Assembly (NCBI GenBank): GCA_015061955.1
Contig: SUVO01000014.1
Span: forward strand, 1 to 64,000
Source of the DNA: Verrucomicrobiaceae bacterium
GTDB lineage: Bacteria; Verrucomicrobiota; Verrucomicrobiia; Opitutales; Intestinicryptomonadaceae
Reading direction: 5' to 3'
DNA length: 64,000 nt
This document shows, piece by piece, positions 1 to 64,000 of this stretch. A program made the position numbers and the translations under genes. The notes below the pieces were generated by a model. The model searched no databases and was not told the origin of the DNA. It was given only the letters and a program-made list of their open reading frames with translations. Numbering within the stretch: the first letter of the stretch is position 1; each line of letters begins with the position of its first letter.

Positions 1-2
1 TC

Positions 3-143
3 TTTCTGAAACTAAACGGCAAAGAAAAAGAAATAGAATTTTTAATGCGACAAGGCTTTTCTAAACGTGAAATCAGAGAAAAATTCGGAGTTAGCCGTTC
101 GACTCTTTATAATTTTATAAAACGAAAGAAACTCTTAATATAA
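3..143 (+). CDS. C-terminal end of a resolvase/invertase-type serine recombinase (partial at the left edge)
   Basis: The last 46 codons of a gene that begins outside the window, ending at a TAA at 141-143. The visible residues run from FLKLNGKEKE to RKKLLI and form a helix-turn-helix. The pattern GFSKREIREKFGVSRSTLY matches the C-terminal DNA-binding domain of Hin/resolvase-type recombinases, where this short HTH follows the catalytic domain and the protein ends. The catalytic part is not in view, so activity cannot be judged. It lies beside a mobilization module with its own large recombinase, so it may be an element gene or a remnant. Confidence 0.6.
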   Translation, partial: FLKLNGKEKEIEFLMRQGFSKREIREKFGVSRSTLYNFIKRKKLLI

Positions 144-177
144 AATCATTTATAATAAAGCAGAAAACAAGCACCAA

Positions 178-193
178 AATGGTTGTCACCATT
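178..193. repeat. Small perfect inverted repeat between the recombinase tail and the first minus-strand gene
   Basis: AATGGT and ACCATT form a 6-bp stem around a TGTC loop. It sits in the otherwise featureless 144-335 gap. It has no T-tract on either side, so it is not a convincing terminator. It could be a recombination or regulatory site of the mobile element, but nothing else supports that. Confidence 0.25.
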
Positions 194-335
194 GAAATCA
201 TCTATGGTAGCATGTCTCGACAAAAATTTTTACACTTATTCCACATTATAAAATACATTAAAAGAAATTAGCTTGTAAAGAGTAATTGAATGAAGATTTT
301 ATTTTGCGTATTTATCCACTTAGCACGCGTACCAG

Positions 336-1220
336 TTAACGACACAGATTCCATCTTTTCAAAAAATCATCGCTAACTTGTGTAATTGTAAATTTAGTGG
401 AAGGGCTTTCGTAAATAGAATTTTTTAAATTTTTGATTTCCTTTATATCTAAGATTCTTAAAAATTGTTCTCTTAATAGATGGCTTTCAGAATTCATCAT
501 CAATTCTATACACGCCAATGTAAGTTTTAGCAAATGTATTGAGATAATATCATTTTTAAAATAGATTTCGTATTCAAGCAAGATTCGATAAGCCGACGCT
601 GTGTATATTTCTATGATTTCTTCCTTTATATGGGAATTTTGTGATATTCCGATTTCCTTAAGAAATTCTAAACCATAAGAAAACCCCAATGTTATAAAAA
701 GATCTCGCATACATTTAATAGTATCTTCTTTTAACCAATATGCATATTTTACATAATCAAGAAACAATGCTGGTAAATTTATCGTGTTGAATAATGTCTT
801 TTTATATTTAATTCTTTTGACGAATTTTTCTTGAATTGACGTTGTCTGTACAAATCTTATTGTACAATTATCATTGTAAACTATTGGTCGAATGAGTTTA
901 TTTTTACCTTCTATTACAACGATATAAGTCTTATTTACTTGAAGTGGCCACATGTAGTATCTTTTCCCTAAAGCACTCATTAACACATCGATGTATTCAT
1001 AAATAGTTTTTGGATATGTTGTTTTTAAATATACTCCTTTCATTAATTTTGTAAAAGTATCTTTCTTATATTTCTTAAGATAATATTGAAATTCTGCAAG
1101 AGGTATTCCATTCAAATGCGTCTTTACACGGTCTATACACAATATTTGCTTGCGATATATTGATTTCTGTATAATCGACTCGCAATTTTTAGTTATGCTA
1201 TCTGATCTTTTACGTGCCAT
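336..1220 (-). CDS. Hypothetical protein of the mobile element, with faint AbiEi/DUF6088-like character
   Basis: A 294-residue protein of unknown function. An in-frame ATG seven codons upstream (1241) exists, but the ATG at 1220 is preceded by AGAGAGG at good spacing, so 1220 is preferred. The N-terminal part is basic. Residues about 40-120 contain a segment like LMKGVYLKT followed by helix-rich sequence and a strand pair ending in TIRFVQTT. This order (small winged-helix, 'GvY' turn, then a strand-rich domain) loosely resembles AbiEi/DUF6088-type antitoxin or regulator proteins. No conserved catalytic motif is seen and no partner toxin lies beside it. It is divergent from the mob operon that starts at 1371, which would suit a regulator. 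The family link is weak inference. Confidence 0.5.
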   Translation of the reverse strand: MARKRSDSITKNCESIIQKSIYRKQILCIDRVKTHLNGIPLAEFQYYLKKYKKDTFTKLMKGVYLKTTYPKTIYEYIDVLMSALGKRYYMWPLQVNKTYIVVIEGKNKLIRPIVYNDNCTIRFVQTTSIQEKFVKRIKYKKTLFNTINLPALFLDYVKYAYWLKEDTIKCMRDLFITLGFSYGLEFLKEIGISQNSHIKEEIIEIYTASAYRILLEYEIYFKNDIISIHLLKLTLACIELMMNSESHLLREQFLRILDIKEIKNLKNSIYESPSTKFTITQVSDDFLKRWNLCR

Positions 1221-1325
1221 ATATACCTCTCTTTCTGACATAATATAATAATTATTTTAATATCGCAAACGCAAATGTAAAATTTTTAATTTTTTATTTA
1301 TATATTTTACAACAAGTTACAAATA

Positions 1326-1353
1326 TTAACAATTCTTTTTTTAGCTTTATAAT
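1326..1353 (+). promoter_or_regulatory. Sigma-70-type promoter of the mobilization operon
   Basis: TTAACA at 1326-1331 and TATAAT at 1348-1353 are separated by 16 bp. They lie just ahead of the first plus-strand gene at 1371 and in the divergent gap with the minus-strand gene starting at 1220. This is the only good promoter seen before the tightly packed genes up to 6112. Confidence 0.5.
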
Positions 1354-1370
1354 AAGAGATTAAAAAAAGA

Positions 1371-2147
1371 ATGACAAGACTATATGGCATGGATAATAAT
1401 ATCATACCATATAATCACGACGGCAAAAAAGCAGTAACGTCATCAATTAATAACGCAGGTGATTCAAATCAATTTGAATTACCCCTTTACCATGTCACAA
1501 AGAATCCAATCGAGATTTGCGATGCGATTATTCATAAATCTATCGCTGATGTTGGAATACGCGCAACAATAGTGTGTTTTCAAGCTAAAGCTCAATTAAT
1601 AAAAAGTAGAATTCTTTTGGCATATTTTAGAAATGACCCAAAAAATCTGGAAATAAAATATGATATATTTATTTCTGATTTTTGTTCTGGACAACTTTTT
1701 TGTACACGACGAACCTATGAGCAAACTCGTAATGTTGTTTGTTTCATAGATCACATAGATGACAATAACCTAAAAAACAAACTGATGTTGTCATCAGTTT
1801 CTTGTGTCCGTCATTTAGTCCAGCTCCAGGAATTACCTGAATTTGAAGTTAAATTATCTCAATTTTTTGAAGATAAACAACCGACAGAACTAGAAATTAA
1901 GGATTTTGTTTTCACCGCAAAAAATAAAGATCATGGCACGCGTGCCATGAGCAAAAAGAAAGTTAAGTCAAAAACAGTAATTCGGACATTAACTTGGAAT
2001 GCGTCAAAACAATCTAAAGGACATCAAAGATCTAATCTTAAGATTATTTTGGAATATTTAAAAACTATTTCAGAAATCAAAACTGAAACTCTTGCCAACA
2101 TTGAAGATTTGATTTCCTCTTTAGTACAAAAGAAGGAGGCTAAATAA
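1371..2147 (+). CDS. Hypothetical protein, first gene of the mobilization operon
   Basis: A 258-residue protein that I do not recognise. The middle (about residues 50-160) looks globular, with alternating strands and helices and several cysteines. The C-terminal third is lysine-rich and ends in a helical segment. There is no signal peptide or membrane segment. Its stop codon overlaps the ATG of the MobC-like gene (TAATG), and an AAGGAGG ribosome site for that gene lies inside its last codons, so the two are translationally coupled. Its place immediately before mobC and relaxase genes suggests a role in mobilization, copy control or stability of the element. A perfect 20-bp palindrome lies within the gene at 1931-1950. 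Confidence 0.6.
   Translation: MTRLYGMDNNIIPYNHDGKKAVTSSINNAGDSNQFELPLYHVTKNPIEICDAIIHKSIADVGIRATIVCFQAKAQLIKSRILLAYFRNDPKNLEIKYDIFISDFCSGQLFCTRRTYEQTRNVVCFIDHIDDNNLKNKLMLSSVSCVRHLVQLQELPEFEVKLSQFFEDKQPTELEIKDFVFTAKNKDHGTRAMSKKKVKSKTVIRTLTWNASKQSKGHQRSNLKIILEYLKTISEIKTETLANIEDLISSLVQKKEAK
1931..1950. repeat. Perfect 20-bp GC-rich palindrome inside a coding region
   Basis: TCATGGCACGCGTGCCATGA reads the same on both strands without a mismatch or central spacer. It is much richer in G+C than its surroundings. It is inside the hypothetical gene and encodes the residues HGTRAM. The core GCACGCGT also occurs near 324-331 and 43204-43211, both beside mobile-element remains. The function is unknown; a protein-binding or recombination site is possible. 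Confidence 0.5.
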
Positions 2148-2623
2148 TGCACTCTTCAATTGCTAATAACTCTAGGGCGAGCTCAGGCGTGTGGCCACAA
2201 AGTGACAACACGCCAGCTCGTGAGGAGGGGCAAACGCCCCTCCTTCAAACCACCCCTTGTGCTACGCAAAAAAAGGTAAAAAACAAAAGGGAATCATTCT
2301 TAAAAATCCGTTGTACTGATGCCGAGAAAAAGACTATCAAAAAGAAAGCAAAAGAAGCTGGGTATAATGTATCAGATTTTATGCGATTCCTTGTTTTTGA
2401 TAAGTCTCATAGGTTCCCCAAGGCAACTAAAGTTATTGTGAGTGATCCTTGCTTAATTCGTTCAATTAATGCTATTGGCATAAATGTAAATCAAATTGCA
2501 AAAGATGTAAATAGAGCTCTCCTATTTGGAATGTATGTGGATTGGGATAAAATATACTCCGTTTTAATTAGCATTCTTTACGATCTAAATATTATAGCAG
2601 AAGGAGGTTCAAATGCTCGCTAA
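2147..2623 (+). CDS. mobC: MobC-like relaxosome accessory protein
   Basis: A 158-residue protein with an unconserved, low-complexity first 45 residues. It is followed by a basic ribbon-helix-helix-type region (FLKIRCTDAEKKTIKKKAKEAG..VSDFMRF) and the helix INAIGINVNQIAKDVNRA. The block 'in.NqIAk..N' is typical of bacterial MobC mobilization proteins, which help the relaxase open the DNA at oriT. The start overlaps the upstream stop by one base, with AAGGAGG at the right distance. The end overlaps the relaxase start by 11 bases. The first 30 codons contain two strong GC-rich inverted repeats, a possible oriT. The real protein could start later, but no better start is visible. Confidence 0.75.
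   Translation: MHSSIANNSRASSGVWPQSDNTPAREEGQTPLLQTTPCATQKKVKNKRESFLKIRCTDAEKKTIKKKAKEAGYNVSDFMRFLVFDKSHRFPKATKVIVSDPCLIRSINAIGINVNQIAKDVNRALLFGMYVDWDKIYSVLISILYDLNIIAEGGSNAR
2178..2243. other. GC-rich double hairpin, candidate oriT
   Basis: Two strong inverted repeats lie side by side in an otherwise AT-rich operon. The first pairs CGAGCT(CA)GGCGTGT at 2178-2192 with the matching arm ending in CCAGCTCG at 2220, with a CA bulge. The second is GGAGGGGC-AAAC-GCCCCTCC at 2224-2243, a perfect 8-bp stem. Both are within the 5' end of the MobC-like gene and just upstream of the relaxase gene, a usual place for an origin of transfer. No nic site can be assigned from sequence alone. Confidence 0.4.
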
Positions 2624-3962
2624 ACATATTACTCCTCGCAATGATTTGGTATATCTACTTGGTAATGTCGATAGTAAAAAGCAAGAGCGTCCTTCTGAAA
2701 TTGTTGGAGGTAGTTTTTTGCCGGTTGTAATTGCTGCACGCAAAGACGCTGCCAAGTTCAAAGAACCCTCTTTTGTTTATGTTTATCGCGACCCCAATCC
2801 CTTAAGCGAACTCGGCGGAAAAGAATTTGAAGAGTATTTGCAAGAATGTATTTTGGATACATTTTTCCCTGGGTTAGATCGCAAGCAATTTAATTATTTA
2901 TTCATTCGGCACCACAACAAAGACAACTCTTATGAGCTTAATTTTTATTGTGTTTGTATGGCAAATGGGAAGCAATTTACACCATATTTAGATTGGCGTG
3001 ACCGTAAGGCACATGAATACATGGGTAGGATGCTGCACTGCCAAAATAAAGAGCTTATAGATCCTTTTTCTGACATGTCATTTAGACTTTTGACGACAAA
3101 ATCTAAAAGTCAAAAAACTAAAGTTTTTGCAACGGAAGTTAATAAAATCCTAGATGATGGAATCGCGAATAAAACCATAAACAATCGTAATGATTTTTTA
3201 GACAAATTAGAATCTAAAGGTTATGCAATTTGTCGTAAAGGGTTGGAATATTTTACGGTCAAAAAAAATGATACCAAAGTACGATTTTATGGTAGAGCTG
3301 CAGACCGATCTTTTGATGTAAATAATATTGCTAAAACAAAACTACTTATGTCAAGCGAAACAGATTGGCACGCATTATGGCAAGAGGAAAACCAAAAAAG
3401 GAAAAAGAAGTTAATCGCTAAATATAATCATTTAAAGGAATTAAATTATGGAAATAGAATCTCAGAACAAAATAAGCATGGTACATTTGTTAGATCAAAT
3501 ATTGGCAGAAGTTCGCAAATCATCGGAGATGAATCACAAGCGATGTCTTCAAGAAATCAATCAACTTCGTACCGAAATAAAGAACCTCAAAATGATGAAT
3601 CAAGAGACTCAAGAAACCACGTCGAACTTGAAGAATCAATTGGAGGATATGAAAAAAGATCTCAAAGAATTCCAGGATCATCTAAACCAAATTATACCGA
3701 CAATAGAAGCAAGATTGAATTCGTTTTTTGCAGAGAAGGAAATGTCTGTAATGACGATTTTGCAAAGTCAGTTGCACCTTTTTTTAGAGGAGCAAAGAAC
3801 GAATCTAAGCAAATATTTGGAGGCGCAACAGAACGAAATCAAAAAGCTCTCTTGCGAATTAGACAAATATGTCATGGCATTACGCAAACTGCAATAACGT
3901 TATACCAACGAGTTAAAAGTTTATTTAATCGTGATCGAGGAGGATTTGATTATGACCGATAA
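2613..3962 (+). CDS. mobA: Relaxase / mobilization nuclease (MobA-like)
   Basis: A 449-residue relaxase that would nick the element's oriT and pilot the strand during conjugative mobilization. The segment FIRHHNKDNSYELNFYCVC at about residues 98-115 matches the family's motif III in the variant where a histidine pair is followed by D..ELNF rather than the classic HxHxxH. It is followed by the usual 'GkqftPYldwrD' region. The catalytic tyrosine cannot be assigned with certainty. The C-terminal third (after about residue 280) is Ser/Asn/Arg-rich and loses globular character exactly where a second gene is nested in another frame (3448-3897). AAGGAGG precedes the start. It is coupled to mobC upstream and overlaps the small gene downstream. 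Confidence 0.8.
   Translation: MLAKHITPRNDLVYLLGNVDSKKQERPSEIVGGSFLPVVIAARKDAAKFKEPSFVYVYRDPNPLSELGGKEFEEYLQECILDTFFPGLDRKQFNYLFIRHHNKDNSYELNFYCVCMANGKQFTPYLDWRDRKAHEYMGRMLHCQNKELIDPFSDMSFRLLTTKSKSQKTKVFATEVNKILDDGIANKTINNRNDFLDKLESKGYAICRKGLEYFTVKKNDTKVRFYGRAADRSFDVNNIAKTKLLMSSETDWHALWQEENQKRKKKLIAKYNHLKELNYGNRISEQNKHGTFVRSNIGRSSQIIGDESQAMSSRNQSTSYRNKEPQNDESRDSRNHVELEESIGGYEKRSQRIPGSSKPNYTDNRSKIEFVFCREGNVCNDDFAKSVAPFFRGAKNESKQIFGGATERNQKALLRIRQICHGITQTAITLYQRVKSLFNRDRGGFDYDR
3448..3897 (+). CDS. Coiled-coil protein nested inside the relaxase gene (MbeB/MbeD-like arrangement)
   Basis: A 149-residue protein encoded wholly within the relaxase gene in another frame. It begins at an ATG with AAGGA seven bases upstream and is rich in Glu, Lys, Leu and Gln. 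The run from about residue 20 to 110 has heptad spacing of a long coiled coil (QEINQLRTEIKNLK, LKNQLEDMKKDLKEF). Over the same stretch the relaxase frame is disordered, as expected if the nested frame carries the constrained protein. In ColE1-type plasmids mbeB and mbeD are likewise nested within the mbeA relaxase gene and encode coiled-coil mobilization helpers. The analogy is positional and structural; no sequence homology is claimed. Confidence 0.6.
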   Translation: MEIESQNKISMVHLLDQILAEVRKSSEMNHKRCLQEINQLRTEIKNLKMMNQETQETTSNLKNQLEDMKKDLKEFQDHLNQIIPTIEARLNSFFAEKEMSVMTILQSQLHLFLEEQRTNLSKYLEAQQNEIKKLSCELDKYVMALRKLQ

Positions 3963-4176
3963 TTCGCAACCTCCTGTAAATTTTATCCACTATAAACTAT
4001 CAAATGTGGATAAAATAAAACAGATATATCTAAAAGCATTCTGCCGACATGTGAATAAGCTTCAAACGCTGGATGACAATGTACTTTTGCCTAAATTGGC
4101 AGGTTGTCGACGAACCAAACGCAATGCAATCAAACGCATGAAAGGAGGTTTCTTCTATGTCTGGTGGTGGAACTAA
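3952..4176 (+). CDS. Small hypothetical protein before the recombinase
   Basis: A 74-residue protein beginning MTDNSQPPVNF. An in-frame GTG start at 3931 is possible, but GAGGAGG lies just ahead of the ATG at 3952, so that start is chosen. It overlaps the relaxase end by 11 bases and the recombinase start by 20 bases, so it is part of the same translationally coupled operon. The middle is helical and the end is basic (GCRRTKRNAIKRMKGG), which could bind DNA. It may be a recombination directionality factor by position and size, but there is no motif to show it. Confidence 0.55.
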   Translation: MTDNSQPPVNFIHYKLSNVDKIKQIYLKAFCRHVNKLQTLDDNVLLPKLAGCRRTKRNAIKRMKGGFFYVWWWN

Positions 4177-6112
4177 GATCAAGTGCGTTAGCTATGTTCG
4201 TGTGTCAACAGATATGCAGTCGAATAAAGAATTTTCCTCGATTGAGGTGCAAGAAAAAATCATTCATGACTACGTTGCTCAGCATCCTGAATATGAACTC
4301 GTAGAGAGTTTTGCAGATCGGGGGAAATCCGCTAAAAACATGAATCGTCCTGCAATTCGTCAACTCATTGAACGTATAAAGCAAAGTGATATTCGTGTAG
4401 TTCTGTCTTATCGGTTGGACCGCGTCTCAAGAGAAAAACTCAGCTTTTATGAGTTTGAAGCTCTACTGCAATCTTACGATGTTAAATTGATTTACACAAA
4501 CGATATTAACTTTGAAGATAATCCGAGTGGCAATCTTGCAAAAGGCGTTGTGATCGCGACGGCCCAATATGAACGGGAAACAACGTCGATGCGGATAAAG
4601 GATAAGTATCGAGAATCGCTCAAGGCTGGTTATCATGCAGGTGGTTACGCTCCGCTAGGTTATAAAATAGGGGTAACAGCAAAATCTTTGGAAATTTCAG
4701 AACACGCACATTTGGCGAAGGAAATTTATCAAATGTATCTTGATGGACAAAAGCCTGCAGCCATCGCCAAACACATGTCCGCTGTACATGGTATGACGCC
4801 TGAATGGGTTTCTAAATCCGGGAAAACACATAGTGGTCGTTATTATACTGAAGGTTTGGTAAAGCGTATTCTTGAAAATCCCACGTATGCCGGGTATGTA
4901 TTTCGAAATAATAATGGGAACAAAGAATTGTTTGAAGGTCGACATGTGGCGATAATTAGCCGAACGGATTGGGAAGAAGTTCAACGTCGATTAAATGAAA
5001 AGCCCGAAAAACCTGTCGATGCCCCTCCTGAAGTTCGAATGCGAAATCCTTATCTTCTCAAAAAGATTTTGTTTTGTTCGTGTGGAGCCAACATGACCGT
5101 TGGTGGTAGTGGTAAAAAACACAAAGATGGTTCGCCTTATTTATATTATACATGTACGCGAAAGCAACATGAGCGAAGTCAATGTGCTTGCGATACTGCA
5201 ATCGCGAAAAAGATTGTTGAAGAAATTGTGTTTTCGGCAATCGGGTACATGGCGACAAAAGATGTATCGCTCAAAGAAGTCAAAGATTCCAACAGAGAAT
5301 ATAAAGAGTCGCTTGAAAAAGAACAACTAAAACTCCGCAATGAAATTACTATCTTAGACAAAGCCGTTCAATCTGCGATTGAGAAGTTCTTGGAGTTGTC
5401 GGAAGACCCCAGTTTGAAATCCTCGATAGAAAAACATCTAAAGGCGAAGTCGCAAAAGTTAACGACTTTGAGAAATAGACTTTCTGAAGTGAATTCAGAA
5501 TTATCTTATTTTAAGAACAAGGTCAACTTGTCAGACTTTCAGATAAAAGCTTCGATTGATAATTTAGATTTCTGCAAGGATATGTTAACTCCTGAAGAAA
5601 AGAGCGAAATCATAAAAGAGACGATTTCGAAAATGGTTCTTTCTGTCAAAAAACGAAAAGGTTACATGCGAATTTGCCAACTTACGATATATCCACCCAC
5701 TGAAAATCAAACTCCTATTGTAATTGAATTTTCAGTAAATAACTCATTAGGTCGTGGTATTTGGGAAATTCTTTCTCCATTTGAACTTTCGAGTGGCTAT
5801 AAAAAGCCATTACCCAAAAGTACAAAAAGAAAACAACACTTCTTGCACGAAATTGTAAAGATGAAAAGGCTATTAGACGATGAGGGATTAAGTATTCGTG
5901 AGCTAGCCAAAAGAGAAAACCTCAAACACGGAATGATAGGTAGACAGCTTAAAATGCTTGATAGACTTTCAGCAAGTGCAATCGAATTGATTCTCAAACT
6001 TCGATATGAACGCCAAACAAAGCAATTGACGTTTCGTAAGCTTGAGGAGATTTCAAAACAACCCCAAGCCAACCACATAAAGCTCATCAAACAACTGGTA
6101 AATTTGAGATGA
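4157..6112 (+). CDS. Large serine recombinase / integrase
   Basis: A 651-residue site-specific recombinase that probably integrates and excises the element. Residues 9-160 are the resolvase catalytic domain: YVRVSTDMQ gives the nucleophile Ser17, followed by arginine-containing LSYRLDRVSRE and the helix TAQYERETTSMRIKDK. Residues about 165-290 match the Recombinase domain (GGYAPLGYKI..., ending in GRHVAIISRTDWEEV). A zinc ribbon follows (FCSCGANMTVGG...YYTCTRK...C), then a long coiled coil (about 370-440). An extra C-terminal region contains a ParB/KorB-like HTH (LSIRELAKRENLKHGMIGRQLKML). GAAAGGAGG precedes the start. It is last in the mob operon and ends 200 bp before tRNA-Leu. Confidence 0.9.
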   Translation: MSGGGTKIKCVSYVRVSTDMQSNKEFSSIEVQEKIIHDYVAQHPEYELVESFADRGKSAKNMNRPAIRQLIERIKQSDIRVVLSYRLDRVSREKLSFYEFEALLQSYDVKLIYTNDINFEDNPSGNLAKGVVIATAQYERETTSMRIKDKYRESLKAGYHAGGYAPLGYKIGVTAKSLEISEHAHLAKEIYQMYLDGQKPAAIAKHMSAVHGMTPEWVSKSGKTHSGRYYTEGLVKRILENPTYAGYVFRNNNGNKELFEGRHVAIISRTDWEEVQRRLNEKPEKPVDAPPEVRMRNPYLLKKILFCSCGANMTVGGSGKKHKDGSPYLYYTCTRKQHERSQCACDTAIAKKIVEEIVFSAIGYMATKDVSLKEVKDSNREYKESLEKEQLKLRNEITILDKAVQSAIEKFLELSEDPSLKSSIEKHLKAKSQKLTTLRNRLSEVNSELSYFKNKVNLSDFQIKASIDNLDFCKDMLTPEEKSEIIKETISKMVLSVKKRKGYMRICQLTIYPPTENQTPIVIEFSVNNSLGRGIWEILSPFELSSGYKKPLPKSTKRKQHFLHEIVKMKRLLDDEGLSIRELAKRENLKHGMIGRQLKMLDRLSASAIELILKLRYERQTKQLTFRKLEEISKQPQANHIKLIKQLVNLR

Positions 6113-6286
6113 TTCTAAATTGCGTAAGTTGTTGATAAGTGTCTAACACTTCTTCTTGAAAATTAGCCGATTTTCGACCAAATATCGACTTTTTGAGACT
6201 TTTAACAAGGCTCTTATCACGAACCTGCGTTAGACAGTGTAAAATCTGCAAACCTTGATAAATAAAGGGATTGATGATTATAAAAC

Positions 6287-6321
6287 AAAAAAAATCTAAC
6301 ACGGTTCGTGTTAGATTTTTT
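6287..6321. terminator. Bidirectional intrinsic terminator
   Basis: A 13-bp perfect stem (AAAATCTAACACG, 6291-6303, with its complement at 6307-6319) around a GTT loop, flanked by A and T tracts on both sides. It ends the minus-strand tRNA-Leu and can also stop plus-strand transcription arriving from the recombinase. Confidence 0.85.
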
Positions 6322-6406
6322 TGGTGCTCAGAACGGGACTCGAACCCACACGACTTTCGTCATACGCCCCTCAAACGTACGTGTCTACCAATTCCACCAC
6401 CTGAGC
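6322..6406 (-). tRNA. tRNA-Leu (GAG anticodon)
   Basis: 85 nt including an encoded CCA. Read on the minus strand it starts GCTCAGG and ends TCTGAGC-A-CCA. The anticodon stem TACGT/GCGTA encloses the loop TTGAGGG, so the anticodon is GAG (codons CUC/CUU). A long variable arm (ATGACGAAAGTCGT) and the G-rich D-arm GGTGGAATTGGTAGACA are typical of class II leucine tRNAs. It is intact and lies at the right flank of the mobile element. Confidence 0.93.
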
Positions 6407-6597
6407 ATTTGAGAAATTATTAAGCCTCTATATATGCACGCTTTATTCCATAAAGCAAGCAAAAAAATACATTTTTTTACTTTTTTACAAAACAACACAA
6501 CCTCTTCTACTATTCTAAGCCTAACTATATAAAAATTAGCTTGCTTATTAACACACAAAACTTATTCTACACATCTAACTAATTCGATTATTTTTAT

Positions 6598-8157
6598 ATG
6601 AAAAAAAGAACACTTATATCCATAATTACATGCGTCGCTTTAACATCATCATATGCCGAAAATATGTATTTTAATGGTGTTTGGGAAAAAGGCAAAGTTC
6701 AAAAATTCTCTAACCCTAACGCTTGGACCACAACATCAGGTCCAGCAAACAGAGTTATCCAGAAAGACGATACCCTCAACATTATCGACACAACAGGGTA
6801 CTCGGTCATAGACGGCAATGTTAAAGTTAAATCTCTCAATTTAGGTAGATATCTCGCAAGCAAATCAAGCATTGGTAAAATTGCATTCTCTATGTCGAAA
6901 AAAGCTCCCAACGGTAAGGACGGCTCTTTCACCATCGATACCAACGAAAAAGATGCAAAAACTTCAACTGCCATATACTCAGACTTTGCTGGCGTAAAAA
7001 ACGATAAAAACAAAACTCCATTACCACAGCAAGTATTGACATTTTCAGGTGGTTTAGTCGAAATCAAAAATTCGGCTTCAGGTGGTTCCGTTGCTTTAGA
7101 CTTAAACGCTCAACAAACTCCCAAAACACCATCTACATACAAAGCTGGTATTATCTTCGACTGCCCTGTTCACTTCTGGAACTCGGTAGTTGTACGCTCG
7201 AAAAACATCGCCTACTGCGAAGGCATTGGTCATCAAGTTTGTCAATTATCATTTTTAAATAAAACTTTAGTAGCATACAGAAGCAAGGGTAAAAATATGT
7301 ATAGAATATTTAATGTATTCCCATTAGATACACACTATTTTACTCCTCTTATGATTATCAATGTTGGCGATGAAAACCATCGCAATGCGAGAATGCAAAC
7401 TGGCTTATTCAAACTCAGCAGAGGCTCGGCTTTGAATGTATTCGGAACTCTCGATGTAAATGGCGATTTCATTATGGAATGGGCAGCAATGCTCAACATC
7501 AAAAAAGGTGGCAAACTTAACATTTCTTCAAAAGAAATAAACAACTTTGTTGAATTTAAATCGCAAAAACTTGCAAGAATTACTGTCGATGGAACATTGA
7601 GCATTACAAATCCAAAACTCCATAAAGGAAACACTATATTTAACGACGTACAAATGGTTGTAGGGCCTACTGGTAAAATTGTTGTTGATGGTACTGGTTT
7701 TCAAGGTATGAACGGCTTACACATTGAACGTTCGTTATTGAAGCTTGAAAATGGCGCTAAAGTTTATGCTCGCAACATGCTTCGCTTAGGCAACAGAAGC
7801 AGACTTCAGATGTTTGGCGAAAATCCAATCTCGGCACGCGAGCCTGCCAACAAGCTCTGCAAGATTTTAATACATGGTAGCGAAACTAAGGTAGAACTTT
7901 ATGCAAATCAAAAATTCGACAGCTTTGCAGCAAACCGTTCATTCTTGCTCAAGCTTAGCGAAAATGTTTCAGACGTAAGTTTCCAAGAATTAATAAGTGG
8001 AAAATGGAACAAATCTATTTTTGTTGAAATAGATGGCTTCAAAAATGGTACAATTAAGATTGCAAAAGATTCCCCTATGATTGCTACAAATGTAAAAGCT
8101 AAAGGTTGGAAAAATTTCAGACTTGAAAACGGCGTTTTAACTGCCGATGCTGAATAA
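6598..8157 (+). CDS. Secreted protein of unknown function, probably beta-rich
   Basis: A 519-residue protein with a Sec signal peptide (MKKRTLISIITCVALTSSYA, cut before ENMYFNG). The mature part is rich in Gly, Asn, Ser and Lys. Phrases recur such as 'GTLDVNGDFIMEW', 'GGKLNISSKE', 'GTLSITNP', 'GPTGKIVVDGT' and 'LKLENGAKVYARN'. This is the alternating pattern of right-handed beta-helix or autotransporter-passenger-like surface proteins common in Opitutae. Unlike the protein at 49315 it has no PEP-CTERM tail, so it may be released or held by other means. No Shine-Dalgarno sequence is seen. It stands alone, with a terminator after it. Confidence 0.7.
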   Translation: MKKRTLISIITCVALTSSYAENMYFNGVWEKGKVQKFSNPNAWTTTSGPANRVIQKDDTLNIIDTTGYSVIDGNVKVKSLNLGRYLASKSSIGKIAFSMSKKAPNGKDGSFTIDTNEKDAKTSTAIYSDFAGVKNDKNKTPLPQQVLTFSGGLVEIKNSASGGSVALDLNAQQTPKTPSTYKAGIIFDCPVHFWNSVVVRSKNIAYCEGIGHQVCQLSFLNKTLVAYRSKGKNMYRIFNVFPLDTHYFTPLMIINVGDENHRNARMQTGLFKLSRGSALNVFGTLDVNGDFIMEWAAMLNIKKGGKLNISSKEINNFVEFKSQKLARITVDGTLSITNPKLHKGNTIFNDVQMVVGPTGKIVVDGTGFQGMNGLHIERSLLKLENGAKVYARNMLRLGNRSRLQMFGENPISAREPANKLCKILIHGSETKVELYANQKFDSFAANRSFLLKLSENVSDVSFQELISGKWNKSIFVEIDGFKNGTIKIAKDSPMIATNVKAKGWKNFRLENGVLTADAE

Positions 8158-8178
8158 AAACTAAGCCATATTTCACTA

Positions 8179-8216
8179 AAAATGCATCGAAACACACATC
8201 GATGCATTTTTTATTA
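8179..8216 (+). terminator. Intrinsic terminator of the secreted-protein gene
   Basis: AAAATGCATCG at 8179-8189 pairs with CGATGCATTTT at 8200-8210, followed by a T-rich run. Confidence 0.85.
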
Positions 8217-8235
8217 TTTTTTTACAAAAAAAGTA

Positions 8236-8264
8236 TTGACTAATCCTCTCAAATTGAATCTAAT
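8236..8264 (+). promoter_or_regulatory. Promoter of tRNA-Phe
   Basis: TTGACT at 8236-8241 and TCTAAT at 8259-8264 are spaced by 17 bp, about 21 bases ahead of the mature tRNA 5' end. Confidence 0.6.
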
Positions 8265-8285
8265 GATGTCTTACATTTTTGAAAT

Positions 8286-8361
8286 GGCCAGATAGCTCAG
8301 TTGGTAGAGCGGAGGACTGAAAATCCTTGTGTCCCTGGTTCGATTCCTGGTCTGGCCACCA
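8286..8361 (+). tRNA. tRNA-Phe (GAA anticodon)
   Basis: 76 nt including an encoded CCA. The acceptor arms GGCCAGA and TCTGGCC pair fully. The anticodon loop CTGAAAA lies between GAGGA and TCCTT and gives GAA. The T-arm has GGTTCGATTCC. It has its own promoter and terminator. Confidence 0.95.
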
Positions 8362-8368
8362 TTTTAAA

Positions 8369-8403
8369 AGCGAGTTATACTTTGTATAGCTCGCTCTTTT
8401 TTG
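8369..8403 (+). terminator. Intrinsic terminator of tRNA-Phe
   Basis: AGCGAGTTATAC (8369-8380), TTT loop, GTATAGCTCGCT (8384-8395, one G-T pair), then TTTTTT. Confidence 0.85.
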
Positions 8404-8559
8404 TTATATACAAATACCAATTAAATAATTTTATTATTAGTTTTTATTTTTGTTTTTATTGATTTATATTGAAATTTTATTGACTTAAAAATCCAAAATA
8501 ACATAAAATTTACTATACTTTCTAACAGTAAAATAATTAAATCAAAAGGAATAATATAT

Positions 8560-9918
8560 ATGAATAGAAGAGACTTCTTAAAAACAGGAGCAGTATTGGG
8601 GGCAACTACTGCAATTCCGTCATTTTCTTTTGCACTAAGCAAAGGCAACGACAGAATTAAAGTAGGCTTAATTGGTTGTGGTAGTCGTGCAACAGGAGCA
8701 GCAATTAACATGATGAATGCCGACCCAAACGTAGAATTTGTGGCTTTTGCAGATCTATTTGAAGACAAAATTCAACCATCAATCGACAAAATTGCAACAG
8801 AAGTTCAATGGGTTATTAAGAAAAAAGGCTTACCTTCCGATACTGCCAAAAAGATTATCGATCCAAAGAAAGTTCAACGTTTTTCAGGGTGGAACTGTGT
8901 TGATCAATTATTATCAATAAAAGAAATCGACTTAGTTATCGAAGCCACACCACCAGTATTCCGTACACCTCACTACAAAAAGATTGTAGAAGCTGGCAAA
9001 CACGCTTTCTTGGAAAAACCAGCATGTATCGACATCACTCAGGCTCGTGAAATGCTCGCACTCGCAGACGAAGCAAACAAAAAGGGCTTGAGCGTAGTTT
9101 GTGGTACTCAACGTCGCTACCACGATGGATATCAAGAAGTCATCAAGCGTGTTCAAGATGGTATGATTGGCGAACCTATTGCGGCTCAATGCTACTGGAA
9201 TGGTGGTTATTACGTAGGTCAGGTCCCACACGACGACATGGAAAAAGCCGGTTTATTCAAAGGCTTGACTCCCGATGATATGGAATATCAAATCCGTAAC
9301 TGGTTCTCATTCATCTGGACATCTGGCGACCACATCGTAGAACAGCACGTTCACAACCTCGACGTTATCATGTGGGCTTTAGGCGACAATCGTATGCCAA
9401 TAGATGTTCGTGGTATGGGTGGCAGAGATACCGACTTACCTTCTCCAAAATATGGTGATCGCTTCAGCCACTTTGCTGTCGACTTCGATATGGGCGATGG
9501 GTTACGTCTTGAAAGCTATTGTCAACAAGTTCCAAGAGTTGCCGATGAAGTTGGCGAACGTATTGTTGGCACCAAGGGTATAATGCACACTGCCCTCTGG
9601 GGAAGTGCTTGCAAAATAACAGACCACAAAGGTAATATAATTTATGCTCCTAAGGTAACTACTCGCCACGACTTAGAAAATGAACACAAATTCTTACTCA
9701 GCCACATTCGTGCAGGCAAGCAAGTTAACACACTAAAAAAACTTGTAAACTCAACTCTCCTTGCTATTGCAGGTCGTATGAGTGCATTCAGTGGCAAGAA
9801 GTTCAAGTTTGAATGGATGATGCGTAAGTCGCAAGAAAATCTCGTTCCAGCTAAGATGGGCTTCTACAAAAATCCAATCGCTGGTGTTCCAGTTCCAGGC
9901 AAATATCGTCTCTACTAA
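8560..9918 (+). CDS. Tat-exported Gfo/Idh/MocA-family oxidoreductase
   Basis: A 452-residue NAD(P)-dependent sugar dehydrogenase-type protein. The N-terminus MNRRDFLKTGAVLGATTAIPSFSFA is a twin-arginine signal, so it should be folded with its cofactor and exported. The mature start RIKVGLIGCGSRATGA is the Rossmann nucleotide-binding turn (GxGxxxxG). FLEKPACID matches the family's conserved EKP motif, in which the lysine contributes to catalysis. The C-terminal domain contains the helix-strand pattern around GDHIVEQHVHNLDVIMW. The substrate is unknown; exported members in related bacteria often act on polysaccharide-derived sugars or as glycosidases. AAAAGGAA lies ahead of the start. Confidence 0.88.
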   Translation: MNRRDFLKTGAVLGATTAIPSFSFALSKGNDRIKVGLIGCGSRATGAAINMMNADPNVEFVAFADLFEDKIQPSIDKIATEVQWVIKKKGLPSDTAKKIIDPKKVQRFSGWNCVDQLLSIKEIDLVIEATPPVFRTPHYKKIVEAGKHAFLEKPACIDITQAREMLALADEANKKGLSVVCGTQRRYHDGYQEVIKRVQDGMIGEPIAAQCYWNGGYYVGQVPHDDMEKAGLFKGLTPDDMEYQIRNWFSFIWTSGDHIVEQHVHNLDVIMWALGDNRMPIDVRGMGGRDTDLPSPKYGDRFSHFAVDFDMGDGLRLESYCQQVPRVADEVGERIVGTKGIMHTALWGSACKITDHKGNIIYAPKVTTRHDLENEHKFLLSHIRAGKQVNTLKKLVNSTLLAIAGRMSAFSGKKFKFEWMMRKSQENLVPAKMGFYKNPIAGVPVPGKYRLY

Positions 9919-9961
9919 AACGTGTATAGACGCATCATTTTGCAAAGGTAATTTAAATAAT

Positions 9962-9991
9962 AAAAAAGTAGGCAAATTGCCTACTTTTTTT
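9962..9991. terminator. Bidirectional terminator between convergent genes
   Basis: AAAAAGTAGGC and GCCTACTTTTT pair around a short AT loop, flanked by A and T runs. It serves the oxidoreductase gene on the left and the MFS gene, which ends at 10071, on the right. Confidence 0.85.
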
Positions 9992-10070
9992 ATTTCAGTT
10001 CTTATGTTAATCCTAATCTAAAGACAATTTTTTTATATTTAAATTACAACCTTGTAGCTAAAAGCACGCT

Positions 10071-11291
10071 TTATACATTTTGTTTTTTAGGTTTTAGAAG
10101 TACAGAAACAACAACAAGCACTATTGCCATAAATATTGCCAACGATGCAAACGCCATACCCAAATTTCCACCATCAGACAATCTTCCAAAAAGCACTGTA
10201 ACAACGCCACCTGCCGACACACCAACTGTATTCATAATGCCATAAGCCCCTGCTCTACTACGGGAATTTACAAACTGACACAACACAGGCATATTACTTG
10301 CATCGAGAAATCCAAAGCCAACTCCAAAGCATAATCCTGCAACAACAACCCATACTGCCGACTGGCAAAACCCCATAAACACCAATCCAGGAATACACAA
10401 GAACAATCCAACCGATAACACAAAAATTCTGCCACGCAAAAATCTTGCCCCTAATTTATCCGACATTATTCCACCAACGACCACACCAACAAACGATGCC
10501 AATGCCAACGTTATAGTTGCCGTAGGACCTGCAATTTTCATATCTAAATTTAGATTTTGTGCAAACAATGTAGGCAACCAATTTTTACTTGCCCAGCTTG
10601 GCATAGATATTGCTGAAAAATAAAAAAGTATCACTACAAATTGAGGACTTTTCAGCAATTGCTTAAAGCTATCAATCACACCACCTAAACCTTGTTTTTC
10701 TATACTATTTGTTTGAATGTTTTTCGAGCTTCGCAAACAAACGCACAACAACAACGCATACGCAACACCAAACACACCCAACGCTATAAACGCCATTCGC
10801 CACGATGCAACATCTGCCAATACTGCACCAAAACCACCCAAAGCTTGACCTACATAAAGGCCTGTCATATGAATTCCAACAGCCAACGCTCGAGTTCTAT
10901 CGGTATGTTCTGATGCAATCAAAGCAAGTGCAGCAGGCAGATACAAAGCTTCAGAAAGCCCCATACCTGCACGCAAAATATACAACTGTGTAAAATTCTG
11001 AGCAAATCCCATCAACAATGTTATCAAGCTCCAAATACCAAGCGAATACACAATAACACGTTTTTTATCGAATCTATCGCCAGCCATACCTGCAAATGGA
11101 CCTATGATTGCATAAATCCAAAGAAACACTGCCATTAACTGACCGAAATTTTCTGCCAAACGCAATTGTGGAATATCGACTGCTATCGAGGTTTGCAATG
11201 TCGACAATATTTGTCGGTCCATATAGTTGAGCAATGCAACAACCCATAACAGACCAACCAATAACCAAGGATATGCTTTATCTTTACACAT
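10071..11291 (-). CDS. MFS transporter, probably for sialic acid
   Basis: A 406-residue major facilitator protein with about 12 hydrophobic segments. The loop between helices 2 and 3 reads GMAGDRFDKKRVI, the family signature (G-x3-D-R-x-x-R/K-R). The N-terminus WVVALLNYMDRQILS resembles the anion/sugar-acid symporter group (the hexuronate and sialic-acid type). The start is one base after the stop of the N-acetylneuraminate lyase gene, so the two are co-transcribed. The likely substrate, N-acetylneuraminate, is inferred from that coupling. It is the last gene of the operon. Confidence 0.82.
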   Translation of the reverse strand: MCKDKAYPWLLVGLLWVVALLNYMDRQILSTLQTSIAVDIPQLRLAENFGQLMAVFLWIYAIIGPFAGMAGDRFDKKRVIVYSLGIWSLITLLMGFAQNFTQLYILRAGMGLSEALYLPAALALIASEHTDRTRALAVGIHMTGLYVGQALGGFGAVLADVASWRMAFIALGVFGVAYALLLCVCLRSSKNIQTNSIEKQGLGGVIDSFKQLLKSPQFVVILFYFSAISMPSWASKNWLPTLFAQNLNLDMKIAGPTATITLALASFVGVVVGGIMSDKLGARFLRGRIFVLSVGLFLCIPGLVFMGFCQSAVWVVVAGLCFGVGFGFLDASNMPVLCQFVNSRSRAGAYGIMNTVGVSAGGVVTVLFGRLSDGGNLGMAFASLAIFMAIVLVVVSVLLKPKKQNV

Positions 11292-11292
11292 C

Positions 11293-12213
11293 TTAAACTA
11301 TATTACATTTGTTGAAGAAATCGATAGCTTGCAAATCTTGTTTTAAAGCTATTTCTTCTTCGTCGGTAAGATTTTCAAATGGTAGACGATTTGGACCTAA
11401 ATCTAAACCAATAAGCTTCATTATTCGCTTACCTCCCACTATATTTCCTCTATACTTACAGATAATATTTATCACTTCTTGCGAGTAATTTTGCATTTCG
11501 TTAGCTTTTTTCAAATCGCCATTTTTCCATGCATTCAAAATTTCATTCTGCACACGTCCATTATAATTTGTAGTACCACAAATGCACCCTGCTGCTCCAC
11601 CTTGAACAAGACTGCAAAGTGCTGTTTCATCTTGACCATGCAAAATATCGTATTTGCCATTTGCAAAAAGTCGGCATTGATTGTACTCATACAAATGTTC
11701 GTCGGTAAATTTTATACCAGCAAAATTTTTGACATCTAATTTATCCATTTCGCGCAACAAATCTACCATAGACACAAATGTTTTGCTAAAGACTGGCATA
11801 TGATAATAGTAGAATGGTATATCGCCACACCACTGACATATCTTTTGACAATATTTTGCCAAAGTCTTAGCCGATGCAATATTTGGAAAAGCCGATGGCA
11901 TTGCCCCTACCCCCCACGCACCAATATCTTGAGCGTGCTTTGCAAGTATACAAGCCGATTCTAACGAACATGTTCCAACATGAATAATAACTTTAAAATC
12001 GGGAGGCGACACCTTAACCCATTCTTCTGCAATTTGCATTCTTTCTGCATCTGTCAAATTGCACCCTTCACCTGTTGAGCCATTTACAAATACGCCCTTC
12101 ATTCCATTTTTAATGAGCATTTCGGCATACTTACCGATTATGTCCAAGTTAATTTCGCCATTGTCCTTAAATGGAGCATATGGAGCATCTATAAGTCCTG
12201 TAATTTTTTCCAT
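11293..12213 (-). CDS. nanA: N-acetylneuraminate lyase
   Basis: A 306-residue aldolase of the DHDPS/NAL superfamily. It cleaves N-acetylneuraminate to N-acetylmannosamine and pyruvate in the cytoplasm. GSTGEG at 45-50 binds the pyruvate carboxylate. YYYHMP at 135-140 puts the catalytic tyrosine at 137, as in the E. coli enzyme. AGIKFTD places the Schiff-base lysine at 168. The 'YYYH.P' form resembles the eukaryotic and Bacteroidetes type of NAL rather than DHDPS, which normally has YN.P. The neighbours (MFS transporter one base downstream, GntR regulator upstream, sialidase-family gene at 32382) agree. Two matching palindromes precede the gene. Confidence 0.88.
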   Translation of the reverse strand: MEKITGLIDAPYAPFKDNGEINLDIIGKYAEMLIKNGMKGVFVNGSTGEGCNLTDAERMQIAEEWVKVSPPDFKVIIHVGTCSLESACILAKHAQDIGAWGVGAMPSAFPNIASAKTLAKYCQKICQWCGDIPFYYYHMPVFSKTFVSMVDLLREMDKLDVKNFAGIKFTDEHLYEYNQCRLFANGKYDILHGQDETALCSLVQGGAAGCICGTTNYNGRVQNEILNAWKNGDLKKANEMQNYSQEVINIICKYRGNIVGGKRIMKLIGLDLGPNRLPFENLTDEEEIALKQDLQAIDFFNKCNIV

Positions 12214-12234
12214 AAATAAAATTAATTAAAAATA

Positions 12235-12277
12235 CTGATATATCAGATGCCCTAAGCTACATTTTCTGATATATCTG
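12235..12277 (-). promoter_or_regulatory. Pair of near-identical palindromes, likely operators of the sialic-acid operon
   Basis: CTGATATATCAG at 12235-12246 is a perfect palindrome, and CTGATATATCTG at 12266-12277 is a close copy. They begin 31 bp apart, about three helical turns. They lie between the terminator of the GntR gene and the start of nanA, so they sit in the nanA promoter region. Twofold symmetric sites of this length suit a GntR/FCD dimer. Confidence 0.65.
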
Positions 12278-12289
12278 TCAAGATTTTTA

Positions 12290-12316
12290 TAAAAAAAGAA
12301 GTCTTTTCAGACTTCT
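12290..12316 (-). terminator. Intrinsic terminator of the GntR regulator gene
   Basis: AGAAGTCT (12297-12304) pairs with AGACTTCT (12309-12316) around TTTC. On the minus strand the stem is followed by a run of T. It separates the regulator from the nanA operon. Confidence 0.85.
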
Positions 12317-12356
12317 AAAATTACAAAAGATTTACATATGCTCAAATAAGTTATAA

Positions 12357-12968
12357 TCAAGCATCAACATTTACGCGTTTAGAAATATGCTCGCGCAACA
12401 ATTTTTCTGCAACATCGGGCGACGCCGTTTTTAAAGATTTTAAAAGTTCAACGTGCGAAGCCTGTCTATCTTTTGGAAAAACACTACATACCGAGTAAAA
12501 CAGATTGCGTTTCATAACACCATCAAATGTTTTACTAAGAGGTGGACACTTTGCCAAATCAACTAAAGCCGAGTGAAATTTTATTTCAGCCAACCAATTT
12601 ATTTTTTCAGAATTTGCGCTATCGATTTTCTCTGCAAGCTTCATCAATTCATCAAAATCATCTTCTGGAATTTTTGAAGCATACATACGAGCAGCCTGAG
12701 TCTCTAACGCAATTCGCAACACACACAAATTTTTAACTGATGTTTCGTCTACACCAACAACAGTTGTTTCGCTTCGTGGTTTTGTAAGTAAAAAACCTTC
12801 GTTTTCCAAACGTTGCATAGCCTCTGCAACAGGAGCCAAGCTCATATTCAAAACTGTAGCAATATCTCTGCGTTTTATAGTTTCAGAGGGTTTTATTTTT
12901 TTTTGCACAAGCATTTCAAATATAGAATCATAAGCACGCTGTGCAAGTGTTGTATTTTTCGACTTCAT
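12357..12968 (-). CDS. GntR-family transcriptional regulator (FadR/FCD type)
   Basis: A 203-residue regulator. Residues 1-70 are a winged helix-turn-helix (AYDSIFEMLVQKKIKPSE...RRDIATVLNMSLAPVAEAMQRLENEGFL), the GntR signature. Residues about 80-200 are the all-helical FCD ligand domain, with LRIALETQAARM, the metal-type histidine in EIKFHSALVDLA and a late HISKR. FCD regulators commonly sense organic or sugar acids. It is transcribed on the same strand just upstream of nanA but has its own terminator, and the paired palindromes at 12235-12277 are the likely targets. A role as sialic-acid repressor is inferred from context. Confidence 0.85.
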   Translation of the reverse strand: MKSKNTTLAQRAYDSIFEMLVQKKIKPSETIKRRDIATVLNMSLAPVAEAMQRLENEGFLLTKPRSETTVVGVDETSVKNLCVLRIALETQAARMYASKIPEDDFDELMKLAEKIDSANSEKINWLAEIKFHSALVDLAKCPPLSKTFDGVMKRNLFYSVCSVFPKDRQASHVELLKSLKTASPDVAEKLLREHISKRVNVDA

Positions 12969-13138
12969 TTATCATCAACAATACTTATATACTTCAAAAA
13001 AACAAGATTTTTATTGATAATAAAGAGCTATAATTTTCTAAAATCATAGTATTTTATCTTAACTGTTAAGCAAAAAATTACTTTACAACATACAGCAACA
13101 ACATAAAATAACTTACAACTATAACCTAATTTGTAAAT

Positions 13139-14203
13139 ATGAAAAATTTAAATCAACGTTTAAATTCACTCGATATTCTCAGAGGTTTCGACCTTTTTGT
13201 TTTAGTATGTTTTGGTCCACTTTTAAAATGGGTATCTCAAAAGTATGGCTGTATTCCTACATGTATTGAAACACAATTCCATCATGTTCAATGGGAAGGC
13301 TTTGCATTTTGGGATATAATTATGCCCCTATTTATGTTTATGGCAGGTGTCGCAATGCCATTTTCTTTTGCTAAATATAACGGAAAAGGAACCTACATAA
13401 GAATATTACGCCGAGTACTTGTTTTATTTATTTTGGGAATGTTAGTTCAAGGCAATCTACTAACTGCAAAATTCTGGACAACCTTCGATATTTCAATACT
13501 TAAGCCATATTCAAACACACTTCAAGCAATAGCTGTTGGGTATTTAATTTCTTCAATACTTTTGTTAAACTTTAAAATTAGAGGTCAAATAATTGCAAGC
13601 GTTGTAATATTTGCAATCTACTGGGCGTTGATAACTTTCTGTGGCGATTTTACAAAAGATGGCAACTTTTCCAACTACGTCGACAATGCTGTTTTGGGTA
13701 AGTTCCGTGCAGGTCATAGTGGTTATACTTGGGTTTTGAGTTCGCTCAACTTCGGCGTAACAACAATGTTTGGTGTTTTCTGCGGACACATTATGCGTCG
13801 CAAAACTGAAAAGACTTCAAACGCTTTAGCATTATTTATTTTTGCAATAATACTATTAGCTTTGGGCTACTTGCTTAGTTTCCAAATGCCTATTATCAAA
13901 AAGATATGGAATAGTTCGTTCACACTTTGGAGTGGTGGTTTATGCGTTTTACTGATGGCAACATTCTACTACGTTGTTGATTGCTTAAATTTCAGCAAGG
14001 CTATAAGTTGGTTGAAAATCTACGGAATGAACGCAATTGCAGCATATATGTTGTATTCGCTCACAAAAATATTTGTATTTCCATCGGGTTTTGAAAAAAG
14101 CTTACCAACAATAATTGTAGAATTTTACACGCCTATACAATGTGTAGTAGTTTTTGCAATTTTGTATGCTATGTATAAAACAAAAACTTATTTAAAAGTA
14201 TAA
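13139..14203 (+). CDS. DUF5009-type membrane acyltransferase-like protein
   Basis: A 354-residue integral membrane protein with about ten hydrophobic helices. The start (RLNSLDILRGFDLFVLV) has the 'sLDilRGfd' motif of the DUF5009 / heparan-alpha-glucosaminide N-acetyltransferase-like family. The conserved WEGFAFWDIIMPLFMFMAG follows; in this family the region carries the residues thought to move an acetyl group across the membrane. It is divergent from the GntR gene. Proteins of this type often lie in sialic-acid or amino-sugar clusters, so it may act on amino-sugar acetylation, but this is inference. No ribosome site is visible. Confidence 0.8.
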   Translation: MKNLNQRLNSLDILRGFDLFVLVCFGPLLKWVSQKYGCIPTCIETQFHHVQWEGFAFWDIIMPLFMFMAGVAMPFSFAKYNGKGTYIRILRRVLVLFILGMLVQGNLLTAKFWTTFDISILKPYSNTLQAIAVGYLISSILLLNFKIRGQIIASVVIFAIYWALITFCGDFTKDGNFSNYVDNAVLGKFRAGHSGYTWVLSSLNFGVTTMFGVFCGHIMRRKTEKTSNALALFIFAIILLALGYLLSFQMPIIKKIWNSSFTLWSGGLCVLLMATFYYVVDCLNFSKAISWLKIYGMNAIAAYMLYSLTKIFVFPSGFEKSLPTIIVEFYTPIQCVVVFAILYAMYKTKTYLKV

Positions 14204-14239
14204 TCTAAGATTTATTAAACCACACATAATTAAATTAAT

Positions 14240-14302
14240 ATGAAAAAACAAATCCTAAAAAATATAACTCGTTGTGCGTTGTTATTGTTGACCACAAAAT
14301 AG
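14240..14302 (+). pseudogene. Signal-peptide-like stub, 20 codons
   Basis: A short open frame beginning MKKQILKNITRC followed by ALLLLTTK and an amber stop. It has the basic start and hydrophobic core of a Sec signal peptide, and then ends. It lies 37 bases after the DUF5009 gene, where another secreted protein could have followed. It is probably the head of a deleted gene, though a chance frame cannot be ruled out. Confidence 0.3.
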
Positions 14303-14318
14303 GATATTGCCAAGTTTT

Positions 14319-15314
14319 TTATAGTTTTAATTTTTCAACAAGAGCTTCGGCTTTTTTATCTATAATCGATTTTGCTGTTGCTATTTCGCCCTTACGCATA
14401 TTCATATTCGACGATGCAATATCGGATAGATTTTTCATATCGTACAAATACACGTCATCTAAATCGGCACAATTTTCATCTATGTTTTTTGGGACTGAAA
14501 GATCTATCAAGAACATTGGCGATACACGTTTTTTCATAGAGCTTTTTACCATATCGCAACTAATTAATTCGCCTGCTGAACTTGCACATACAACTATATC
14601 GAATAATCCAAGTTGATCTAAGCCATCGTTTAAATCTGCACTTCTTACGCCTATTTCTTTGGCGAGTTTATCGGAATTTTCACGAGTACGCGACACTATT
14701 GTTATGTTTTGAGCGCCTCGCACATAAAGAGCATCGGCAATCAATTTGCCTGCTTCACCCGAACCTACTAATAAAATATTAGCTTTTGAAATATCTTCAA
14801 ATATGTGCAATGCCAACTCAGCACTTACACTACCTATACTAATTTTACCATGTCCAATTTCAGTATTTGTACGAATCCATTTACCAACTTGTGCCGACTT
14901 CTGAAAAACAGCATTCAAAATGCGTCCACAATGATTACTTTCGAATGAACGCAAATACGCAGTTTTCACCTGACCAAAAATCTCGGTCTCACCAGTCATC
15001 TGCGATTTCAACCCCGATGCAACTTCAAACAAATGCGAAACAACTTCTTTATTTTTTTTGAAGTAGCACAATTTATTAGCATCGCCAAAAAGCTCTAATT
15101 TAAAAGCTTCTACATCTATTTTATCGCCCACAAAATAATATTCAACTCTGTTGCAAGTACTAAGCAAAACAACTTCAGCTAAACCGTATTTTTCAAGAAT
15201 TAACCGTTCTTTTGCAACGCAATTTTCTTTAGCAACACCACACACTCCAATTTGCTCTGCATTGGCGTTTTCGTGCGAAATTCCACAAAGATACAAAGCT
15301 TGCGAGCAATTCAT
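14319..15314 (-). CDS. hemA: Glutamyl-tRNA reductase, short form
   Basis: A 331-residue enzyme that reduces Glu-tRNA to glutamate-1-semialdehyde, the first step of C5 haem synthesis. The motif STCNRVEYY gives the active-site cysteine at 54. QVKTAYLRSF and the Rossmann segment ILLVGSGEAGKLIADAL follow, then FLIDLSVPKNID. It ends about 90 residues earlier than E. coli HemA: the helical C-terminal dimerization domain is almost absent. Chlamydial HemA proteins are similarly short, so this looks like a lineage trait rather than truncation. It begins two bases after the polyprenyl synthase gene, in an operon. Confidence 0.9.
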   Translation of the reverse strand: MNCSQALYLCGISHENANAEQIGVCGVAKENCVAKERLILEKYGLAEVVLLSTCNRVEYYFVGDKIDVEAFKLELFGDANKLCYFKKNKEVVSHLFEVASGLKSQMTGETEIFGQVKTAYLRSFESNHCGRILNAVFQKSAQVGKWIRTNTEIGHGKISIGSVSAELALHIFEDISKANILLVGSGEAGKLIADALYVRGAQNITIVSRTRENSDKLAKEIGVRSADLNDGLDQLGLFDIVVCASSAGELISCDMVKSSMKKRVSPMFLIDLSVPKNIDENCADLDDVYLYDMKNLSDIASSNMNMRKGEIATAKSIIDKKAEALVEKLKL

Positions 15315-15316
15315 AA

Positions 15317-16297
15317 TTAAAAATTCACATTCAACGAACGCATAACCTTACAACATTTCAAGAGATTAGCGTTGTGCTTGTCGAAAGGCTTTAGAGCTTT
15401 TTCGGCTAAAGAAATTCTACGGAAATATTCTTTAGAACATTCATCTAAAACGCCATATTCAAGCATCATATTTCGTATACTATTAAAATCTGATGTTGGT
15501 AAATTTTTCACGAAAGACTTAACTTTCGACTTAGATAGCTTTTCGATTAGTAAAATCAAAGGATACGTTTGCTTGCCCGATATTAAATCTGTACCGAGTG
15601 TCTTACCAGCATCAGCCTCCGACATAAACCAATCGCAAATGTCGTCATAAATCTGATACGCAATTCCCAACTGCTTACCAACCTCAGAAGCCGATTTTAT
15701 CCACTTTTCATCTGCACTACCCGACATTGCCCCAAGCAAGCAAGACAACTCAAACAATGCAGCTGTTTTGCCATAAACAATCTCGTAATACTTCTTGCGC
15801 GATACAATTTCAGCTTTATCCGACAATGTCTGACGTATTTCGCCTTCACAGATTGTTCTGATACACTTTGCTGTTTGTTTTGCAACATCTGAATTAGCAT
15901 CTTCAAAAGCCAACAACATCATGTGCGAGAATATAACATCGCCCAATAAAATAGCAGTTCTAGCACCATATTTACTGTTAGGCGTAATACAATTTCTACG
16001 CATAGACGCATTATCTATAACGTCGTCGTGAACCAAAGTTGAAAGATGTGTAAGCTCAACAATTGTTGCCCTGCGTATAATATCGGTTTTATCGGCATCA
16101 GATACAGCCGATGAAAAAACTAACATTGGGCGAATATACTTACCCTTAGGTGCTATTACCTCGGTAGCTGCTTTTCTTATTTCTGGAACAAAATGTGATG
16201 CCTGCCCTATCAAATAACGCTCGAACGACTTAAACAATGGTCGTAAGTCTTGCATTACTTCTTCAAATGGATTTGAACTGTTGCTACCTTTTTTCAA
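15317..16297 (-). CDS. Polyprenyl diphosphate synthase (long-chain type)
   Basis: A 326-residue trans-prenyltransferase that extends isoprenoid diphosphates, probably making the quinone side chain. GKYIRPMLV (52-60) and the first aspartate-rich motif DDVID (91-95) are present, as are RRN.ITPNSKYG, a GKTAALFELS stretch and the second aspartate-rich motif DDICD (about 218-222). KTLGTDLISGKQTYPLI is the usual lysine-containing region. Small residues before DDVID fit a long-chain product, but chain length cannot be read reliably. It is followed two bases later by hemA. Confidence 0.88.
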   Translation of the reverse strand: MKKGSNSSNPFEEVMQDLRPLFKSFERYLIGQASHFVPEIRKAATEVIAPKGKYIRPMLVFSSAVSDADKTDIIRRATIVELTHLSTLVHDDVIDNASMRRNCITPNSKYGARTAILLGDVIFSHMMLLAFEDANSDVAKQTAKCIRTICEGEIRQTLSDKAEIVSRKKYYEIVYGKTAALFELSCLLGAMSGSADEKWIKSASEVGKQLGIAYQIYDDICDWFMSEADAGKTLGTDLISGKQTYPLILLIEKLSKSKVKSFVKNLPTSDFNSIRNMMLEYGVLDECSKEYFRRISLAEKALKPFDKHNANLLKCCKVMRSLNVNF

Positions 16298-16355
16298 AAC
16301 AAATAATATTTTTAACTTTTGTTAACCAAGCGCAACAAAAAACGCTCAACAAAAC

Positions 16356-16392
16356 AAAAAAACGAGAACACTTATATCTGAACTCGTTTTTA
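16356..16392 (-). terminator. Terminator of the small basic protein gene
   Basis: AAAAACGAG and CTCGTTTTT (ending near 16391) form the base of a hairpin with a 16-base interior. On the minus strand a T-rich run follows. It lies just after the small gene ending at 16426. Confidence 0.6.
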
Positions 16393-16425
16393 AATTATAA
16401 TGACTGAAAAAACAAAAACCTTGGC

Positions 16426-16584
16426 TTATTCAGCTGGCTTTGTCTTTGGCAAACCTGTTACGCGTGTAACTGTCTTCAATGCGCCGCGTTTGCGGAGCAA
16501 ATCGATGCGTTCAAAGCGCTTGAGAACACTGCGCTTCTTTGATGATGACGATCCGCCACTTTTAAAACTATTGTGCTGTGACAT
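16426..16584 (-). CDS. Small basic protein of the Chlamydiae/Verrucomicrobia type
   Basis: A 52-residue, Lys/Arg-rich protein, MSQHNSFKSGGSS followed by KKRSVLKRFERIDLLRKRG and ending VTGLPKTKPAE. The pattern MSQH.S, 'rnVLkR.ERi..L...g', 'GLPK.K' matches the family of small basic proteins described only from Chlamydiae and Verrucomicrobia and thought to be ribosome-associated. An in-frame ATG eight codons upstream exists, but AAAAGGAG just before 16584 fixes the start here. It is strong support for the lineage call. Confidence 0.85.
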   Translation of the reverse strand: MSQHNSFKSGGSSSSKKRSVLKRFERIDLLRKRGALKTVTRVTGLPKTKPAE

Positions 16585-16687
16585 AAAATACTCCTTTTTG
16601 AAAATCAATAAAAGCCACTATTAAACTATTCTAAAAATCTTTTGCAACACTTTTTTTTATTTTTTTGCATCAAATATCATAATTTTC

Positions 16688-17278
16688 TCAATACCCGAGA
16701 TTTTCAGCTATCAAAACTATATGTGTTTCGGCTGAAGTTGGGTACCCCAACACAGTTAACACCCTACAAATCTTATCCGGACTATTACATTTATAACATT
16801 TATCGGCTTTTATAGCACAAGGTGTTTTTAGATTTAATCTTTTTGCATTTTGAGGTGCTGCAACATTTTTGGCACGAAATATAGCATCTTCAAGAGTTGC
16901 TACAACTTTATTTGTGCTACTTACAATATACACTTTTTTGCGATTAGCCCCCCAAATTACCGATGACACTCTGTTACCACGGCCATCAATATTTACAATC
17001 TCGCCAGTTTCGGCAATAGCGTTTGCACCACTTATGTAAACTTCAGCCAACGATGCGTTTTCTAACACATTTGGCGATTTATCTACCGAATGACTATAAA
17101 CCGTATTGCCCTCCGACAACATATCATAAAGTCCTAATTGCGAAATTGTTACAGAGCCACCAATACCTATGGTATTATTTTTCAATTCGGCTTTAAAAAA
17201 TTCTTTAGCCTCGTTAGCTGTATTGAAAAAGTGAGGTACAAAACCACGCTTACGCAAATTTTCTAATAAAGTTTCCAT
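16688..17278 (-). CDS. LUD-domain (DUF162/YkgG-like) protein
   Basis: A 196-residue protein of the family that includes LutC/YkgG. The early segments NTIGIGGSVTISQLGLYDML and TVYSHSVD are typical, followed by GANAIAETGEIVNIDGRGNRVSS and KVYIVSSTNKVV. Unlike LutC, the C-terminal part carries four cysteines in a short span (TPCAIKADKCYKCNSPDKICRV), a possible metal or Fe-S site. The same cysteine-bearing form is widespread in anaerobes as a stand-alone LUD protein of unknown reaction. It stands alone. Confidence 0.8.
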   Translation of the reverse strand: METLLENLRKRGFVPHFFNTANEAKEFFKAELKNNTIGIGGSVTISQLGLYDMLSEGNTVYSHSVDKSPNVLENASLAEVYISGANAIAETGEIVNIDGRGNRVSSVIWGANRKKVYIVSSTNKVVATLEDAIFRAKNVAAPQNAKRLNLKTPCAIKADKCYKCNSPDKICRVLTVLGYPTSAETHIVLIAENLGY

Positions 17279-17488
17279 GAGAAAAAGAGTGATTTATTTT
17301 AATGAAATGTCGAGTCTTTCTTAAAAAAAATATTGTAAACTAAAAAAAAATCTGATGTTATAGAAAGTTTATTTGATTTGCCTTTTACCCATCGCAATCA
17401 AAACGATATGTTATTGCGCATAAAAAGTTCTTTAAACTATAAAAAATGAGAGCGTTGAGCAAAAAAGAAGAACTAATTATAAAATATA

Positions 17489-18298
17489 ATGGCAAATCCA
17501 TCGCTCAAAAAACATAAAATAAAAAACATCATGGAACAAAATAATCAAAACGACGTCGAACAACCTGTCGATATTGCGGTTGAGCAACAACCAGTTCCTG
17601 CTCCGACAGCTGTAGAAGACGTTCCCCAAGCTGAAGTACCAGTAGTACCAGCAAAATCACAACCTCGTCGTAAGAACGGCAGAAATAGTCGTGCAGGCTC
17701 AAATGCCCAAGTAAAGTCAAAGCAAAACACACAAGTATGTGGCGAAGTATCTGACATATCCGTAGAATCCGAAAAACTCAGTGGTTCAAACGTAAATGGT
17801 TACCCAGAACGCAAAAAGGCTGAAGAAAAATCGGAAGAACTACAAAATAAAACCGACGAAGTAAAATCGGCAGAAGAACCAAAACAAGAATCTAAAGAAT
17901 GCAAATGCGAAGCTCAAAAGAACCACGATGGTCCAGCTTTTGAACAAAAGAAATTCACACCACGTGCAATAGAAGTTCCGCTTGAAGATTTGCGTCCGAA
18001 GAGTGCTAATAGCGATAAAAAACAAGATGGCGTAGTTTCGTACAGTGCAGCTGACGAAGTGGCATGTCCTCCTGTATCAATATTTGCTCGAATTAAGTCG
18101 GCATTGAAATCTATTTTTGGTTCAAAAAAGAAAAAGAACAAAGACAACAAAAAGAAGTTCGATAAAAACTTCAAAAAAGATTTCAAAGGTAAAAAGAATT
18201 TCCATAACAAGAAATTCAATAAAGATGGCAAATATAATAATCGCCGTCATCAAAACAGAGGCAAACGTCAACACAACAATGCCTCAAAAGAACAGTAA
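17489..18298 (+). CDS. Low-complexity charged protein, possibly RNA-binding
   Basis: 269 residues with almost no globular sequence. The first two-thirds are rich in Glu, Val, Gln, Pro and Lys (DVEQPVDIAVEQQPVPAPT, EEKSEELQNKTDEVKSAEE). The last 60 residues are extremely basic, with repeated Lys/Asn/Phe/Gly (KKKKNKDNKKKFDKNFKKDF, then RRHQNRGKRQHNN). Such tails are seen in RNA-associated proteins. A hydrophobic patch (PPVSIFARIKSALKSIFG) separates the two. Two starts are possible: 17489, or 17531 (MEQNNQNDVEQ). Neither has a ribosome site, and 17531 may be the real one because the first 14 residues look arbitrary. A strong terminator follows. Function unknown. Confidence 0.6.
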   Translation: MANPSLKKHKIKNIMEQNNQNDVEQPVDIAVEQQPVPAPTAVEDVPQAEVPVVPAKSQPRRKNGRNSRAGSNAQVKSKQNTQVCGEVSDISVESEKLSGSNVNGYPERKKAEEKSEELQNKTDEVKSAEEPKQESKECKCEAQKNHDGPAFEQKKFTPRAIEVPLEDLRPKSANSDKKQDGVVSYSAADEVACPPVSIFARIKSALKSIFGSKKKKNKDNKKKFDKNFKKDFKGKKNFHNKKFNKDGKYNNRRHQNRGKRQHNNASKEQ

Positions 18299-18309
18299 TT
18301 AAAAACAAG

Positions 18310-18337
18310 AAACGTCCGCACTTGCGGACGTTTTTTT
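18310..18337 (+). terminator. Intrinsic terminator
   Basis: AACGTCCGC (18311-18319), loop ACTT, GCGGACGTT (18324-18332), then a run of T. It is GC-rich and strong, ends the low-complexity gene and separates it from the convergent esterase. Confidence 0.9.
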
Positions 18338-18350
18338 AGCCAATTTAAAA

Positions 18351-18914
18351 TTAACAAAAGCGTTTTACAAAGCCTATAATATCATTTTCAAGGGCTTCAT
18401 AGCAACTGTGTTTGCCATTTTTGAACATAACAATTTCACCATTTTCTTTCATACGTTCTGCTGTTTTAAAAGCATCTAAAACTTCATCGTCTTCAGTTAA
18501 GACAACTACTTTTTTAACGTTTGGATTTTGCGAAATCATTATGTTATCGTACGAATTTACAAGTTCGGCTGGATATTCACGCACAACAGCAACTTCAAAC
18601 GGATACGATGCAGGATTTACCAACACCACGCCCAGCTTATTTACATCGCAACCTCTACGCACATATTCATCGACCAACTTCGACGAGAAAAACCCACCCA
18701 ACGATGATCCAACCACTACAATTTTATCGGGAACATCGCGCTCTAAAACCTCGAAAAACTTATTGCAAATAATATCGAGATTTTCGCCATACTTAGCACT
18801 TTCAGACGGATATTGCAAAATTTCGACATCATCAAAATGTTTGCACAATCCGATATATGTTGATGACATCACACCACCGCCAAGTCCATGAACATAGAAA
18901 ATTTTTGTACTCAT
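18351..18914 (-). CDS. YqiA/YcfP-like alpha/beta-hydrolase
   Basis: A 187-residue small esterase-like protein. IFYVHGLGGG near the start is the oxyanion loop. VVGSSLGGFFSSKL holds the nucleophile serine in GSSLGG. EDDEVLD gives an acidic residue, and FKNGKHSCYEAL the catalytic histidine, so the triad is complete. The size and 'G-S-S-L-G-G-F' motif match the UPF0227/YqiA group, whose substrates are mostly unknown. It is five bases downstream of the secreted glycosidase-like gene and may be co-transcribed with it. Confidence 0.8.
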   Translation of the reverse strand: MSTKIFYVHGLGGGVMSSTYIGLCKHFDDVEILQYPSESAKYGENLDIICNKFFEVLERDVPDKIVVVGSSLGGFFSSKLVDEYVRRGCDVNKLGVVLVNPASYPFEVAVVREYPAELVNSYDNIMISQNPNVKKVVVLTEDDEVLDAFKTAERMKENGEIVMFKNGKHSCYEALENDIIGFVKRFC

Positions 18915-18919
18915 AATTT

Positions 18920-20995
18920 TTAGTAATTGCGATTAGTTATCATTAAGTAAAACGCTAACGACCAATCTTGATCATTGGCAAATTCATCGGCAATCTTGCC
19001 TGAAAAACCATCTACTTTATTCGGGAAAACGTATGCACACGTTGCTCTGCCATTGCCGTAAAACAAGCTTAAGCAAGAGCGAATTCCATTTTCGGCTTTC
19101 TTGCGATACGCAACATCGCCTGTAGCATCAGCATACATTGAATATGCCATAGACGACAAGCAAATCCAATAATGAGGGAATGTATCGCCCCATATTCTAC
19201 GTTTCCCAAACCAGAAAGCGTCCCAGTGGCGAATTGCTACATCTTGCAAACGATAATGCGGTTGCTGACCATCAAAAGCCTCTAAATACTTCAACTGAAT
19301 TTTTGCACCATCAAGCCATTTTTTATCTTTAGTTAGCAAGTACATATCCATTAAATGCATTGCCGCAGGTGCTACAATACTTTGTTCGTAATCGACTTCT
19401 TGTTTAGGATAATCGCCACCTCGTTCTATAAAAATATCGGCAGTTTTTTTGAAATGTACAAACATAGCATCGGCTTCTTTATTCATATTTGCATCACGCA
19501 AAGCGTTAACCATAACAAACACTGGAGTATCTAACGTATAGCGAGAATACCCGAACTGCTCGTAAAACGAATTCATTGTACCGACTGCGTGTATAAGATA
19601 ATCTTTATTTTTAGTAAGTCTGTACATCTCACAATAAAAACGTGCAACCCAAGGATAATTAAAAAATCTATTACGAGTATTTTGAAAAGTAGTTGAATAA
19701 GTTATATACGTTGGTGTTTGCAACTTATTGCGAACAAAATCGGCATAACGAATCAAAGCCTTGTTCAAATTTGCGTCGGGCGATACTTGTGCCAAACGAG
19801 CCAAGAATATACCCATACCTAAGCGTTCAGCTCCTTCATCTACATCGTTAGCCTTGCGAGAATCGTTGTTCAGATAAATTTTATTTTCGATATTATCGTA
19901 AACCATAAACGCCCCATAACGTCTATCTTGAGGATTGTTCATCTGTTGATTTTTCAAGATAAAATCGGCACGTTGTTTCATTATTTTATCTGAATTTTCA
20001 ACAACATTTGCAACAGCCTTCGTATATTTGTCGTTGTCATAATGCAAAACAATTTCAACTTCACCCAACGATGAAGGCTTTAAATAAATTTCAATATTAT
20101 TTGAAAACAACGATGTACTAAAATCTACATCTTTACCATTTACACACACACGAGGATTTTTGATTTTCTTTTCGCTTTTAAACACAACTTTTATTTCCTC
20201 ACCCAAAATTATCGTTGGCGATGTTTCAAACTCGGCAACAACAGCACCTAAAGATTGTGCTTTTTTGAAAAAATCGTTCCAACCTGAATGTGAAAATATT
20301 GTCCACGAAAACAATTTTTCTTCGTTTGGAGCTAATTCAAATGAAGAAAAATTCATCATAATAACACCCCTAAAATTCGACATTCCAAATTTTTTAGAAC
20401 GTTTTCTAATTTCGTATCCCGACATAGCTCCGTCGTTAATAACCAATCCCAAATGAGGCGCATTTGCACCCATATTTATAGCACAAACGTATGCAGAATT
20501 TCCACCATCAGCCCAGATGTGAGCATGAGTTCTGCCATTCAAACAAATATCTGATTTATCGTAGTTATCGTTGAAAGGCGTATTTACAGCAACATCTGAA
20601 ATTTTAAGCTTTGCAGGTGTTATATTTTTAAAACTATAAGTTTCAACCAAATTGCCATTTTCAATTTTTCGAGAAACTTTTATATTTACTCCTTCAGCCG
20701 AGTATATACTTGTATTACTATCGCCGATTATTGAAATTTTATCGGGCTTCGACCAACTTACCTTTTTTGAAAATCCATAAATATCGGTCTTTGTAAAATA
20801 GCCAAGCCCCCACAAATCTTCAGATTTAATAAAATGTTTCTGACCAGCATGCAACACCCAGTTCATATTGCGAGTATCGTTTTCTATCGATATACTACTC
20901 AATGCTCCCGATTGTGCATCTACATTATATTTTATGTTTTGCCCAAAACAAAACAAAGCATACATCAATGCAATACCCACCAATATTTTTTTCAC
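18920..20995 (-). CDS. Secreted six-hairpin glycosidase-like protein
   Basis: 691 residues with a Sec signal peptide (MKKILVGIALMYALFCFGQ). Residues about 20-340 are beta-rich, with an Ig-like stretch near 260-335. Residues about 345-690 consist of repeated paired helices (RADFILKNQQ, ERLGMGIFLARLAQ, NYPWVARFYCEMYRLTKNKDYL, AAMHLMDMYLLTKDKKWLDGA), the rhythm of an (alpha/alpha)6 barrel as in many glycosidases and polysaccharide lyases. HWDAFWFGKRRIWGDTFPHYW is a conserved-looking active-site helix. The family and substrate cannot be named with confidence. Confidence 0.7.
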   Translation of the reverse strand: MKKILVGIALMYALFCFGQNIKYNVDAQSGALSSISIENDTRNMNWVLHAGQKHFIKSEDLWGLGYFTKTDIYGFSKKVSWSKPDKISIIGDSNTSIYSAEGVNIKVSRKIENGNLVETYSFKNITPAKLKISDVAVNTPFNDNYDKSDICLNGRTHAHIWADGGNSAYVCAINMGANAPHLGLVINDGAMSGYEIRKRSKKFGMSNFRGVIMMNFSSFELAPNEEKLFSWTIFSHSGWNDFFKKAQSLGAVVAEFETSPTIILGEEIKVVFKSEKKIKNPRVCVNGKDVDFSTSLFSNNIEIYLKPSSLGEVEIVLHYDNDKYTKAVANVVENSDKIMKQRADFILKNQQMNNPQDRRYGAFMVYDNIENKIYLNNDSRKANDVDEGAERLGMGIFLARLAQVSPDANLNKALIRYADFVRNKLQTPTYITYSTTFQNTRNRFFNYPWVARFYCEMYRLTKNKDYLIHAVGTMNSFYEQFGYSRYTLDTPVFVMVNALRDANMNKEADAMFVHFKKTADIFIERGGDYPKQEVDYEQSIVAPAAMHLMDMYLLTKDKKWLDGAKIQLKYLEAFDGQQPHYRLQDVAIRHWDAFWFGKRRIWGDTFPHYWICLSSMAYSMYADATGDVAYRKKAENGIRSCLSLFYGNGRATCAYVFPNKVDGFSGKIADEFANDQDWSLAFYLMITNRNY

Positions 20996-21021
20996 AATGT
21001 TTCCTCTTTTTTAATAAAAGG

Positions 21022-22005
21022 TTACTTTTTACATCTGCGAACAATAGATGCATAACGTGCGACTCCACGAGCTATTGCATTTGCAACATTTTGGCGATAC
21101 GATTTATTTATCAATTTTGAACATTCTGCCCTATTCGACAAAAAACCAACTTCAACCAAGCAAGACGGCATTGTAGCCGTACGCAAAACTGCAAATCTGG
21201 CTCTACGCGCCCCTCTATCATCAGAATCTGTGCTATCAACAAGACTACGCTGAATATTAAACGACAACAACTGACTCCAACCATCTACATTATTACCTGC
21301 AAAACTTTCCGTATCAGACTTGCGAAGTTTTGTTGATGAACTTGATGGCAACCACACTGGTGTTAACGCGTAAGTTTCAACCCCCGACACACTTCTATTT
21401 GTAGCGGCATTACTATGAATACTAATAAATAAATCAGCACCTCTTCTGTTAGCTATAACAGGGCGATGTTCTAACTCGATAAAGGTATCTTTTGTGCGTG
21501 TAAACGAAACCTTATAACCCATTTGTCGCAATGCATTCCCCAAACGCAACGCAATATCTAAGTTTACGTTTTTTTCTTTTACCCCAAAACTTTTATTTTC
21601 AGCACCATTATCGCGACCACCATGACCAGCATCAATTACAACATGAAAAGGTACTCGTGGATTTTTTAACTGCGACGGATACAACACTGGAAACAGCGTT
21701 TTGTAAACATCGCGTTTCGACAAATACAACATTCCTTTATTTGCCACAATCGGATGCCCTAAATTAAGTGCATATCCACCTACTCTGGCAACTCTACTAT
21801 TTACTTCAAAACTTAAATTTTGGTACTGACTAAAGACCGACATTTTTTTACCACGCACCAAAGTTTTATACTTCATGCCAGTCATCTTAGCGTACTGCGA
21901 AAGGCTTATATAGTTTATACCATTTACATCAAGCGCCAAAAGCGAGGTTGCCCAAAACATAAACAACCCCGCAAATAACTTAAAAAATAGGCGTCTTGAT
22001 AGCAC
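21022..22005 (-). CDS. N-acetylmuramoyl-L-alanine amidase (Amidase_3)
   Basis: 327 residues with a signal peptide (LFFKLFAGLFMFWATSLLALD). Residues 28-110 resemble an AMIN or copper-amine-oxidase-like N-domain (GINYISLSQYAKMTGMKY). The catalytic Amidase_3 domain begins at VVIDAGHGGRDNGAENKS, giving the zinc ligands His (DAGHGG) and Glu, then SIHSNAA for the third ligand and CLVEVGFLSN with the catalytic glutamate. It cleaves peptide stems from peptidoglycan during division or remodelling in the periplasm. It starts eight bases after infC and is probably co-transcribed with it. Confidence 0.92.
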   Translation of the reverse strand: MLSRRLFFKLFAGLFMFWATSLLALDVNGINYISLSQYAKMTGMKYKTLVRGKKMSVFSQYQNLSFEVNSRVARVGGYALNLGHPIVANKGMLYLSKRDVYKTLFPVLYPSQLKNPRVPFHVVIDAGHGGRDNGAENKSFGVKEKNVNLDIALRLGNALRQMGYKVSFTRTKDTFIELEHRPVIANRRGADLFISIHSNAATNRSVSGVETYALTPVWLPSSSSTKLRKSDTESFAGNNVDGWSQLLSFNIQRSLVDSTDSDDRGARRARFAVLRTATMPSCLVEVGFLSNRAECSKLINKSYRQNVANAIARGVARYASIVRRCKK

Positions 22006-22012
22006 TTTAATA

Positions 22013-22657
22013 TTACTCCTGAGAGTCGTCGGCAGGAATTTCGTCGGACTCTTTTGAATATTTCAACTTGCGTTGATTTTGAGCTACTGGCGACAACGAA
22101 ACACCAATATTTCTGCCCATCAATTTTGGCTCAGAATCAGCATGACCAATATGTTTCAAATCTTCAATAGCTCTATTTACAGCTTCAAAAGCTTTATCTT
22201 TAAATTCCATTTCACGACCACGCATCATCAAAGTAATCTTCAACTTATTGCCTTGGAAAAGGAATTTTTCGGCATTGCGAATTTTAGTCATAAAGTCGTT
22301 CATTTCAATCATCGGACGCAACTTAATTTCTTTCACTTTTACAGTTGCAACCTTATGCGACTTTTGTTTCTTAGATTCTTCGTACATATATTTACCGTAG
22401 TCGAGAATACGGCAAACAGGTGGTTCGGCATTAGGCGATACTTCAAGCAAATCCAAACCTGCACGGCGTGCAATTGCCAAAGCCTCTTGTGGAGACATAA
22501 TCCCCAACTGTGCTCCATCGGCACCTATAACTCTTATACGTGGTGCTCTAATGCGTTCGTTACGTCTTGGGCCGAAGTTACGGCCTCCTTTATTATTCTG
22601 TGGGCGTTTTCCGCCTTTATTTGCTGGATTTGTGCTGAAGGGTCTATTGTTTGTCAT
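22013..22657 (-). CDS. infC: Translation initiation factor IF-3
   Basis: A 214-residue factor that binds the 30S subunit and checks the initiator tRNA. Residues 1-40 form an Asn/Gly/Lys/Arg-rich extension. The N-domain reads PRIRVIGADGAQLGIMSPQEALAIARRAGLDLLEVSP...PPVCRILDYGKYMYEESKK, and the C-domain KVKEIKLRPMIEMNDFMTKIRNAEKFLFQGNKLKITLMMRGRE. Both are typical. A normal ATG start is used instead of the AUU of E. coli. The next gene on the strand is an amidase rather than rpmI and rplT, so the usual infC-rpmI-rplT operon is broken here. Confidence 0.95.
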   Translation of the reverse strand: MTNNRPFSTNPANKGGKRPQNNKGGRNFGPRRNERIRAPRIRVIGADGAQLGIMSPQEALAIARRAGLDLLEVSPNAEPPVCRILDYGKYMYEESKKQKSHKVATVKVKEIKLRPMIEMNDFMTKIRNAEKFLFQGNKLKITLMMRGREMEFKDKAFEAVNRAIEDLKHIGHADSEPKLMGRNIGVSLSPVAQNQRKLKYSKESDEIPADDSQE

Positions 22658-22786
22658 TTAATGTTTATATTTTTAAGGAAGTGGATATCAATACAATATA
22701 TTTTTTTTAAAACTTCAATATTTTTTATTAAAGATACTAACTAATTTTTTATTAAGTATTCTACATCGGCAAATATTTACACTTTT

Positions 22787-24055
22787 TTATTCTTTCACAC
22801 GTTCTATTTTAGCACCTAACGATGCCAATTTAGTATCGATACCCTCATAACCTCTATCTAAGTGATAAATTCTGCTAATGTGGGTTTGCCCCTCTGCTGC
22901 CAAAGCTGCAATTACCAAAGCTGCCGATGCACGCAAATCACTCGCCATAACTGGAGCTCCCGATAATCTTGCACCACCACTAATTATAGCACTTGCGCCT
23001 TCTCTACTAATTTCTGCACCCATTCTGCAAAGTTCTGGAACATGCATAAAACGTTCAGGATAAATACGCTCGGTTATTATAGATATACCTTTTGCTTGAG
23101 TCATCAAAGCACACAACTGAGCTTGTAAGTCGGTAGGTAAACCAGGGTATGGCAATGTTGTAGCTTCTATCGGCATAATCTTTACCTTTGATGCATCAAC
23201 ATACATAGATGTTGCACTGCGAATTTCAATTTCGCAATTTGCCTTTTCAAGAACATCTAAAAGCGATCCCAAATGACGCTTCAACGCACCCTTTACTAAA
23301 ACTTTACCCTTCGACGCCAACGCAGCAATTAGCCATGTACCTGCTTCAATTCTATCAGGCAATACCGAATGTTCAACACCACCTAAACGAGGTACACCAG
23401 TAATTGTGATTGTAGGCGAACCTGCACCATCAATTATTGCCCCCATTTTCACGAGCATTTTGCATAAATCAGTAATCTCTGGTTCGCAAGCTGCATTTTC
23501 AATGACAGTTGTCCCCACTGCTAAAACCGATGCCATTATTATATTTGCAGTTCCAGTAACAGTACTACCATAACGACCACCAAGATAAATATTAGCACCA
23601 CGCATTCTGCGTGCATCTACACAAATGTAGCCCTTGTCTATTTCCACATTACAATTCAGAGCTTTCATACCCTTTATATGCAAATCTACAGGACGTGCAC
23701 CAATAACACAACCACCTGGCATAGAAACCTGTGCTTTTTTGAGTCTTGCCGACAACGGACCTAACAAACAAATACTTGCACGCATCTTGCGAACAAGGTC
23801 GTAAGGGGCTATTGGTGAAACATTCTTGGCTTGAATTTCCCAAACACCTGATGCTGTATTAGAAATTTCTGCACCAAGAGCCGAAATTATCTCAGCCATA
23901 AAGCGTACATCGCTCAAATCAGGAACATTTTTAAGAACACATTTTTGATCTGTTAAAAGAGCAGCAGCAAACATTGGCAAACATGCGTTTTTTGCTCCCG
24001 ACACTGAAACTTCGCCGTTGAGACGGCACCCACCATTTATTAAAAGACTATCCAT
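22787..24055 (-). CDS. murA: UDP-N-acetylglucosamine 1-carboxyvinyltransferase
   Basis: A 422-residue enzyme that transfers enolpyruvate from PEP to UDP-GlcNAc, the first committed step of peptidoglycan synthesis. An in-frame ATG lies 14 codons upstream, but MDSLLINGG is the canonical MurA beginning, so 24055 is taken as the start. The KN pair is in GAKNACLPMFAA, and MPGGCVIGARPVDLHIKG places the fosfomycin-target cysteine at 116. DLRASAALVIAALAAEG and HLDRGYEGIDTKLASLGA close the protein normally. A cysteine rather than aspartate at 116 predicts sensitivity to fosfomycin if the drug enters. Confidence 0.95.
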   Translation of the reverse strand: MDSLLINGGCRLNGEVSVSGAKNACLPMFAAALLTDQKCVLKNVPDLSDVRFMAEIISALGAEISNTASGVWEIQAKNVSPIAPYDLVRKMRASICLLGPLSARLKKAQVSMPGGCVIGARPVDLHIKGMKALNCNVEIDKGYICVDARRMRGANIYLGGRYGSTVTGTANIIMASVLAVGTTVIENAACEPEITDLCKMLVKMGAIIDGAGSPTITITGVPRLGGVEHSVLPDRIEAGTWLIAALASKGKVLVKGALKRHLGSLLDVLEKANCEIEIRSATSMYVDASKVKIMPIEATTLPYPGLPTDLQAQLCALMTQAKGISIITERIYPERFMHVPELCRMGAEISREGASAIISGGARLSGAPVMASDLRASAALVIAALAAEGQTHISRIYHLDRGYEGIDTKLASLGAKIERVKE

Positions 24056-24142
24056 AAATTTTGAAAATAATCTTATAATCACCAACAAACACGTCAACAG
24101 AAAAACATTGACACTGCTCTAATTAAAACAAATATTCTTTCT

Positions 24143-26881
24143 ATGAAAACATTTGCATTTTCGATATTAACTTTGTGTTGCTCAATCTTATGCGCATGTA
24201 AAACGCAACAATTAAAACCACATACGCTCACCGTTGGCGAATTTTATGAAAACCCAGTTGGCTACAATCTTGAAGATTTAACGTTTTCGTGGCAATTACC
24301 CGAAGGCTACAACATAAAGCAAAGTGCGTATCAAATTATTGTTGGAACATCACCCGATTTATCAAAAGATATTCTTTGGGACTCTGGTAAAGTAAACTCA
24401 TCGCAATCAGTAAAAATTCCATTTCCACAAGAGGTTAAAGCCCGTCAAAAGCTCTATTGGAAAGTTAAAGTATGGGACAATCATAACAACGAAAGCAAAT
24501 TTTCCGACATCAACTTTTTTGAAGCAGGTATAAATAGCCAAGATTGGACTGCAAACTGGTTGTCATCGCCCGATAATCCAGAGCCTAAAGATACTGAAAT
24601 TCCTTTTATGGGGGATCGTATGAAGTTGAAGTATAGAACAATACCACCTTCATATTTTAGAAAAGAATTTGAGCTTAAAAAAGAAGTAAAAAAAGCACGT
24701 CTTTATTTGACCTGCCGAGGCATTGCAAAATCTCATCTAAATGGCGAGATTATTGGCGATGATTATTGGAGCACAGGTTGGACTGAATACACAATTCGCG
24801 CCCAAGCCAACACTTACGACATCACAAAAAATCTCAAGAAAGGTAAGAATGCCATTGGCATAGAACTTGCAGATGGTTGGTATTGTGGAACTCAAGCGTG
24901 GTGTTATATTGTTCGTGCTAAAAATCCTCCATTGGAACGTTTTAAACCCGATGTTATGTTGCAAATTGAAGTTGAATACATCGACGGCACAAAAGAGACA
25001 ATCGCAACAGATTCTTCTTGGAAATTTTCATACGGAGCAAGACTTTCAGCCGATATCTACGATGGCGAAATTTACGATTCTCGCAAAGAATTTGCTGGTT
25101 GGACATCTCCAAACTTCAACGATGTATCTTGGCAAACTCCACAACTTGAAAAATACAACAACAAAACGCCATTCATTGAACCACGTCGTTGCGAGCCTAT
25201 CAAATGTACAAAAGTTCTTGAAGCTGTCAAAATAACAAAAACAGGTAATGGTACATTCTTATTAGACTTTGGTCAAAACTTTGCAGGAATTCCACAATTA
25301 GATATGCCAGTTCTACCAACAGGAACTGAAGTAAAAATAGAGTGTGCCGAAATACTCGTTGACGGAAAATTCTACAAAGAAAACTACTCAACTGCAAAAT
25401 CGACAGACATCTACATTTCGAATGGTAATCCATTCAAATGGAAGCCAATGTTTACATATCATGGGTTCCGTTATCTGCAAGTTAGTGGTCTGCCAAACAA
25501 CTTCAATCTTACAAAAGAAAATGTAAAAGGCTTGGTCTTGCGAACAGCCTCAAGAATGGCAGGCTCGTTTGAATGCTCCGACCCTCTCGTAAATAAACTT
25601 CAAAGTAATATTCAGTGGGGACAACGTAGCAACTTCTTCTCTACTCCAACTGACTGCCCACAACGTGCAGAACGTATGGGTTTTACTGGCGATGCTCAAG
25701 TATTTATGCCAACAGCCCTCTTCAATATGAATTTAAATGCCTTCTTTATGAAGTGGATGACAGACCTAAACGATGCACAAAGCAAAGATGGGGTTTATCC
25801 ATATTACGCGCCAAACTTGCCAAAATATACTATACAGTGTGCAGGATGGTCAGACTGTGGGGTTATTTGCCCATGGGAAAACTACCTATTTTATGGCGAC
25901 ACCAAAATACTACGTCGCAATTATGAAGGAATGAAAAAGTGGATTATGTTCCAAAAGAAAAAATCTACAAAACTAATCGGCAAAAATACAGGAATTGGCG
26001 ATTGGCTTCAACCAACACCAAGACCAAAGAAAAGAAAACATGGTAAACGTTTTGCTCCCGATGCTCCAAACGATTTAATCTCGACAGCGTACTTTATTCG
26101 TACATCTGCAATTATGGCAAAAGTTGCTAAAATATTGGGTAAACAAGCCGATGCAGATGAATTTACCAAACTAACAACCGATATCAAAAAAGCTTATCAA
26201 AAGCAATTTGTAAAGTCCGATGGTACTGTGCTTTCGGATTGTCAAACAGCTTATTTGATGACGCTTTCAAATAATGTTATATCCGACAAGCAATTAGAAA
26301 AGCTTTGCTTTGAAAAATTCCTAAAATGTTTGGAACGTGATAACTGGTACTTAAATACAGGCTTCTTGGGAACTCCGTTGCTCAATCCGACCTTGGCAAA
26401 ATTTGGTCGCAACGATATAGCATTCAAGTTGTTGATGAATAAAAAATCGCCATCGTGGTTGTTTGCAGTAGCTCAAGGTGGAACTACAATTTGGGAAACT
26501 TGGGCTGGTGAAAGCGATATGTCGTTCAACCACTATGCGTATGGAGCAATCGGTGAATGGCTCTACAAAGATGTTGCAGGCCTTTGGTACGATGAAAAAA
26601 ATGTCGGTTTTAAAAATATAATCTTTGCCCCAAAATTTAAGGGTATTGATTTTAAATACGCCAACGCAACTTACCAAACTCCATACGGACTTGCCGAAAG
26701 TAAGTGGCACAAAGACGGAACGAAAATTGTCTGGCATATAAAAATTCCGTCAAACTCGACAGGCTCAATTTGTCTGCCAAATAATGAATTGCAAAATGCA
26801 ACTATAAATGGCAACCTTGCAAAAGATGTTGATGTAAAGAATATCCCAAGTGGCAACTACAAAATTGTATTAGAACTTTAA
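24143..26881 (+). CDS. GH78 alpha-L-rhamnosidase lipoprotein
   Basis: A 912-residue exo-enzyme removing terminal L-rhamnose from plant or microbial glycans. The N-terminus ends in LCAC, a lipobox with Cys19 as the lipidated residue, so it should be membrane-anchored. Fibronectin-like and beta-sandwich domains cover roughly residues 25-330 (VGYNLEDLTFSWQLPEGYN; WSTGWTEYTIRAQ). The (alpha/alpha)6 catalytic barrel follows, with MGFTGDAQVFMPTALFNM, GDWLQP and GGTTIWETWAGESDMSFNHYAYGAIGEW; the acidic residues in these motifs are the family's general acid and base. The next gene starts 10 bases after its stop. Confidence 0.92.
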   Translation: MKTFAFSILTLCCSILCACKTQQLKPHTLTVGEFYENPVGYNLEDLTFSWQLPEGYNIKQSAYQIIVGTSPDLSKDILWDSGKVNSSQSVKIPFPQEVKARQKLYWKVKVWDNHNNESKFSDINFFEAGINSQDWTANWLSSPDNPEPKDTEIPFMGDRMKLKYRTIPPSYFRKEFELKKEVKKARLYLTCRGIAKSHLNGEIIGDDYWSTGWTEYTIRAQANTYDITKNLKKGKNAIGIELADGWYCGTQAWCYIVRAKNPPLERFKPDVMLQIEVEYIDGTKETIATDSSWKFSYGARLSADIYDGEIYDSRKEFAGWTSPNFNDVSWQTPQLEKYNNKTPFIEPRRCEPIKCTKVLEAVKITKTGNGTFLLDFGQNFAGIPQLDMPVLPTGTEVKIECAEILVDGKFYKENYSTAKSTDIYISNGNPFKWKPMFTYHGFRYLQVSGLPNNFNLTKENVKGLVLRTASRMAGSFECSDPLVNKLQSNIQWGQRSNFFSTPTDCPQRAERMGFTGDAQVFMPTALFNMNLNAFFMKWMTDLNDAQSKDGVYPYYAPNLPKYTIQCAGWSDCGVICPWENYLFYGDTKILRRNYEGMKKWIMFQKKKSTKLIGKNTGIGDWLQPTPRPKKRKHGKRFAPDAPNDLISTAYFIRTSAIMAKVAKILGKQADADEFTKLTTDIKKAYQKQFVKSDGTVLSDCQTAYLMTLSNNVISDKQLEKLCFEKFLKCLERDNWYLNTGFLGTPLLNPTLAKFGRNDIAFKLLMNKKSPSWLFAVAQGGTTIWETWAGESDMSFNHYAYGAIGEWLYKDVAGLWYDEKNVGFKNIIFAPKFKGIDFKYANATYQTPYGLAESKWHKDGTKIVWHIKIPSNSTGSICLPNNELQNATINGNLAKDVDVKNIPSGNYKIVLEL

Positions 26882-26890
26882 TCAAAAAAA

Positions 26891-29800
26891 ATGAAAAGAC
26901 GCCAATTTATAAGAGGCTGTATATTGGCATTCAGTGGATTGATGCTGAGCAGAAATTTCACATACGCCGATGTAAAAAAAGAAACATCGAGATTATTTTC
27001 TATCGATGCAGAACGTGGATATGATGTCGTTATAAACTCGACAGGTCTTGCGGGAGCATTTGCAGCGCTTTCAGCATCTCAAAAGGGATTGCGTGTATTG
27101 CTTGTTGATCGTCGCACATGTACTGGCTGGGATATGGTTGAAAATTTCAATCTTTCTCTCGATAAAAATGGTTTTGAGAATTGGAGAGAAGACATGAAAA
27201 AAATCTTCTTCCCCGAAGATGAAAAACTCGATATTAACAATAAAAATCTCACAGGGGAATACAATTCTGAACTCGGTAATAAGGTCGTATTTTTGGGTGG
27301 TAGCATAAATAAAAGTCTGATGCGCTCGCTTGTGATGAACGGAGTTGACATTCTTTTTATGGCTGATGTTTTCGGAGTATTTAAAGATGATAACAACGCT
27401 GTATCGGGTGTTGCAATTTCTACAAAACAAGGTGCTATTGCCGTTAAATGTTCGTCATTTGTCGATTGTGGAAATGCAAATATTTTTACACGCAACATTA
27501 CTAAATCAAGGTTTGAAATCGTAAAATCAACTTTTACATTGCGATGCTGGAAGGCAAAAAAATGCCCTGAAAATTTTGTAATAAATTTAAATTCAAAAAA
27601 AATAAATGCAAAGTTTGCTTTCGCAAAACCAAGAGAAGATTGTGCATACTTGACTTTTGAAGTACCTTGTAAATCGTCGGATTTTTCTGTGGTTGAAAGA
27701 TGTGCTCGTTTGTGTGCCAACGAAATTTTGGAGAATAAAAAATCATTGCCAAAAGGGTTGCACAATATCTTGAACATATCGTTTGCACGCGAGTGTTCGC
27801 ATTTTGTAAATGGGGAACTAAAAAATGTTAATATAAAGAACTATTTTATTTTTGAAAATTCTGCAGAGATAAACTCGTGTGATGATGTTTTCAAATTGTA
27901 CACAAAAAGCGTGGAATTTGGAAAATCGTTGAAGGCGAGTACGGCAAAGAAATCAGTTAAATTTGTGTCGGTCAATGGTGATATTCTCGCACAAAATTTT
28001 GATGAAAGAATAGTTGAAGATGGCTTTACCACGCCTTTTTATAAGTTTGATTTATCTACTGTAAAGGCTGAAAAAATCTCGTGCGATGTTTTAGTAGCTG
28101 GTGTAGGTTCAGCTGGCGTGTACGCATTAAAATCTGCAACAGAACGTGGAACAAACGCAATAGGGATAGAGTGCTTCCACGACTATGGTGGAACAAAAGT
28201 CAATGGAGGCGTAGTCGGATACTATTGGAATATCAAGACTCATCCACTCTTGAGAGAATCCATAGCACAATCGAAAAAAACAAAAAAAATAGGCGTATCG
28301 GGAGGTACAATTTTTTCTGTAATAAATTCAAAATTGCTCAAAAATGCTAAAGTAATAACTGGTGCAATATTGTGTGGTGCATTGGTGGAAAATAGCAGAC
28401 TTATCGGTGCATATTTCACAAAAGATTCAAAGTTGTATTTTGTGGAGTCCAAGGTATCTATTGATTGTACTGGCGATGCCGACCTTTCTGCATTTGCAGG
28501 TGTACCATTTGCACAAGGCGAAAAGCGTTCGGGAATTGCAATAAATTTCAGCAAGTGGCAAATACAATCTATGTCGGCACAAACACCTGACCGCCAATTA
28601 ACATCAAAAGACTTGGGAATAGTCGATATAACGAAAATTACAGACTTTCAACGTGCGATGGTTTTAGCACATTATCAATCGTCGTATTTCGACTCTTATC
28701 CACAGTTGACACCACGCGACACACGTCGCCCACTCGGGCTGAAAACGCTGGAATTGGCTGAAGCTCTTGAAGGTAAGCCTTCTGCCGATATTATTGCACA
28801 AGCCTCAAGCGATTATGATCCACATAGCGTACCGATGAGTAAATTTGCACGCACTGCAATGATACCCCCACACTTTCCACACTACTATGCAGTAAACATT
28901 CCGTTTGGTTGTGTAGTGCCAAAAAATTTAAACGGACTTCTCTTTGGAGGACGCGCTATTTCTGTTTCGCACGATGTATTGCAATTTACGAGAATGTCAG
29001 GCGATGTAGCAACTTTGGGCGAAGTCGAAGGTAGAATTGCATCGGATTTTGTGAAATACGGTGGAAATCTTGCTGATTTCGACATCTCAAAAATTGTAAA
29101 TGAATCGACAAAGTTAGGTTATTATACCGACGATTATTTGAAACGAACAAACCTTTCTACAACTGAAATTGTCGAGCGACTCGCACGCGGTGATTCTGGT
29201 ATTCTTCTTTGGGCATGTCTAAAATCAAAAGATGAAATTTTGCCAAGGCTCAAAGAGTCTTTTTCAAAAATTCGCAATCTGCAAACGGCATACGCACTCT
29301 CATGGTTTGGTGATAATTCGGGCGAAAAAGTAATTCTTAACGAAATAAAAAAGAATTTAGCACAAGAGGAGAAAGAGCCTCAATCGGAAAATTATCTTGA
29401 ATTGTATTGGCGTGGAAATTTGAAATCGCCATACTGGAATATCAATAGAGCTGTGGCATTTTTGGCAATGTCGGGGTCGGAAAAATCTGATAAGGTTATT
29501 GCTGAAATTTTGGAGAACACAACATCGGGTGGGCAAATGGTTCGTTCAAAAGACAACATTTATTACGCAAATAGAATCGACTTGGTGCTTTTGCCAAATC
29601 ACAACCGAATTGTGAATTTATGCTTTTATGCAGAACGCAGGCCATCGATAAAATTTGCAAAGAGCTTTGGGAAATTGCTCACCGATTCAAATATAACAGG
29701 TAGTTCAACGCGCAAATATTCAGAAGGTCGTTTTAATATGAATACAGGTCTTTTGGAAATGCTTATTGCAAGTGCGTCGGCTCGATGTGGATTGCAAAAA

Positions 29801-29980
29801 GGTGCAAAAGTTTTAGTTCATTATTTGGGCGATTACCAAGCTAACTTCAGAGCATTCGCACATCAAGAATTATGTGATATATACAAAAAAGATTTTTCGT
29901 TTGATACTTCAAAGTGGTTGAGTATAGCAAAAGAAAAATTGGGTGTAATAGCAAATCCACTATCGGAAAAATTCCGATAG
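26891..29980 (+). CDS. Tat-exported double FAD-dependent oxidoreductase
   Basis: 1029 residues. The twin-arginine start MKRRQFIRGCILAFSG predicts export. There are two Rossmann entries. Residues about 43-70 (YDVVINSTGLAGAFAALSA) have lost the first glycine of GxGxxG. Residues about 397-425 (CDVLVAGVGSAGVYALKSATERG) are intact and lead into VVGYYW and DCTGDADLSAFAGVPF. The second half matches the FAD_oxidored family found with polysaccharide genes in PVC bacteria and Bacteroidetes. The last 300 residues are helical repeats of HEAT type (EILPRLKESFSKIRNLQTAYALSWFG). It lies 10 bases after the rhamnosidase gene, so both may act on the same glycan. Confidence 0.82.
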   Translation: MKRRQFIRGCILAFSGLMLSRNFTYADVKKETSRLFSIDAERGYDVVINSTGLAGAFAALSASQKGLRVLLVDRRTCTGWDMVENFNLSLDKNGFENWREDMKKIFFPEDEKLDINNKNLTGEYNSELGNKVVFLGGSINKSLMRSLVMNGVDILFMADVFGVFKDDNNAVSGVAISTKQGAIAVKCSSFVDCGNANIFTRNITKSRFEIVKSTFTLRCWKAKKCPENFVINLNSKKINAKFAFAKPREDCAYLTFEVPCKSSDFSVVERCARLCANEILENKKSLPKGLHNILNISFARECSHFVNGELKNVNIKNYFIFENSAEINSCDDVFKLYTKSVEFGKSLKASTAKKSVKFVSVNGDILAQNFDERIVEDGFTTPFYKFDLSTVKAEKISCDVLVAGVGSAGVYALKSATERGTNAIGIECFHDYGGTKVNGGVVGYYWNIKTHPLLRESIAQSKKTKKIGVSGGTIFSVINSKLLKNAKVITGAILCGALVENSRLIGAYFTKDSKLYFVESKVSIDCTGDADLSAFAGVPFAQGEKRSGIAINFSKWQIQSMSAQTPDRQLTSKDLGIVDITKITDFQRAMVLAHYQSSYFDSYPQLTPRDTRRPLGLKTLELAEALEGKPSADIIAQASSDYDPHSVPMSKFARTAMIPPHFPHYYAVNIPFGCVVPKNLNGLLFGGRAISVSHDVLQFTRMSGDVATLGEVEGRIASDFVKYGGNLADFDISKIVNESTKLGYYTDDYLKRTNLSTTEIVERLARGDSGILLWACLKSKDEILPRLKESFSKIRNLQTAYALSWFGDNSGEKVILNEIKKNLAQEEKEPQSENYLELYWRGNLKSPYWNINRAVAFLAMSGSEKSDKVIAEILENTTSGGQMVRSKDNIYYANRIDLVLLPNHNRIVNLCFYAERRPSIKFAKSFGKLLTDSNITGSSTRKYSEGRFNMNTGLLEMLIASASARCGLQKGAKVLVHYLGDYQANFRAFAHQELCDIYKKDFSFDTSKWLSIAKEKLGVIANPLSEKFR

Positions 29981-29988
29981 TAGATTTT
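29959..29988 (+). terminator. Hairpin overlapping the stop of the FAD oxidoreductase
   Basis: ACTATCGGAA and TTCCGATAGT pair around AAA, with the stop codon inside the right arm, followed by AGATTTT. It is a modest terminator between convergent genes. Confidence 0.6.
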
Positions 29989-30012
29989 GACAATAAATTT
30001 TAGCCAATTCAT

Positions 30013-31551
30013 TTATTTATACAAAGATGGCTCAATATTTAGTTTTTTCATCTTATACAAAATTATCCGAGGTGTTGTTTTCAGATATTTCGCAGTTGCG
30101 GCAGCGTTGCCATTGTTGTTTTTCAATGCGTTTATTATAATTTCACGCTCAAAATTACCAACTAATGTTTCATAATCGGTAATTTCACTTTCGTCAAACT
30201 CTGGTGATGCTGTCGATTTTACTGTTTCCTCGGTTTGCAAAGACGGTGGCAAATTATAACTGCTAATAACATTATCCGATGTATTCAACAAAGCGTACTC
30301 AATACAATTTTCAAGCTCACGGACATTTCCAGGCCAGTAGTAAGAAGACAACATATTGATTGCTGCTGTAGAAATACGCACAATTTCTTTGCCATGTACT
30401 GTATTATATTTTTGCAAGAAGTGTTCAGCTAATGCAGTAATATCACTTTTGCGATTTCTCAACGCAGGTAAATAAATTGGAAATACATTTAAGCGATAAT
30501 ACAAGTCTTCGCGAAATGTTCCAGCACGCATTTTTTCTTCTAAATTCCTACTGGTTGCAGCAATTATACGAACATCAACTTTTCGTTCCTTATTACTGCC
30601 AATTCTATAAAAGGTATGTTCTTGAATGAAACGAAGCAATTTCATCTGCATCAAGATAGACAAATCGCCTATCTCATCGAGAAACAATGTTCCACCATTG
30701 GCAACTTCTACCAAGCCAATTTTTTGACTTATTGCACCAGTAAAAGAACCTTTTTCATGACCAAATAACTCACTCTCAATTAAACCTTCTGGCAGAGCTG
30801 CACAATTTATAGATACAAATGGTTTTTCTTTACGCAAGGAATTTTTCTGAATTGCTCGTGCAACAAGTTCTTTCCCCGTGCCTGATTCTCCCCTAATAAG
30901 AACAGTAGCATTAGATGTAGCAACTTTGAAAATCATAGAATATACGTTTTTCATATTACTACAATTACCTATAATTTCATCGGGACGAAATTTATTATCT
31001 AACTCTAACTGCAATCTGCGATTCTCTGAAATGAGTTTTTCTCGTTCTTCTACTTGAATAGAGGCTGCATATATAGCTTCAGCCATGATGTTCGCTATAA
31101 CTTCAAGCAAATGCAACGACGCATCAAGATCGGTTTTTTCATCATTAATACAATCGATACTTATAGTACCAATGACATCGTCCATGTATACGACGGGCAC
31201 ACAAATAAACGCAATATTTTGTTCTGCACCACGAGCTCCCGTTTTATTCAAAAATTCTTTTTCCTTAGATAAATCGGGTATAACTCGAGCAACGCCTTCA
31301 AGAGCTACCTTGCCAGTTATTCCCTCCCCTATTTTGTACATGCCTCGTTCCGACTGGCTTTTACTTAAGCCCTCAGAAGCTTTTATCATTAAGTTTTTTC
31401 CTTCGCGTAAAGTTATTGTACCACGCAAAAAACCCATCTCAGAATGCAAAATATCAAGAGTTTCAGAAATCATTTTCGCCACAGATACTCTGCGTGCTAC
31501 CAAATGACTTATTTTCTTCAATACAGATATATTCAATTTTAGTTTATCCAT
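30013..31551 (-). CDS. Sigma-54-dependent transcriptional activator with GAF domain (NifA-like layout)
   Basis: A 512-residue enhancer-binding protein. Residues about 20-165 are a GAF sensor domain ([41 protein letters not shown]). The AAA+ domain has Walker A GESGTGKE at 221-228, GSFTGA at 268-273 (one change from the canonical GAFTGA loop that contacts sigma-54) and Walker [10 protein letters not shown] near 288-296. The end is a Fis-type helix-turn-helix ([31 protein letters not shown]). The order GAF-AAA-HTH is that of NifA and NorR, but nothing nearby concerns nitrogen fixation or nitric oxide. Divergently from it lies a sigma-54 promoter with paired palindromic sites, its obvious target. 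Confidence 0.92.
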
Positions 31552-31631
31552 GCCACTTATAATATAATATTAAAGATTTTTCTAAGTCAAGAAAAACTAA
31601 TTTTTATAATCATTTGAAAACTTTAGAAAAA

Positions 31632-31678
31632 CTACAAAATTGTAGCAATTACCATAAAAACAAACTACAAATTTGTAG
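31632..31678. promoter_or_regulatory. Two palindromic upstream activator sites
   Basis: CTACAAAATTGTAG at 31632-31645 and CTACAAATTTGTAG at 31665-31678 are palindromes differing only at the centre. Their centres are 33 bp apart, about three turns, so they face the same side of the helix. The nearer site ends about 128 bp before the sigma-54 promoter at 31806, the normal range for enhancers of this class. They lie 80-130 bp ahead of the activator gene and may also autoregulate it. Confidence 0.8.
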
Positions 31679-31713
31679 CACAACAAAAACAAAACAATGA
31701 CGCCAAAATTGCA

Positions 31714-31727
31714 TGAACGCTCGTTCA
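31714..31727. promoter_or_regulatory. Third palindrome in the activator-promoter gap
   Basis: TGAACGCTCGTTCA is a perfect 14-bp palindrome of a different sequence from the two enhancer sites. It is directly followed by CTACAAAT, which matches a half-site of those. It could bind a second regulator or DNA-bending protein between enhancer and promoter. Confidence 0.45.
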
Positions 31728-31805
31728 CTACAAATCACACATACAACTTATTTGTTATCAAATAGTTAAAAACAAGAAAAAACAAGCTAAAATTTCATAA
31801 AAAAC

Positions 31806-31821
31806 TGGCATAAAACTTGCT
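31806..31821 (+). promoter_or_regulatory. Sigma-54 (-24/-12) promoter
   Basis: TGGCATAAAACTTGCT fits the consensus TGGCAC-N5-TTGCA/T with one mismatch. The invariant GG and GC dinucleotides are present and exactly 10 bases apart. Transcription would start near 31832, just ahead of the small open frame at 31848. It faces away from the sigma-54 activator gene. Confidence 0.85.
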
Positions 31822-31847
31822 AAGTATTAGTCGAACTATTTACAACA

Positions 31848-32033
31848 ATGAATCAATATTCTGAACAAACAACATTTTTTATATCACAAAAGCCACAACG
31901 CAAATACAAATTTAACATTCATAAAAGGGTAAAAACACCATATTTTGCTCTAAAAAACATTTTTACACCTAATTGGTATGCCAACAACCAACACTTAGTA
32001 AAAAAACAATATTACTCAAAGGCATACAATTAA
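31848..32033 (+). CDS. Small basic protein or small RNA under sigma-54 control
   Basis: A 61-codon frame (MNQYSEQTTFFISQKPQRKY at the start, KKQYYSKAYN at the end), rich in Lys, Tyr, Asn and Gln, with no signal peptide or known motif. The predicted transcript runs from about 31832 to the terminator at 32095, roughly 265 nt, and holds only this frame. No ribosome site precedes the ATG, so the product could be a regulatory RNA instead. Its promoter and the paired enhancers make it the main predicted target of the activator encoded next to it. Function unknown. Confidence 0.5.
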   Translation: MNQYSEQTTFFISQKPQRKYKFNIHKRVKTPYFALKNIFTPNWYANNQHLVKKQYYSKAYN

Positions 32034-32063
32034 GAATTTCGTATACATAAACTCTAATCATTC

Positions 32064-32095
32064 AGACCTACTCAAACGAGCAGGTCTTTTTTTTG
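32064..32095 (+). terminator. Intrinsic terminator of the sigma-54 transcript
   Basis: AGACCTACTC (32064-32073) pairs with GAGCAGGTCT (32078-32087), one A-C mismatch, loop AAAC, then eight T. Confidence 0.85.
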
Positions 32096-32111
32096 AAAAA
32101 AAAAAATGAAA

Positions 32112-32137
32112 ATCGGCATTGGTTACCCAATGCCGAT
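32112..32137 (-). terminator. Perfect hairpin just beyond the sigma-54 transcript
   Basis: ATCGGCATTGG (32112-32122) and CCAATGCCGAT (32127-32137) form an 11-bp perfect stem with loop TTAC. A T-rich run follows it only when read on the minus strand, so it would stop antisense transcription entering the small gene. No minus-strand gene is visible upstream of it before 33625. Confidence 0.45.
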
Positions 32138-32381
32138 GCCCTTATCAATAATAACCTATATATGATTAACTAACTAAACTAAACTTTTTTCGAAAATCTT
32201 TTAGTAAACCTAAAATTTTCTCTGATTTATTTAAAAATCTATTATCAACATTTCAAAAAATCCAACTTTTGTCAACATAAAAATAAAAAAATCCCACAAA
32301 AAACCAACAAATATTTTCTTTATAGCGTCTAAAAGTAAAAAAGCTTGCATAGGATACCCCAAAAATTAAACTAAAAATCCT
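32138..32381. other. AT-rich gap before the sialidase-family gene
   Basis: No credible gene is seen. The stretch is poly-A/T-rich leader sequence. No clear sigma-70 promoter and no copy of the GntR-type palindrome found before nanA could be seen, so the expected promoter for the gene at 32382 is not assigned. Confidence 0.5.
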
Positions 32382-33575
32382 ATGAAAAAAATATTGTCTA
32401 TATTATTAATGTCGATTGTATGTGTTGCATACGCAAAACCTGCGCTCAAAAATGCACCAAGTAATCAGGGAGAAAACAAAATTGGTAAAATTGAAACCAT
32501 CTGTAAGCAAGAAGGTAAATATTTAGGTTGGCCTACAGTTTTGTGTAGAAAAAGTGGCGAACTAATAGCTGTATTTTCAGGCGATAGAGTCGCACACATC
32601 TGTCCATACGGAAAAGTCCAAGCAATACGCAGTTTCGATAATGGAAAAACATGGTCTGCCCCAGAAACATTTATAACATCACCCCTCGATGATAGAGATG
32701 CTGGCATAATAGAGCTTGAAAATGGTCATTTAGTGTTGTTCTGGTTCAATTCAATTGCATATCAAAATGAAAGAATTTTGAAAAATTATCCAGAGTACAA
32801 AAAGAGTATGCTTGAAGAATCAACAAAAGCTCAACGCGATAAATTCATTGGCAGTTATTCTGCAGTATCGGCTACCGATGGCAAAAAGTGGGGCTTTCCA
32901 GTACGAACATATGGTGTTGCACCACATGGTGGTATCCAGCTGAAGAATGGCAACTTGCTCTTTGTTGGTAAAGGTGGACGTGGCAACGATAAACTTTCAA
33001 GAAGCGAACCAATCAAAGTAAATTTGTCAACTGATGGTGCTAAAAGCTGGAAAATTATTGCAGGTATAAACATTCCAGAAGGCGACAAAATAACAGATTA
33101 TTGGGAACCACACGTTGTAGAAGCAGAAAATGGCGACTTAATTGTTCAGTTGCGTTGCCACAAAGATAGTTTCATTCGCCAAAGTGTAAGTAAAGACGGT
33201 GGCAAAACTTGGACTGTTGCCGAAAAAATAAATGTAGTTGGTTTTCCAAGCCACTTGAAAAGATTAAAAGACAATCGCATTTTGATGACATATGCACGTC
33301 GCCAAGTAAATCCTAAAAAGGCAAAATACGAACCAGAACATCTCATTATGGGACAGTATGCCCGTTTCAGCTCAGATAATGGTAAAACATGGGGCAATGA
33401 AATTATGCTCTGCCATAGTTTCACTGGTGATATGGGTTATCCATCGTCGGCAGAACTTCCAGACGGTGACATTTACACAATCTTTTATCATAACGTAGAT
33501 ACTACCCCAGATAATCACAAACAAAAGGTTACTGCAATTTTCGGTGTAAGATGGACTCCTGAAAAGAAAAAATAA
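32382..33575 (+). CDS. Secreted sialidase-family (BNR/Asp-box) protein
   Basis: 397 residues with a Sec signal peptide (MKKILSILLMSIVCVAYA). At least four Asp-box turns are visible: SFDNGKTWS, STDGAKSWK, SKDGGKTWT and SSDNGKTWG, spaced as blades of a six-bladed propeller. Acidic segments such as DDRDAGIIELENG and the Arg-containing VQLRCHKD fit the active-site face of exo-alpha-sialidase-like proteins. The family also includes non-sialidase members, so release of sialic acid is inferred partly from the nan cluster 20 kb away. The gene is monocistronic, with a terminator directly after it. Confidence 0.8.
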   Translation: MKKILSILLMSIVCVAYAKPALKNAPSNQGENKIGKIETICKQEGKYLGWPTVLCRKSGELIAVFSGDRVAHICPYGKVQAIRSFDNGKTWSAPETFITSPLDDRDAGIIELENGHLVLFWFNSIAYQNERILKNYPEYKKSMLEESTKAQRDKFIGSYSAVSATDGKKWGFPVRTYGVAPHGGIQLKNGNLLFVGKGGRGNDKLSRSEPIKVNLSTDGAKSWKIIAGINIPEGDKITDYWEPHVVEAENGDLIVQLRCHKDSFIRQSVSKDGGKTWTVAEKINVVGFPSHLKRLKDNRILMTYARRQVNPKKAKYEPEHLIMGQYARFSSDNGKTWGNEIMLCHSFTGDMGYPSSAELPDGDIYTIFYHNVDTTPDNHKQKVTAIFGVRWTPEKKK

Positions 33576-33593
33576 ATCTTACAAAATCATACA

Positions 33594-33623
33594 AAAAAAG
33601 CTCTCCAAACGGAGAGCTTTTTT
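33594..33623. terminator. Bidirectional terminator between sialidase and permease genes
   Basis: AAAAAGCTCTCC, loop AAAC, GGAGAGCTTTTT: a 12-bp stem with A and T tracts on either side. It lies one base before the stop of the convergent permease gene. Confidence 0.9.
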
Positions 33624-33624
33624 A

Positions 33625-34383
33625 TTATATCAACATGAATATTGTAGATATAGTTGTAGATGCTATTACAAAAATTCTGTAAGCTTTGTCGGGCAAACGT
33701 TTTACAAACCATATTCCAATAACTGCTCCGATAAAAATAAAAGGAATACACATAGCATCAATCAATAAAGTTTGTTCCGATATGTTATCCCATGCAAAAA
33801 TCTGCAATGGAATTTTCGAGTAATTTATAGCTAAAAAGAACCACGCATTAGTACCAACAAAAGCAAGCTTATTCAAACGCATTGAAAGCAAATATACAGC
33901 CATAACTCCACCAGCTGCATTGCCAATCATAGTAGTAAAGCCTCCCATAATTCCAAATAAGGCACTATACCACCACTGTTGCAAGAAATCGCTCGACTTA
34001 TTTTTGCGAAACTCCGACCATATCATAGTTATAAGCCCCACAAAAATACATATTGCCATTAAGTGCTTGAAAGCCTGATGTGGTATAAATTTATCTACAA
34101 CAATCGCAATACCTAAGCCGACAAACGCTGCTGGCAGAAGTTTAAAAACATATTTCCATTGAGCAGATTGTCGGTAGTATATAACTGCAATTAAATCGGC
34201 AAAACACAGTACTGGTAATATTACACCTGTAGATTCCTTTGCACCAAAAGCCATAGCCATCAACGGGATAGAAATCATGGCAATTCCTTGAACACCTGTT
34301 TTCGCCATTCCCAATAAGACAGCACTCAAAAAAAGTGCAAACATCTGAAACGGAGAAGATAAAAATACAGAAACTTCATTCAT
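33625..34383 (-). CDS. TauE/SafE-family membrane permease
   Basis: 252 residues with about eight hydrophobic helices. GMAKTGVQGIAMISIPLMA in the first half and IMGGFTTMIGNAAGGVMAVYLL in the second are the two halves of the TauE/SafE repeat. The family exports sulfite, sulfoacetate or other organic anions. The true substrate is not shown by the sequence. It is single and divergent from the DUF362 gene. Confidence 0.85.
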   Translation of the reverse strand: MNEVSVFLSSPFQMFALFLSAVLLGMAKTGVQGIAMISIPLMAMAFGAKESTGVILPVLCFADLIAVIYYRQSAQWKYVFKLLPAAFVGLGIAIVVDKFIPHQAFKHLMAICIFVGLITMIWSEFRKNKSSDFLQQWWYSALFGIMGGFTTMIGNAAGGVMAVYLLSMRLNKLAFVGTNAWFFLAINYSKIPLQIFAWDNISEQTLLIDAMCIPFIFIGAVIGIWFVKRLPDKAYRIFVIASTTISTIFMLI

Positions 34384-34515
34384 AAAAAAAACATTCTCTT
34401 ATTAAAAAGAGAAATTGCGAGTTTTTTATAAAAAAACTTGAAAGAATTTTAACAATCAACCATACTTTTAACAGATAAAACAAAAACATAACGTTAAAAC
34501 TGGAAAGAATAAACT

Positions 34516-35460
34516 ATGCAAAGAAGACAGTTCCTAAAAACATCGGCTACAACAGCAATGGCTACAGCACTATTGCCAGAAAATGTTTTTGCCAATGCAA
34601 CAAAAACGTCAAAAACACCAGATCTCGTAGCCATATACGGAGCAACTGCAGTTGAAATGTTCGAGCGTGGTATTGCTGAAATGGGAGGTATGAAACGCTT
34701 TGTGTCTAAGGGGCAAACTGTTATAGTGAAACCAAACATAGGTTGGGATAAGCCACCAGAATGGGGATCAAATACAAATCCTGAACTCGTGGGCAGAGTA
34801 GTAAAGCACTGTTACGAAGCTGGTGCAAAGAAAGTGATTTGTTTCGATCACACCTGTGGAAACGACTGGGACAACCGATACAATATAAGTGGAATAAAAA
34901 AAGCCGTTGAAGACAATGGTGGTGAAATGGTTGCAGGCAACAACGAAGCTATGTATGTAGAACAAGATATTCCTAAAGGAGTAATTTTGAAAAAGACAAA
35001 AGTTCATCAGCTTGCAATAAATCCAGATGTATTTATAAATATCCCTGTTCTAAAACATCATAGTGGTGCAAAAATTACATGTGCTATGAAAAACTATATG
35101 GGCTGTGTTTGGGATAGAAGATGGTATCATAAAAACAATATGCCTCAGTGCGTTGCCGACTACGCAACATATCAAAAAACAACGCTCACAATTGTCGATG
35201 CATACAGAGTAATGCTCGATTATGGTCCGATTGGTAAATCGCCAGATTACGCACCAGTTGCAAAATATCAGATTATATCTACCGATATCGTAGCAGCCGA
35301 TGTTGCAGCAGTGCAAGTTTTTGCATCGGTAGCAAAGCAAGCTAAAGTGGGTACTCCATTTAAAATTAGCGATATTAAGTATATAGGAGCTGCCGAAAAA
35401 TTGGGCGTTGGAGTTACCGACTTGTCAAAATTGTCGGTAAAGAGGATTTCAATGGCGTAA
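34516..35460 (+). CDS. Tat-exported DUF362 protein
   Basis: 314 residues. MQRRQFLKTSATTAMATALL is a twin-arginine signal. The body matches DUF362: KGQTVIVKPNIGWDKPPEWGSNTNPELV, then FDHTCGNDWDNRYNISGI and PVLKHHSGAKITCAMKNYMGC. DUF362 proteins often carry, or lie beside, Fe-S ferredoxin domains; this one has none of its own. Fourteen bases after its stop begins a membrane polyferredoxin gene, so the pair probably forms one exported redox unit. The reaction is unknown. Confidence 0.85.
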   Translation: MQRRQFLKTSATTAMATALLPENVFANATKTSKTPDLVAIYGATAVEMFERGIAEMGGMKRFVSKGQTVIVKPNIGWDKPPEWGSNTNPELVGRVVKHCYEAGAKKVICFDHTCGNDWDNRYNISGIKKAVEDNGGEMVAGNNEAMYVEQDIPKGVILKKTKVHQLAINPDVFINIPVLKHHSGAKITCAMKNYMGCVWDRRWYHKNNMPQCVADYATYQKTTLTIVDAYRVMLDYGPIGKSPDYAPVAKYQIISTDIVAADVAAVQVFASVAKQAKVGTPFKISDIKYIGAAEKLGVGVTDLSKLSVKRISMA

Positions 35461-35473
35461 ATCTAAATTTTCT

Positions 35474-37192
35474 ATGTCAACTTTTCTAAAATATTTACGC
35501 AAGTTTCGCATTGCGATAGCTGTTGTTGTTTTCGCATTAATAACAGCACAGTTCCTTGATTTATACCATAGTTTGCCTCGTTCATACTATATGTATAATC
35601 CGATAAAAACGCAATTTACACCATCACTTTTAAAATGGCTGTCGACTGGTGCAATAGTTGCAGGATCAGCATTCTTGACGTTTTGCGTGTGTGCTTTAAT
35701 TTTCGGACGAGCCTACTGTGCAAGTTTTTGTGCATTCGGAATATTTATGGATATGATACGTTGGTGCGTTAAAAAAGTATCATCGTGGAAAATCTTTAAA
35801 AATACAAAACTTGGAAAGTTTGTAAAAAAAGCTACAACAATGAAAAACAGACCTGCACACAATGTTGTAAGAGTCTCGTTCTTAACGCTTGCAGTAGTTT
35901 TGATTGTAGGTGGTTGGAGTACATTATTAGGGCTTTTTGAACCATATTCGCTCTATGGTAAAATAATGGGTTCGGCTGTACATCCAGTTATAGCTGAAAT
36001 AACAAATCAGACAAGCGCCCTGCTCTATAAATTCGACATTTATGCAATAGAACCAATAAATGGTGATCCAACAATACCTCTTGCCTTGTTTGGATTGGCC
36101 CTTGCTATCTTATTTGCAATATCTGTTGTATCGGTATTACGAGGCAGAATTTTCTGCAATACGGTATGCCCTGTTGGCGCTTTACTTGGAATGTTATCTA
36201 AGTTATCTTTATTCACTTTAAAATTAGATAAGTCGAAATGCGTTTCTTGTGGAATATGCGAACGCAATTGTAAAAGTGAGTGTATAAACGCAAAAGATAA
36301 ACAATTAGATTTTTCAAAATGTGTGTTGTGTTTAAATTGTGCAAATAATTGTCCTAAAAACGCAATAAAATTCGGCGTTAACGATTGCTACACAAGAAAA
36401 CAAAGTAAGCAACAAACAGAAAACGCAAAAGTATCTGCCAAAAAGAATACAACAAATATGTCGCGACGGACTTTTCCACTTGCATTGAGTGCTTTGGCAA
36501 CAGCAATGTTAACAGGTGCAAAAAAAGATTCATCGGCGAAAAAATGCGATGCAAAAAATGTATCTGCATATGGTATAGAAGGAGAACGTCCTGATAAACG
36601 CCTAACTGCACCACCAGGAGCTAAAAGCTTAGAAAATTTCTTGGAAAACTGTACAGCGTGTCAGTTGTGTACGGCAGCATGTAAGGCTCAGATTTTAAAG
36701 CCATCTATTAGCGAGTGGGGATTGTCGCACTTCATGCAACCATATATGGATTTCAACGAAGGCTTTTGTCTGTACGAATGTCATAATTGCTCGAAAGCAT
36801 GCCCAACTGGCGCAATAAGTTTTGTATCGGGAAAGCAGAAACGTCAGATAAAAATTGGTACAGCAATATTTAAAGAAGACTTGTGTATTGTAAAAACCGA
36901 TGGTACCGACTGTGCAGCTTGTGGAGAACATTGCCCAGTACAAGCCATTGAAATGATTCCTTATGGCGATAAAAAAGATAGCCTTTACATACCACATATT
37001 CATCCCGATGTATGTATTGGATGTGGAGCCTGCGAAAGCATTTGCCCAGTACGTCCACATAGAGCTATTGTTGTTGAAGGTTTGGCAGTACACGTTCAAG
37101 CTAAGAAGTTCGATGAATCTATGCGTAAGCACAAAGCAAACCAAACTAAACCTGTTGAAATAAAGAAGAACGATAATCCGTTCCCATTCTAA
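35474..37192 (+). CDS. NapH-NapG-like fused membrane polyferredoxin
   Basis: 572 residues. The first 215 residues form four or five membrane helices with two cytoplasmic cysteine motifs (GRAYCASFCAFG and GRIFCNTVCPVG) as in NapH/NosR. Two 4Fe-4S motifs follow (CVSCGICERNCKSEC, CVLCLNCANNCPKNA). At residue 329 comes a second targeting-like signal, MSRRTFPLALSALATAML, and then four more Cys clusters (CTACQLCTAACK, CHNCSKACPTGA, CAACGEHCPVQA, CIGCGACESICP) laid out as in the Tat substrate NapG. So a quinol-oxidizing NapH part appears joined to a NapG part through an internal twin-arginine segment. It probably passes electrons to periplasmic partners such as the DUF362 protein. Confidence 0.85.
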   Translation: MSTFLKYLRKFRIAIAVVVFALITAQFLDLYHSLPRSYYMYNPIKTQFTPSLLKWLSTGAIVAGSAFLTFCVCALIFGRAYCASFCAFGIFMDMIRWCVKKVSSWKIFKNTKLGKFVKKATTMKNRPAHNVVRVSFLTLAVVLIVGGWSTLLGLFEPYSLYGKIMGSAVHPVIAEITNQTSALLYKFDIYAIEPINGDPTIPLALFGLALAILFAISVVSVLRGRIFCNTVCPVGALLGMLSKLSLFTLKLDKSKCVSCGICERNCKSECINAKDKQLDFSKCVLCLNCANNCPKNAIKFGVNDCYTRKQSKQQTENAKVSAKKNTTNMSRRTFPLALSALATAMLTGAKKDSSAKKCDAKNVSAYGIEGERPDKRLTAPPGAKSLENFLENCTACQLCTAACKAQILKPSISEWGLSHFMQPYMDFNEGFCLYECHNCSKACPTGAISFVSGKQKRQIKIGTAIFKEDLCIVKTDGTDCAACGEHCPVQAIEMIPYGDKKDSLYIPHIHPDVCIGCGACESICPVRPHRAIVVEGLAVHVQAKKFDESMRKHKANQTKPVEIKKNDNPFPF

Positions 37193-37212
37193 AAGAAATT
37201 TAATAAAAAAGT

Positions 37213-37243
37213 AAAAGGGTTGCTCTTAGAACAACCCTTTTTT
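37213..37243 (+). terminator. Intrinsic terminator
   Basis: AAAAGGGTTG and CAACCCTTTT close a hairpin with a 9-base interior, then T. It ends the DUF362-polyferredoxin operon. Confidence 0.8.
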
Positions 37244-37281
37244 AGTGAACTAAAATATTACTTAGCTTGTCGATAAACTAA

Positions 37282-39570
37282 TTAACGACGACGCTTTGCA
37301 TACTTTGCAGATAAATCTGCTATTGCTTTCTTTATAACTTCCAACTGTTTCTTATTCTTGGTTTCATTAGAAAGCTGTTTTAATGTTTCAAGCGAATTTG
37401 CATTCTTAAATTCTGCCAAAGCTTTTATTGCATCGGCTTGAAATCCTAAATAGTAAGCATCTTTGCACATTTCAACTGCTTCCTTAGTTGATGCAAGTGG
37501 TGCTAAACGTACCAACAAACGCTTTACACGTTTATCAGACTGCTTGTACAAAGCATTCACTTGAGCAAACATATTGTCTTTCCAACCATATTGAGCCGAT
37601 ACTACATAAGCTTTCAAAGCCGATGCCTTAAGAGCTTTATCGGTTTCTATTGGTAGAATTTTTGCTACTGCGTAGAACGAATCGGCATTGGCTGCAGCTG
37701 TTGCAAGTTTCAATACTAAAGCACGTTCTTCTGGAGTTTTTGATGAATAACCATCGAACAAATCTTTTGCGTATAATTCAAAATCTAAACGCTCTAAACA
37801 TACCAATATGAGTGCTTCTTGTGGTTTATCGGCTGTTTTTATAAGTTTCAAGAACTCTTTTACAAGGTCTTTAGATTTTATAGAAATCAAATACGATGCT
37901 ATATTTTTAATACCTGCAGTAGATAAATGCTTTGCACCCTTCAAGACTTTTGAAATATCGTTTTGTGTACCACACTTTGATACAGCATAAGCAATTGCAA
38001 CAGTCAAAGCTTCGTTTGTAGGAGCAAGCTTCAAGGCATCACTCAAATCGCCACCACGAGCACCTATTGTATATATCAAGCGTGCCTTACCATTAGCATC
38101 GAGATTTTCATATTTCAAATAAGATGGAATTGCTACCTTGGGATTATCAGCCAAAAGCTTCATCATACGAGCTTGTTCAAGCCAATTAGTTGGCAATGTT
38201 TTCGATTTACAACAACCACACATATGCTCCATTGTGTACACAACCTGTGGATTATAAAAACGATCTATTGCATCAGCCAAACGCATTTTTACACCATGAG
38301 CATCGGAGGCAACGGTAGCTATTTGTTCAAATTCTTTGCAGTTTTTCTTTGAAGAAATTTGTACTATACGCAACAACTCTGCAAGCACAGATTTATAGAA
38401 TGGAGTTCCAGCATTAGCCTTCAATTCTGCCATGATAAACGCTTCAACTTCAGCACAATATTGTTTGTCGAAATTATTTGAAGCAACGCCAAATAAAAGT
38501 TCATTTATAAGCTTATTATCTTTGCCATATGGAGTATTTCTGAGCAATTGAATTTGCTCAATAGTTGGAGCATCGCACATTGGTGCTTTAAATTCGCCCT
38601 TACGCATTGGAATAGATGTTGTGTCGGCATCTAAATCGCCACATACAAACTGAATCAAACGCATGCAAAGTTCTTGAAGTTGTGGATTTGAATAGTTGTT
38701 GTCGGCATGTCCAAAACCACTATATGCAACACGACCCTTTCCATAACTTTTAATCCATACCAACGCAAAATCTCCATCATCACGAACCTTAGGAGGTTCG
38801 ATGCGTGCTTTTTCACTAGGGATATAGCTCAATTCAGGAACTAAACGCACCAACACCCTACATTTTGAACGATCAAACGAGTCGCCAACCATATACATTT
38901 CATCTTGAAGCATAAACGCATTGTACTTCCAAATACCTTTTACAATAGGAGATTTTGGATCTTCAACAGCAAGCATATATTTGGGACCTTTGTAATACCA
39001 TGGATGACTTACAAAATTTCCACCAATCATCTTAGTGTAATCCAAATGCAACATATGTTCGTAATTGTAAGCATCAGGGGCTGCATGAATACCGAAAAGC
39101 CCACCACCATTCTTAACATACTCTATAACATAATCGCAATGCTTCTTCGATACATCTATAGCCTTTTTCTGTTCTTCTGGACTCATTTTTTTGTACTCGT
39201 GATTCCATGGACCAAAGCATGCACCAGTTGGGCTATTCAATACCAAAGCATCGTATTTCTTCAAGTTTTCTGGAGTAATATCGGCTGGATTATCGGTTAT
39301 TACAGTTTCCCAAGCACCGAGTTTTTCGCCCATATACTTCAGCACTTCATTAGCAGCCGGAATACCAGCAATATGTCTGTATCCGTTTGTTCGAGAATAC
39401 ACAAGCAACTTGCGAGTTTTCTTTGGTACAACTACAAGCTTTGAAGGTGTTGCCTTATGAAAAGAATCTAATTGTTCTTGTGGAAAAACCAAGTCGCGTT
39501 TCTTTGCAATACCAAACAAAACACCAGTAGCAACTAATGTAAAACAGAACGAAATTAAAAATTTCTTCAT
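37282..39570 (-). CDS. Secreted ThuA-domain protein with HEAT-like repeats
   Basis: 762 residues with a signal peptide or anchor (MKKFLISFCFTLVATGVLFG). Residues about 50-310 match the ThuA (trehalose-utilization) fold, a glutamine-amidotransferase-like domain: KLLVYSRTNGYRHIAGIPAA, YDALVLNSPTG, GGGLFGIHAAPDAYNYEH, GRVAYSGFGHADNNY. The typical Cys nucleophile of true amidotransferases is absent. Residues about 330-760 are helical repeats (HEAT/Arm-like), with one cysteine group (HMCGCCKSK). In related bacteria ThuA proteins accompany Gfo/Idh/MocA dehydrogenases in sugar breakdown, as here: the dehydrogenase gene ends 18 bases upstream. Confidence 0.82.
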   Translation of the reverse strand: MKKFLISFCFTLVATGVLFGIAKKRDLVFPQEQLDSFHKATPSKLVVVPKKTRKLLVYSRTNGYRHIAGIPAANEVLKYMGEKLGAWETVITDNPADITPENLKKYDALVLNSPTGACFGPWNHEYKKMSPEEQKKAIDVSKKHCDYVIEYVKNGGGLFGIHAAPDAYNYEHMLHLDYTKMIGGNFVSHPWYYKGPKYMLAVEDPKSPIVKGIWKYNAFMLQDEMYMVGDSFDRSKCRVLVRLVPELSYIPSEKARIEPPKVRDDGDFALVWIKSYGKGRVAYSGFGHADNNYSNPQLQELCMRLIQFVCGDLDADTTSIPMRKGEFKAPMCDAPTIEQIQLLRNTPYGKDNKLINELLFGVASNNFDKQYCAEVEAFIMAELKANAGTPFYKSVLAELLRIVQISSKKNCKEFEQIATVASDAHGVKMRLADAIDRFYNPQVVYTMEHMCGCCKSKTLPTNWLEQARMMKLLADNPKVAIPSYLKYENLDANGKARLIYTIGARGGDLSDALKLAPTNEALTVAIAYAVSKCGTQNDISKVLKGAKHLSTAGIKNIASYLISIKSKDLVKEFLKLIKTADKPQEALILVCLERLDFELYAKDLFDGYSSKTPEERALVLKLATAAANADSFYAVAKILPIETDKALKASALKAYVVSAQYGWKDNMFAQVNALYKQSDKRVKRLLVRLAPLASTKEAVEMCKDAYYLGFQADAIKALAEFKNANSLETLKQLSNETKNKKQLEVIKKAIADLSAKYAKRRR

Positions 39571-39588
39571 ATTATAAATCCTTTCAAA

Positions 39589-40953
39589 TTAGAAAATTTT
39601 GCTCCATTGTCCGCGATTTTTACGCCACATCAATGCTTGTGCTTCAGTATCGTTTACAAAAGTTGAGTTCTTCCAATCCCATTGGAGAGTTCTACCCAAA
39701 CGATGCGCAATTGTACCCATTATGCACATATTCGACGTACTTACACCAACTTCAACCGGACATATTGTCGGACGTCCCGATACAATACTATCGATAAAGT
39801 TGCGATGATGCCCCATAAAACCATTCACATATACCGATTCCTTGCCCGATGAAATTTTTGCCGACCTCAACGAAGGTTTACTTGCCCAAAAATAGCCTCT
39901 ACGACTTGCACATGCAACACCTTCCGAACCTATAAAAGTAACCATTGGATCTAAACGAGGAGCCCCAAGTTTTTTCAAATATTCGGTAGGTATTCCATAA
40001 TAAACTTTTACCCCATTTTCATATTCATAGAAAAGAGTGCGTTTGTCGTCTGGGAAATTTGGATTTTGCTCGGTATACGGACATATGTATTTTGGACCTT
40101 TTCCATCCATATCAAGCCCCCATTGAGCAATGTCGAAATGATGTGCGCCCCAGTCGCCCTGCATACCATTACCATAATCGTAGTGCCAACGCCATTCGCC
40201 CCATGGATACGCAAAAACGCCACGTTTTGGAGCTCTGACAAGTGGATGCAAAAAGTGATGTGTATAAGGACGCATTGGAGCCGGACCAATCCACATTTCC
40301 CAATCAAATGTCTTTGGTAATGCTTCTTCTTCCCAATTGTAGAAAGTTGGGAAACGCCATGGAACATTACAAAATACCGACTTTATCTCACCAAGCTTGC
40401 CACTTCGAGCAAGTTGAACAGCATTGCGAAATGAATCTTCACTGCGTTGTTGCGAACCTGTCTGGAAAATAATCCCCGAAGCCTGTACAGCTTTCTTAAC
40501 TTGCTCGCCTTCTTGAATTGTGAAAGTCAATGGTTTCTCGCAATAAACGTGCTTACCTGCACGCGCTGCCATTATCGACATTGTTGCGTGCCAGTGGTCT
40601 GGAGTTACAATGCTTACGGCATCGATAGATTTATCGTTTATAATGTTGCGAAAATCTTGATAAACTTTGATATCCGATGAACCAATGGTCTTTTTATAAA
40701 TACCATCAATCAAATTTTTTGCGTAATCTAAACGTTCGGTATCTACGTCTGAAACTGCGACAATTCTGCATTCGTTTATGCTTGAAAGAGGATTAACATG
40801 AGCCATTACCTGTTTACCAAAGCCGATAATTGCAACGTTTACTTTCTCGTTTGGAGAACCATTTGCAATCAAATCCTTTGTTATGAAAAACGATATCGAA
40901 GCTGCTAGCCCTGTTTTTTTGATAAAACTTCTTCTGGATAATTTGCTACTCAT
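39589..40953 (-). CDS. Tat-exported Gfo/Idh/MocA-family oxidoreductase, second copy
   Basis: 454 residues. LSRRSFIKKTGLAASISFFI is a twin-arginine signal. VNVAIIGFGKQ is the Rossmann turn, and HVYCEKPLTFTIQEG gives the conserved EKP motif. WHYDYGNGMQGDWGAHHFDIAQWGL is characteristic of the large secreted subgroup of these dehydrogenases found in Bacteroidetes and PVC bacteria, where a metal- or substrate-binding aspartate/histidine cluster follows the EKP domain. It is only distantly similar to the protein at 8560. First gene of a two-gene operon with the ThuA protein. Confidence 0.88.
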   Translation of the reverse strand: MSSKLSRRSFIKKTGLAASISFFITKDLIANGSPNEKVNVAIIGFGKQVMAHVNPLSSINECRIVAVSDVDTERLDYAKNLIDGIYKKTIGSSDIKVYQDFRNIINDKSIDAVSIVTPDHWHATMSIMAARAGKHVYCEKPLTFTIQEGEQVKKAVQASGIIFQTGSQQRSEDSFRNAVQLARSGKLGEIKSVFCNVPWRFPTFYNWEEEALPKTFDWEMWIGPAPMRPYTHHFLHPLVRAPKRGVFAYPWGEWRWHYDYGNGMQGDWGAHHFDIAQWGLDMDGKGPKYICPYTEQNPNFPDDKRTLFYEYENGVKVYYGIPTEYLKKLGAPRLDPMVTFIGSEGVACASRRGYFWASKPSLRSAKISSGKESVYVNGFMGHHRNFIDSIVSGRPTICPVEVGVSTSNMCIMGTIAHRLGRTLQWDWKNSTFVNDTEAQALMWRKNRGQWSKIF

Positions 40954-41106
40954 AATAAATAATTATACCATAACCTTTTAAGATTGTCTTCTACTATTTG
41001 ACACTGAAGGATATTTTAATAAAAATGAATAAATTCCCACAAGTTAAATAGAATAAGACGTAATTAAAATTACTCAATAATTTGCTATATAAGCAGAGAT
41101 TATCTT

Positions 41107-41298
41107 ATGGCAATGGTTATGTCTTTCCCCGATACACTGCGAATACGCAAGAACGATAAAGGTAAAGGTGAAATCGTAGAGCTTATTTTTGATGATAACA
41201 CAGAAACTTCTACTGGTGGAATTACTGGTGAAAGTATCGGTGAAATCACCAGTGAAAAAGAACTTTCACCACCCGATGATGACGAACCTCTCTTTTGA
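41107..41298 (+). CDS. Small acidic hypothetical protein
   Basis: A 63-residue protein, MAMVMSFPDTLRIRKNDKGK with an acidic, Gly/Glu/Thr-rich second half ending PPDDDEPLF. The middle contains a short repeated phrase (GGITGES, IGEITSE), and the DNA there holds the inverted pair ACTGGTGA/TCACCAGT. There is no signal peptide, membrane segment or known motif. It is bounded by its own terminator and an AT-rich leader. A small gene standing alone next to a nuclease-like gene could be an accessory or antidote, but this is a guess. Confidence 0.5.
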   Translation: MAMVMSFPDTLRIRKNDKGKGEIVELIFDDNTETSTGGITGESIGEITSEKELSPPDDDEPLF

Positions 41299-41318
41299 GA
41301 AATTAGATAATTAGATAT

Positions 41319-41358
41319 AAGATAGAGCGTGAGAACATCGTTTCTTTCGCTCTATCTT
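41319..41358. terminator. Bidirectional terminator
   Basis: AAGATAGAGCG (41319-41329) pairs with CGCTCTATCTT (41348-41358), with an inner AGAA/TTCT. It serves the small plus-strand gene and the convergent DUF4268 gene ending at 41364. Confidence 0.8.
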
Positions 41359-41363
41359 TATGA

Positions 41364-42314
41364 CTATTTTTGTTTAGAAAATTCCTTAAGTAGAGGTGTA
41401 AATACTTTCTTCATAAGTTGAAGTTTTGAAAGCAACCATTTAAACTCATTAGCTCTTTTTTCATTATCTTCTGACATTACTTCGTCTAAATTCAGAGAAA
41501 CTAATACGCGAGAAGCAACAGAAGCATCTACCCAATTACATTCGCCTAATGATTTTTCTATTTCATCTTTATGCGTCTTTAAGAAATTGAAAAATGGCTT
41601 GTTTTTAGGAATATAAAGTTCACAAGCTAACAACTCTTTTTGACTGTTTACTATAGCAGAAACATGAGCAATAGAACTTCCTATTGAAAATGTGTACCAA
41701 TGTTGAGGACGTGGGGTTTGACAAGAAAAAGAAGTTTTTTGAGCCTCGATATATTCTTTAAATTCAGTCCAAAATTTTAGTTGTTGTTGTTTCGTGTCTG
41801 TAAGCTCTTTTGATTCGTTATCAGCTTTTATTGCTTTTGCCCATTCATTTGGTTTTACAACTATATTAAATTGTGGTGCAGGTATTGAATCTCCAATTTG
41901 TAAAACTTGAATTTCTAACAAGAAAAATCCTACATTATCATCGCTATGCGCGTTGAGCCATTCTACTGCTTTTGCATGTTCTTCTTTTGCTTTACGGACA
42001 ATCCATATTGCGAGAGATGCATCGTGTCCAGCAGCATATGTGATAAGTTTGCCTAAGTGATCGTGATTTGTATCTTCAATTTGATTTTCAATTACAACAT
42101 TACTATTGGTATTTAAATCTTTTGCTAAAATATCTACATTGTAACGACCAACATTCGCTTCTGTTCTTATCAGTTCTAAATCAACACCAATAGTATCAGA
42201 TAAGAGTTTTAGGTTTTCTTCTTCGGCAAGCCAACGTGTAAAATCACTGGCTTCTTTTGACCAAATTTCGCGTAGATTTTTTATTATTTTAATTCGTCCT
42301 AATTTTTTAGTCAT
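41364..42314 (-). CDS. DUF4268 protein, PD-(D/E)XK nuclease-like
   Basis: 316 residues. Residues about 50-100 read VGRYNVDILAKDLNTNSNVVIENQIEDTNHDHLGKLITYAAGHDA. The D of VDILA and the E-N-Q of VIENQ stand where PD-(D/E)XK nucleases have their metal ligands, and 'tdHdHLGKliTYAaG' is the hallmark of this family. The C-terminal half is the DUF4268 domain (TEFKEYIEAQKTSFSCQTPRPQHWYTFSIG). The family is often found in accessory regions near restriction genes; a defence role is likely but unproven. It is alone, between a terminator and tRNA-Arg. Confidence 0.8.
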   Translation of the reverse strand: MTKKLGRIKIIKNLREIWSKEASDFTRWLAEEENLKLLSDTIGVDLELIRTEANVGRYNVDILAKDLNTNSNVVIENQIEDTNHDHLGKLITYAAGHDASLAIWIVRKAKEEHAKAVEWLNAHSDDNVGFFLLEIQVLQIGDSIPAPQFNIVVKPNEWAKAIKADNESKELTDTKQQQLKFWTEFKEYIEAQKTSFSCQTPRPQHWYTFSIGSSIAHVSAIVNSQKELLACELYIPKNKPFFNFLKTHKDEIEKSLGECNWVDASVASRVLVSLNLDEVMSEDNEKRANEFKWLLSKLQLMKKVFTPLLKEFSKQK

Positions 42315-42671
42315 AATAAAAACAATCTAAATATATTTGTTCTTAATGCAATATAAATCTAAATAAATGGGGGGCTATAAGGAATCTATTTAAACTGCAA
42401 TAGACAGCAGGGACGTCCGACAGACCTCCTTGTTCGAGCAATCGCTATTTTTCAAATGTCCCACCTTGAAAAGCTTTTTAGATACACGCAAAACGGTTAA
42501 AAATGGAAGTTTTATAGTTTTTTATTTAAGGTGAAAAGGTGGATTTTTGTTGCTGTTTCGTTGCAGTTTTTAACAGATTTTAGAGCTTTTATCAATAACT
42601 TACGAAATTCATCTTGTTTTTAAATTCAAATAAGTAAAATGGCAACAAAATAACAATCAAAAACTTACCAT
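42315..42671. other. Gene-free stretch beside tRNA-Arg
   Basis: No believable coding frame, RNA gene or terminator is seen in these 357 bases. It contains mixed AT-rich sequence with a short G+C-richer patch near 42400-42470. It borders the 3' end of tRNA-Arg, where integrated elements commonly sit, so it may be leftover element DNA. No repeat of the tRNA 3' end is visible in the window. Confidence 0.5.
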
Positions 42672-42743
42672 CGCCCCCACTGGGAATCGAACCCAGAACC
42701 TCAGTTTAGGAAACCGATGTTATATCCGTTTAACTATAGGGAC
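42672..42743 (-). tRNA. tRNA-Arg (CCT anticodon)
   Basis: 72 nt without CCA. Read on the minus strand it starts GTCCCTA and ends TGGGGGC-G; the acceptor pairs include G-T pairs. The anticodon stem TCGGT/ACTGA encloses TTCCTAA, giving CCT (codon AGG). The T-arm has GGTTCGATTCC. The two other tRNAs in this window encode CCA, while this one does not. Confidence 0.88.
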
Positions 42744-42831
42744 AGGTAAAAATACAATATACTCATAGTAAAAAGAACGTTGCAGAAAAAAGCAATTGAA
42801 AACGTACGTTTATGCTCATTTCGGTTCAATA

Positions 42832-43107
42832 TTAAAATGCGATTGCTTCTTTTTCTCGTGCGAGACCATTGTAGTGTTGTTTTAAAACGTCAACAGCGTG
42901 TCCCATTTGTTCTGCGGTAAGATAGGCGTTTTTGGTTAGAGCAAGATAGTATGTGGCGGCAGAGTGTCGTAGTCCGTTGTTTACCCACTTTATATTATTG
43001 GCTTTTCTGAAATCATCAAAACGTTTATAGAAGTTTTTTTCTATAACAAGGTCGGTTGTTTTCAGATGTTCTTTGTATGGAGACAACCACTTGGCTGGTT
43101 TATTGCA
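42832..43107 (-). pseudogene. C-terminal remnant of a tyrosine recombinase (integrase)
   Basis: About 92 codons open from 43107 to the stop at 42832. The motifs GLRHSAATYYLAL, GHAVDVL and KQHYNG supply the arginine, the histidine and the nucleophilic tyrosine of the integrase C-terminal box. The N-terminal DNA-binding domains and the first catalytic arginine are missing; upstream there is a stop, then unrelated sequence leading into the next gene. It is 90 bp from tRNA-Arg, a common integration site, so it is probably what remains of a lost prophage or island. Confidence 0.75.
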
Positions 43108-43211
43108 TTATCTATACCAGCCTCTAAAAAAATACTATTGCTTTTTAATAGCCAATTTTATTTCATTTGTATCAAAGTACGACAAGCATCAAAACAAGGT
43201 TAGGCACGCGT

Positions 43212-45254
43212 ATGAAAAAATTACTAACAATTATCGTAACAATTTTATCGTTAACACAATTTTTAAATGGTTCTATAACCCGAACACTTTACAAATATGA
43301 TTTTTCTGCTGTCGTAGCCGAAGACTTCAACAAATCTTCCGATTTATCAAAAGGTTTTGTTTTTGAATTTTCGTTAAAAGAAAAACCCATCAAGCATACC
43401 GTTTTAATCGATATGCCAAACTCGTTTAAATTATCGGTAGAAAACGCATTATCTACGTACTATTCAGCACCTGATAACAATCTTGCGATGGTTGCTCAAA
43501 TCCATTTAGAACAACTAGATAAACAGTTTGTTCAAGCAGGAAATAAACGCGAAAAAATGCGCATAGAGCTTCCGGTTAACGCTATAAAGGGTAATATCAA
43601 AGACGCGCGCATTGCCCTTGTTTACGACGGTGTAAAATTTTATTTCACCCTAAATGGTAAGGAATTCGACAAAAATTATCCTTTTGGAAGCTTGAAAAGA
43701 CCTACAAATGTAAATTTTACAAACTACAAACAAATGCTAAGCAATTTTAAATTTTCAACCGAAACTTCTAAAATTACACGTCAAAAAATTTCAGAAAAAT
43801 CAGACGCTGAAATTCAATATTACACTCCTGCCGGCTTTAACTGTTTTGCTGGTGATGTCGCTCTATTTTATCACAACAAAACCTTCTACCTTTTGTATTT
43901 GGCCGACCGCAACCATCACGCAATGCGTTGGGGTGGAGGAGCACACGAATTTAATCTTTTGACAAGTAAAGACCTAATCAACTGGCAAGACCACGGCTCC
44001 GTTATTGAAGTCGATGAACCTTGGAAAAGCGTTGGAACAGGAACAATGTTTTTCCACAAAGGCAAATATTACATATCGTTTGGTTTTCATACTTCCCGTA
44101 TGATTGACTACAATCACACAGTTTCAAGCAAATATACAGAAATTTTCAAAGAACAATCACGCCCAATCGCACGTAAAGAATTTGCACCTTTGTATCCATC
44201 AGGAACAAATATCGCAGTCAGCAATGATGGTATCAATTTCAAATGGACCGAAAAATTTTACAATATTTCAGAAAACCCGTCAATTTTTCAAACATCAAAA
44301 GGCTTAAAAATGTTCTCTGGCTACGGTGGATGTGGAACTTGGGCAATAGCCGACATTGAAGGTAATTGGAAAAAGGAAAGTTCTAATTTTCCCGTTGCTG
44401 GTATGAAAACCCTCATGCGAAACACAACAGAATGCCCTTGCTATTTTGAACATAACAACTGGCGTTATTTTATAATGGGAACAAATGGCTTTTGGGGTGC
44501 AAAAGGAGATGATAAGTGGATAGATATGGCTTCAAAAGGTTTTGATATCTACGATGGGCTTTGCGTGCCAATGGTAACAAATTACAAGGATAACCGATTG
44601 ATAATAGGTGGTTGGTTCTGGCATGGCTGGGGTTCAGCAATTGTTTTACGCGAACTTTTTGCGTATCCTGATGGTGTGCTTGGAATGAAATGGGTAAAAG
44701 AACTTCAACCTCCAGAAAAAGTTGTTGTGCAGACATGCAAGCAAAACGATGGCTTTGCAGAAATGCTCATAGCCCCCGAGCAATCGTATTCTGCCAGAAT
44801 GACAATAACTCCTAACACCATTGGGAAGTTCAAATTGCGTTTCCAACAAACAAATGCCCCTAAACACGATGTTGATTTTACAATAGATTTTGGCAATGCA
44901 ACTGCTCAAATTCATGATTCATCAAAAAACATACTGCCCATGAGCAGAATTGTAAAAAATACAACAAAACGCGTTGGCTGGGCTCTAAACAACTGCCCTA
45001 ACGACGTGCACTTTTTTTCAAGAGACTTTTGCATAGAAAATCTGCGTAATATCGACAAACCTTTTGAACTTCGTTTTATTCTACGTAGAAGTAAGAAATT
45101 AAATTCAAATATTATCGATATTGAAATTGCACACTCACGCACAATGATTACAAATCGCATAGGTGCAAAATTCGATAGAATTAAAATCGAGTATCCAAAC
45201 GGCGATGTAAAAAACATCACCTTGTTTGAATACAAAAACGAAGAAAAATTCTAA
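43212..45254 (+). CDS. Secreted five-bladed propeller glycosidase-like protein (GH43/GH32-like)
   Basis: 680 residues. An upstream ATG at 43167 is in frame, but the ATG at 43212 begins a clean signal peptide (MKKLLTIIVTILSLTQFLNG), so that start is chosen. Residues about 25-190 look like a beta-sandwich. The propeller follows: FAGDVALFYHNKTFYLLYLADRNH, LLTSKDLINWQDHGSVIEVDEPWKSVGTGTMFFHKGKYYISFGF, and GTNIAVSNDGINFKWTEKF. 'L..S.DLinW..hg' and 'Gt..f..gkYyl' are typical of GH32/43/68 propellers. The acidic catalytic residues cannot be assigned safely. A C-terminal beta-rich domain (about 520-680) may bind carbohydrate. Confidence 0.75.
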   Translation: MKKLLTIIVTILSLTQFLNGSITRTLYKYDFSAVVAEDFNKSSDLSKGFVFEFSLKEKPIKHTVLIDMPNSFKLSVENALSTYYSAPDNNLAMVAQIHLEQLDKQFVQAGNKREKMRIELPVNAIKGNIKDARIALVYDGVKFYFTLNGKEFDKNYPFGSLKRPTNVNFTNYKQMLSNFKFSTETSKITRQKISEKSDAEIQYYTPAGFNCFAGDVALFYHNKTFYLLYLADRNHHAMRWGGGAHEFNLLTSKDLINWQDHGSVIEVDEPWKSVGTGTMFFHKGKYYISFGFHTSRMIDYNHTVSSKYTEIFKEQSRPIARKEFAPLYPSGTNIAVSNDGINFKWTEKFYNISENPSIFQTSKGLKMFSGYGGCGTWAIADIEGNWKKESSNFPVAGMKTLMRNTTECPCYFEHNNWRYFIMGTNGFWGAKGDDKWIDMASKGFDIYDGLCVPMVTNYKDNRLIIGGWFWHGWGSAIVLRELFAYPDGVLGMKWVKELQPPEKVVVQTCKQNDGFAEMLIAPEQSYSARMTITPNTIGKFKLRFQQTNAPKHDVDFTIDFGNATAQIHDSSKNILPMSRIVKNTTKRVGWALNNCPNDVHFFSRDFCIENLRNIDKPFELRFILRRSKKLNSNIIDIEIAHSRTMITNRIGAKFDRIKIEYPNGDVKNITLFEYKNEEKF

Positions 45255-45261
45255 TTTAAAA

Positions 45262-45474
45262 TTACTTCACTACAACGTAATTTACCTCGCCATTTAGTTT
45301 AAGCGTGATTTTCCCATTGCGCGCTTTAACTTTCATTGGCTTGACAAGATTTTCGGTAATCTTTACTACACGTCTTGAAGCAGTTTTTGTCATTTCGCTA
45401 TTCATCACGATTTCTCGGTCGGCAAGTTTTATCTTAACAAAATAACAATAAAAGAGGACTGCATTATTGTTCAA
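45262..45474 (-). pseudogene. Possible C-terminal fragment of a glycan-active protein
   Basis: A frame of 70 codons ending KARNGKITLKLNGEVNYVVVK. This kind of ending ('G.i.l.l.g.v.YvvV') is common at the tail of secreted glycosidases with a final beta-domain. The first part overlaps the terminator hairpin of the gene upstream (45454-45505) and has no ribosome site, so no intact gene can begin here. It may be the tail of a deleted gene, or chance. Confidence 0.3.
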
Positions 45475-45505
45475 TACTATCTATTGAAATTCTAATGCAA
45501 TCCTC
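45454..45505 (-). terminator. Long hairpin terminator of the DUF4091 gene
   Basis: Two-part stem: GAGGACTGCATTA with TAATGCAATCCTC (one C-A mismatch), and TTCAATA with TATTGAA inside. On the minus strand it is followed by TTTTATTGTTATTTT. Its length (52 nt) is more than a simple terminator needs and could be a relic of an inverted-repeat element. Confidence 0.6.
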
Positions 45506-45545
45506 AATAATCCGATATTTTTACAGATTTAGTTTATTGTTATTT

Positions 45546-48500
45546 TTACTTGCTTAAGCGTTCTATATTCTTGGCAATTTTATCTCGCAAGATTTGTATA
45601 ATATCTGGATTTGGCAAGAATTCTGCCGATTTGCGTCCACCAGCGTTCGGATAAACTGCGAGCGATTTTACTTCATCTAACAATTTTAAAGCATCAGCAT
45701 CATTATATTTCTTTGCTAGTTTTTCAAGAAGTATATAATACTCGTAATCTTCCTGACCATCTCGCATTGATTCGAGGCGAACAGACGAATACAACTCATT
45801 TTTACCTATATACTCGGCATCGTACAAGAAATATCCATCTCCGTTCGGATAGCGATTACGTCTGACATTTGTAGGGTCGGAATCACTAATACGATCTCTA
45901 TGCATACCCCACTTGAACGGATTTTGCGTATTCCAAAGAAGTCCCCAATATTCATATGCAACAAATCCACCAGCGTAGCAATATAGCGATATTATACGTT
46001 CTTGTGCGTTGAATGGTGTATCTATGCAATAGTTGCCATCGGTCGTAAAAATCTTCATTTTATTTTTTTGATTATTTAGTGCTTCTATTTCCTTTGGTGT
46101 ATTTGCCGCAGAAATATTTAATCCCCACGCATCGATACCATCTTTAAGCAAATCGGTATAACCCCATGTACTCGAATAGAGCTTTATTTCTGGAGCAACC
46201 TCACGAATTATTTTGCAATAACTATTAAGCATATCGGCAATCGGTTTACGCCAGTAATACGGTTCATCGGATATGAAATATATAAAGCGTTTTTGCCAAC
46301 CTTTTTCTACAATATGGTCGTAAATTGGCTTAATGCGTGCTTGTATTGTTTCAACAAATTTTGGTGAAATTTTTGTCAAATCTTTACCATGATACGGCCA
46401 TTCACCCTCTATTGCATTTATTTTTTCCCCTTTGTAGTTTACTATACTTTTTAGTGGGTGAGCAAAATTTAGCATTGGTATTGGCAATGGTAAGTACATC
46501 AATTTTATGTCTTGTTTATTGAAGGCTATTTCACAGAATTTATCGAAGTCTGTGAAATCGTATTTATAACCATCTTTGCTTTTTATTGAGCGTGGACGAA
46601 GTGGTGTATCTAAAGTGAGACGCTTCGACTTTAAATAATTTTGAAGATACATTCTGTCGTAAAAACGATCGGTCATTCCAGGCTCGAGCGATTCCTTACG
46701 CCAACGTCCGAAAACTCTGTATTGTTTCCAAAACGAGAACATTGCTGTAAGCGATGGACTTTCTGGAATTGCGAAATTACGGACTTCTATTTGGTATGGG
46801 AACTTTGCAACAACTTTGTCGTCTTTTTTGAATACTACAACACCTTCGTAAACGCCCGATTTTGTTTTCTCATCGGCCTTGAACGATAGATACACCGATT
46901 TTGTTTTATTCTTTTTTATTTTTATTGATGATGTCGGAATTATAGGGTCGGGATAAAATTCGAGCATAGATCCTAACGGAATACAACGTTCGTAAAACTT
47001 AAAATGCGTAAGCATATTATATCTACTTGGGCTATCAACTGCAACTAAGCCAACTTCGCCAATTTCTAAAACATCTAATGTTGCGTTGGCATCGTTTACG
47101 TGCTTAGGAGCTTGGGCTGAAATTTGCAACCGACCAAGATTTCTATTTGAGCGTATTGCAATTTGCAAATTTTCGTACTCGTTTTTTGCAAGCGATATTT
47201 TTGCATTTTGCGTTTTTTGTGGAGAAAAGAATGGGAAGACTTTTACAATTGTGTTTACTTGCCAAATGTTAGTGGTTTCTTCTTCTTTAATATCATCAGG
47301 TGTTGAGTATGAAAATTTTGTTGAGCTTACAGATTCACACAAAAAGGCATTATCAAATAAAAAGTCTTTTGGTTGGTCGGTAGAGATAATAAGCGAAGCA
47401 TAAGCGTTGCTGTACGGATTTGTAAGTGTAGCAGCTTGTATTTCCCAATCGCCATTACTTACGAGTGTTGCACCTGAACGGATAATATTTTTTAAAGACT
47501 TACCTTGCGATATTCGCAAAATGGGAGCTCGTATATGTGAATTTTCTGTATTGCTTTTACCTAAGATTACTGCAGTGTACGTTGCTTTAGGTTTTATTTT
47601 TACTATTTGTTCAATTCCTGGATAACTTTTGTTTTCTTTACTTAAATTCAAGCGCATTGCTTTTTTTCCAAAAGTTTCATCAGGTACAATAGACGTTGAT
47701 TTTTTACTTAAGTTACTTCGGAATTTCCAGTGAGCAAAATCTTCTTCAAAATCTCCATTTTTAAGAAGATTGTTCGATGGTTTGAAAATGCTTATCAGAT
47801 CTTTTAGATTTAAAGAGTTTCTGACTTCAGCAACTTGGTCGCTTGGAATATAGCTTACCTGACGCGCTCCTGTTGTTTTTACATTCTGATTTTGTCGGTT
47901 TGCTTTTAAGTAAATGTTGTATTGTATTTCGGATAGAGGCGAGATTTTATCGATATTTAATAATAGATTGTCGCCAAAAATACCAAATTTAACAGGTTTG
48001 CCATCTTTGAAAATTTTAAAATCAGAGGCAGGGAAATTACCTTGTGTAAATCTTTTAATCGGCATACTGCCAAGTATGTTTTCTTTTACATCTTGGGTTA
48101 GATTGAAATACGATACCGTTATGCGAACATCGTATTGGCTCGATGAAACTTCCCATTTTGTAGGTGCTTTTTGTACGTTTAACTTTAGTTCTTCAACCGG
48201 CATTACTTCGTACGAAAAATCTTTACTTGGTGTGATTTCAGTAATTTTAACATCGTCAAAATATGTGTCGGCAAAGGCAAAGCTTTTTGTTTTAATTCTT
48301 AAGCGATTGTACCCTTCTGGGACTGTGAATGTGGTTGAAAGTTTTGTCCAATCGCAGTTTTTAGATATTTCTTTTACTGGAATTTGAATTCGTTTCTTGG
48401 GATTTTCTAATTTTCCTCCGAGTTTGTAAAAGCGTTCTTCTGTATCGTAAATGAGCGATAGATAATAACCGATGTGGTTGTCTGCACTTGTGAGATTTTC

Positions 48501-49127
48501 AATTTTTACCCAACCTTCAAATTGATATTTTGCACCCTCGTTTACTTGTACAGCTCGTGCAAACGATGCCCAATTTCGCTTACCTTTTACATAAGCAGAT
48601 TGCTTCCCCGTTTTTGCAGATGCAGTAGAAAGGTTGCGTTCTTTGGGATTGCGAGGCATATCTCTTTCGTATCGAGATAATGTTTCAGAAGTTGATTGTT
48701 CAAAGTTTTCTTTAGTAGTGCCAAATAAATAGAAGTCGGGAAGTTCGTGCGCTTTAGGATTGTCGAAATACACGAAAATAGATTTTTGTTCGTTAGGATT
48801 GCAAGAGAATGGTACTGTTAGAATTGCATCTTTTGATACTTTTTTTCCATAAGGTGAAATCGCAAATAGAACTTCTCGGCTTTCTTTGTTGTTCTGAGCG
48901 ATAACTCTAATTGAGTTAGCTTTTTGCCCTACAATACCAAGTTTTTCGGCAGATAAGAATAGAACTCGTTCTTTGAGCGTTTTATTGGTGTTGTTTGTAA
49001 GTTTTATTTCAATGCGTTTTTTTGCTGGTTCACCGTTGTCTAAATATAGAGGATAGTGCCATTGCGTTTGGGCAAATAAAGCTCCACAGATTGTAAAAAT
49101 AAGTAGCGATATAATTTTTCTTCCCAT
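45546..49127 (-). CDS. Very large secreted DUF4091 (GH123-like) protein with carbohydrate-binding-like modules
   Basis: 1193 residues with a Sec signal peptide (MGRKIISLLIFTICGALFAQ). Two modules of carbohydrate-binding type are visible, near residues 160-300 (NWASFARAVQVNEGAKYQFEGW; YFDDVKI) and about 455-600 (NLLKNGDFEEDFAHWKFRS; FLFDNAF). The rest is a GH123-like barrel: YFISDEPYYWRKPIADMLNSY has the paired D-E, and GDGYFLYDAEYIGKNELYSSVRLESMRDGQEDYEYY is the DUF4091 ending. GH123 enzymes release N-acetyl-galactosamine from glycolipids with substrate-assisted catalysis; the DE pair fits that role. The exact substrate is not known. It is divergent from the PEP-CTERM gene. Confidence 0.85.
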   Translation of the reverse strand: MGRKIISLLIFTICGALFAQTQWHYPLYLDNGEPAKKRIEIKLTNNTNKTLKERVLFLSAEKLGIVGQKANSIRVIAQNNKESREVLFAISPYGKKVSKDAILTVPFSCNPNEQKSIFVYFDNPKAHELPDFYLFGTTKENFEQSTSETLSRYERDMPRNPKERNLSTASAKTGKQSAYVKGKRNWASFARAVQVNEGAKYQFEGWVKIENLTSADNHIGYYLSLIYDTEERFYKLGGKLENPKKRIQIPVKEISKNCDWTKLSTTFTVPEGYNRLRIKTKSFAFADTYFDDVKITEITPSKDFSYEVMPVEELKLNVQKAPTKWEVSSSQYDVRITVSYFNLTQDVKENILGSMPIKRFTQGNFPASDFKIFKDGKPVKFGIFGDNLLLNIDKISPLSEIQYNIYLKANRQNQNVKTTGARQVSYIPSDQVAEVRNSLNLKDLISIFKPSNNLLKNGDFEEDFAHWKFRSNLSKKSTSIVPDETFGKKAMRLNLSKENKSYPGIEQIVKIKPKATYTAVILGKSNTENSHIRAPILRISQGKSLKNIIRSGATLVSNGDWEIQAATLTNPYSNAYASLIISTDQPKDFLFDNAFLCESVSSTKFSYSTPDDIKEEETTNIWQVNTIVKVFPFFSPQKTQNAKISLAKNEYENLQIAIRSNRNLGRLQISAQAPKHVNDANATLDVLEIGEVGLVAVDSPSRYNMLTHFKFYERCIPLGSMLEFYPDPIIPTSSIKIKKNKTKSVYLSFKADEKTKSGVYEGVVVFKKDDKVVAKFPYQIEVRNFAIPESPSLTAMFSFWKQYRVFGRWRKESLEPGMTDRFYDRMYLQNYLKSKRLTLDTPLRPRSIKSKDGYKYDFTDFDKFCEIAFNKQDIKLMYLPLPIPMLNFAHPLKSIVNYKGEKINAIEGEWPYHGKDLTKISPKFVETIQARIKPIYDHIVEKGWQKRFIYFISDEPYYWRKPIADMLNSYCKIIREVAPEIKLYSSTWGYTDLLKDGIDAWGLNISAANTPKEIEALNNQKNKMKIFTTDGNYCIDTPFNAQERIISLYCYAGGFVAYEYWGLLWNTQNPFKWGMHRDRISDSDPTNVRRNRYPNGDGYFLYDAEYIGKNELYSSVRLESMRDGQEDYEYYILLEKLAKKYNDADALKLLDEVKSLAVYPNAGGRKSAEFLPNPDIIQILRDKIAKNIERLSK

Positions 49128-49197
49128 AATAACTTTCTAAATTTAAAATAAATAGAACATAATGCTAACAAAATTATAATTTATATAGCAACAGTTA

Positions 49198-49217
49198 TTT
49201 TTGTTTATAAACAAAAA
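49198..49217. promoter_or_regulatory. 20-bp perfect palindrome in a divergent promoter gap
   Basis: TTTTTGTTTATAAACAAAAA is fully symmetric. It lies between the DUF4091 gene (start 49127, minus) and the PEP-CTERM gene (start 49315, plus), about 70 and 100 bp from the two starts. A dimeric regulator could bind it and control both genes. AT-richness makes chance symmetry possible. Confidence 0.45.
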
Positions 49218-49256
49218 ATAAGGCTTATAATTTTAACAAAAAGAATAAAAATTGTA

Positions 49257-49286
49257 TTGACTATTAGATTTATAATAAGATACATT
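49257..49286 (+). promoter_or_regulatory. Weak sigma-70-like promoter of the PEP-CTERM gene
   Basis: TTGACT at 49257-49262 with TACATT at 49281-49286, spacing 18 bp. The -10 match is only four of six; a better TATAAT at 49271-49276 is too close to the -35. Confidence 0.35.
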
Positions 49287-49314
49287 ATCAATCAATTACA
49301 AAAAAAAATATACT

Positions 49315-50969
49315 ATGAAGAAAACAATTATAACAACATCGCTCTGCGTATTATTCGTAGGAGCTTCAATCGCAGCAGAAGATATAGTTTATAGAGGATA
49401 TAGTTTATAGAGGATATAGTTTATAGAGGATATACTTCTACTGATCCTATAAATGAACAGAATACATTCTCTTCGGTAGAAGTTGGAACAAAAGTTTATG
49501 TTACAGATGGTTCCAACATGAAATTTGAAGGTAGAGGAAGTTCTGGGGTAAGTGGAGTAGAAAAGGTAGATGTATTTGTTCAGAATAACAGTACATTGAA
49601 TATTTCTGGACACGATGCAAATCAGTGCTGGACCGCTAATTCGTATAGTATTGACAAAACATCGAAAGTAGTATTTTCCCAGACAAATGCTCAATCAAAA
49701 ATTACAGGTAATAGTACATTTTATGTAAAAGGATTGCTCACAAAGGAAAACTCCGGAGCAAAGGCATCTATTGCAATGAACGAGGGTGCCCACATTATTG
49801 TTGATGGAGGAACAATATCTTCGGCATCGTACGCTGTTGGTGGTGTTATTGATGTTGTAAATGGTGGAAAATTTATTGCAAGCGATACAACAAGAGTAAC
49901 AGATTTAGGTGGTGATTTTACTGGTGTGAATTACTACGGAACTCGAACAGAAGTTAATGTAAAAAATTCTACGTTCGATATTGCTGGAACTGTGAATGTT
50001 GGATTGCGTGCAAATGCTACCACAAATAAAGATGCTATTTTAACACTCGATGGTGCAACTGCTAAAGTTGGCAAAGATTTAAATATCGGGTGGAATACAG
50101 CTTCATATTCCGACGATAATCCAAATAGTGGCAAGGGTTTTGTGTATGTAAAAGGAAATACAAAACTTGAAGTTGCCGGTAATATAAATGTTAGCTATCA
50201 AGCAACAGCTGGTACAAGAAATACAAGTACAGGCGTATTGAATATTGATAGCAATGCATCTGTAAAAGCTACAAATATAAATATTGGTTCACAAGGTTCA
50301 ATGTATATTACTTTGAATGGGAACGAAGAGCAAATCAATACATCAATCAACAATGCAGGTACATTATCTGTAGCAGCAAATGCTAGTCTAAGTGCAGGTG
50401 ATTATAGTATTGCACTTAATGGCTTGACCAATTCAGCAGACGCAACAGTTAAAGCATATGGTGGCACTATTAATGGTAATATTTTTACCGCATTTGGTTT
50501 TCAAAATATAACATTAGATTCTGCAGAATCTGTTAGTGTAGTTGATAATGGTAGAGTTGCTGTAGATGGCGGTACAGTTACAATGGCATTTAATACAGAT
50601 AGTGCATTAGTAAATGGCGTTTCTGATGTAACAAGTTCTTTATCACAAGCAGTGGGCTCAGATTTTGCAAAAATGAGTGCTTATGAATTCGATGTTGTAA
50701 TCGATTCGGGTGATACAGTTGTATTAAGCTTCTATGTTGGCGATTCAACATTAACAACAGATAACTTTTCAATCTTCCATAAAGCAGATGGCGGACAATG
50801 GGGAAAAGCTAATGATATTTCAAACGTAAGCTACGATGGTGAATATCTATCGTTTGTAGTTTCGAGCTTCTCGTCATACGGATATGCAGCAGTTCCAGAG
50901 CCAAGTACATACGCAGTAATTTTGGGAGCATTGGCACTTGGTTTTGTAGTATATCGTAGAAGAAGGTAA
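49315..50969 (+). pseudogene. PEP-CTERM surface protein put out of frame by a 16-bp tandem repeat
   Basis: The ATG at 49315 begins a signal peptide (MKKTIITTSLCVLFVGASIA) and stops after 31 codons at a TAG at 49408-49410, inside the second of three copies of a 16-bp repeat. The rest of the protein continues in another frame: Gly/Asn/Ser/Thr-rich beta-repeat sequence (GGVIDVVNGGKFIASDT, DLNIGWNTASY), ending VPEPSTYAVILGALALGFVV plus YRRRR, a complete PEP-CTERM sorting tail. Removing two repeat copies joins the frames without a stop, giving a 540-residue secreted protein with junction AEDIVYRGYTSTDPIN. It is thus silent in this sequence but otherwise intact. An internal start at 49518 would lack the signal peptide. 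Confidence 0.85.
49381..49434 (+). repeat. 16-bp tandem repeat, three copies plus six bases
   Basis: The unit GATATAGTTTATAGAG occurs at 49381-49396, 49397-49412 and 49413-49428, followed by GATATA. All copies are identical, pointing to recent expansion. Because 16 is not a multiple of three, copy number changes the frame. A second copy always brings in a TAG, so only the one-copy state is open. Confidence 0.97.
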
Positions 50970-50994
50970 AAATATAATTTAAAAGCAAAACATA

Positions 50995-51021
50995 AAAGCC
51001 ATCTGAATCACAGATGGCTTT
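50995..51021 (+). terminator. Intrinsic terminator of the PEP-CTERM gene
   Basis: AAAGCCATCTG (50995-51005), loop AATCA, CAGATGGCTTT (51011-51021). Confidence 0.8.
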
Positions 51022-51036
51022 ATCACTGCAAAACAA

Positions 51037-51117
51037 GTTATTCCGGAACCATCAACATACGCTATGATTTTTGGTTCAGTTGCGTTAGCAGTTGCCCTTT
51101 TACGCCGTCGTAAATAG
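51037..51117 (+). pseudogene. Orphan PEP-CTERM sorting tail
   Basis: The frame reads VIPEPSTYAMIFGSVALAVA then LLRRRK and stop: proline-glutamate-proline box, hydrophobic helix and basic end, the complete sorting signal of a PEP-CTERM protein with no protein in front. The open frame reaches back only to 51007, running through the terminator of the previous gene. It is similar to, but not a copy of, the tail at the end of the neighbouring gene, so a second paralogue probably lost its body by deletion. Confidence 0.8.
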
Positions 51118-51226
51118 AAGTCAATTAAGCTAGATTTAAAAATCAGCAAAATTTTGTTTTTTTGTTGATTTTTTTTTTGACAAAATTAACTTACTTTAAA
51201 AATATGTAGCAGAAGGAAAATTGGTT

Positions 51227-53104
51227 ATGAAAAAGATACTGAAAACAATAATATTACTTTCAAGCATTCTAGTTGCATCTCATGTTTGGGCTATCGACTT
51301 CGTTGACTTAAAAATCACCAAAAAAAACAACGACATTGAAATTAAGCGCGTAGTTTTAGAGAAGATAAACGATACAACTTCTCGCTTGGTGATAAAAAAA
51401 TCCGACATCACAGACGATGTACAACTCATTGACATATTTGCCGACAACGCAAAATCCAAAAAAGGCGATGATGGATTTTGGATTATGCAACGAGGCGAAT
51501 TAGGATATTTCAACAGAGAAAATATGTCTTATTCCGCCGGCAGACGTTATGTCTATTTGCCTTATTACGCAATGAAAACTCCAACAGAAACGTTCATCGG
51601 TGTAATAGAAGGAATGCGTTTTGAATTTAATGTGAATGTTGAATCGAAAAACGGCAAATATGTTATGTATCCGCGTTGGTATATTGGCGATATAGGCGCA
51701 AAACCTTACGAGGACATTGTCATAACATACTACAAGTTGTCTAACAATGCAGATTACAACGATATGGCAAAGGCATATCGTAAGCACAAATTCGAACGTG
51801 AAACCGACATTCAACCTTTGAAAAAAAGATTCGCCAAACAACCATATTTAGAGCAAATGGCGAAATCGATTCCCGTAAGAATGTATTTTGGTTGGAAGAA
51901 ATTTAATCCTGCTGTTGATTCAAGACATTTTTATCCCAAAGGTGGAAAACCATTTGAAGTTAAAGATTATGGATTATCGCAACCTCCGAATGTCCCATTT
52001 GAACTAGGATTCAAAGTAGATAAAGAAGAAAACAAAACAAGCGGAGTGAAGTTTTCCGAAGGCTCAAGATTGTTGCAAAAAGCAAAAGATATGGGTATTG
52101 ATGATATAGCTGTATGCGTAGCCGGTTGGCAAACAGGTGGCTATGACTCGCGTTGCCCAACATCATTTCCCGTATGCGAAGAAGTCGGTGGCGAAGTGGA
52201 ACTGAGAAAATTCATAAAGAAAGGTCAATCTCTCGGCTACATTATTGATGCGCATCACAACTACACTGACACGTTTACATGTTCGCCCGAATGGAGCACT
52301 GATATCGTTTGTAAAGCACCTGATACAAAAACGCTCACGCGCGTCAGCCACTGTTGCGGAGGAATCGCCTTTAATCTCTGCTTAGTTAATGCCAGAGATA
52401 AATTCATTTTTAGAGATTTGCCAAAAATTGCTGATTTGGGCTTTAGAGGCGCTCCATACATAGATGTATTTACAGCCGAACGTCCTGATAGATGCGTTGA
52501 TCCAAATCACCCAAGCAATCGAAAAAATATGGGAGAAATTCAAAAACAGATAGCTTTGAAATGCCATGAATTATTCGGAGGCTTTGCTTCAGAATGCGGA
52601 TTCGACCACATTATAGGGCAAGTTGATTACATAAACTACGTTTGTGCACCGATGCGCGAAAAATACGTTTATAAAAATAAAGCTTATGAAGTTGTAGACG
52701 ATTTTGTTCCATTCTGGGAATTAGTCTATCACGATATAGTGCTTCATAACACCGATAAAATCACGCAAGAAACATTGTCGCAAGAAAACAATTTGAAACT
52801 TGTAGAATTCGGAGGACGCCCAATTTTCTACACAGTTACAGATAAGAACTTGCCAGATATAAAAAAAGCATACGAGCAATTCAAGTCTTTGAGACACCTA
52901 ATGCTTGAAGAAATGATAAGCCACAAAAAGTTGAACGATGGAATATATGCCATAAAATACGGCAACGGTGAAACAATCATCGTCAACTACAAAGATACTC
53001 CTTATTTGTTCAAGGGAGTAACAGTTGCTCCTAAAAATTTTAAACTTATAAAGCAATCCCTTTCCGAAAGAGTTGTCTCTTTCTTCAAAGCTTCATGTAA
53101 ATAG
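51227..53104 (+). CDS. Secreted DUF5696-like glycosidase candidate
   Basis: 625 residues. The start at 51227 follows AGAAGGA and begins a signal peptide (MKKILKTIILLSSILVASHVWA); an upstream ATG two codons earlier is less likely. Residues about 25-190 form a beta-sandwich domain. The central part is a barrel-like domain with QKAKDMGIDDIAVCVAGWQTGGYDSRCPTSFP, LGYIIDAHHNYTD, GFRGAPYIDVFTAERPDRCVDPNHP and GGFASECGFDHIIGQVDY. The aspartates and glutamates in YIDVFTAE and ASECG are plausible catalytic residues. The layout resembles DUF5696, a GH101-like group, but substrate and activity are not known. Confidence 0.7.
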   Translation: MKKILKTIILLSSILVASHVWAIDFVDLKITKKNNDIEIKRVVLEKINDTTSRLVIKKSDITDDVQLIDIFADNAKSKKGDDGFWIMQRGELGYFNRENMSYSAGRRYVYLPYYAMKTPTETFIGVIEGMRFEFNVNVESKNGKYVMYPRWYIGDIGAKPYEDIVITYYKLSNNADYNDMAKAYRKHKFERETDIQPLKKRFAKQPYLEQMAKSIPVRMYFGWKKFNPAVDSRHFYPKGGKPFEVKDYGLSQPPNVPFELGFKVDKEENKTSGVKFSEGSRLLQKAKDMGIDDIAVCVAGWQTGGYDSRCPTSFPVCEEVGGEVELRKFIKKGQSLGYIIDAHHNYTDTFTCSPEWSTDIVCKAPDTKTLTRVSHCCGGIAFNLCLVNARDKFIFRDLPKIADLGFRGAPYIDVFTAERPDRCVDPNHPSNRKNMGEIQKQIALKCHELFGGFASECGFDHIIGQVDYINYVCAPMREKYVYKNKAYEVVDDFVPFWELVYHDIVLHNTDKITQETLSQENNLKLVEFGGRPIFYTVTDKNLPDIKKAYEQFKSLRHLMLEEMISHKKLNDGIYAIKYGNGETIIVNYKDTPYLFKGVTVAPKNFKLIKQSLSERVVSFFKASCK

Positions 53105-53296
53105 CGTTTTCTTATTTGAAATACTGAATAAAAATCATCGGTATTGTAAGAAGTTTAACAAACATGATGCCGATAACTTAAATCGCACAAACACTCGATA
53201 AATTCTCGAGACTCGAAAAGGTGTCTATCTTGCAAATAAATCATGGATCCAAAAATCCAACTCCCAAGCGTTTAACACTTAAGTCCAAAATCTCAT

Positions 53297-55030
53297 TTAA
53301 AATTTTTTTTCAATAGATTCAATTAAAAAATTTACTATATCTGTTCTAAAGTCTAATAATTGAATACTTTTATTTTTTATTATATTTGCAAAATCTATTT
53401 TTATTTTTTTTACAACATTTTCATCAAAAATTTTTGCATTAGAACTAAATATATTTGACATTCTATTAGTCCACTTGTCTTGTTTCCCATTAAAGTTAAG
53501 ATTTTTTATATCCTCTATTCTTATTCCATATGCATCTGACATTTCTGTAGCATAAGATTCCGGATTAAAGATATCTTCAATTTCGCATTCTTTCATGCCA
53601 TTTATTTTTAGTATAGAATATTCAGAATTAGAAATTCTTTTAGCTTTTAGTAATTTATTTATTACATTTTTCCCAGCATCATCGCCATCCACTAATATAT
53701 GTATACTACAGAGATTGTATTTCATAAAATTTGAAAAGAATTCTATTTTATCAACTCCATTGCAAGGAAATATCACCAAACGAGAAGTTGTTATTGCTTC
53801 CTTTAAAATATTTGATTTTTCGAAAAAGAGATGTTCTAAAATAATCTTATCTGACTCTCCTTCTACCAATAATAATTGCTCTGCTGATATTAAATTATCA
53901 GAGATTTTTACACCTAGTATATTTTTTAACTCAGATTTATGTTTAGCTATTTTTGCTTTGTTATCCTTAACAATTATATTAGAGGATATTTGATGGGTAT
54001 TGGCTAAAAGAGGTGAATGTGTTGTTATTATTAGTTGATTTTTAGCTGATATATTTGCTAAGATTTCTTTTAATTTGTGGATCGCATCTGGATGTAGATG
54101 TGATTCAGGTTCTTCTATAGCTATTATAAAGGAGTCTGCTTGTTTGTTGTTTAGTGAAACAAACTGAGCTATCGATAAGGCAATTAAACTTTGAATTCCA
54201 GTTCCTTTATGTTGCAATGATGTTTTCATACCATCGTCAACAAATATATCAACATCTCTTGAATATGATCGATAACGAGCATTTTCATAAAATTGAATTT
54301 CAGTAGATTTTATATTTGGTATAAAATCTTTTAGGATATTATTAACTTGATCTGAAAGTGAATTTAGTAAAGGTTCTCTTTTAGATTTTAATAGGTCTAA
54401 TGCGTTTTTATATTCTTCAGATTCCTCAAGTTGTTTCAATTGAATATTTAAAAGTTGCAAAATGTTATAGTTCGCATCATATGCAGTTCGAATTGCACCG
54501 ATATAACATATGTTAATTTTATCCGTTATAAATTTTGCAATAGAATTGATCTTTTCAGAAGAAATTCTGTTTGAAAAATGTCCAGGTTTATTTAACGATA
54601 ACCTAATTTGATCTGGAAAAGCTTCTAATTTTATAGGGATATTCTTTAAATTAGATTCGGAAGTTTTCTTCAATTCCTTTCTCTCTTCTTGAGTTAACTC
54701 AAATGTTAGTATAAAAGTTGAATTCTTTTTGCCTTTAGTATGAGATTTTTCTTGCATGTTCACAGGAAAATCCCTTTCCCAATCATATCCATTTTCTTGT
54801 TTTCTATAATTAGTTGTATTATCATATACAATATTTCTATTCCTTATATAACCGGGTTGTTTTCTTATAGAAATGGATTCTAAAAAACGTAGGGAAAATA
54901 CTAATGCTAAAAGAATGTTTGATTTCCCTTCATTGTTAGGACCAATAATAACAGTATTATCTTGTATTGGAAACTCACTTTTGTTTACAATACTTCTAAA
55001 ACGTTCAACAGAAAATTTTTTCAGTTTCAT
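53297..55030 (-). CDS. OLD-family ATP-dependent nuclease (AAA plus TOPRIM)
   Basis: 577 residues. The ATPase half has Walker A GPNNEGKS at 30-37, signature HKGTGIQSLIALSIAQ and Walker B FIIAIEEPESHLHPDAIH, followed by the switch histidine in ITTHSPLLAN. The TOPRIM nuclease half has LLLVEGESDKIILEHLF with the catalytic glutamate and IHILVDGDDAGKNVINKL with the D-x-D. Such proteins cut DNA and act in phage defence (OLD of P2, GajA of Gabija). No UvrD-like GajB or other partner lies beside it, so it looks like a stand-alone OLD. It is the last gene of the defence island, 50 bases after AbiEii. Confidence 0.88.
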   Translation of the reverse strand: MKLKKFSVERFRSIVNKSEFPIQDNTVIIGPNNEGKSNILLALVFSLRFLESISIRKQPGYIRNRNIVYDNTTNYRKQENGYDWERDFPVNMQEKSHTKGKKNSTFILTFELTQEERKELKKTSESNLKNIPIKLEAFPDQIRLSLNKPGHFSNRISSEKINSIAKFITDKINICYIGAIRTAYDANYNILQLLNIQLKQLEESEEYKNALDLLKSKREPLLNSLSDQVNNILKDFIPNIKSTEIQFYENARYRSYSRDVDIFVDDGMKTSLQHKGTGIQSLIALSIAQFVSLNNKQADSFIIAIEEPESHLHPDAIHKLKEILANISAKNQLIITTHSPLLANTHQISSNIIVKDNKAKIAKHKSELKNILGVKISDNLISAEQLLLVEGESDKIILEHLFFEKSNILKEAITTSRLVIFPCNGVDKIEFFSNFMKYNLCSIHILVDGDDAGKNVINKLLKAKRISNSEYSILKINGMKECEIEDIFNPESYATEMSDAYGIRIEDIKNLNFNGKQDKWTNRMSNIFSSNAKIFDENVVKKIKIDFANIIKNKSIQLLDFRTDIVNFLIESIEKKF

Positions 55031-55080
55031 AGATTCCTTGAGCTTATATTAGAATTTAATATTTTTTATTTTATAAAATA

Positions 55081-55989
55081 TCAAAACAAATCTTCTAATT
55101 TCTTAACTTGTAAGTTAAAAGCATCGGGAGATTTTGTTTTGAAGATGTTTAGATTTTGGAGTTTCCATTTTATTGCTGGATATTCTTCTAAGTTTACAAA
55201 TGGGGATAAAGAGAAATCGGGATCTCCTTTTGCGAAGCTTAGCAAGAATTTCTTTTGGTTCTCGCTTAATTTCAAAAGAACATCTTTTTTCAGTTGCAGG
55301 AAAACTTCCTTTAGTTCTTCAACGCTTGTTTCTTCAAAAGACATTCCGACAAAATCTTTTTCGTAAAGGTTATTTATATCTTTTGGGTTTGGATTAAGTG
55401 TTTCGTGGAAAACTCCGTCTCCTCCACAAAGATAGCAAATAAAATTAGCAATAATTTCGTCTGAAATTCCATCAGTTTCATAAAGCTTTTTTACGTCGAA
55501 AAGATCACGTGGGTGTTGTCGATTTAAGGCAGCGACAAGTTTACCAGCGTAAAGTTCTTTCTTTGTTAAAACAAAAGCTTCAGCTTCTGACATAAACAAA
55601 TCTTCTGCTTTTTCTGACAAAGACAATACAACAGGAGCATTCAACGTTCCTCTAAAAATATGATTAACTTCAATCTTAACAGAATATCCGGCTCTTGAAA
55701 TCACAAGTTTTGTTGAATCTTTTTCAAAACGAGATTTATCGGTACTAATGCCTTTGGTCTCTAAATTAACAGCGATTTCACTTAGTTTCGACGAAATATT
55801 CTTCAATGCAGTATCGCGATCGTGAGTCCTATTTGTGTAAGCTAAATCGATATCGACAGAAAATCTTGGCAAGTTTTGGTGGAAAAGATTTATTGCAGTC
55901 CCACCTTTCAATGCGAATGTGTCGTCATTAAAAATTGAGGACAGTGAATCAATCAAAAGTTTTACAACGGATTTGTAATAGTCGTTCAT
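55081..55989 (-). CDS. abiEii: AbiEii-type nucleotidyltransferase toxin
   Basis: 302 residues. FALKGGTAINLF near the start and RFSVDIDLAY give the GG/S and DxD motifs of the nucleotidyltransferase fold that defines AbiEii/AbiGii toxins. KKELYAGKLVAALNRQHPRDLFDVKKLYE carries the conserved lysine and aspartate downstream. These toxins transfer nucleotides, for example to tRNA, and arrest growth after phage infection. The start overlaps the AbiEi stop by four bases (ATGA), the usual antitoxin-first order of type IV systems. Confidence 0.9.
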   Translation of the reverse strand: MNDYYKSVVKLLIDSLSSIFNDDTFALKGGTAINLFHQNLPRFSVDIDLAYTNRTHDRDTALKNISSKLSEIAVNLETKGISTDKSRFEKDSTKLVISRAGYSVKIEVNHIFRGTLNAPVVLSLSEKAEDLFMSEAEAFVLTKKELYAGKLVAALNRQHPRDLFDVKKLYETDGISDEIIANFICYLCGGDGVFHETLNPNPKDINNLYEKDFVGMSFEETSVEELKEVFLQLKKDVLLKLSENQKKFLLSFAKGDPDFSLSPFVNLEEYPAIKWKLQNLNIFKTKSPDAFNLQVKKLEDLF

Positions 55990-56708
55990 AGTGGGGGAAG
56001 AGATAAAATTGTATTGTCATTTAAAACTACATTCAAGTGTTTTGAAGAGTCGTAAGGCTTTATTGTTGAAATGAGGAAATCGGAGTAATCAATACCTAAT
56101 TCTTTGCTCCAATGCCCAAGTAATCTAAGCACTTTTATGCGTTTGCAATTTTCGATAAGATTAGTTAGCACTTTCTTTCGTGGTGACAAAATTAAATCAA
56201 AAAGGTTTTTTGCCTCTTCAACAGAATAAAGAGTGCCGACAGAATCCAAAACTTCAAATAGAGCTCGTTCTGGAGACGAAACCTTTATTGAAGTATTATC
56301 GAAATTTGTTATGGCAAAATCAAAATCTTCAGTAAATGGGGACTTTGAAGTATATTTTGCAGGATATTTTTTATTGAACCAATTTGGAATTACTTTGCGT
56401 TTATCTGTTCCCCAAAAATGAATTTGAGCGTTTACAGGAAGATTATGAACTATCTTGTGCAACGCCAATGCAGAACGTCCGCCAATGTGAATTTCGCCTA
56501 ATTCGCTTTGAAGAAATTCTATTGTTTTTTCCCGATTTAAAGATGCATTTGACAAAGAAAAAACACCTCTTTGAAGTTGAAGAAGTTTGCCACTTTTTAC
56601 ATACTTGCTTCGAGTTGATGCATTGATACCAAGCTTCTCTAAATCAGAAGCTGATATAGGAGAATCTGATGGAATTGTAAAAAGCTTTGCTGTTAGATTT
56701 GTCCTCAT
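55986..56708 (-). CDS. abiEi: AbiEi-type antitoxin / transcriptional regulator
   Basis: 240 residues. Residues about 18-60 are a winged helix-turn-helix (ISASDLEKLGINASTRSKYVKSGKLLQLQRGVFSL). The following domain has IHIGGRSALALHKIVHNLP and later VSSPERALFEVLDSVG, the pattern of the AbiEi antitoxin C-domain. It represses its own promoter and neutralizes AbiEii in known systems. It begins 55 bases after the type III Res gene end, so it may share that transcript or have a promoter of its own in that gap. Confidence 0.87.
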   Translation of the reverse strand: MRTNLTAKLFTIPSDSPISASDLEKLGINASTRSKYVKSGKLLQLQRGVFSLSNASLNREKTIEFLQSELGEIHIGGRSALALHKIVHNLPVNAQIHFWGTDKRKVIPNWFNKKYPAKYTSKSPFTEDFDFAITNFDNTSIKVSSPERALFEVLDSVGTLYSVEEAKNLFDLILSPRKKVLTNLIENCKRIKVLRLLGHWSKELGIDYSDFLISTIKPYDSSKHLNVVLNDNTILSLPPL

Positions 56709-56763
56709 AAAATTCTTATAAGGAAATATAATCGGACTTTTCTAACAAAAAGCAAGCTTTTTA

Positions 56764-59700
56764 TCAATCTTTCATAACTTTATTGAGGAGTTCTGTGTAG
56801 TTGTTGATAAAGTCGTATTTGACGTCTGATGGGCAGATTGCGGCGAAGTGTTTGCGAGCACATGAGATTTTCGCATTTTCGATTTCACGCAGATTGAGTG
56901 TCGACATATCGCCTTTAGTTTCTGCCACAAAGTAGATATGTTTTACGCTACCAGCTTTGAAAGCGATTGCCCAGTCGGGACTATATTTGCCAACAGGTGT
57001 TGAAATGTAGAAGGTCTTTGGCAATTTGACATATATTGCGACATCTTCGCTTGCTTCAAAATCTTTTGCTATTTCTTTCTCACCTCTTGAATCCCAAATT
57101 AAATAATCGTAAAGCTGGCGTTGTGTTGCCATTGCATTTACGCCCAACTTACCTTTTAGAGAAGGCTCGGTAAAGATGCTTGTATCGTAAGAATCTTCGA
57201 GCTTTTTATAAGTGATATGTTGAACGATTGCAGTAGCTTTTCTTTCGTTAATTAAGGTTGAAACCTTTATGATAAATTCTTCTGGATTTACTTTAAACAA
57301 GTCAAATTTATCAGAACGAATATTGCGAAGAATTTCGGCGATTGTTTTACGGGTAAGCCCCGTTTCTGTAACGATTTTTCCGATAAGGTCGTATTTTACA
57401 TTGCTTAACAAAGAATTTTCGACTTCCACAACTTTGCTTTGTTGCTTTGCGAAGGAACTGCCACTACTCAGAGAATCTTTTGAATCTATGGAATTCATTG
57501 AGCCTTGCTGGACAACGTAGAAGTTTTTAGAGACCTCCAAGTGCGAGTTAATTTCGTCGACAGCGTGTTTTATTAGTTCAGCAGTGTCGAATTCGACACA
57601 ATAAGCCGATTTAGAGCTAATCTTTTCCCACAATGCTTTAAATTCTTTACTTGCGAGCCTTGCACTATTGACAGTGAGCGACACATTTTGTCCGCGTGCA
57701 TCTTCCGGTTTGATTTTATCTTCGTCGTAAATGTTATCGAGCACTTTTACGATACTATCTGATAAATCTTTTAGATTATCGGGCAAGTTCAGTTTACCAG
57801 CAAATTTGTCTTCATAATATTTGTCGGTAAGTTTTCCGCCCATTGTTGCGTAGCCATTGACAACAAGCGAAGTGCAAATTGCATCAGCATCATCACTGGA
57901 AAGCTTAATTTCTTCACCAGAGTTTGATGTAATAGTTCTGCCTTTGAAAAGTTCGATATTAACCTTTTCTGGTCTATCTGAAACAGCTTCGGCATATTCA
58001 GTTTGAAGACCTTGAGCAAACTTATCGTAAGACTCGCTTGCGATAACAGTAAGAACGTTGATATTGTGAACGTCTTGACCGATTGCATTTACGTCCATAC
58101 GTTCGCCATCTTTATTTACACACAAACGCAAGCCACGTCCGACTTCTTGACGCTTACGGACTTCAGCAGAACTTTGTTTAAGCGTACAAATTTGGAAAAC
58201 ATTTGGGTTATCCCAACCTTCACGCAAAGCTGAGTGCGAGAAAATAAAGCGAACAGGTTCTTTGATATCGAGCAAACGTTCTTTATTTTTCATAATGAGG
58301 TCGTATGCGTCGACATCATTTGAAAGCTTCGCTTTTTTATCTTCTTTGGTATCGCTATCAACAAACTTCTTTGTCTTTTTATCGATAGAAAAATATCCAG
58401 CGTGAGTAGAATTTGCCGAGATATTTTTCAGATATTCTTTGAATTCAGAATCGCTTGCAAGGTCTGTAATAAAGTCTTGCACAATAGATTCATATTCTTC
58501 TTCAAAGATATTTGCGAAGTCGCCATTAAAGGCAGTATTTGTTTCGTCATAAACTTTGTAGTTTTCAACTTTATCAATAAAGAAAAGCGAAAGAACTTTA
58601 ATACCTTTTGCAAAAAGCTGACGTTCTCTTTCGAGGTGAGATATAATTGTTTCGCGAATTTGTATTCGGCGCATATGATCTTCGTTAACGTCGTTTAGAA
58701 CATCGCCGACATAAATTTTTATACCATTTAAAAATTCTACTGAATTATCTCTACCATCAATAGTTTTGATTGTGTAGCGATCTTTGTAAGCGTTTAGATT
58801 ATTTGAAGACGCAAACAAATTGTCGCCTTCTGCAAATACTTGAGTTTTTCTACGGACTTTACCAGTGCCGGCAATTTCAAATTCAATCTTTGCCATTGGT
58901 GGTTTATTTGGCGAAAGAACCAAATTTTGCAGATACAAATAACCATCGGTGCCTGTGATTGTAGATGCAGAAATACCTTTTACTGAAATCTTTTTTACAA
59001 GGCGTTGATTGTAAGCTTCGATAGCATCAAGGCGATAGACCATATTGTAGATGCTGTCTTTTTTGTGTGTTGCCGAATAACGCAGTGTAAAGAGAGCATT
59101 AAATTTTTTGAGGGATTCTTTTGTGGTTTTACCTTCTACCGATTGTGGTTCGTCGATAATCAATATTGGGTTTGTGCGTGCAATAACATCAATAGGTTTT
59201 CTGCTATTAAACTCGTCAAGCTCCATGCCGATACGTCTTGCTTTTTCGCTTTTTGCATTGAAAGCTTGCGAGTTAATAATCATTGCATTGATATTGCTAT
59301 CGCTTGCGAATTGCGAAATATCTTGCAAGTTTGCAGAATTGTAAATGAAGAACCGGACTTGTTTGTTATATTCTTCTTTGAAGTGGTCGGCAGTTATTTG
59401 GAAAGATTTATAAACACCTTCGCGGATTGCGACACTGGGCACAACAATTATAAATTTGCTCCAGCCATAAAGTTTGTTGAGCTCGTAAATAGTTTTGATG
59501 TAAGTGTAAGTTTTACCAACACCGGTTTCCATTTCTATTGTCAGATTTATTCCATCGCCTTCAAGCTTATCAGAAGGCTTAATCATTTGCGAATTCTGAA
59601 TACGCTGGATGCGTTGAAGTAAAACGTCTTTTGTTAGAGCTGGAACAAGGCGACTATTTGCAAAGCCAGTAAACAACACACTACGCATTCTACCTTGTTT

Positions 59701-59823
59701 GTTATCACGACCTGGGTCGATTTGATATGTATTTTTATCTATGCAAGGTTGCCCTACAAAGACATCACACACTGCCTTTGCCGCATCTGCTTGAAATTTT
59801 TGATGTTTAAATTTTAATTTCAT
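56764..59823 (-). CDS. Type III restriction endonuclease subunit (Res)
   Basis: 1019 residues. The SF2 helicase part has Walker A METGVGKT at 98-105, ILIIDEPQSVEG as the DEAD-type box, LRYSATH as motif III and KRQEVGRGLRLCVN as motif VI. The C-terminal nuclease reads YSPDWAIAFKAGSVKHIYFVAETKG, that is PD...ExK. With Mod it translocates and cuts DNA between unmethylated sites that face each other. Its start overlaps the stop of the Abi_C gene by four bases, so translation is coupled to that gene rather than directly to Mod. Confidence 0.93.
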   Translation of the reverse strand: MKLKFKHQKFQADAAKAVCDVFVGQPCIDKNTYQIDPGRDNKQGRMRSVLFTGFANSRLVPALTKDVLLQRIQRIQNSQMIKPSDKLEGDGINLTIEMETGVGKTYTYIKTIYELNKLYGWSKFIIVVPSVAIREGVYKSFQITADHFKEEYNKQVRFFIYNSANLQDISQFASDSNINAMIINSQAFNAKSEKARRIGMELDEFNSRKPIDVIARTNPILIIDEPQSVEGKTTKESLKKFNALFTLRYSATHKKDSIYNMVYRLDAIEAYNQRLVKKISVKGISASTITGTDGYLYLQNLVLSPNKPPMAKIEFEIAGTGKVRRKTQVFAEGDNLFASSNNLNAYKDRYTIKTIDGRDNSVEFLNGIKIYVGDVLNDVNEDHMRRIQIRETIISHLERERQLFAKGIKVLSLFFIDKVENYKVYDETNTAFNGDFANIFEEEYESIVQDFITDLASDSEFKEYLKNISANSTHAGYFSIDKKTKKFVDSDTKEDKKAKLSNDVDAYDLIMKNKERLLDIKEPVRFIFSHSALREGWDNPNVFQICTLKQSSAEVRKRQEVGRGLRLCVNKDGERMDVNAIGQDVHNINVLTVIASESYDKFAQGLQTEYAEAVSDRPEKVNIELFKGRTITSNSGEEIKLSSDDADAICTSLVVNGYATMGGKLTDKYYEDKFAGKLNLPDNLKDLSDSIVKVLDNIYDEDKIKPEDARGQNVSLTVNSARLASKEFKALWEKISSKSAYCVEFDTAELIKHAVDEINSHLEVSKNFYVVQQGSMNSIDSKDSLSSGSSFAKQQSKVVEVENSLLSNVKYDLIGKIVTETGLTRKTIAEILRNIRSDKFDLFKVNPEEFIIKVSTLINERKATAIVQHITYKKLEDSYDTSIFTEPSLKGKLGVNAMATQRQLYDYLIWDSRGEKEIAKDFEASEDVAIYVKLPKTFYISTPVGKYSPDWAIAFKAGSVKHIYFVAETKGDMSTLNLREIENAKISCARKHFAAICPSDVKYDFINNYTELLNKVMKD

Positions 59824-60590
59824 TGAAGTATCTCTTCTTCTACTTTATTAATAAAAACCAACAAATTTGAAATTGTCTTTAAAACAAACTCAGATTCATT
59901 TTTATTAAGAATAGTATTGTCATGTGCAAAGCTTTGATCGTTACGAATGGTATTGAATTTTTCAAAAATAGATATCCCCATTCTTAAGGCGGTAATACTG
60001 AAGTCAGATGTAACTTTGCCATCAGTCTTATAGTATTTTATCAACATTCCCAATAAACTATGAAGCGGAAAATTGTTATTGTTTTTATCCGATAAATCGA
60101 TGTTGTGTTTTGTACAACATGCACGAATGTATTTCATTGTAAAAGTATGCAACCTATCTAAAGCTAATTGTGGAGTCCCCCTTAGAATATTTTGCTTTAT
60201 ATCCGCCTGCAACATTTTTAAATCATCATTATTGATATCTGGAAGATTTATATCTGAACCTTGCCGACTTTTTAAATATTCTCTTACTTTTGCTATTTGT
60301 GATTTCTTTATTTCATCTAATTTTTTTTCTTCCAAATAATAGTCTTCTGCGTAATCAATTAAATCTTGTGTAAGCTTAAAAACAATGCCTTCGGGTTCCG
60401 TATTCCAAATTCGTCTTAGTTTTTTCCCTTTTGATTCATCTTCCGTATAATTTTTATCATTATATATGTCAATTCCGACCGATTCTTTGATGAAATCAGA
60501 AAAAGTTGAATTAGTAAAATCTAACACATAACCAGATTGAATCAACAATCCTTCCAGAAGCTTTCTTGTTTTAGAATCAAATACTGACAT
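59820..60590 (-). CDS. Abortive-infection family protein (Abi_C, HEPN-like)
   Basis: 256 residues. The first part (LLIQSGYVLDFTNSTFSDFIKESVGIDIYNDKNY...LRRIW) matches the N-domain of the 'abortive infection family protein' group. The C-terminal part is the Abi_C helical domain, with RNDQSFAH at 216-223, an R-x6-H motif like that of HEPN ribonucleases. If active it would degrade RNA when the cell is infected. It is placed between Mod (5 bases) and Res (4-base overlap), locked into the restriction operon, so it may act as a second line when restriction fails. Confidence 0.8.
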   Translation of the reverse strand: MSVFDSKTRKLLEGLLIQSGYVLDFTNSTFSDFIKESVGIDIYNDKNYTEDESKGKKLRRIWNTEPEGIVFKLTQDLIDYAEDYYLEEKKLDEIKKSQIAKVREYLKSRQGSDINLPDINNDDLKMLQADIKQNILRGTPQLALDRLHTFTMKYIRACCTKHNIDLSDKNNNNFPLHSLLGMLIKYYKTDGKVTSDFSITALRMGISIFEKFNTIRNDQSFAHDNTILNKNESEFVLKTISNLLVFINKVEEEILQ

Positions 60591-60595
60591 AACTT

Positions 60596-62569
60596 TTACA
60601 ACACCTTAATCGTTGTGTTTGGAGAGAGAGTTTTGAAGATTTCTGTGACGTTGATTTTGCTTGGGCTGTCGGCGAATGAAGAATCACGGAAGACTACTCG
60701 CAATGGCTTGCGTTTTGCAATTTCGCGTATTGTTGTTTCTGGGATATTTTCGCTAAAGCATGCAATTAGGTCGGGGATTTCGCTGTCGTTTACTGTGTAA
60801 ACTTTTACACCATTTATTTCTTCTGTTTTTAATGGAAGTGCAAGTTCTACACCCCAATCGATAAGGCATGCATAAAGTAAATCAAGGTCGTTGCGATCTT
60901 CTTTGATATTACTTTCTAAGCCCGAAAGCATATCTTGTGAAAGTTCGTCAGGCTTGTAATAAACTTCTTTCATATTGCTTTCGTCGAGTTTGAGAACTCT
61001 GAAACCTATGTCGAGATTTGGAGCAGTTGTTGCATGCTCTGCTTTGATTTTCTCACCAGCACGACGAATACGTTCTTTGCCAATTTCACAGATGTTCTTG
61101 TAGCCAGCTTTTGATGCTTCCGATTCAGGAGCACAAACTTCTGGAAGCTGAACCATAATAAATTTTCTATTACCACCATCTTCGGCATTCAACTGCATAC
61201 AAGCATGAGCAGTCGTCGCAGAACCAGAGAAGAAGTCGAGAATAATATAATCATTTTGATTTACAATATTACATAATCGTTTAATCAAAGATGGTGGTTT
61301 CGTATAATCAAAGACACCTTTAGGTAAGAGAGAATCAATTGATTTCTTTGCATTATCATTTGAGAAGAGATTCTCCGTAAATTCCAAGGTAGATAATGGC
61401 TTTGTTCTATTTATTTCTACAATTTTATACTGTCCTTCTACTTTATCAATTGTTACATTCTGATAAGTTTTTGTATATATTCTTGGACGTTGTCCTCCTC
61501 TATGAATTTCAATAAAGCCGTTTTTTAATGCAAATTGAAATAGTTCCCATCTCCATCTCCATCCCCAATCTGCTCTTGCGTGATTTCCTTTTTGACGTTC
61601 TTCATAATCTGATTTACTCCCACCTGCATAAAAAATTTCACCATTTATTTCAATTGGATAATCTAAAGATTTTACATATCCTAACGAATCATAATCTAAT
61701 GTTTGATTTACCTTATAGTAGCCTCTATATTCAAAGAATTCGTCTTTATTAGAAAATCCTGAATCATTGTGTTCAACACCTTTTAAATCTGCGAGATTTG
61801 CATTTTTCACATATGAAAGTACATAATCATGATTCTTTGCAATATCATCAGAAGATTTTCCACCTTTTTTGGTAACTCTAGGAAAAATGATAAGGAAATT
61901 ACTTTCACCAAAAATCTCATCGCAGATTTTCTTTAAATTTATTACTTCATTATCGTCAATAGAAATGAAAATAACGCCATCGTCGGAGAGTAAATCTCGG
62001 GCGAGTTTTAAACGTGGGTAAATCATAGAACACCAGTCGGAATGAAAGCGTCCGTTTGATTCTGTGTTTTGGAAAAGATTGTCATCTGTCTCTTCATCTC
62101 GGACAGTTTGGTCTTCTTGGTTTTCAGACTGCGTCTTATTAAAGTTATCGCGATAAACAAAGTCTTTGCCCGTATTATAAGGTGGGTCGATATAAATCAT
62201 TTTTACTTTGCCAAGATATGACTCTTGCAAAAGTTTTAGAACTTCAAGGTTGTCGCCTTCAATGTAAAGATTTTGAGTGGTATCCCAATTCTTACTTTCT
62301 TCAGGGCAAGGACGCAAAGTCTTTGTAGTAGATTTTGCAGCTTCCATGATAGCTTCACGCTTGCCGGGCCAAGTAAACTCGTAACATTCTACATCGTTCG
62401 GATCGGCAACATAACCATTTAAAAGCGTCTTTAAAATATCAAGGTTTGCAACACGCTTTATATTGCCATTTTCATCTTTAGTTTCGGTAATAGCCTCAGG
62501 AAAAAGTTGCGAAAGCTTTTCCAAATTAACATCAACGCCATTAGCTGTTTTAAAGTTTAATTTATCCAT
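60596..62569 (-). CDS. Type III DNA methyltransferase (Mod)
   Basis: 657 residues. Catalytic motif IV is IYIDPPYNTGKDF (DPPYNTG at 128-134), the N6-adenine type. Motif I follows later in the permuted order: DYIILDFFSGSATTAHA. A central region of about residues 235-400 is the target-recognition domain, and WDTTQNLYIEGDNLEVLKLLQESYLGKV is typical of the family. It modifies the recognition sequence and guides Res. Its start overlaps the DUF4391 gene by eight bases. Confidence 0.93.
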   Translation of the reverse strand: MDKLNFKTANGVDVNLEKLSQLFPEAITETKDENGNIKRVANLDILKTLLNGYVADPNDVECYEFTWPGKREAIMEAAKSTTKTLRPCPEESKNWDTTQNLYIEGDNLEVLKLLQESYLGKVKMIYIDPPYNTGKDFVYRDNFNKTQSENQEDQTVRDEETDDNLFQNTESNGRFHSDWCSMIYPRLKLARDLLSDDGVIFISIDDNEVINLKKICDEIFGESNFLIIFPRVTKKGGKSSDDIAKNHDYVLSYVKNANLADLKGVEHNDSGFSNKDEFFEYRGYYKVNQTLDYDSLGYVKSLDYPIEINGEIFYAGGSKSDYEERQKGNHARADWGWRWRWELFQFALKNGFIEIHRGGQRPRIYTKTYQNVTIDKVEGQYKIVEINRTKPLSTLEFTENLFSNDNAKKSIDSLLPKGVFDYTKPPSLIKRLCNIVNQNDYIILDFFSGSATTAHACMQLNAEDGGNRKFIMVQLPEVCAPESEASKAGYKNICEIGKERIRRAGEKIKAEHATTAPNLDIGFRVLKLDESNMKEVYYKPDELSQDMLSGLESNIKEDRNDLDLLYACLIDWGVELALPLKTEEINGVKVYTVNDSEIPDLIACFSENIPETTIREIAKRKPLRVVFRDSSFADSPSKINVTEIFKTLSPNTTIKVL

Positions 62570-63215
62570 TTTTTATTGTCTCCAAATTTGTTTTCAAAAT
62601 CTTTAATTTCTCATTCAATTTCACTTGTTTGTTGAATTGCTTTTCTTTGAAAAGTTTTGCGGTCAGCTTTTCGATTTCAGCTTCAAGTTTACGTATCGCT
62701 TCGGCATTATCTATGCGAGAACGCAAGGCTATTGGGGCATCGTTATTTTGCTCTATATTTGAATTTATCTGCGATAAGAAGTTGTCGTAAACATCGTCAA
62801 GAGTTAGCCCATTTATTTCAAGAGGGAGTTCGTCAAAATTAAGCCACGAAGTTTTGTTATAATTTTTAATCGTCAACGATACGCCCACAGAATTAACTTC
62901 TTTATAACCGAGCCACGCTTGATATTTATCTTCAAAGCGAATCAAATATAAAATGTGATATGGAATGTTGTTATCTATTGTTTTAAGTATGGCTTCGCTT
63001 ATGGCATCACGTTTTAAGATTACTTCAAAAACCTGAATTTCTTTTACGCTTTCACCCTCTTTGACATTAACAGTTGTTGCACTAATCTTGTTACGCCACA
63101 CAATTTTTTCGATTGTGCCAAAAGGTAATGTTCGCTTTGAAAGTGCAAGTTTTTTAAAGAACTTTGATTCTGAAAAAACTTTATCAACAACAGAACTGGA
63201 CGGAAATTCTTTCAT
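62562..63215 (-). CDS. DUF4391 protein of the restriction operon
   Basis: 217 residues. It begins FPSSSVVDKVFSESKFFKK and has a core of alternating strands (IEKIVWRNKISATTVNVKEG, IPYHILYLIRFEDKYQAWLGYKE), then a coiled-coil tail (NAEAIRKLEAEIEKLTAKL). This is the DUF4391 pattern, known next to type III-like methylase, helicase and Res genes. Its job is not established; its short coiled coil could link helicase and methylase. One base separates it from the helicase and it overlaps Mod by eight bases. Confidence 0.8.
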   Translation of the reverse strand: MKEFPSSSVVDKVFSESKFFKKLALSKRTLPFGTIEKIVWRNKISATTVNVKEGESVKEIQVFEVILKRDAISEAILKTIDNNIPYHILYLIRFEDKYQAWLGYKEVNSVGVSLTIKNYNKTSWLNFDELPLEINGLTLDDVYDNFLSQINSNIEQNNDAPIALRSRIDNAEAIRKLEAEIEKLTAKLFKEKQFNKQVKLNEKLKILKTNLETIKNG

Positions 63216-63216
63216 A

Positions 63217-64000
63217 CTACTTTTCGTCCTTTACAATAATAAAGCTTATAAGTTCAAAGTCGTCTAAGCCCTTGATATCGTTTTCAAGAACGCTTGTTCC
63301 ACCTGTTGTAAACAAACTATCAAAATCGCTTTCTTCTTTTACTGAAATAATAGACTTAATTGTTTGACCAAGCAATTTGGAGTATTTGCCCATTTTGCGT
63401 CCGTCGGCAGTTTCTTTATTAAAGGTCTTACAAAGTTTTGAATAAATTTCAAACTTGCCCTTGCAAAGCAAACGCAAGGTATCGAGCAATTTCTTTGGCT
63501 CAAGATGATTACACTGCACAGAACCATCGGTCTTAATATAAACCATATAAAACGGGTGCAAACGATTTTGCTTATCAATATTTACACTCTGATTTCTGTT
63601 CTTCAAAATGTAAATTACCCCAGCAGGAGTTCCAGTACTTGAAGGGACAACTGCGTGCATACCAAATGGAACGTTATCACACTCGCCGTGTTTTTTAACG
63701 TATTCAAGCAAATCAAGACGGAATTCGTTTAAGCCCAAATCCATTATCGATATTCCCGTATTCATATCTTCAATATCGATTACTTCATCACGCAAACGTT
63801 CAAGTTGCTTTTTACGATATTCTAGATCGCGAGCGTCTTCGTTTATGATGTCATCGGCACTATCGCCAGTGGCAGTCATAACGGTTATTTTCATTCTGTC
63901 TTGAACGCGAGTTCGCAATTTAATATAGTCGTCAAGTTCGATATCTGGCCAGAAATTCACAAGCTGTATCTTGGCATTTTTACTGCCAATACGGTCAATT
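63217..64000 (-). CDS. Helicase of the restriction operon (C-terminal part, cut by the window edge)
   Basis: The frame stays open to the right edge, so the gene starts outside. The first visible residues, IDRIGSKNAKIQLVNFWPD, are helicase motif VI (Q.RIGR.dRIGs) and the strand after it, as in SNF2-like SF2 helicases found with DUF4391 and type III Mod/Res genes. The GTG at 63960 is inside the domain and is not the start. The remaining 240 residues (YIKLRTRVQDRMKITVMTATG...) are the family's helical and mixed C-terminal region. It is the most upstream gene of the operon in view. Confidence 0.8.
   Translation of the reverse strand, partial: IDRIGSKNAKIQLVNFWPDIELDDYIKLRTRVQDRMKITVMTATGDSADDIINEDARDLEYRKKQLERLRDEVIDIEDMNTGISIMDLGLNEFRLDLLEYVKKHGECDNVPFGMHAVVPSSTGTPAGVIYILKNRNQSVNIDKQNRLHPFYMVYIKTDGSVQCNHLEPKKLLDTLRLLCKGKFEIYSKLCKTFNKETADGRKMGKYSKLLGQTIKSIISVKEESDFDSLFTTGGTSVLENDIKGLDDFELISFIIVKDEK

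Follow-up and report, generated by a model that had tools for sequence, protein, structure and literature searches.

Among described systems, the closest to the locus reported here appear to be the spontaneous tandem duplications of pneumococcal capsule genes, which the titles of Waite et al. (2001, on type 3; 2003, on cap8E and tts) associate with high-frequency phase variation (PMC4022640). As far as those titles indicate, both there and in the gene studied here an open frame has undergone tandem duplication and a surface product is thereby lost; the latter departs from the capsule genes in carrying three copies of a 16-bp unit and in encoding an exported PEP-CTERM protein, and is represented by one assembled state only, whereas pneumococcal cultures were seen to switch their capsule. 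The capsule product is reportedly regained when a copy is precisely lost. A reversible, RecA-independent switch based on a tetranucleotide repeat has been described for icaC of Staphylococcus aureus (PMC4117637). As in our focal gene, the frame of a gene connected with the cell surface is displaced by a repeat that is not a multiple of three; unlike the focal array, the 4-bp unit of icaC stays a repeat when the gene is ON, and both strain and read evidence exists for it. By this comparison, the focal locus seems to match the pneumococcal duplications better than a many-copy repeat such as that of icaC.

Repeats situated in promoters have also been described. The length of a poly-C tract sets the expression of meningococcal opc, with 11 C in the parent and 12 C in high expressers (PMC3447861), a situation comparable to the poly-G promoters of the sister genes described below and not to the focal gene, where such a tract is lacking. 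Few-copy tandem repeats of longer unit vary within isogenic populations of Mycobacterium tuberculosis (PMC12817950); these sit in promoters and alter their strength, whereas the focal array alters the frame. Furthermore, invertons near PEP-CTERM genes have been reported in gut bacteria, and homopolymer tracts in Akkermansia capsule genes. In the open-licence literature, no publication was found combining PEP-CTERM, homopolymer and promoter, nor any combining Opitutales and phase variation.

The focal gene, its array and its reading frame

The window, i.e., the whole stretch of 64,000 nucleotides analyzed here, belongs to a 2.43-Mb genome in 35 contigs (93% complete) from an uncultured, gut-type bacterium, probably a member of the order Opitutales. 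This genome gave 47 PEP-CTERM matches and encodes three exosortase-family proteins (PF09721, over cut-off); the PEP-CTERM sorting system is therefore present. Nearly all of the other PEP-CTERM genes are open and possess a signal peptide (about 43 genes). The focal gene, a PEP-CTERM surface-protein gene on the forward strand (49315-50969), is OFF in the assembly, and has 540 codons when rebuilt with one repeat unit. By frame reconstruction, the stretch up to the array, 49315-49380 (+), comprises the start codon, the signal peptide MKKTIITTSLCVLFVGASIAA and one more residue, and the leader resembles sister-gene signal peptides, e.g., MKKTILTTSILTLLAGSIYA. A match of this leader to Dr_adhesin (E 0.0025, under its cut-off) was put down to signal-peptide resemblance.

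The original prediction, that three identical 16-bp units follow the signal peptide and silence a PEP-CTERM gene, agrees with what both Tandem Repeats Finder (TRF) and direct reading give: three copies of GATATAGTTTATAGAG at 49381-49428 (+; 49381-49396, 49397-49412 and 49413-49428), trailed by a partial fourth unit, GATATA, at 49429-49434 (+). The array measures 58 bp and has unique flanks, and its TRF score of 109 compares with 52 for the next-best array in the window. It is far beyond chance: 38 matched positions are needed at shift 16, whereas simulated sequence matched in dinucleotide composition (2.4 Mb) never exceeded 14 at any shift from 7 to 60. Perfect arrays of at least three copies with a unit of at least 7 bp were surveyed across about 608 kb of the genome's own sequence (the window, 144 kb of PEP-CTERM loci, some of them overlapping, and 400 kb of sampled genome), where no further one was found, as well as across 161 kb of relatives, where none was found either. 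The focal array is accordingly a one-off within the sampled sequence, and arrays of 16 bp are no feature of the family.

Read from the ATG at 49315, frame 0 gives MKKTIITTSLCVLFVGASIAAEDIVYRGYSL and then a premature TAG at 49408-49410 (+), inside unit two; past the signal peptide, the three-copy frame thus holds ten further codons (EDIVYRGYSL). The passenger open frame (49404-50966, +) lies at -1 relative to the signal peptide when three copies are present, so that the signal peptide exists out of frame with the passenger and joins it only at one copy. As the frame ends at this TAG, a cell with three copies would neither export the passenger nor anchor it. Re-initiation was considered as a rescue and rejected: no ATG, GTG or TTG occurs in the passenger frame (49404-50966) ahead of the ATG at 49518, and a product starting at this first downstream ATG would have no signal peptide.

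At its other end, the passenger carries the PEP-CTERM sorting motif VPEPSTYAVILGALALGFVVYRRRR (50892-50966, +), matching PF07589 with 23.5 bits (cut-off 20.7) and TIGR02595 with 21.6 bits (cut-off 16); the C-terminal PEP motif, the hydrophobic stretch and the basic end of the class are all found. An AlphaFold model covering the final 400 residues of the passenger is beta-rich with a C-terminal helix (pLDDT 76), and no solved structure matched it at E below 0.001, so that no function is claimed. Resemblance to other proteins is confined to the later part, reaching 51% to one sister gene over residues 241-513 and 35-48% to the best congeners and family members; an alignment search gave partial relatives at 39-48%, and the closest relatives elsewhere show 33-48% identity over part of the focal protein only; those relatives with named records are assemblies of uncultured Opitutales and Verrucomicrobiota. 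No true orthologue of the focal gene was found among plasmids, genome contigs (searched by protein) or viral contigs (searched by exact match). Short PEP-CTERM frames in congeners were examined as further switched-off genes and set aside, since nearly all of them lie at contig ends.

Upstream, a sequence pattern at 49257-49286 (+), TTGACT-N18-TACATT, is a possible promoter, lacking the poly-G tract seen in 25 sister genes, although promoter-like sites do not exceed chance (11 found vs. 11.2 expected). Downstream by 70 bp, just beyond an inverted repeat at 50995-51021, lies an orphan PEP-CTERM end at 51040-51117 (+), a 36-codon open frame that is the remnant of another gene.

The frame was also rebuilt in silico for zero to seven units of GATATAGTTTATAGAG. 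One copy alone is open, giving an uninterrupted protein of 540 residues; each case from two to seven copies stops after 31 codons, and zero copies stop after 29 codons and are hence also OFF, a case that the original prediction had left out. Its remaining structural claims stand, namely that three copies end the frame at the TAG in unit two, that removing two of them fuses signal peptide and passenger into 540 residues, that the unit is not a multiple of three, and that any copy number above one (here, two to seven) is stopped, limiting ON to a single copy. The interpretation built upon them, an on/off switch of the surface protein, is partly supported. As in tandem-repeat phase variation, the unit is not divisible by three, lies inside the frame and near its start, and one copy number (n = 1) yields the full open frame; on the other hand, the repeat does not persist in both ON and OFF states, as the ON copy would keep only an imperfect direct repeat matching at nine of ten positions.

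Origin of the array and competing explanations

The one-unit junction reads AGAAGATATAGTTTATAGAGGATATAC. The left half of its imperfect direct repeat, AGAAGATATA (49377-49386, +), and its partner AGAGGATATA (49425-49434) are identical at 9/10 positions and stand 16 bp apart in that junction. Slippage in replication between AGAAGATATA and AGAGGATATA, flanking one unit in the ancestor, would have duplicated 16 bp, and a second slip, on the now-perfect repeat, would have raised the number to three. The left edge of the array reads AGAA and not AGAG, as an origin by slippage predicts. One copy is therefore the probable ancestral state, because it is the one-copy junction that carries the imperfect direct repeat able to seed such a duplication; the likely direction, from one to three, is read from the junction and not from relatives, since the focal gene is without a close orthologue. 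Were two units to be lost, whether by slippage or by recombination, the complete protein would be recovered exactly, and the allele may thus be reversible in principle.

The explanation that we consider best, with a confidence somewhat better than even, is that the gene, which encodes a secreted, beta-rich PEP-CTERM surface protein and is intact in other respects, was recently turned OFF, the array being a passing loss-of-expression allele within a large, redundant family. No further lesion is found across the 513 passenger codons, in which 3.9% of single substitutions would create a stop, and some 77 or more neutral substitutions are unlikely to have accumulated there without one. Taken together, the identical units and the otherwise undamaged passenger would mean either recency or retained selection. 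The seed repeat at the one-copy junction, the some 43 open sister genes alongside three exosortase-family proteins, the breakage of two sisters by ordinary 1-nt frameshifts and the uniqueness of the array in the sampled sequence also speak for this explanation.

Against this explanation it counts that the sister genes carry many hypermutable tracts, so that a genuine switch is likelier here than usual. The focal array could be a maintained contingency locus, in which cells with one, two and three copies coexist under alternating selection and the array is kept for switching. The position just past the signal peptide of a surface protein, the perfect copies and the frame-shifting unit are what such a locus would display, and it would sit in a genome with poly-G promoter spacers at 25/44 PEP-CTERM genes and a G8 or C8 near the start in three. 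Nonetheless, the geometry predicted from the reconstruction is that of a poor switch and argues against a well-tuned one: ON demands exactly one copy, a form with no tandem repeat, and three copies must lose exactly two units, either via the two-copy state, itself OFF, or by a two-unit deletion. With an OFF intermediate at two copies and no perfect tandem repeat left at one, the locus appears lopsided, further expansion being easy and restoration harder. Moreover, the sampled genome contains no second such array, and among congeners the gene is not found at any useful level of identity. We therefore regard a maintained contingency locus as unlikely, if a serious contender.

The array might instead be the first inactivating mutation of a plain pseudogene in decay, whose protein is no longer under selection. 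Two other PEP-CTERM genes of the genome, C22:106723 (L084) and C29:13677 (L085), each contain a disrupting 1-nt frameshift at a site free of tandem repeats, so that loss in this family is not rare, and the orphan PEP-CTERM end downstream could be read in the same way. Decay is nevertheless improbable for a gene with 513 codons free of a second lesion and with a lesion of a precisely reverting type.

It is more doubtful still that the three copies are an artefact of assembly or sequencing, or belong to an allele carried by a minority within a strain mixture in which most cells would have one copy. The division of the genome into 35 contigs, its 93% completeness and the metagenome-assembled nature of its relatives leave some room for such an error, but an array of 58 bp with unique flanks is short enough for single reads to span. 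Assemblers tend to collapse, not expand, short repeats like this one. Finally, leaky -1 ribosomal frameshifting at TTTATAG (49404-49410), by which some full-length protein would be made, is hardly credible, since TAG as the second half breaks the X XXY YYZ rule of slippery sites, even though three copies put the passenger exactly in the -1 frame, with two codons overlapping the signal-peptide frame, and T TTA suits the first half. A recent, passing OFF allele of an otherwise intact gene is hence retained as the preferred reading.

Poly-G promoter tracts at sister genes

A search of the host genome (G000) for TTGACA followed by 7-13 bases and at least 7 G returned 29 distinct sites (counted from 51 overlapping rows), and the reversed-pattern control returned none. 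PEP-CTERM gene starts could be placed in 44 cases, C29:15531 being doubtful, and a poly-G tract lies between -35 and -10 in 25 of them (24 by script, plus C4:22884 by inspection); examples are found at L092:2056, L092:3583, L096, L102:195 and L104:835. The tracts comprise 8-10 G, mostly with TAGCAT, TAGTAT or a similar hexamer directly after. As scored at 22 sites, the spacer is 18 in nine and 19 in twelve, and the remaining one, scored as 21, becomes 19 if TATAAC is taken as the -10. Three further PEP-CTERM genes contain a run of eight G or C in the first 100 bases of their coding sequence, i.e., G8 in signal-peptide codons at C9:72483 and C9:70752, and C8 near the start codon at C31:80557, each in the open state in the assembly. 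As background, only two G/C runs of at least 8 occur in 464 kb (the window together with the sampled genome). The focal gene has neither a poly-G spacer nor a G8/C8 tract.

A second shared upstream motif, roughly ATGGGTATTTRTAATACTATAT, precedes four PEP-CTERM genes without poly-G (L039, L040, L041 and L046), and a G11/C11 run is present at L136:18193-18203, close to the 3' end of a minus-strand frame of 261 codons.

Beyond the host genome, the pattern is absent from five other family members and from 13 congeners, save for one probably chance match in a looser search. G172, a genome from another family of the order, has five sites, of which four are located ahead of PEP-CTERM genes (L186, L188, L190 and L192); the G tracts of these four are 7, 7, 8 and 9 long, and their spacers range from 14 to 17. 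A survey of the phylum gave matches to TTGACA-poly-G-TANNAT in 13/388 genomes by automated tally (G000 included; L206-L223) and zero for the reversed-pattern control across the same 388; several of these matches precede secreted proteins, one of them a PEP-CTERM protein.

Homopolymer length in promoters is an established route to phase-variable expression, as for opc; the poly-G tracts are only candidates for promoter phase variation of PEP-CTERM genes. The main alternative is that the tract forms a fixed regulator site, and the narrow 18-19 spacing fits either. With this side finding, phase variation becomes more probable a priori; as the focal gene has no tract, it supports phase variation of the PEP-CTERM family generally and not of the focal gene.

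Possible meaning for surface variation in Verrucomicrobiota

Taken alone, the focal allele is another frame-shifting tandem duplication in a surface gene, from a lineage for which no published account of such phase variation was found. If its copy number does vary, this would be the first frame-switching PEP-CTERM gene found in the open-licence literature. On a broader and more speculative reading, which we entertain tentatively and as a minority possibility, PEP-CTERM proteins would vary genome-wide by three kinds of repeat, namely poly-G spacers (25/44), start-codon G8/C8 tracts (three) and the focal array; poly-G promoters would then represent a recurrent, undescribed route by which Verrucomicrobiota phase-vary the surface proteins that they export, with the focal array as a rare additional switch. 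The presence of poly-G in the promoters of more than half of the genome's PEP-CTERM genes is a stronger pattern than the 16-bp array and more deserving of study, and it allows surface variation in uncultured Verrucomicrobiota to be tested directly on reads that already exist.
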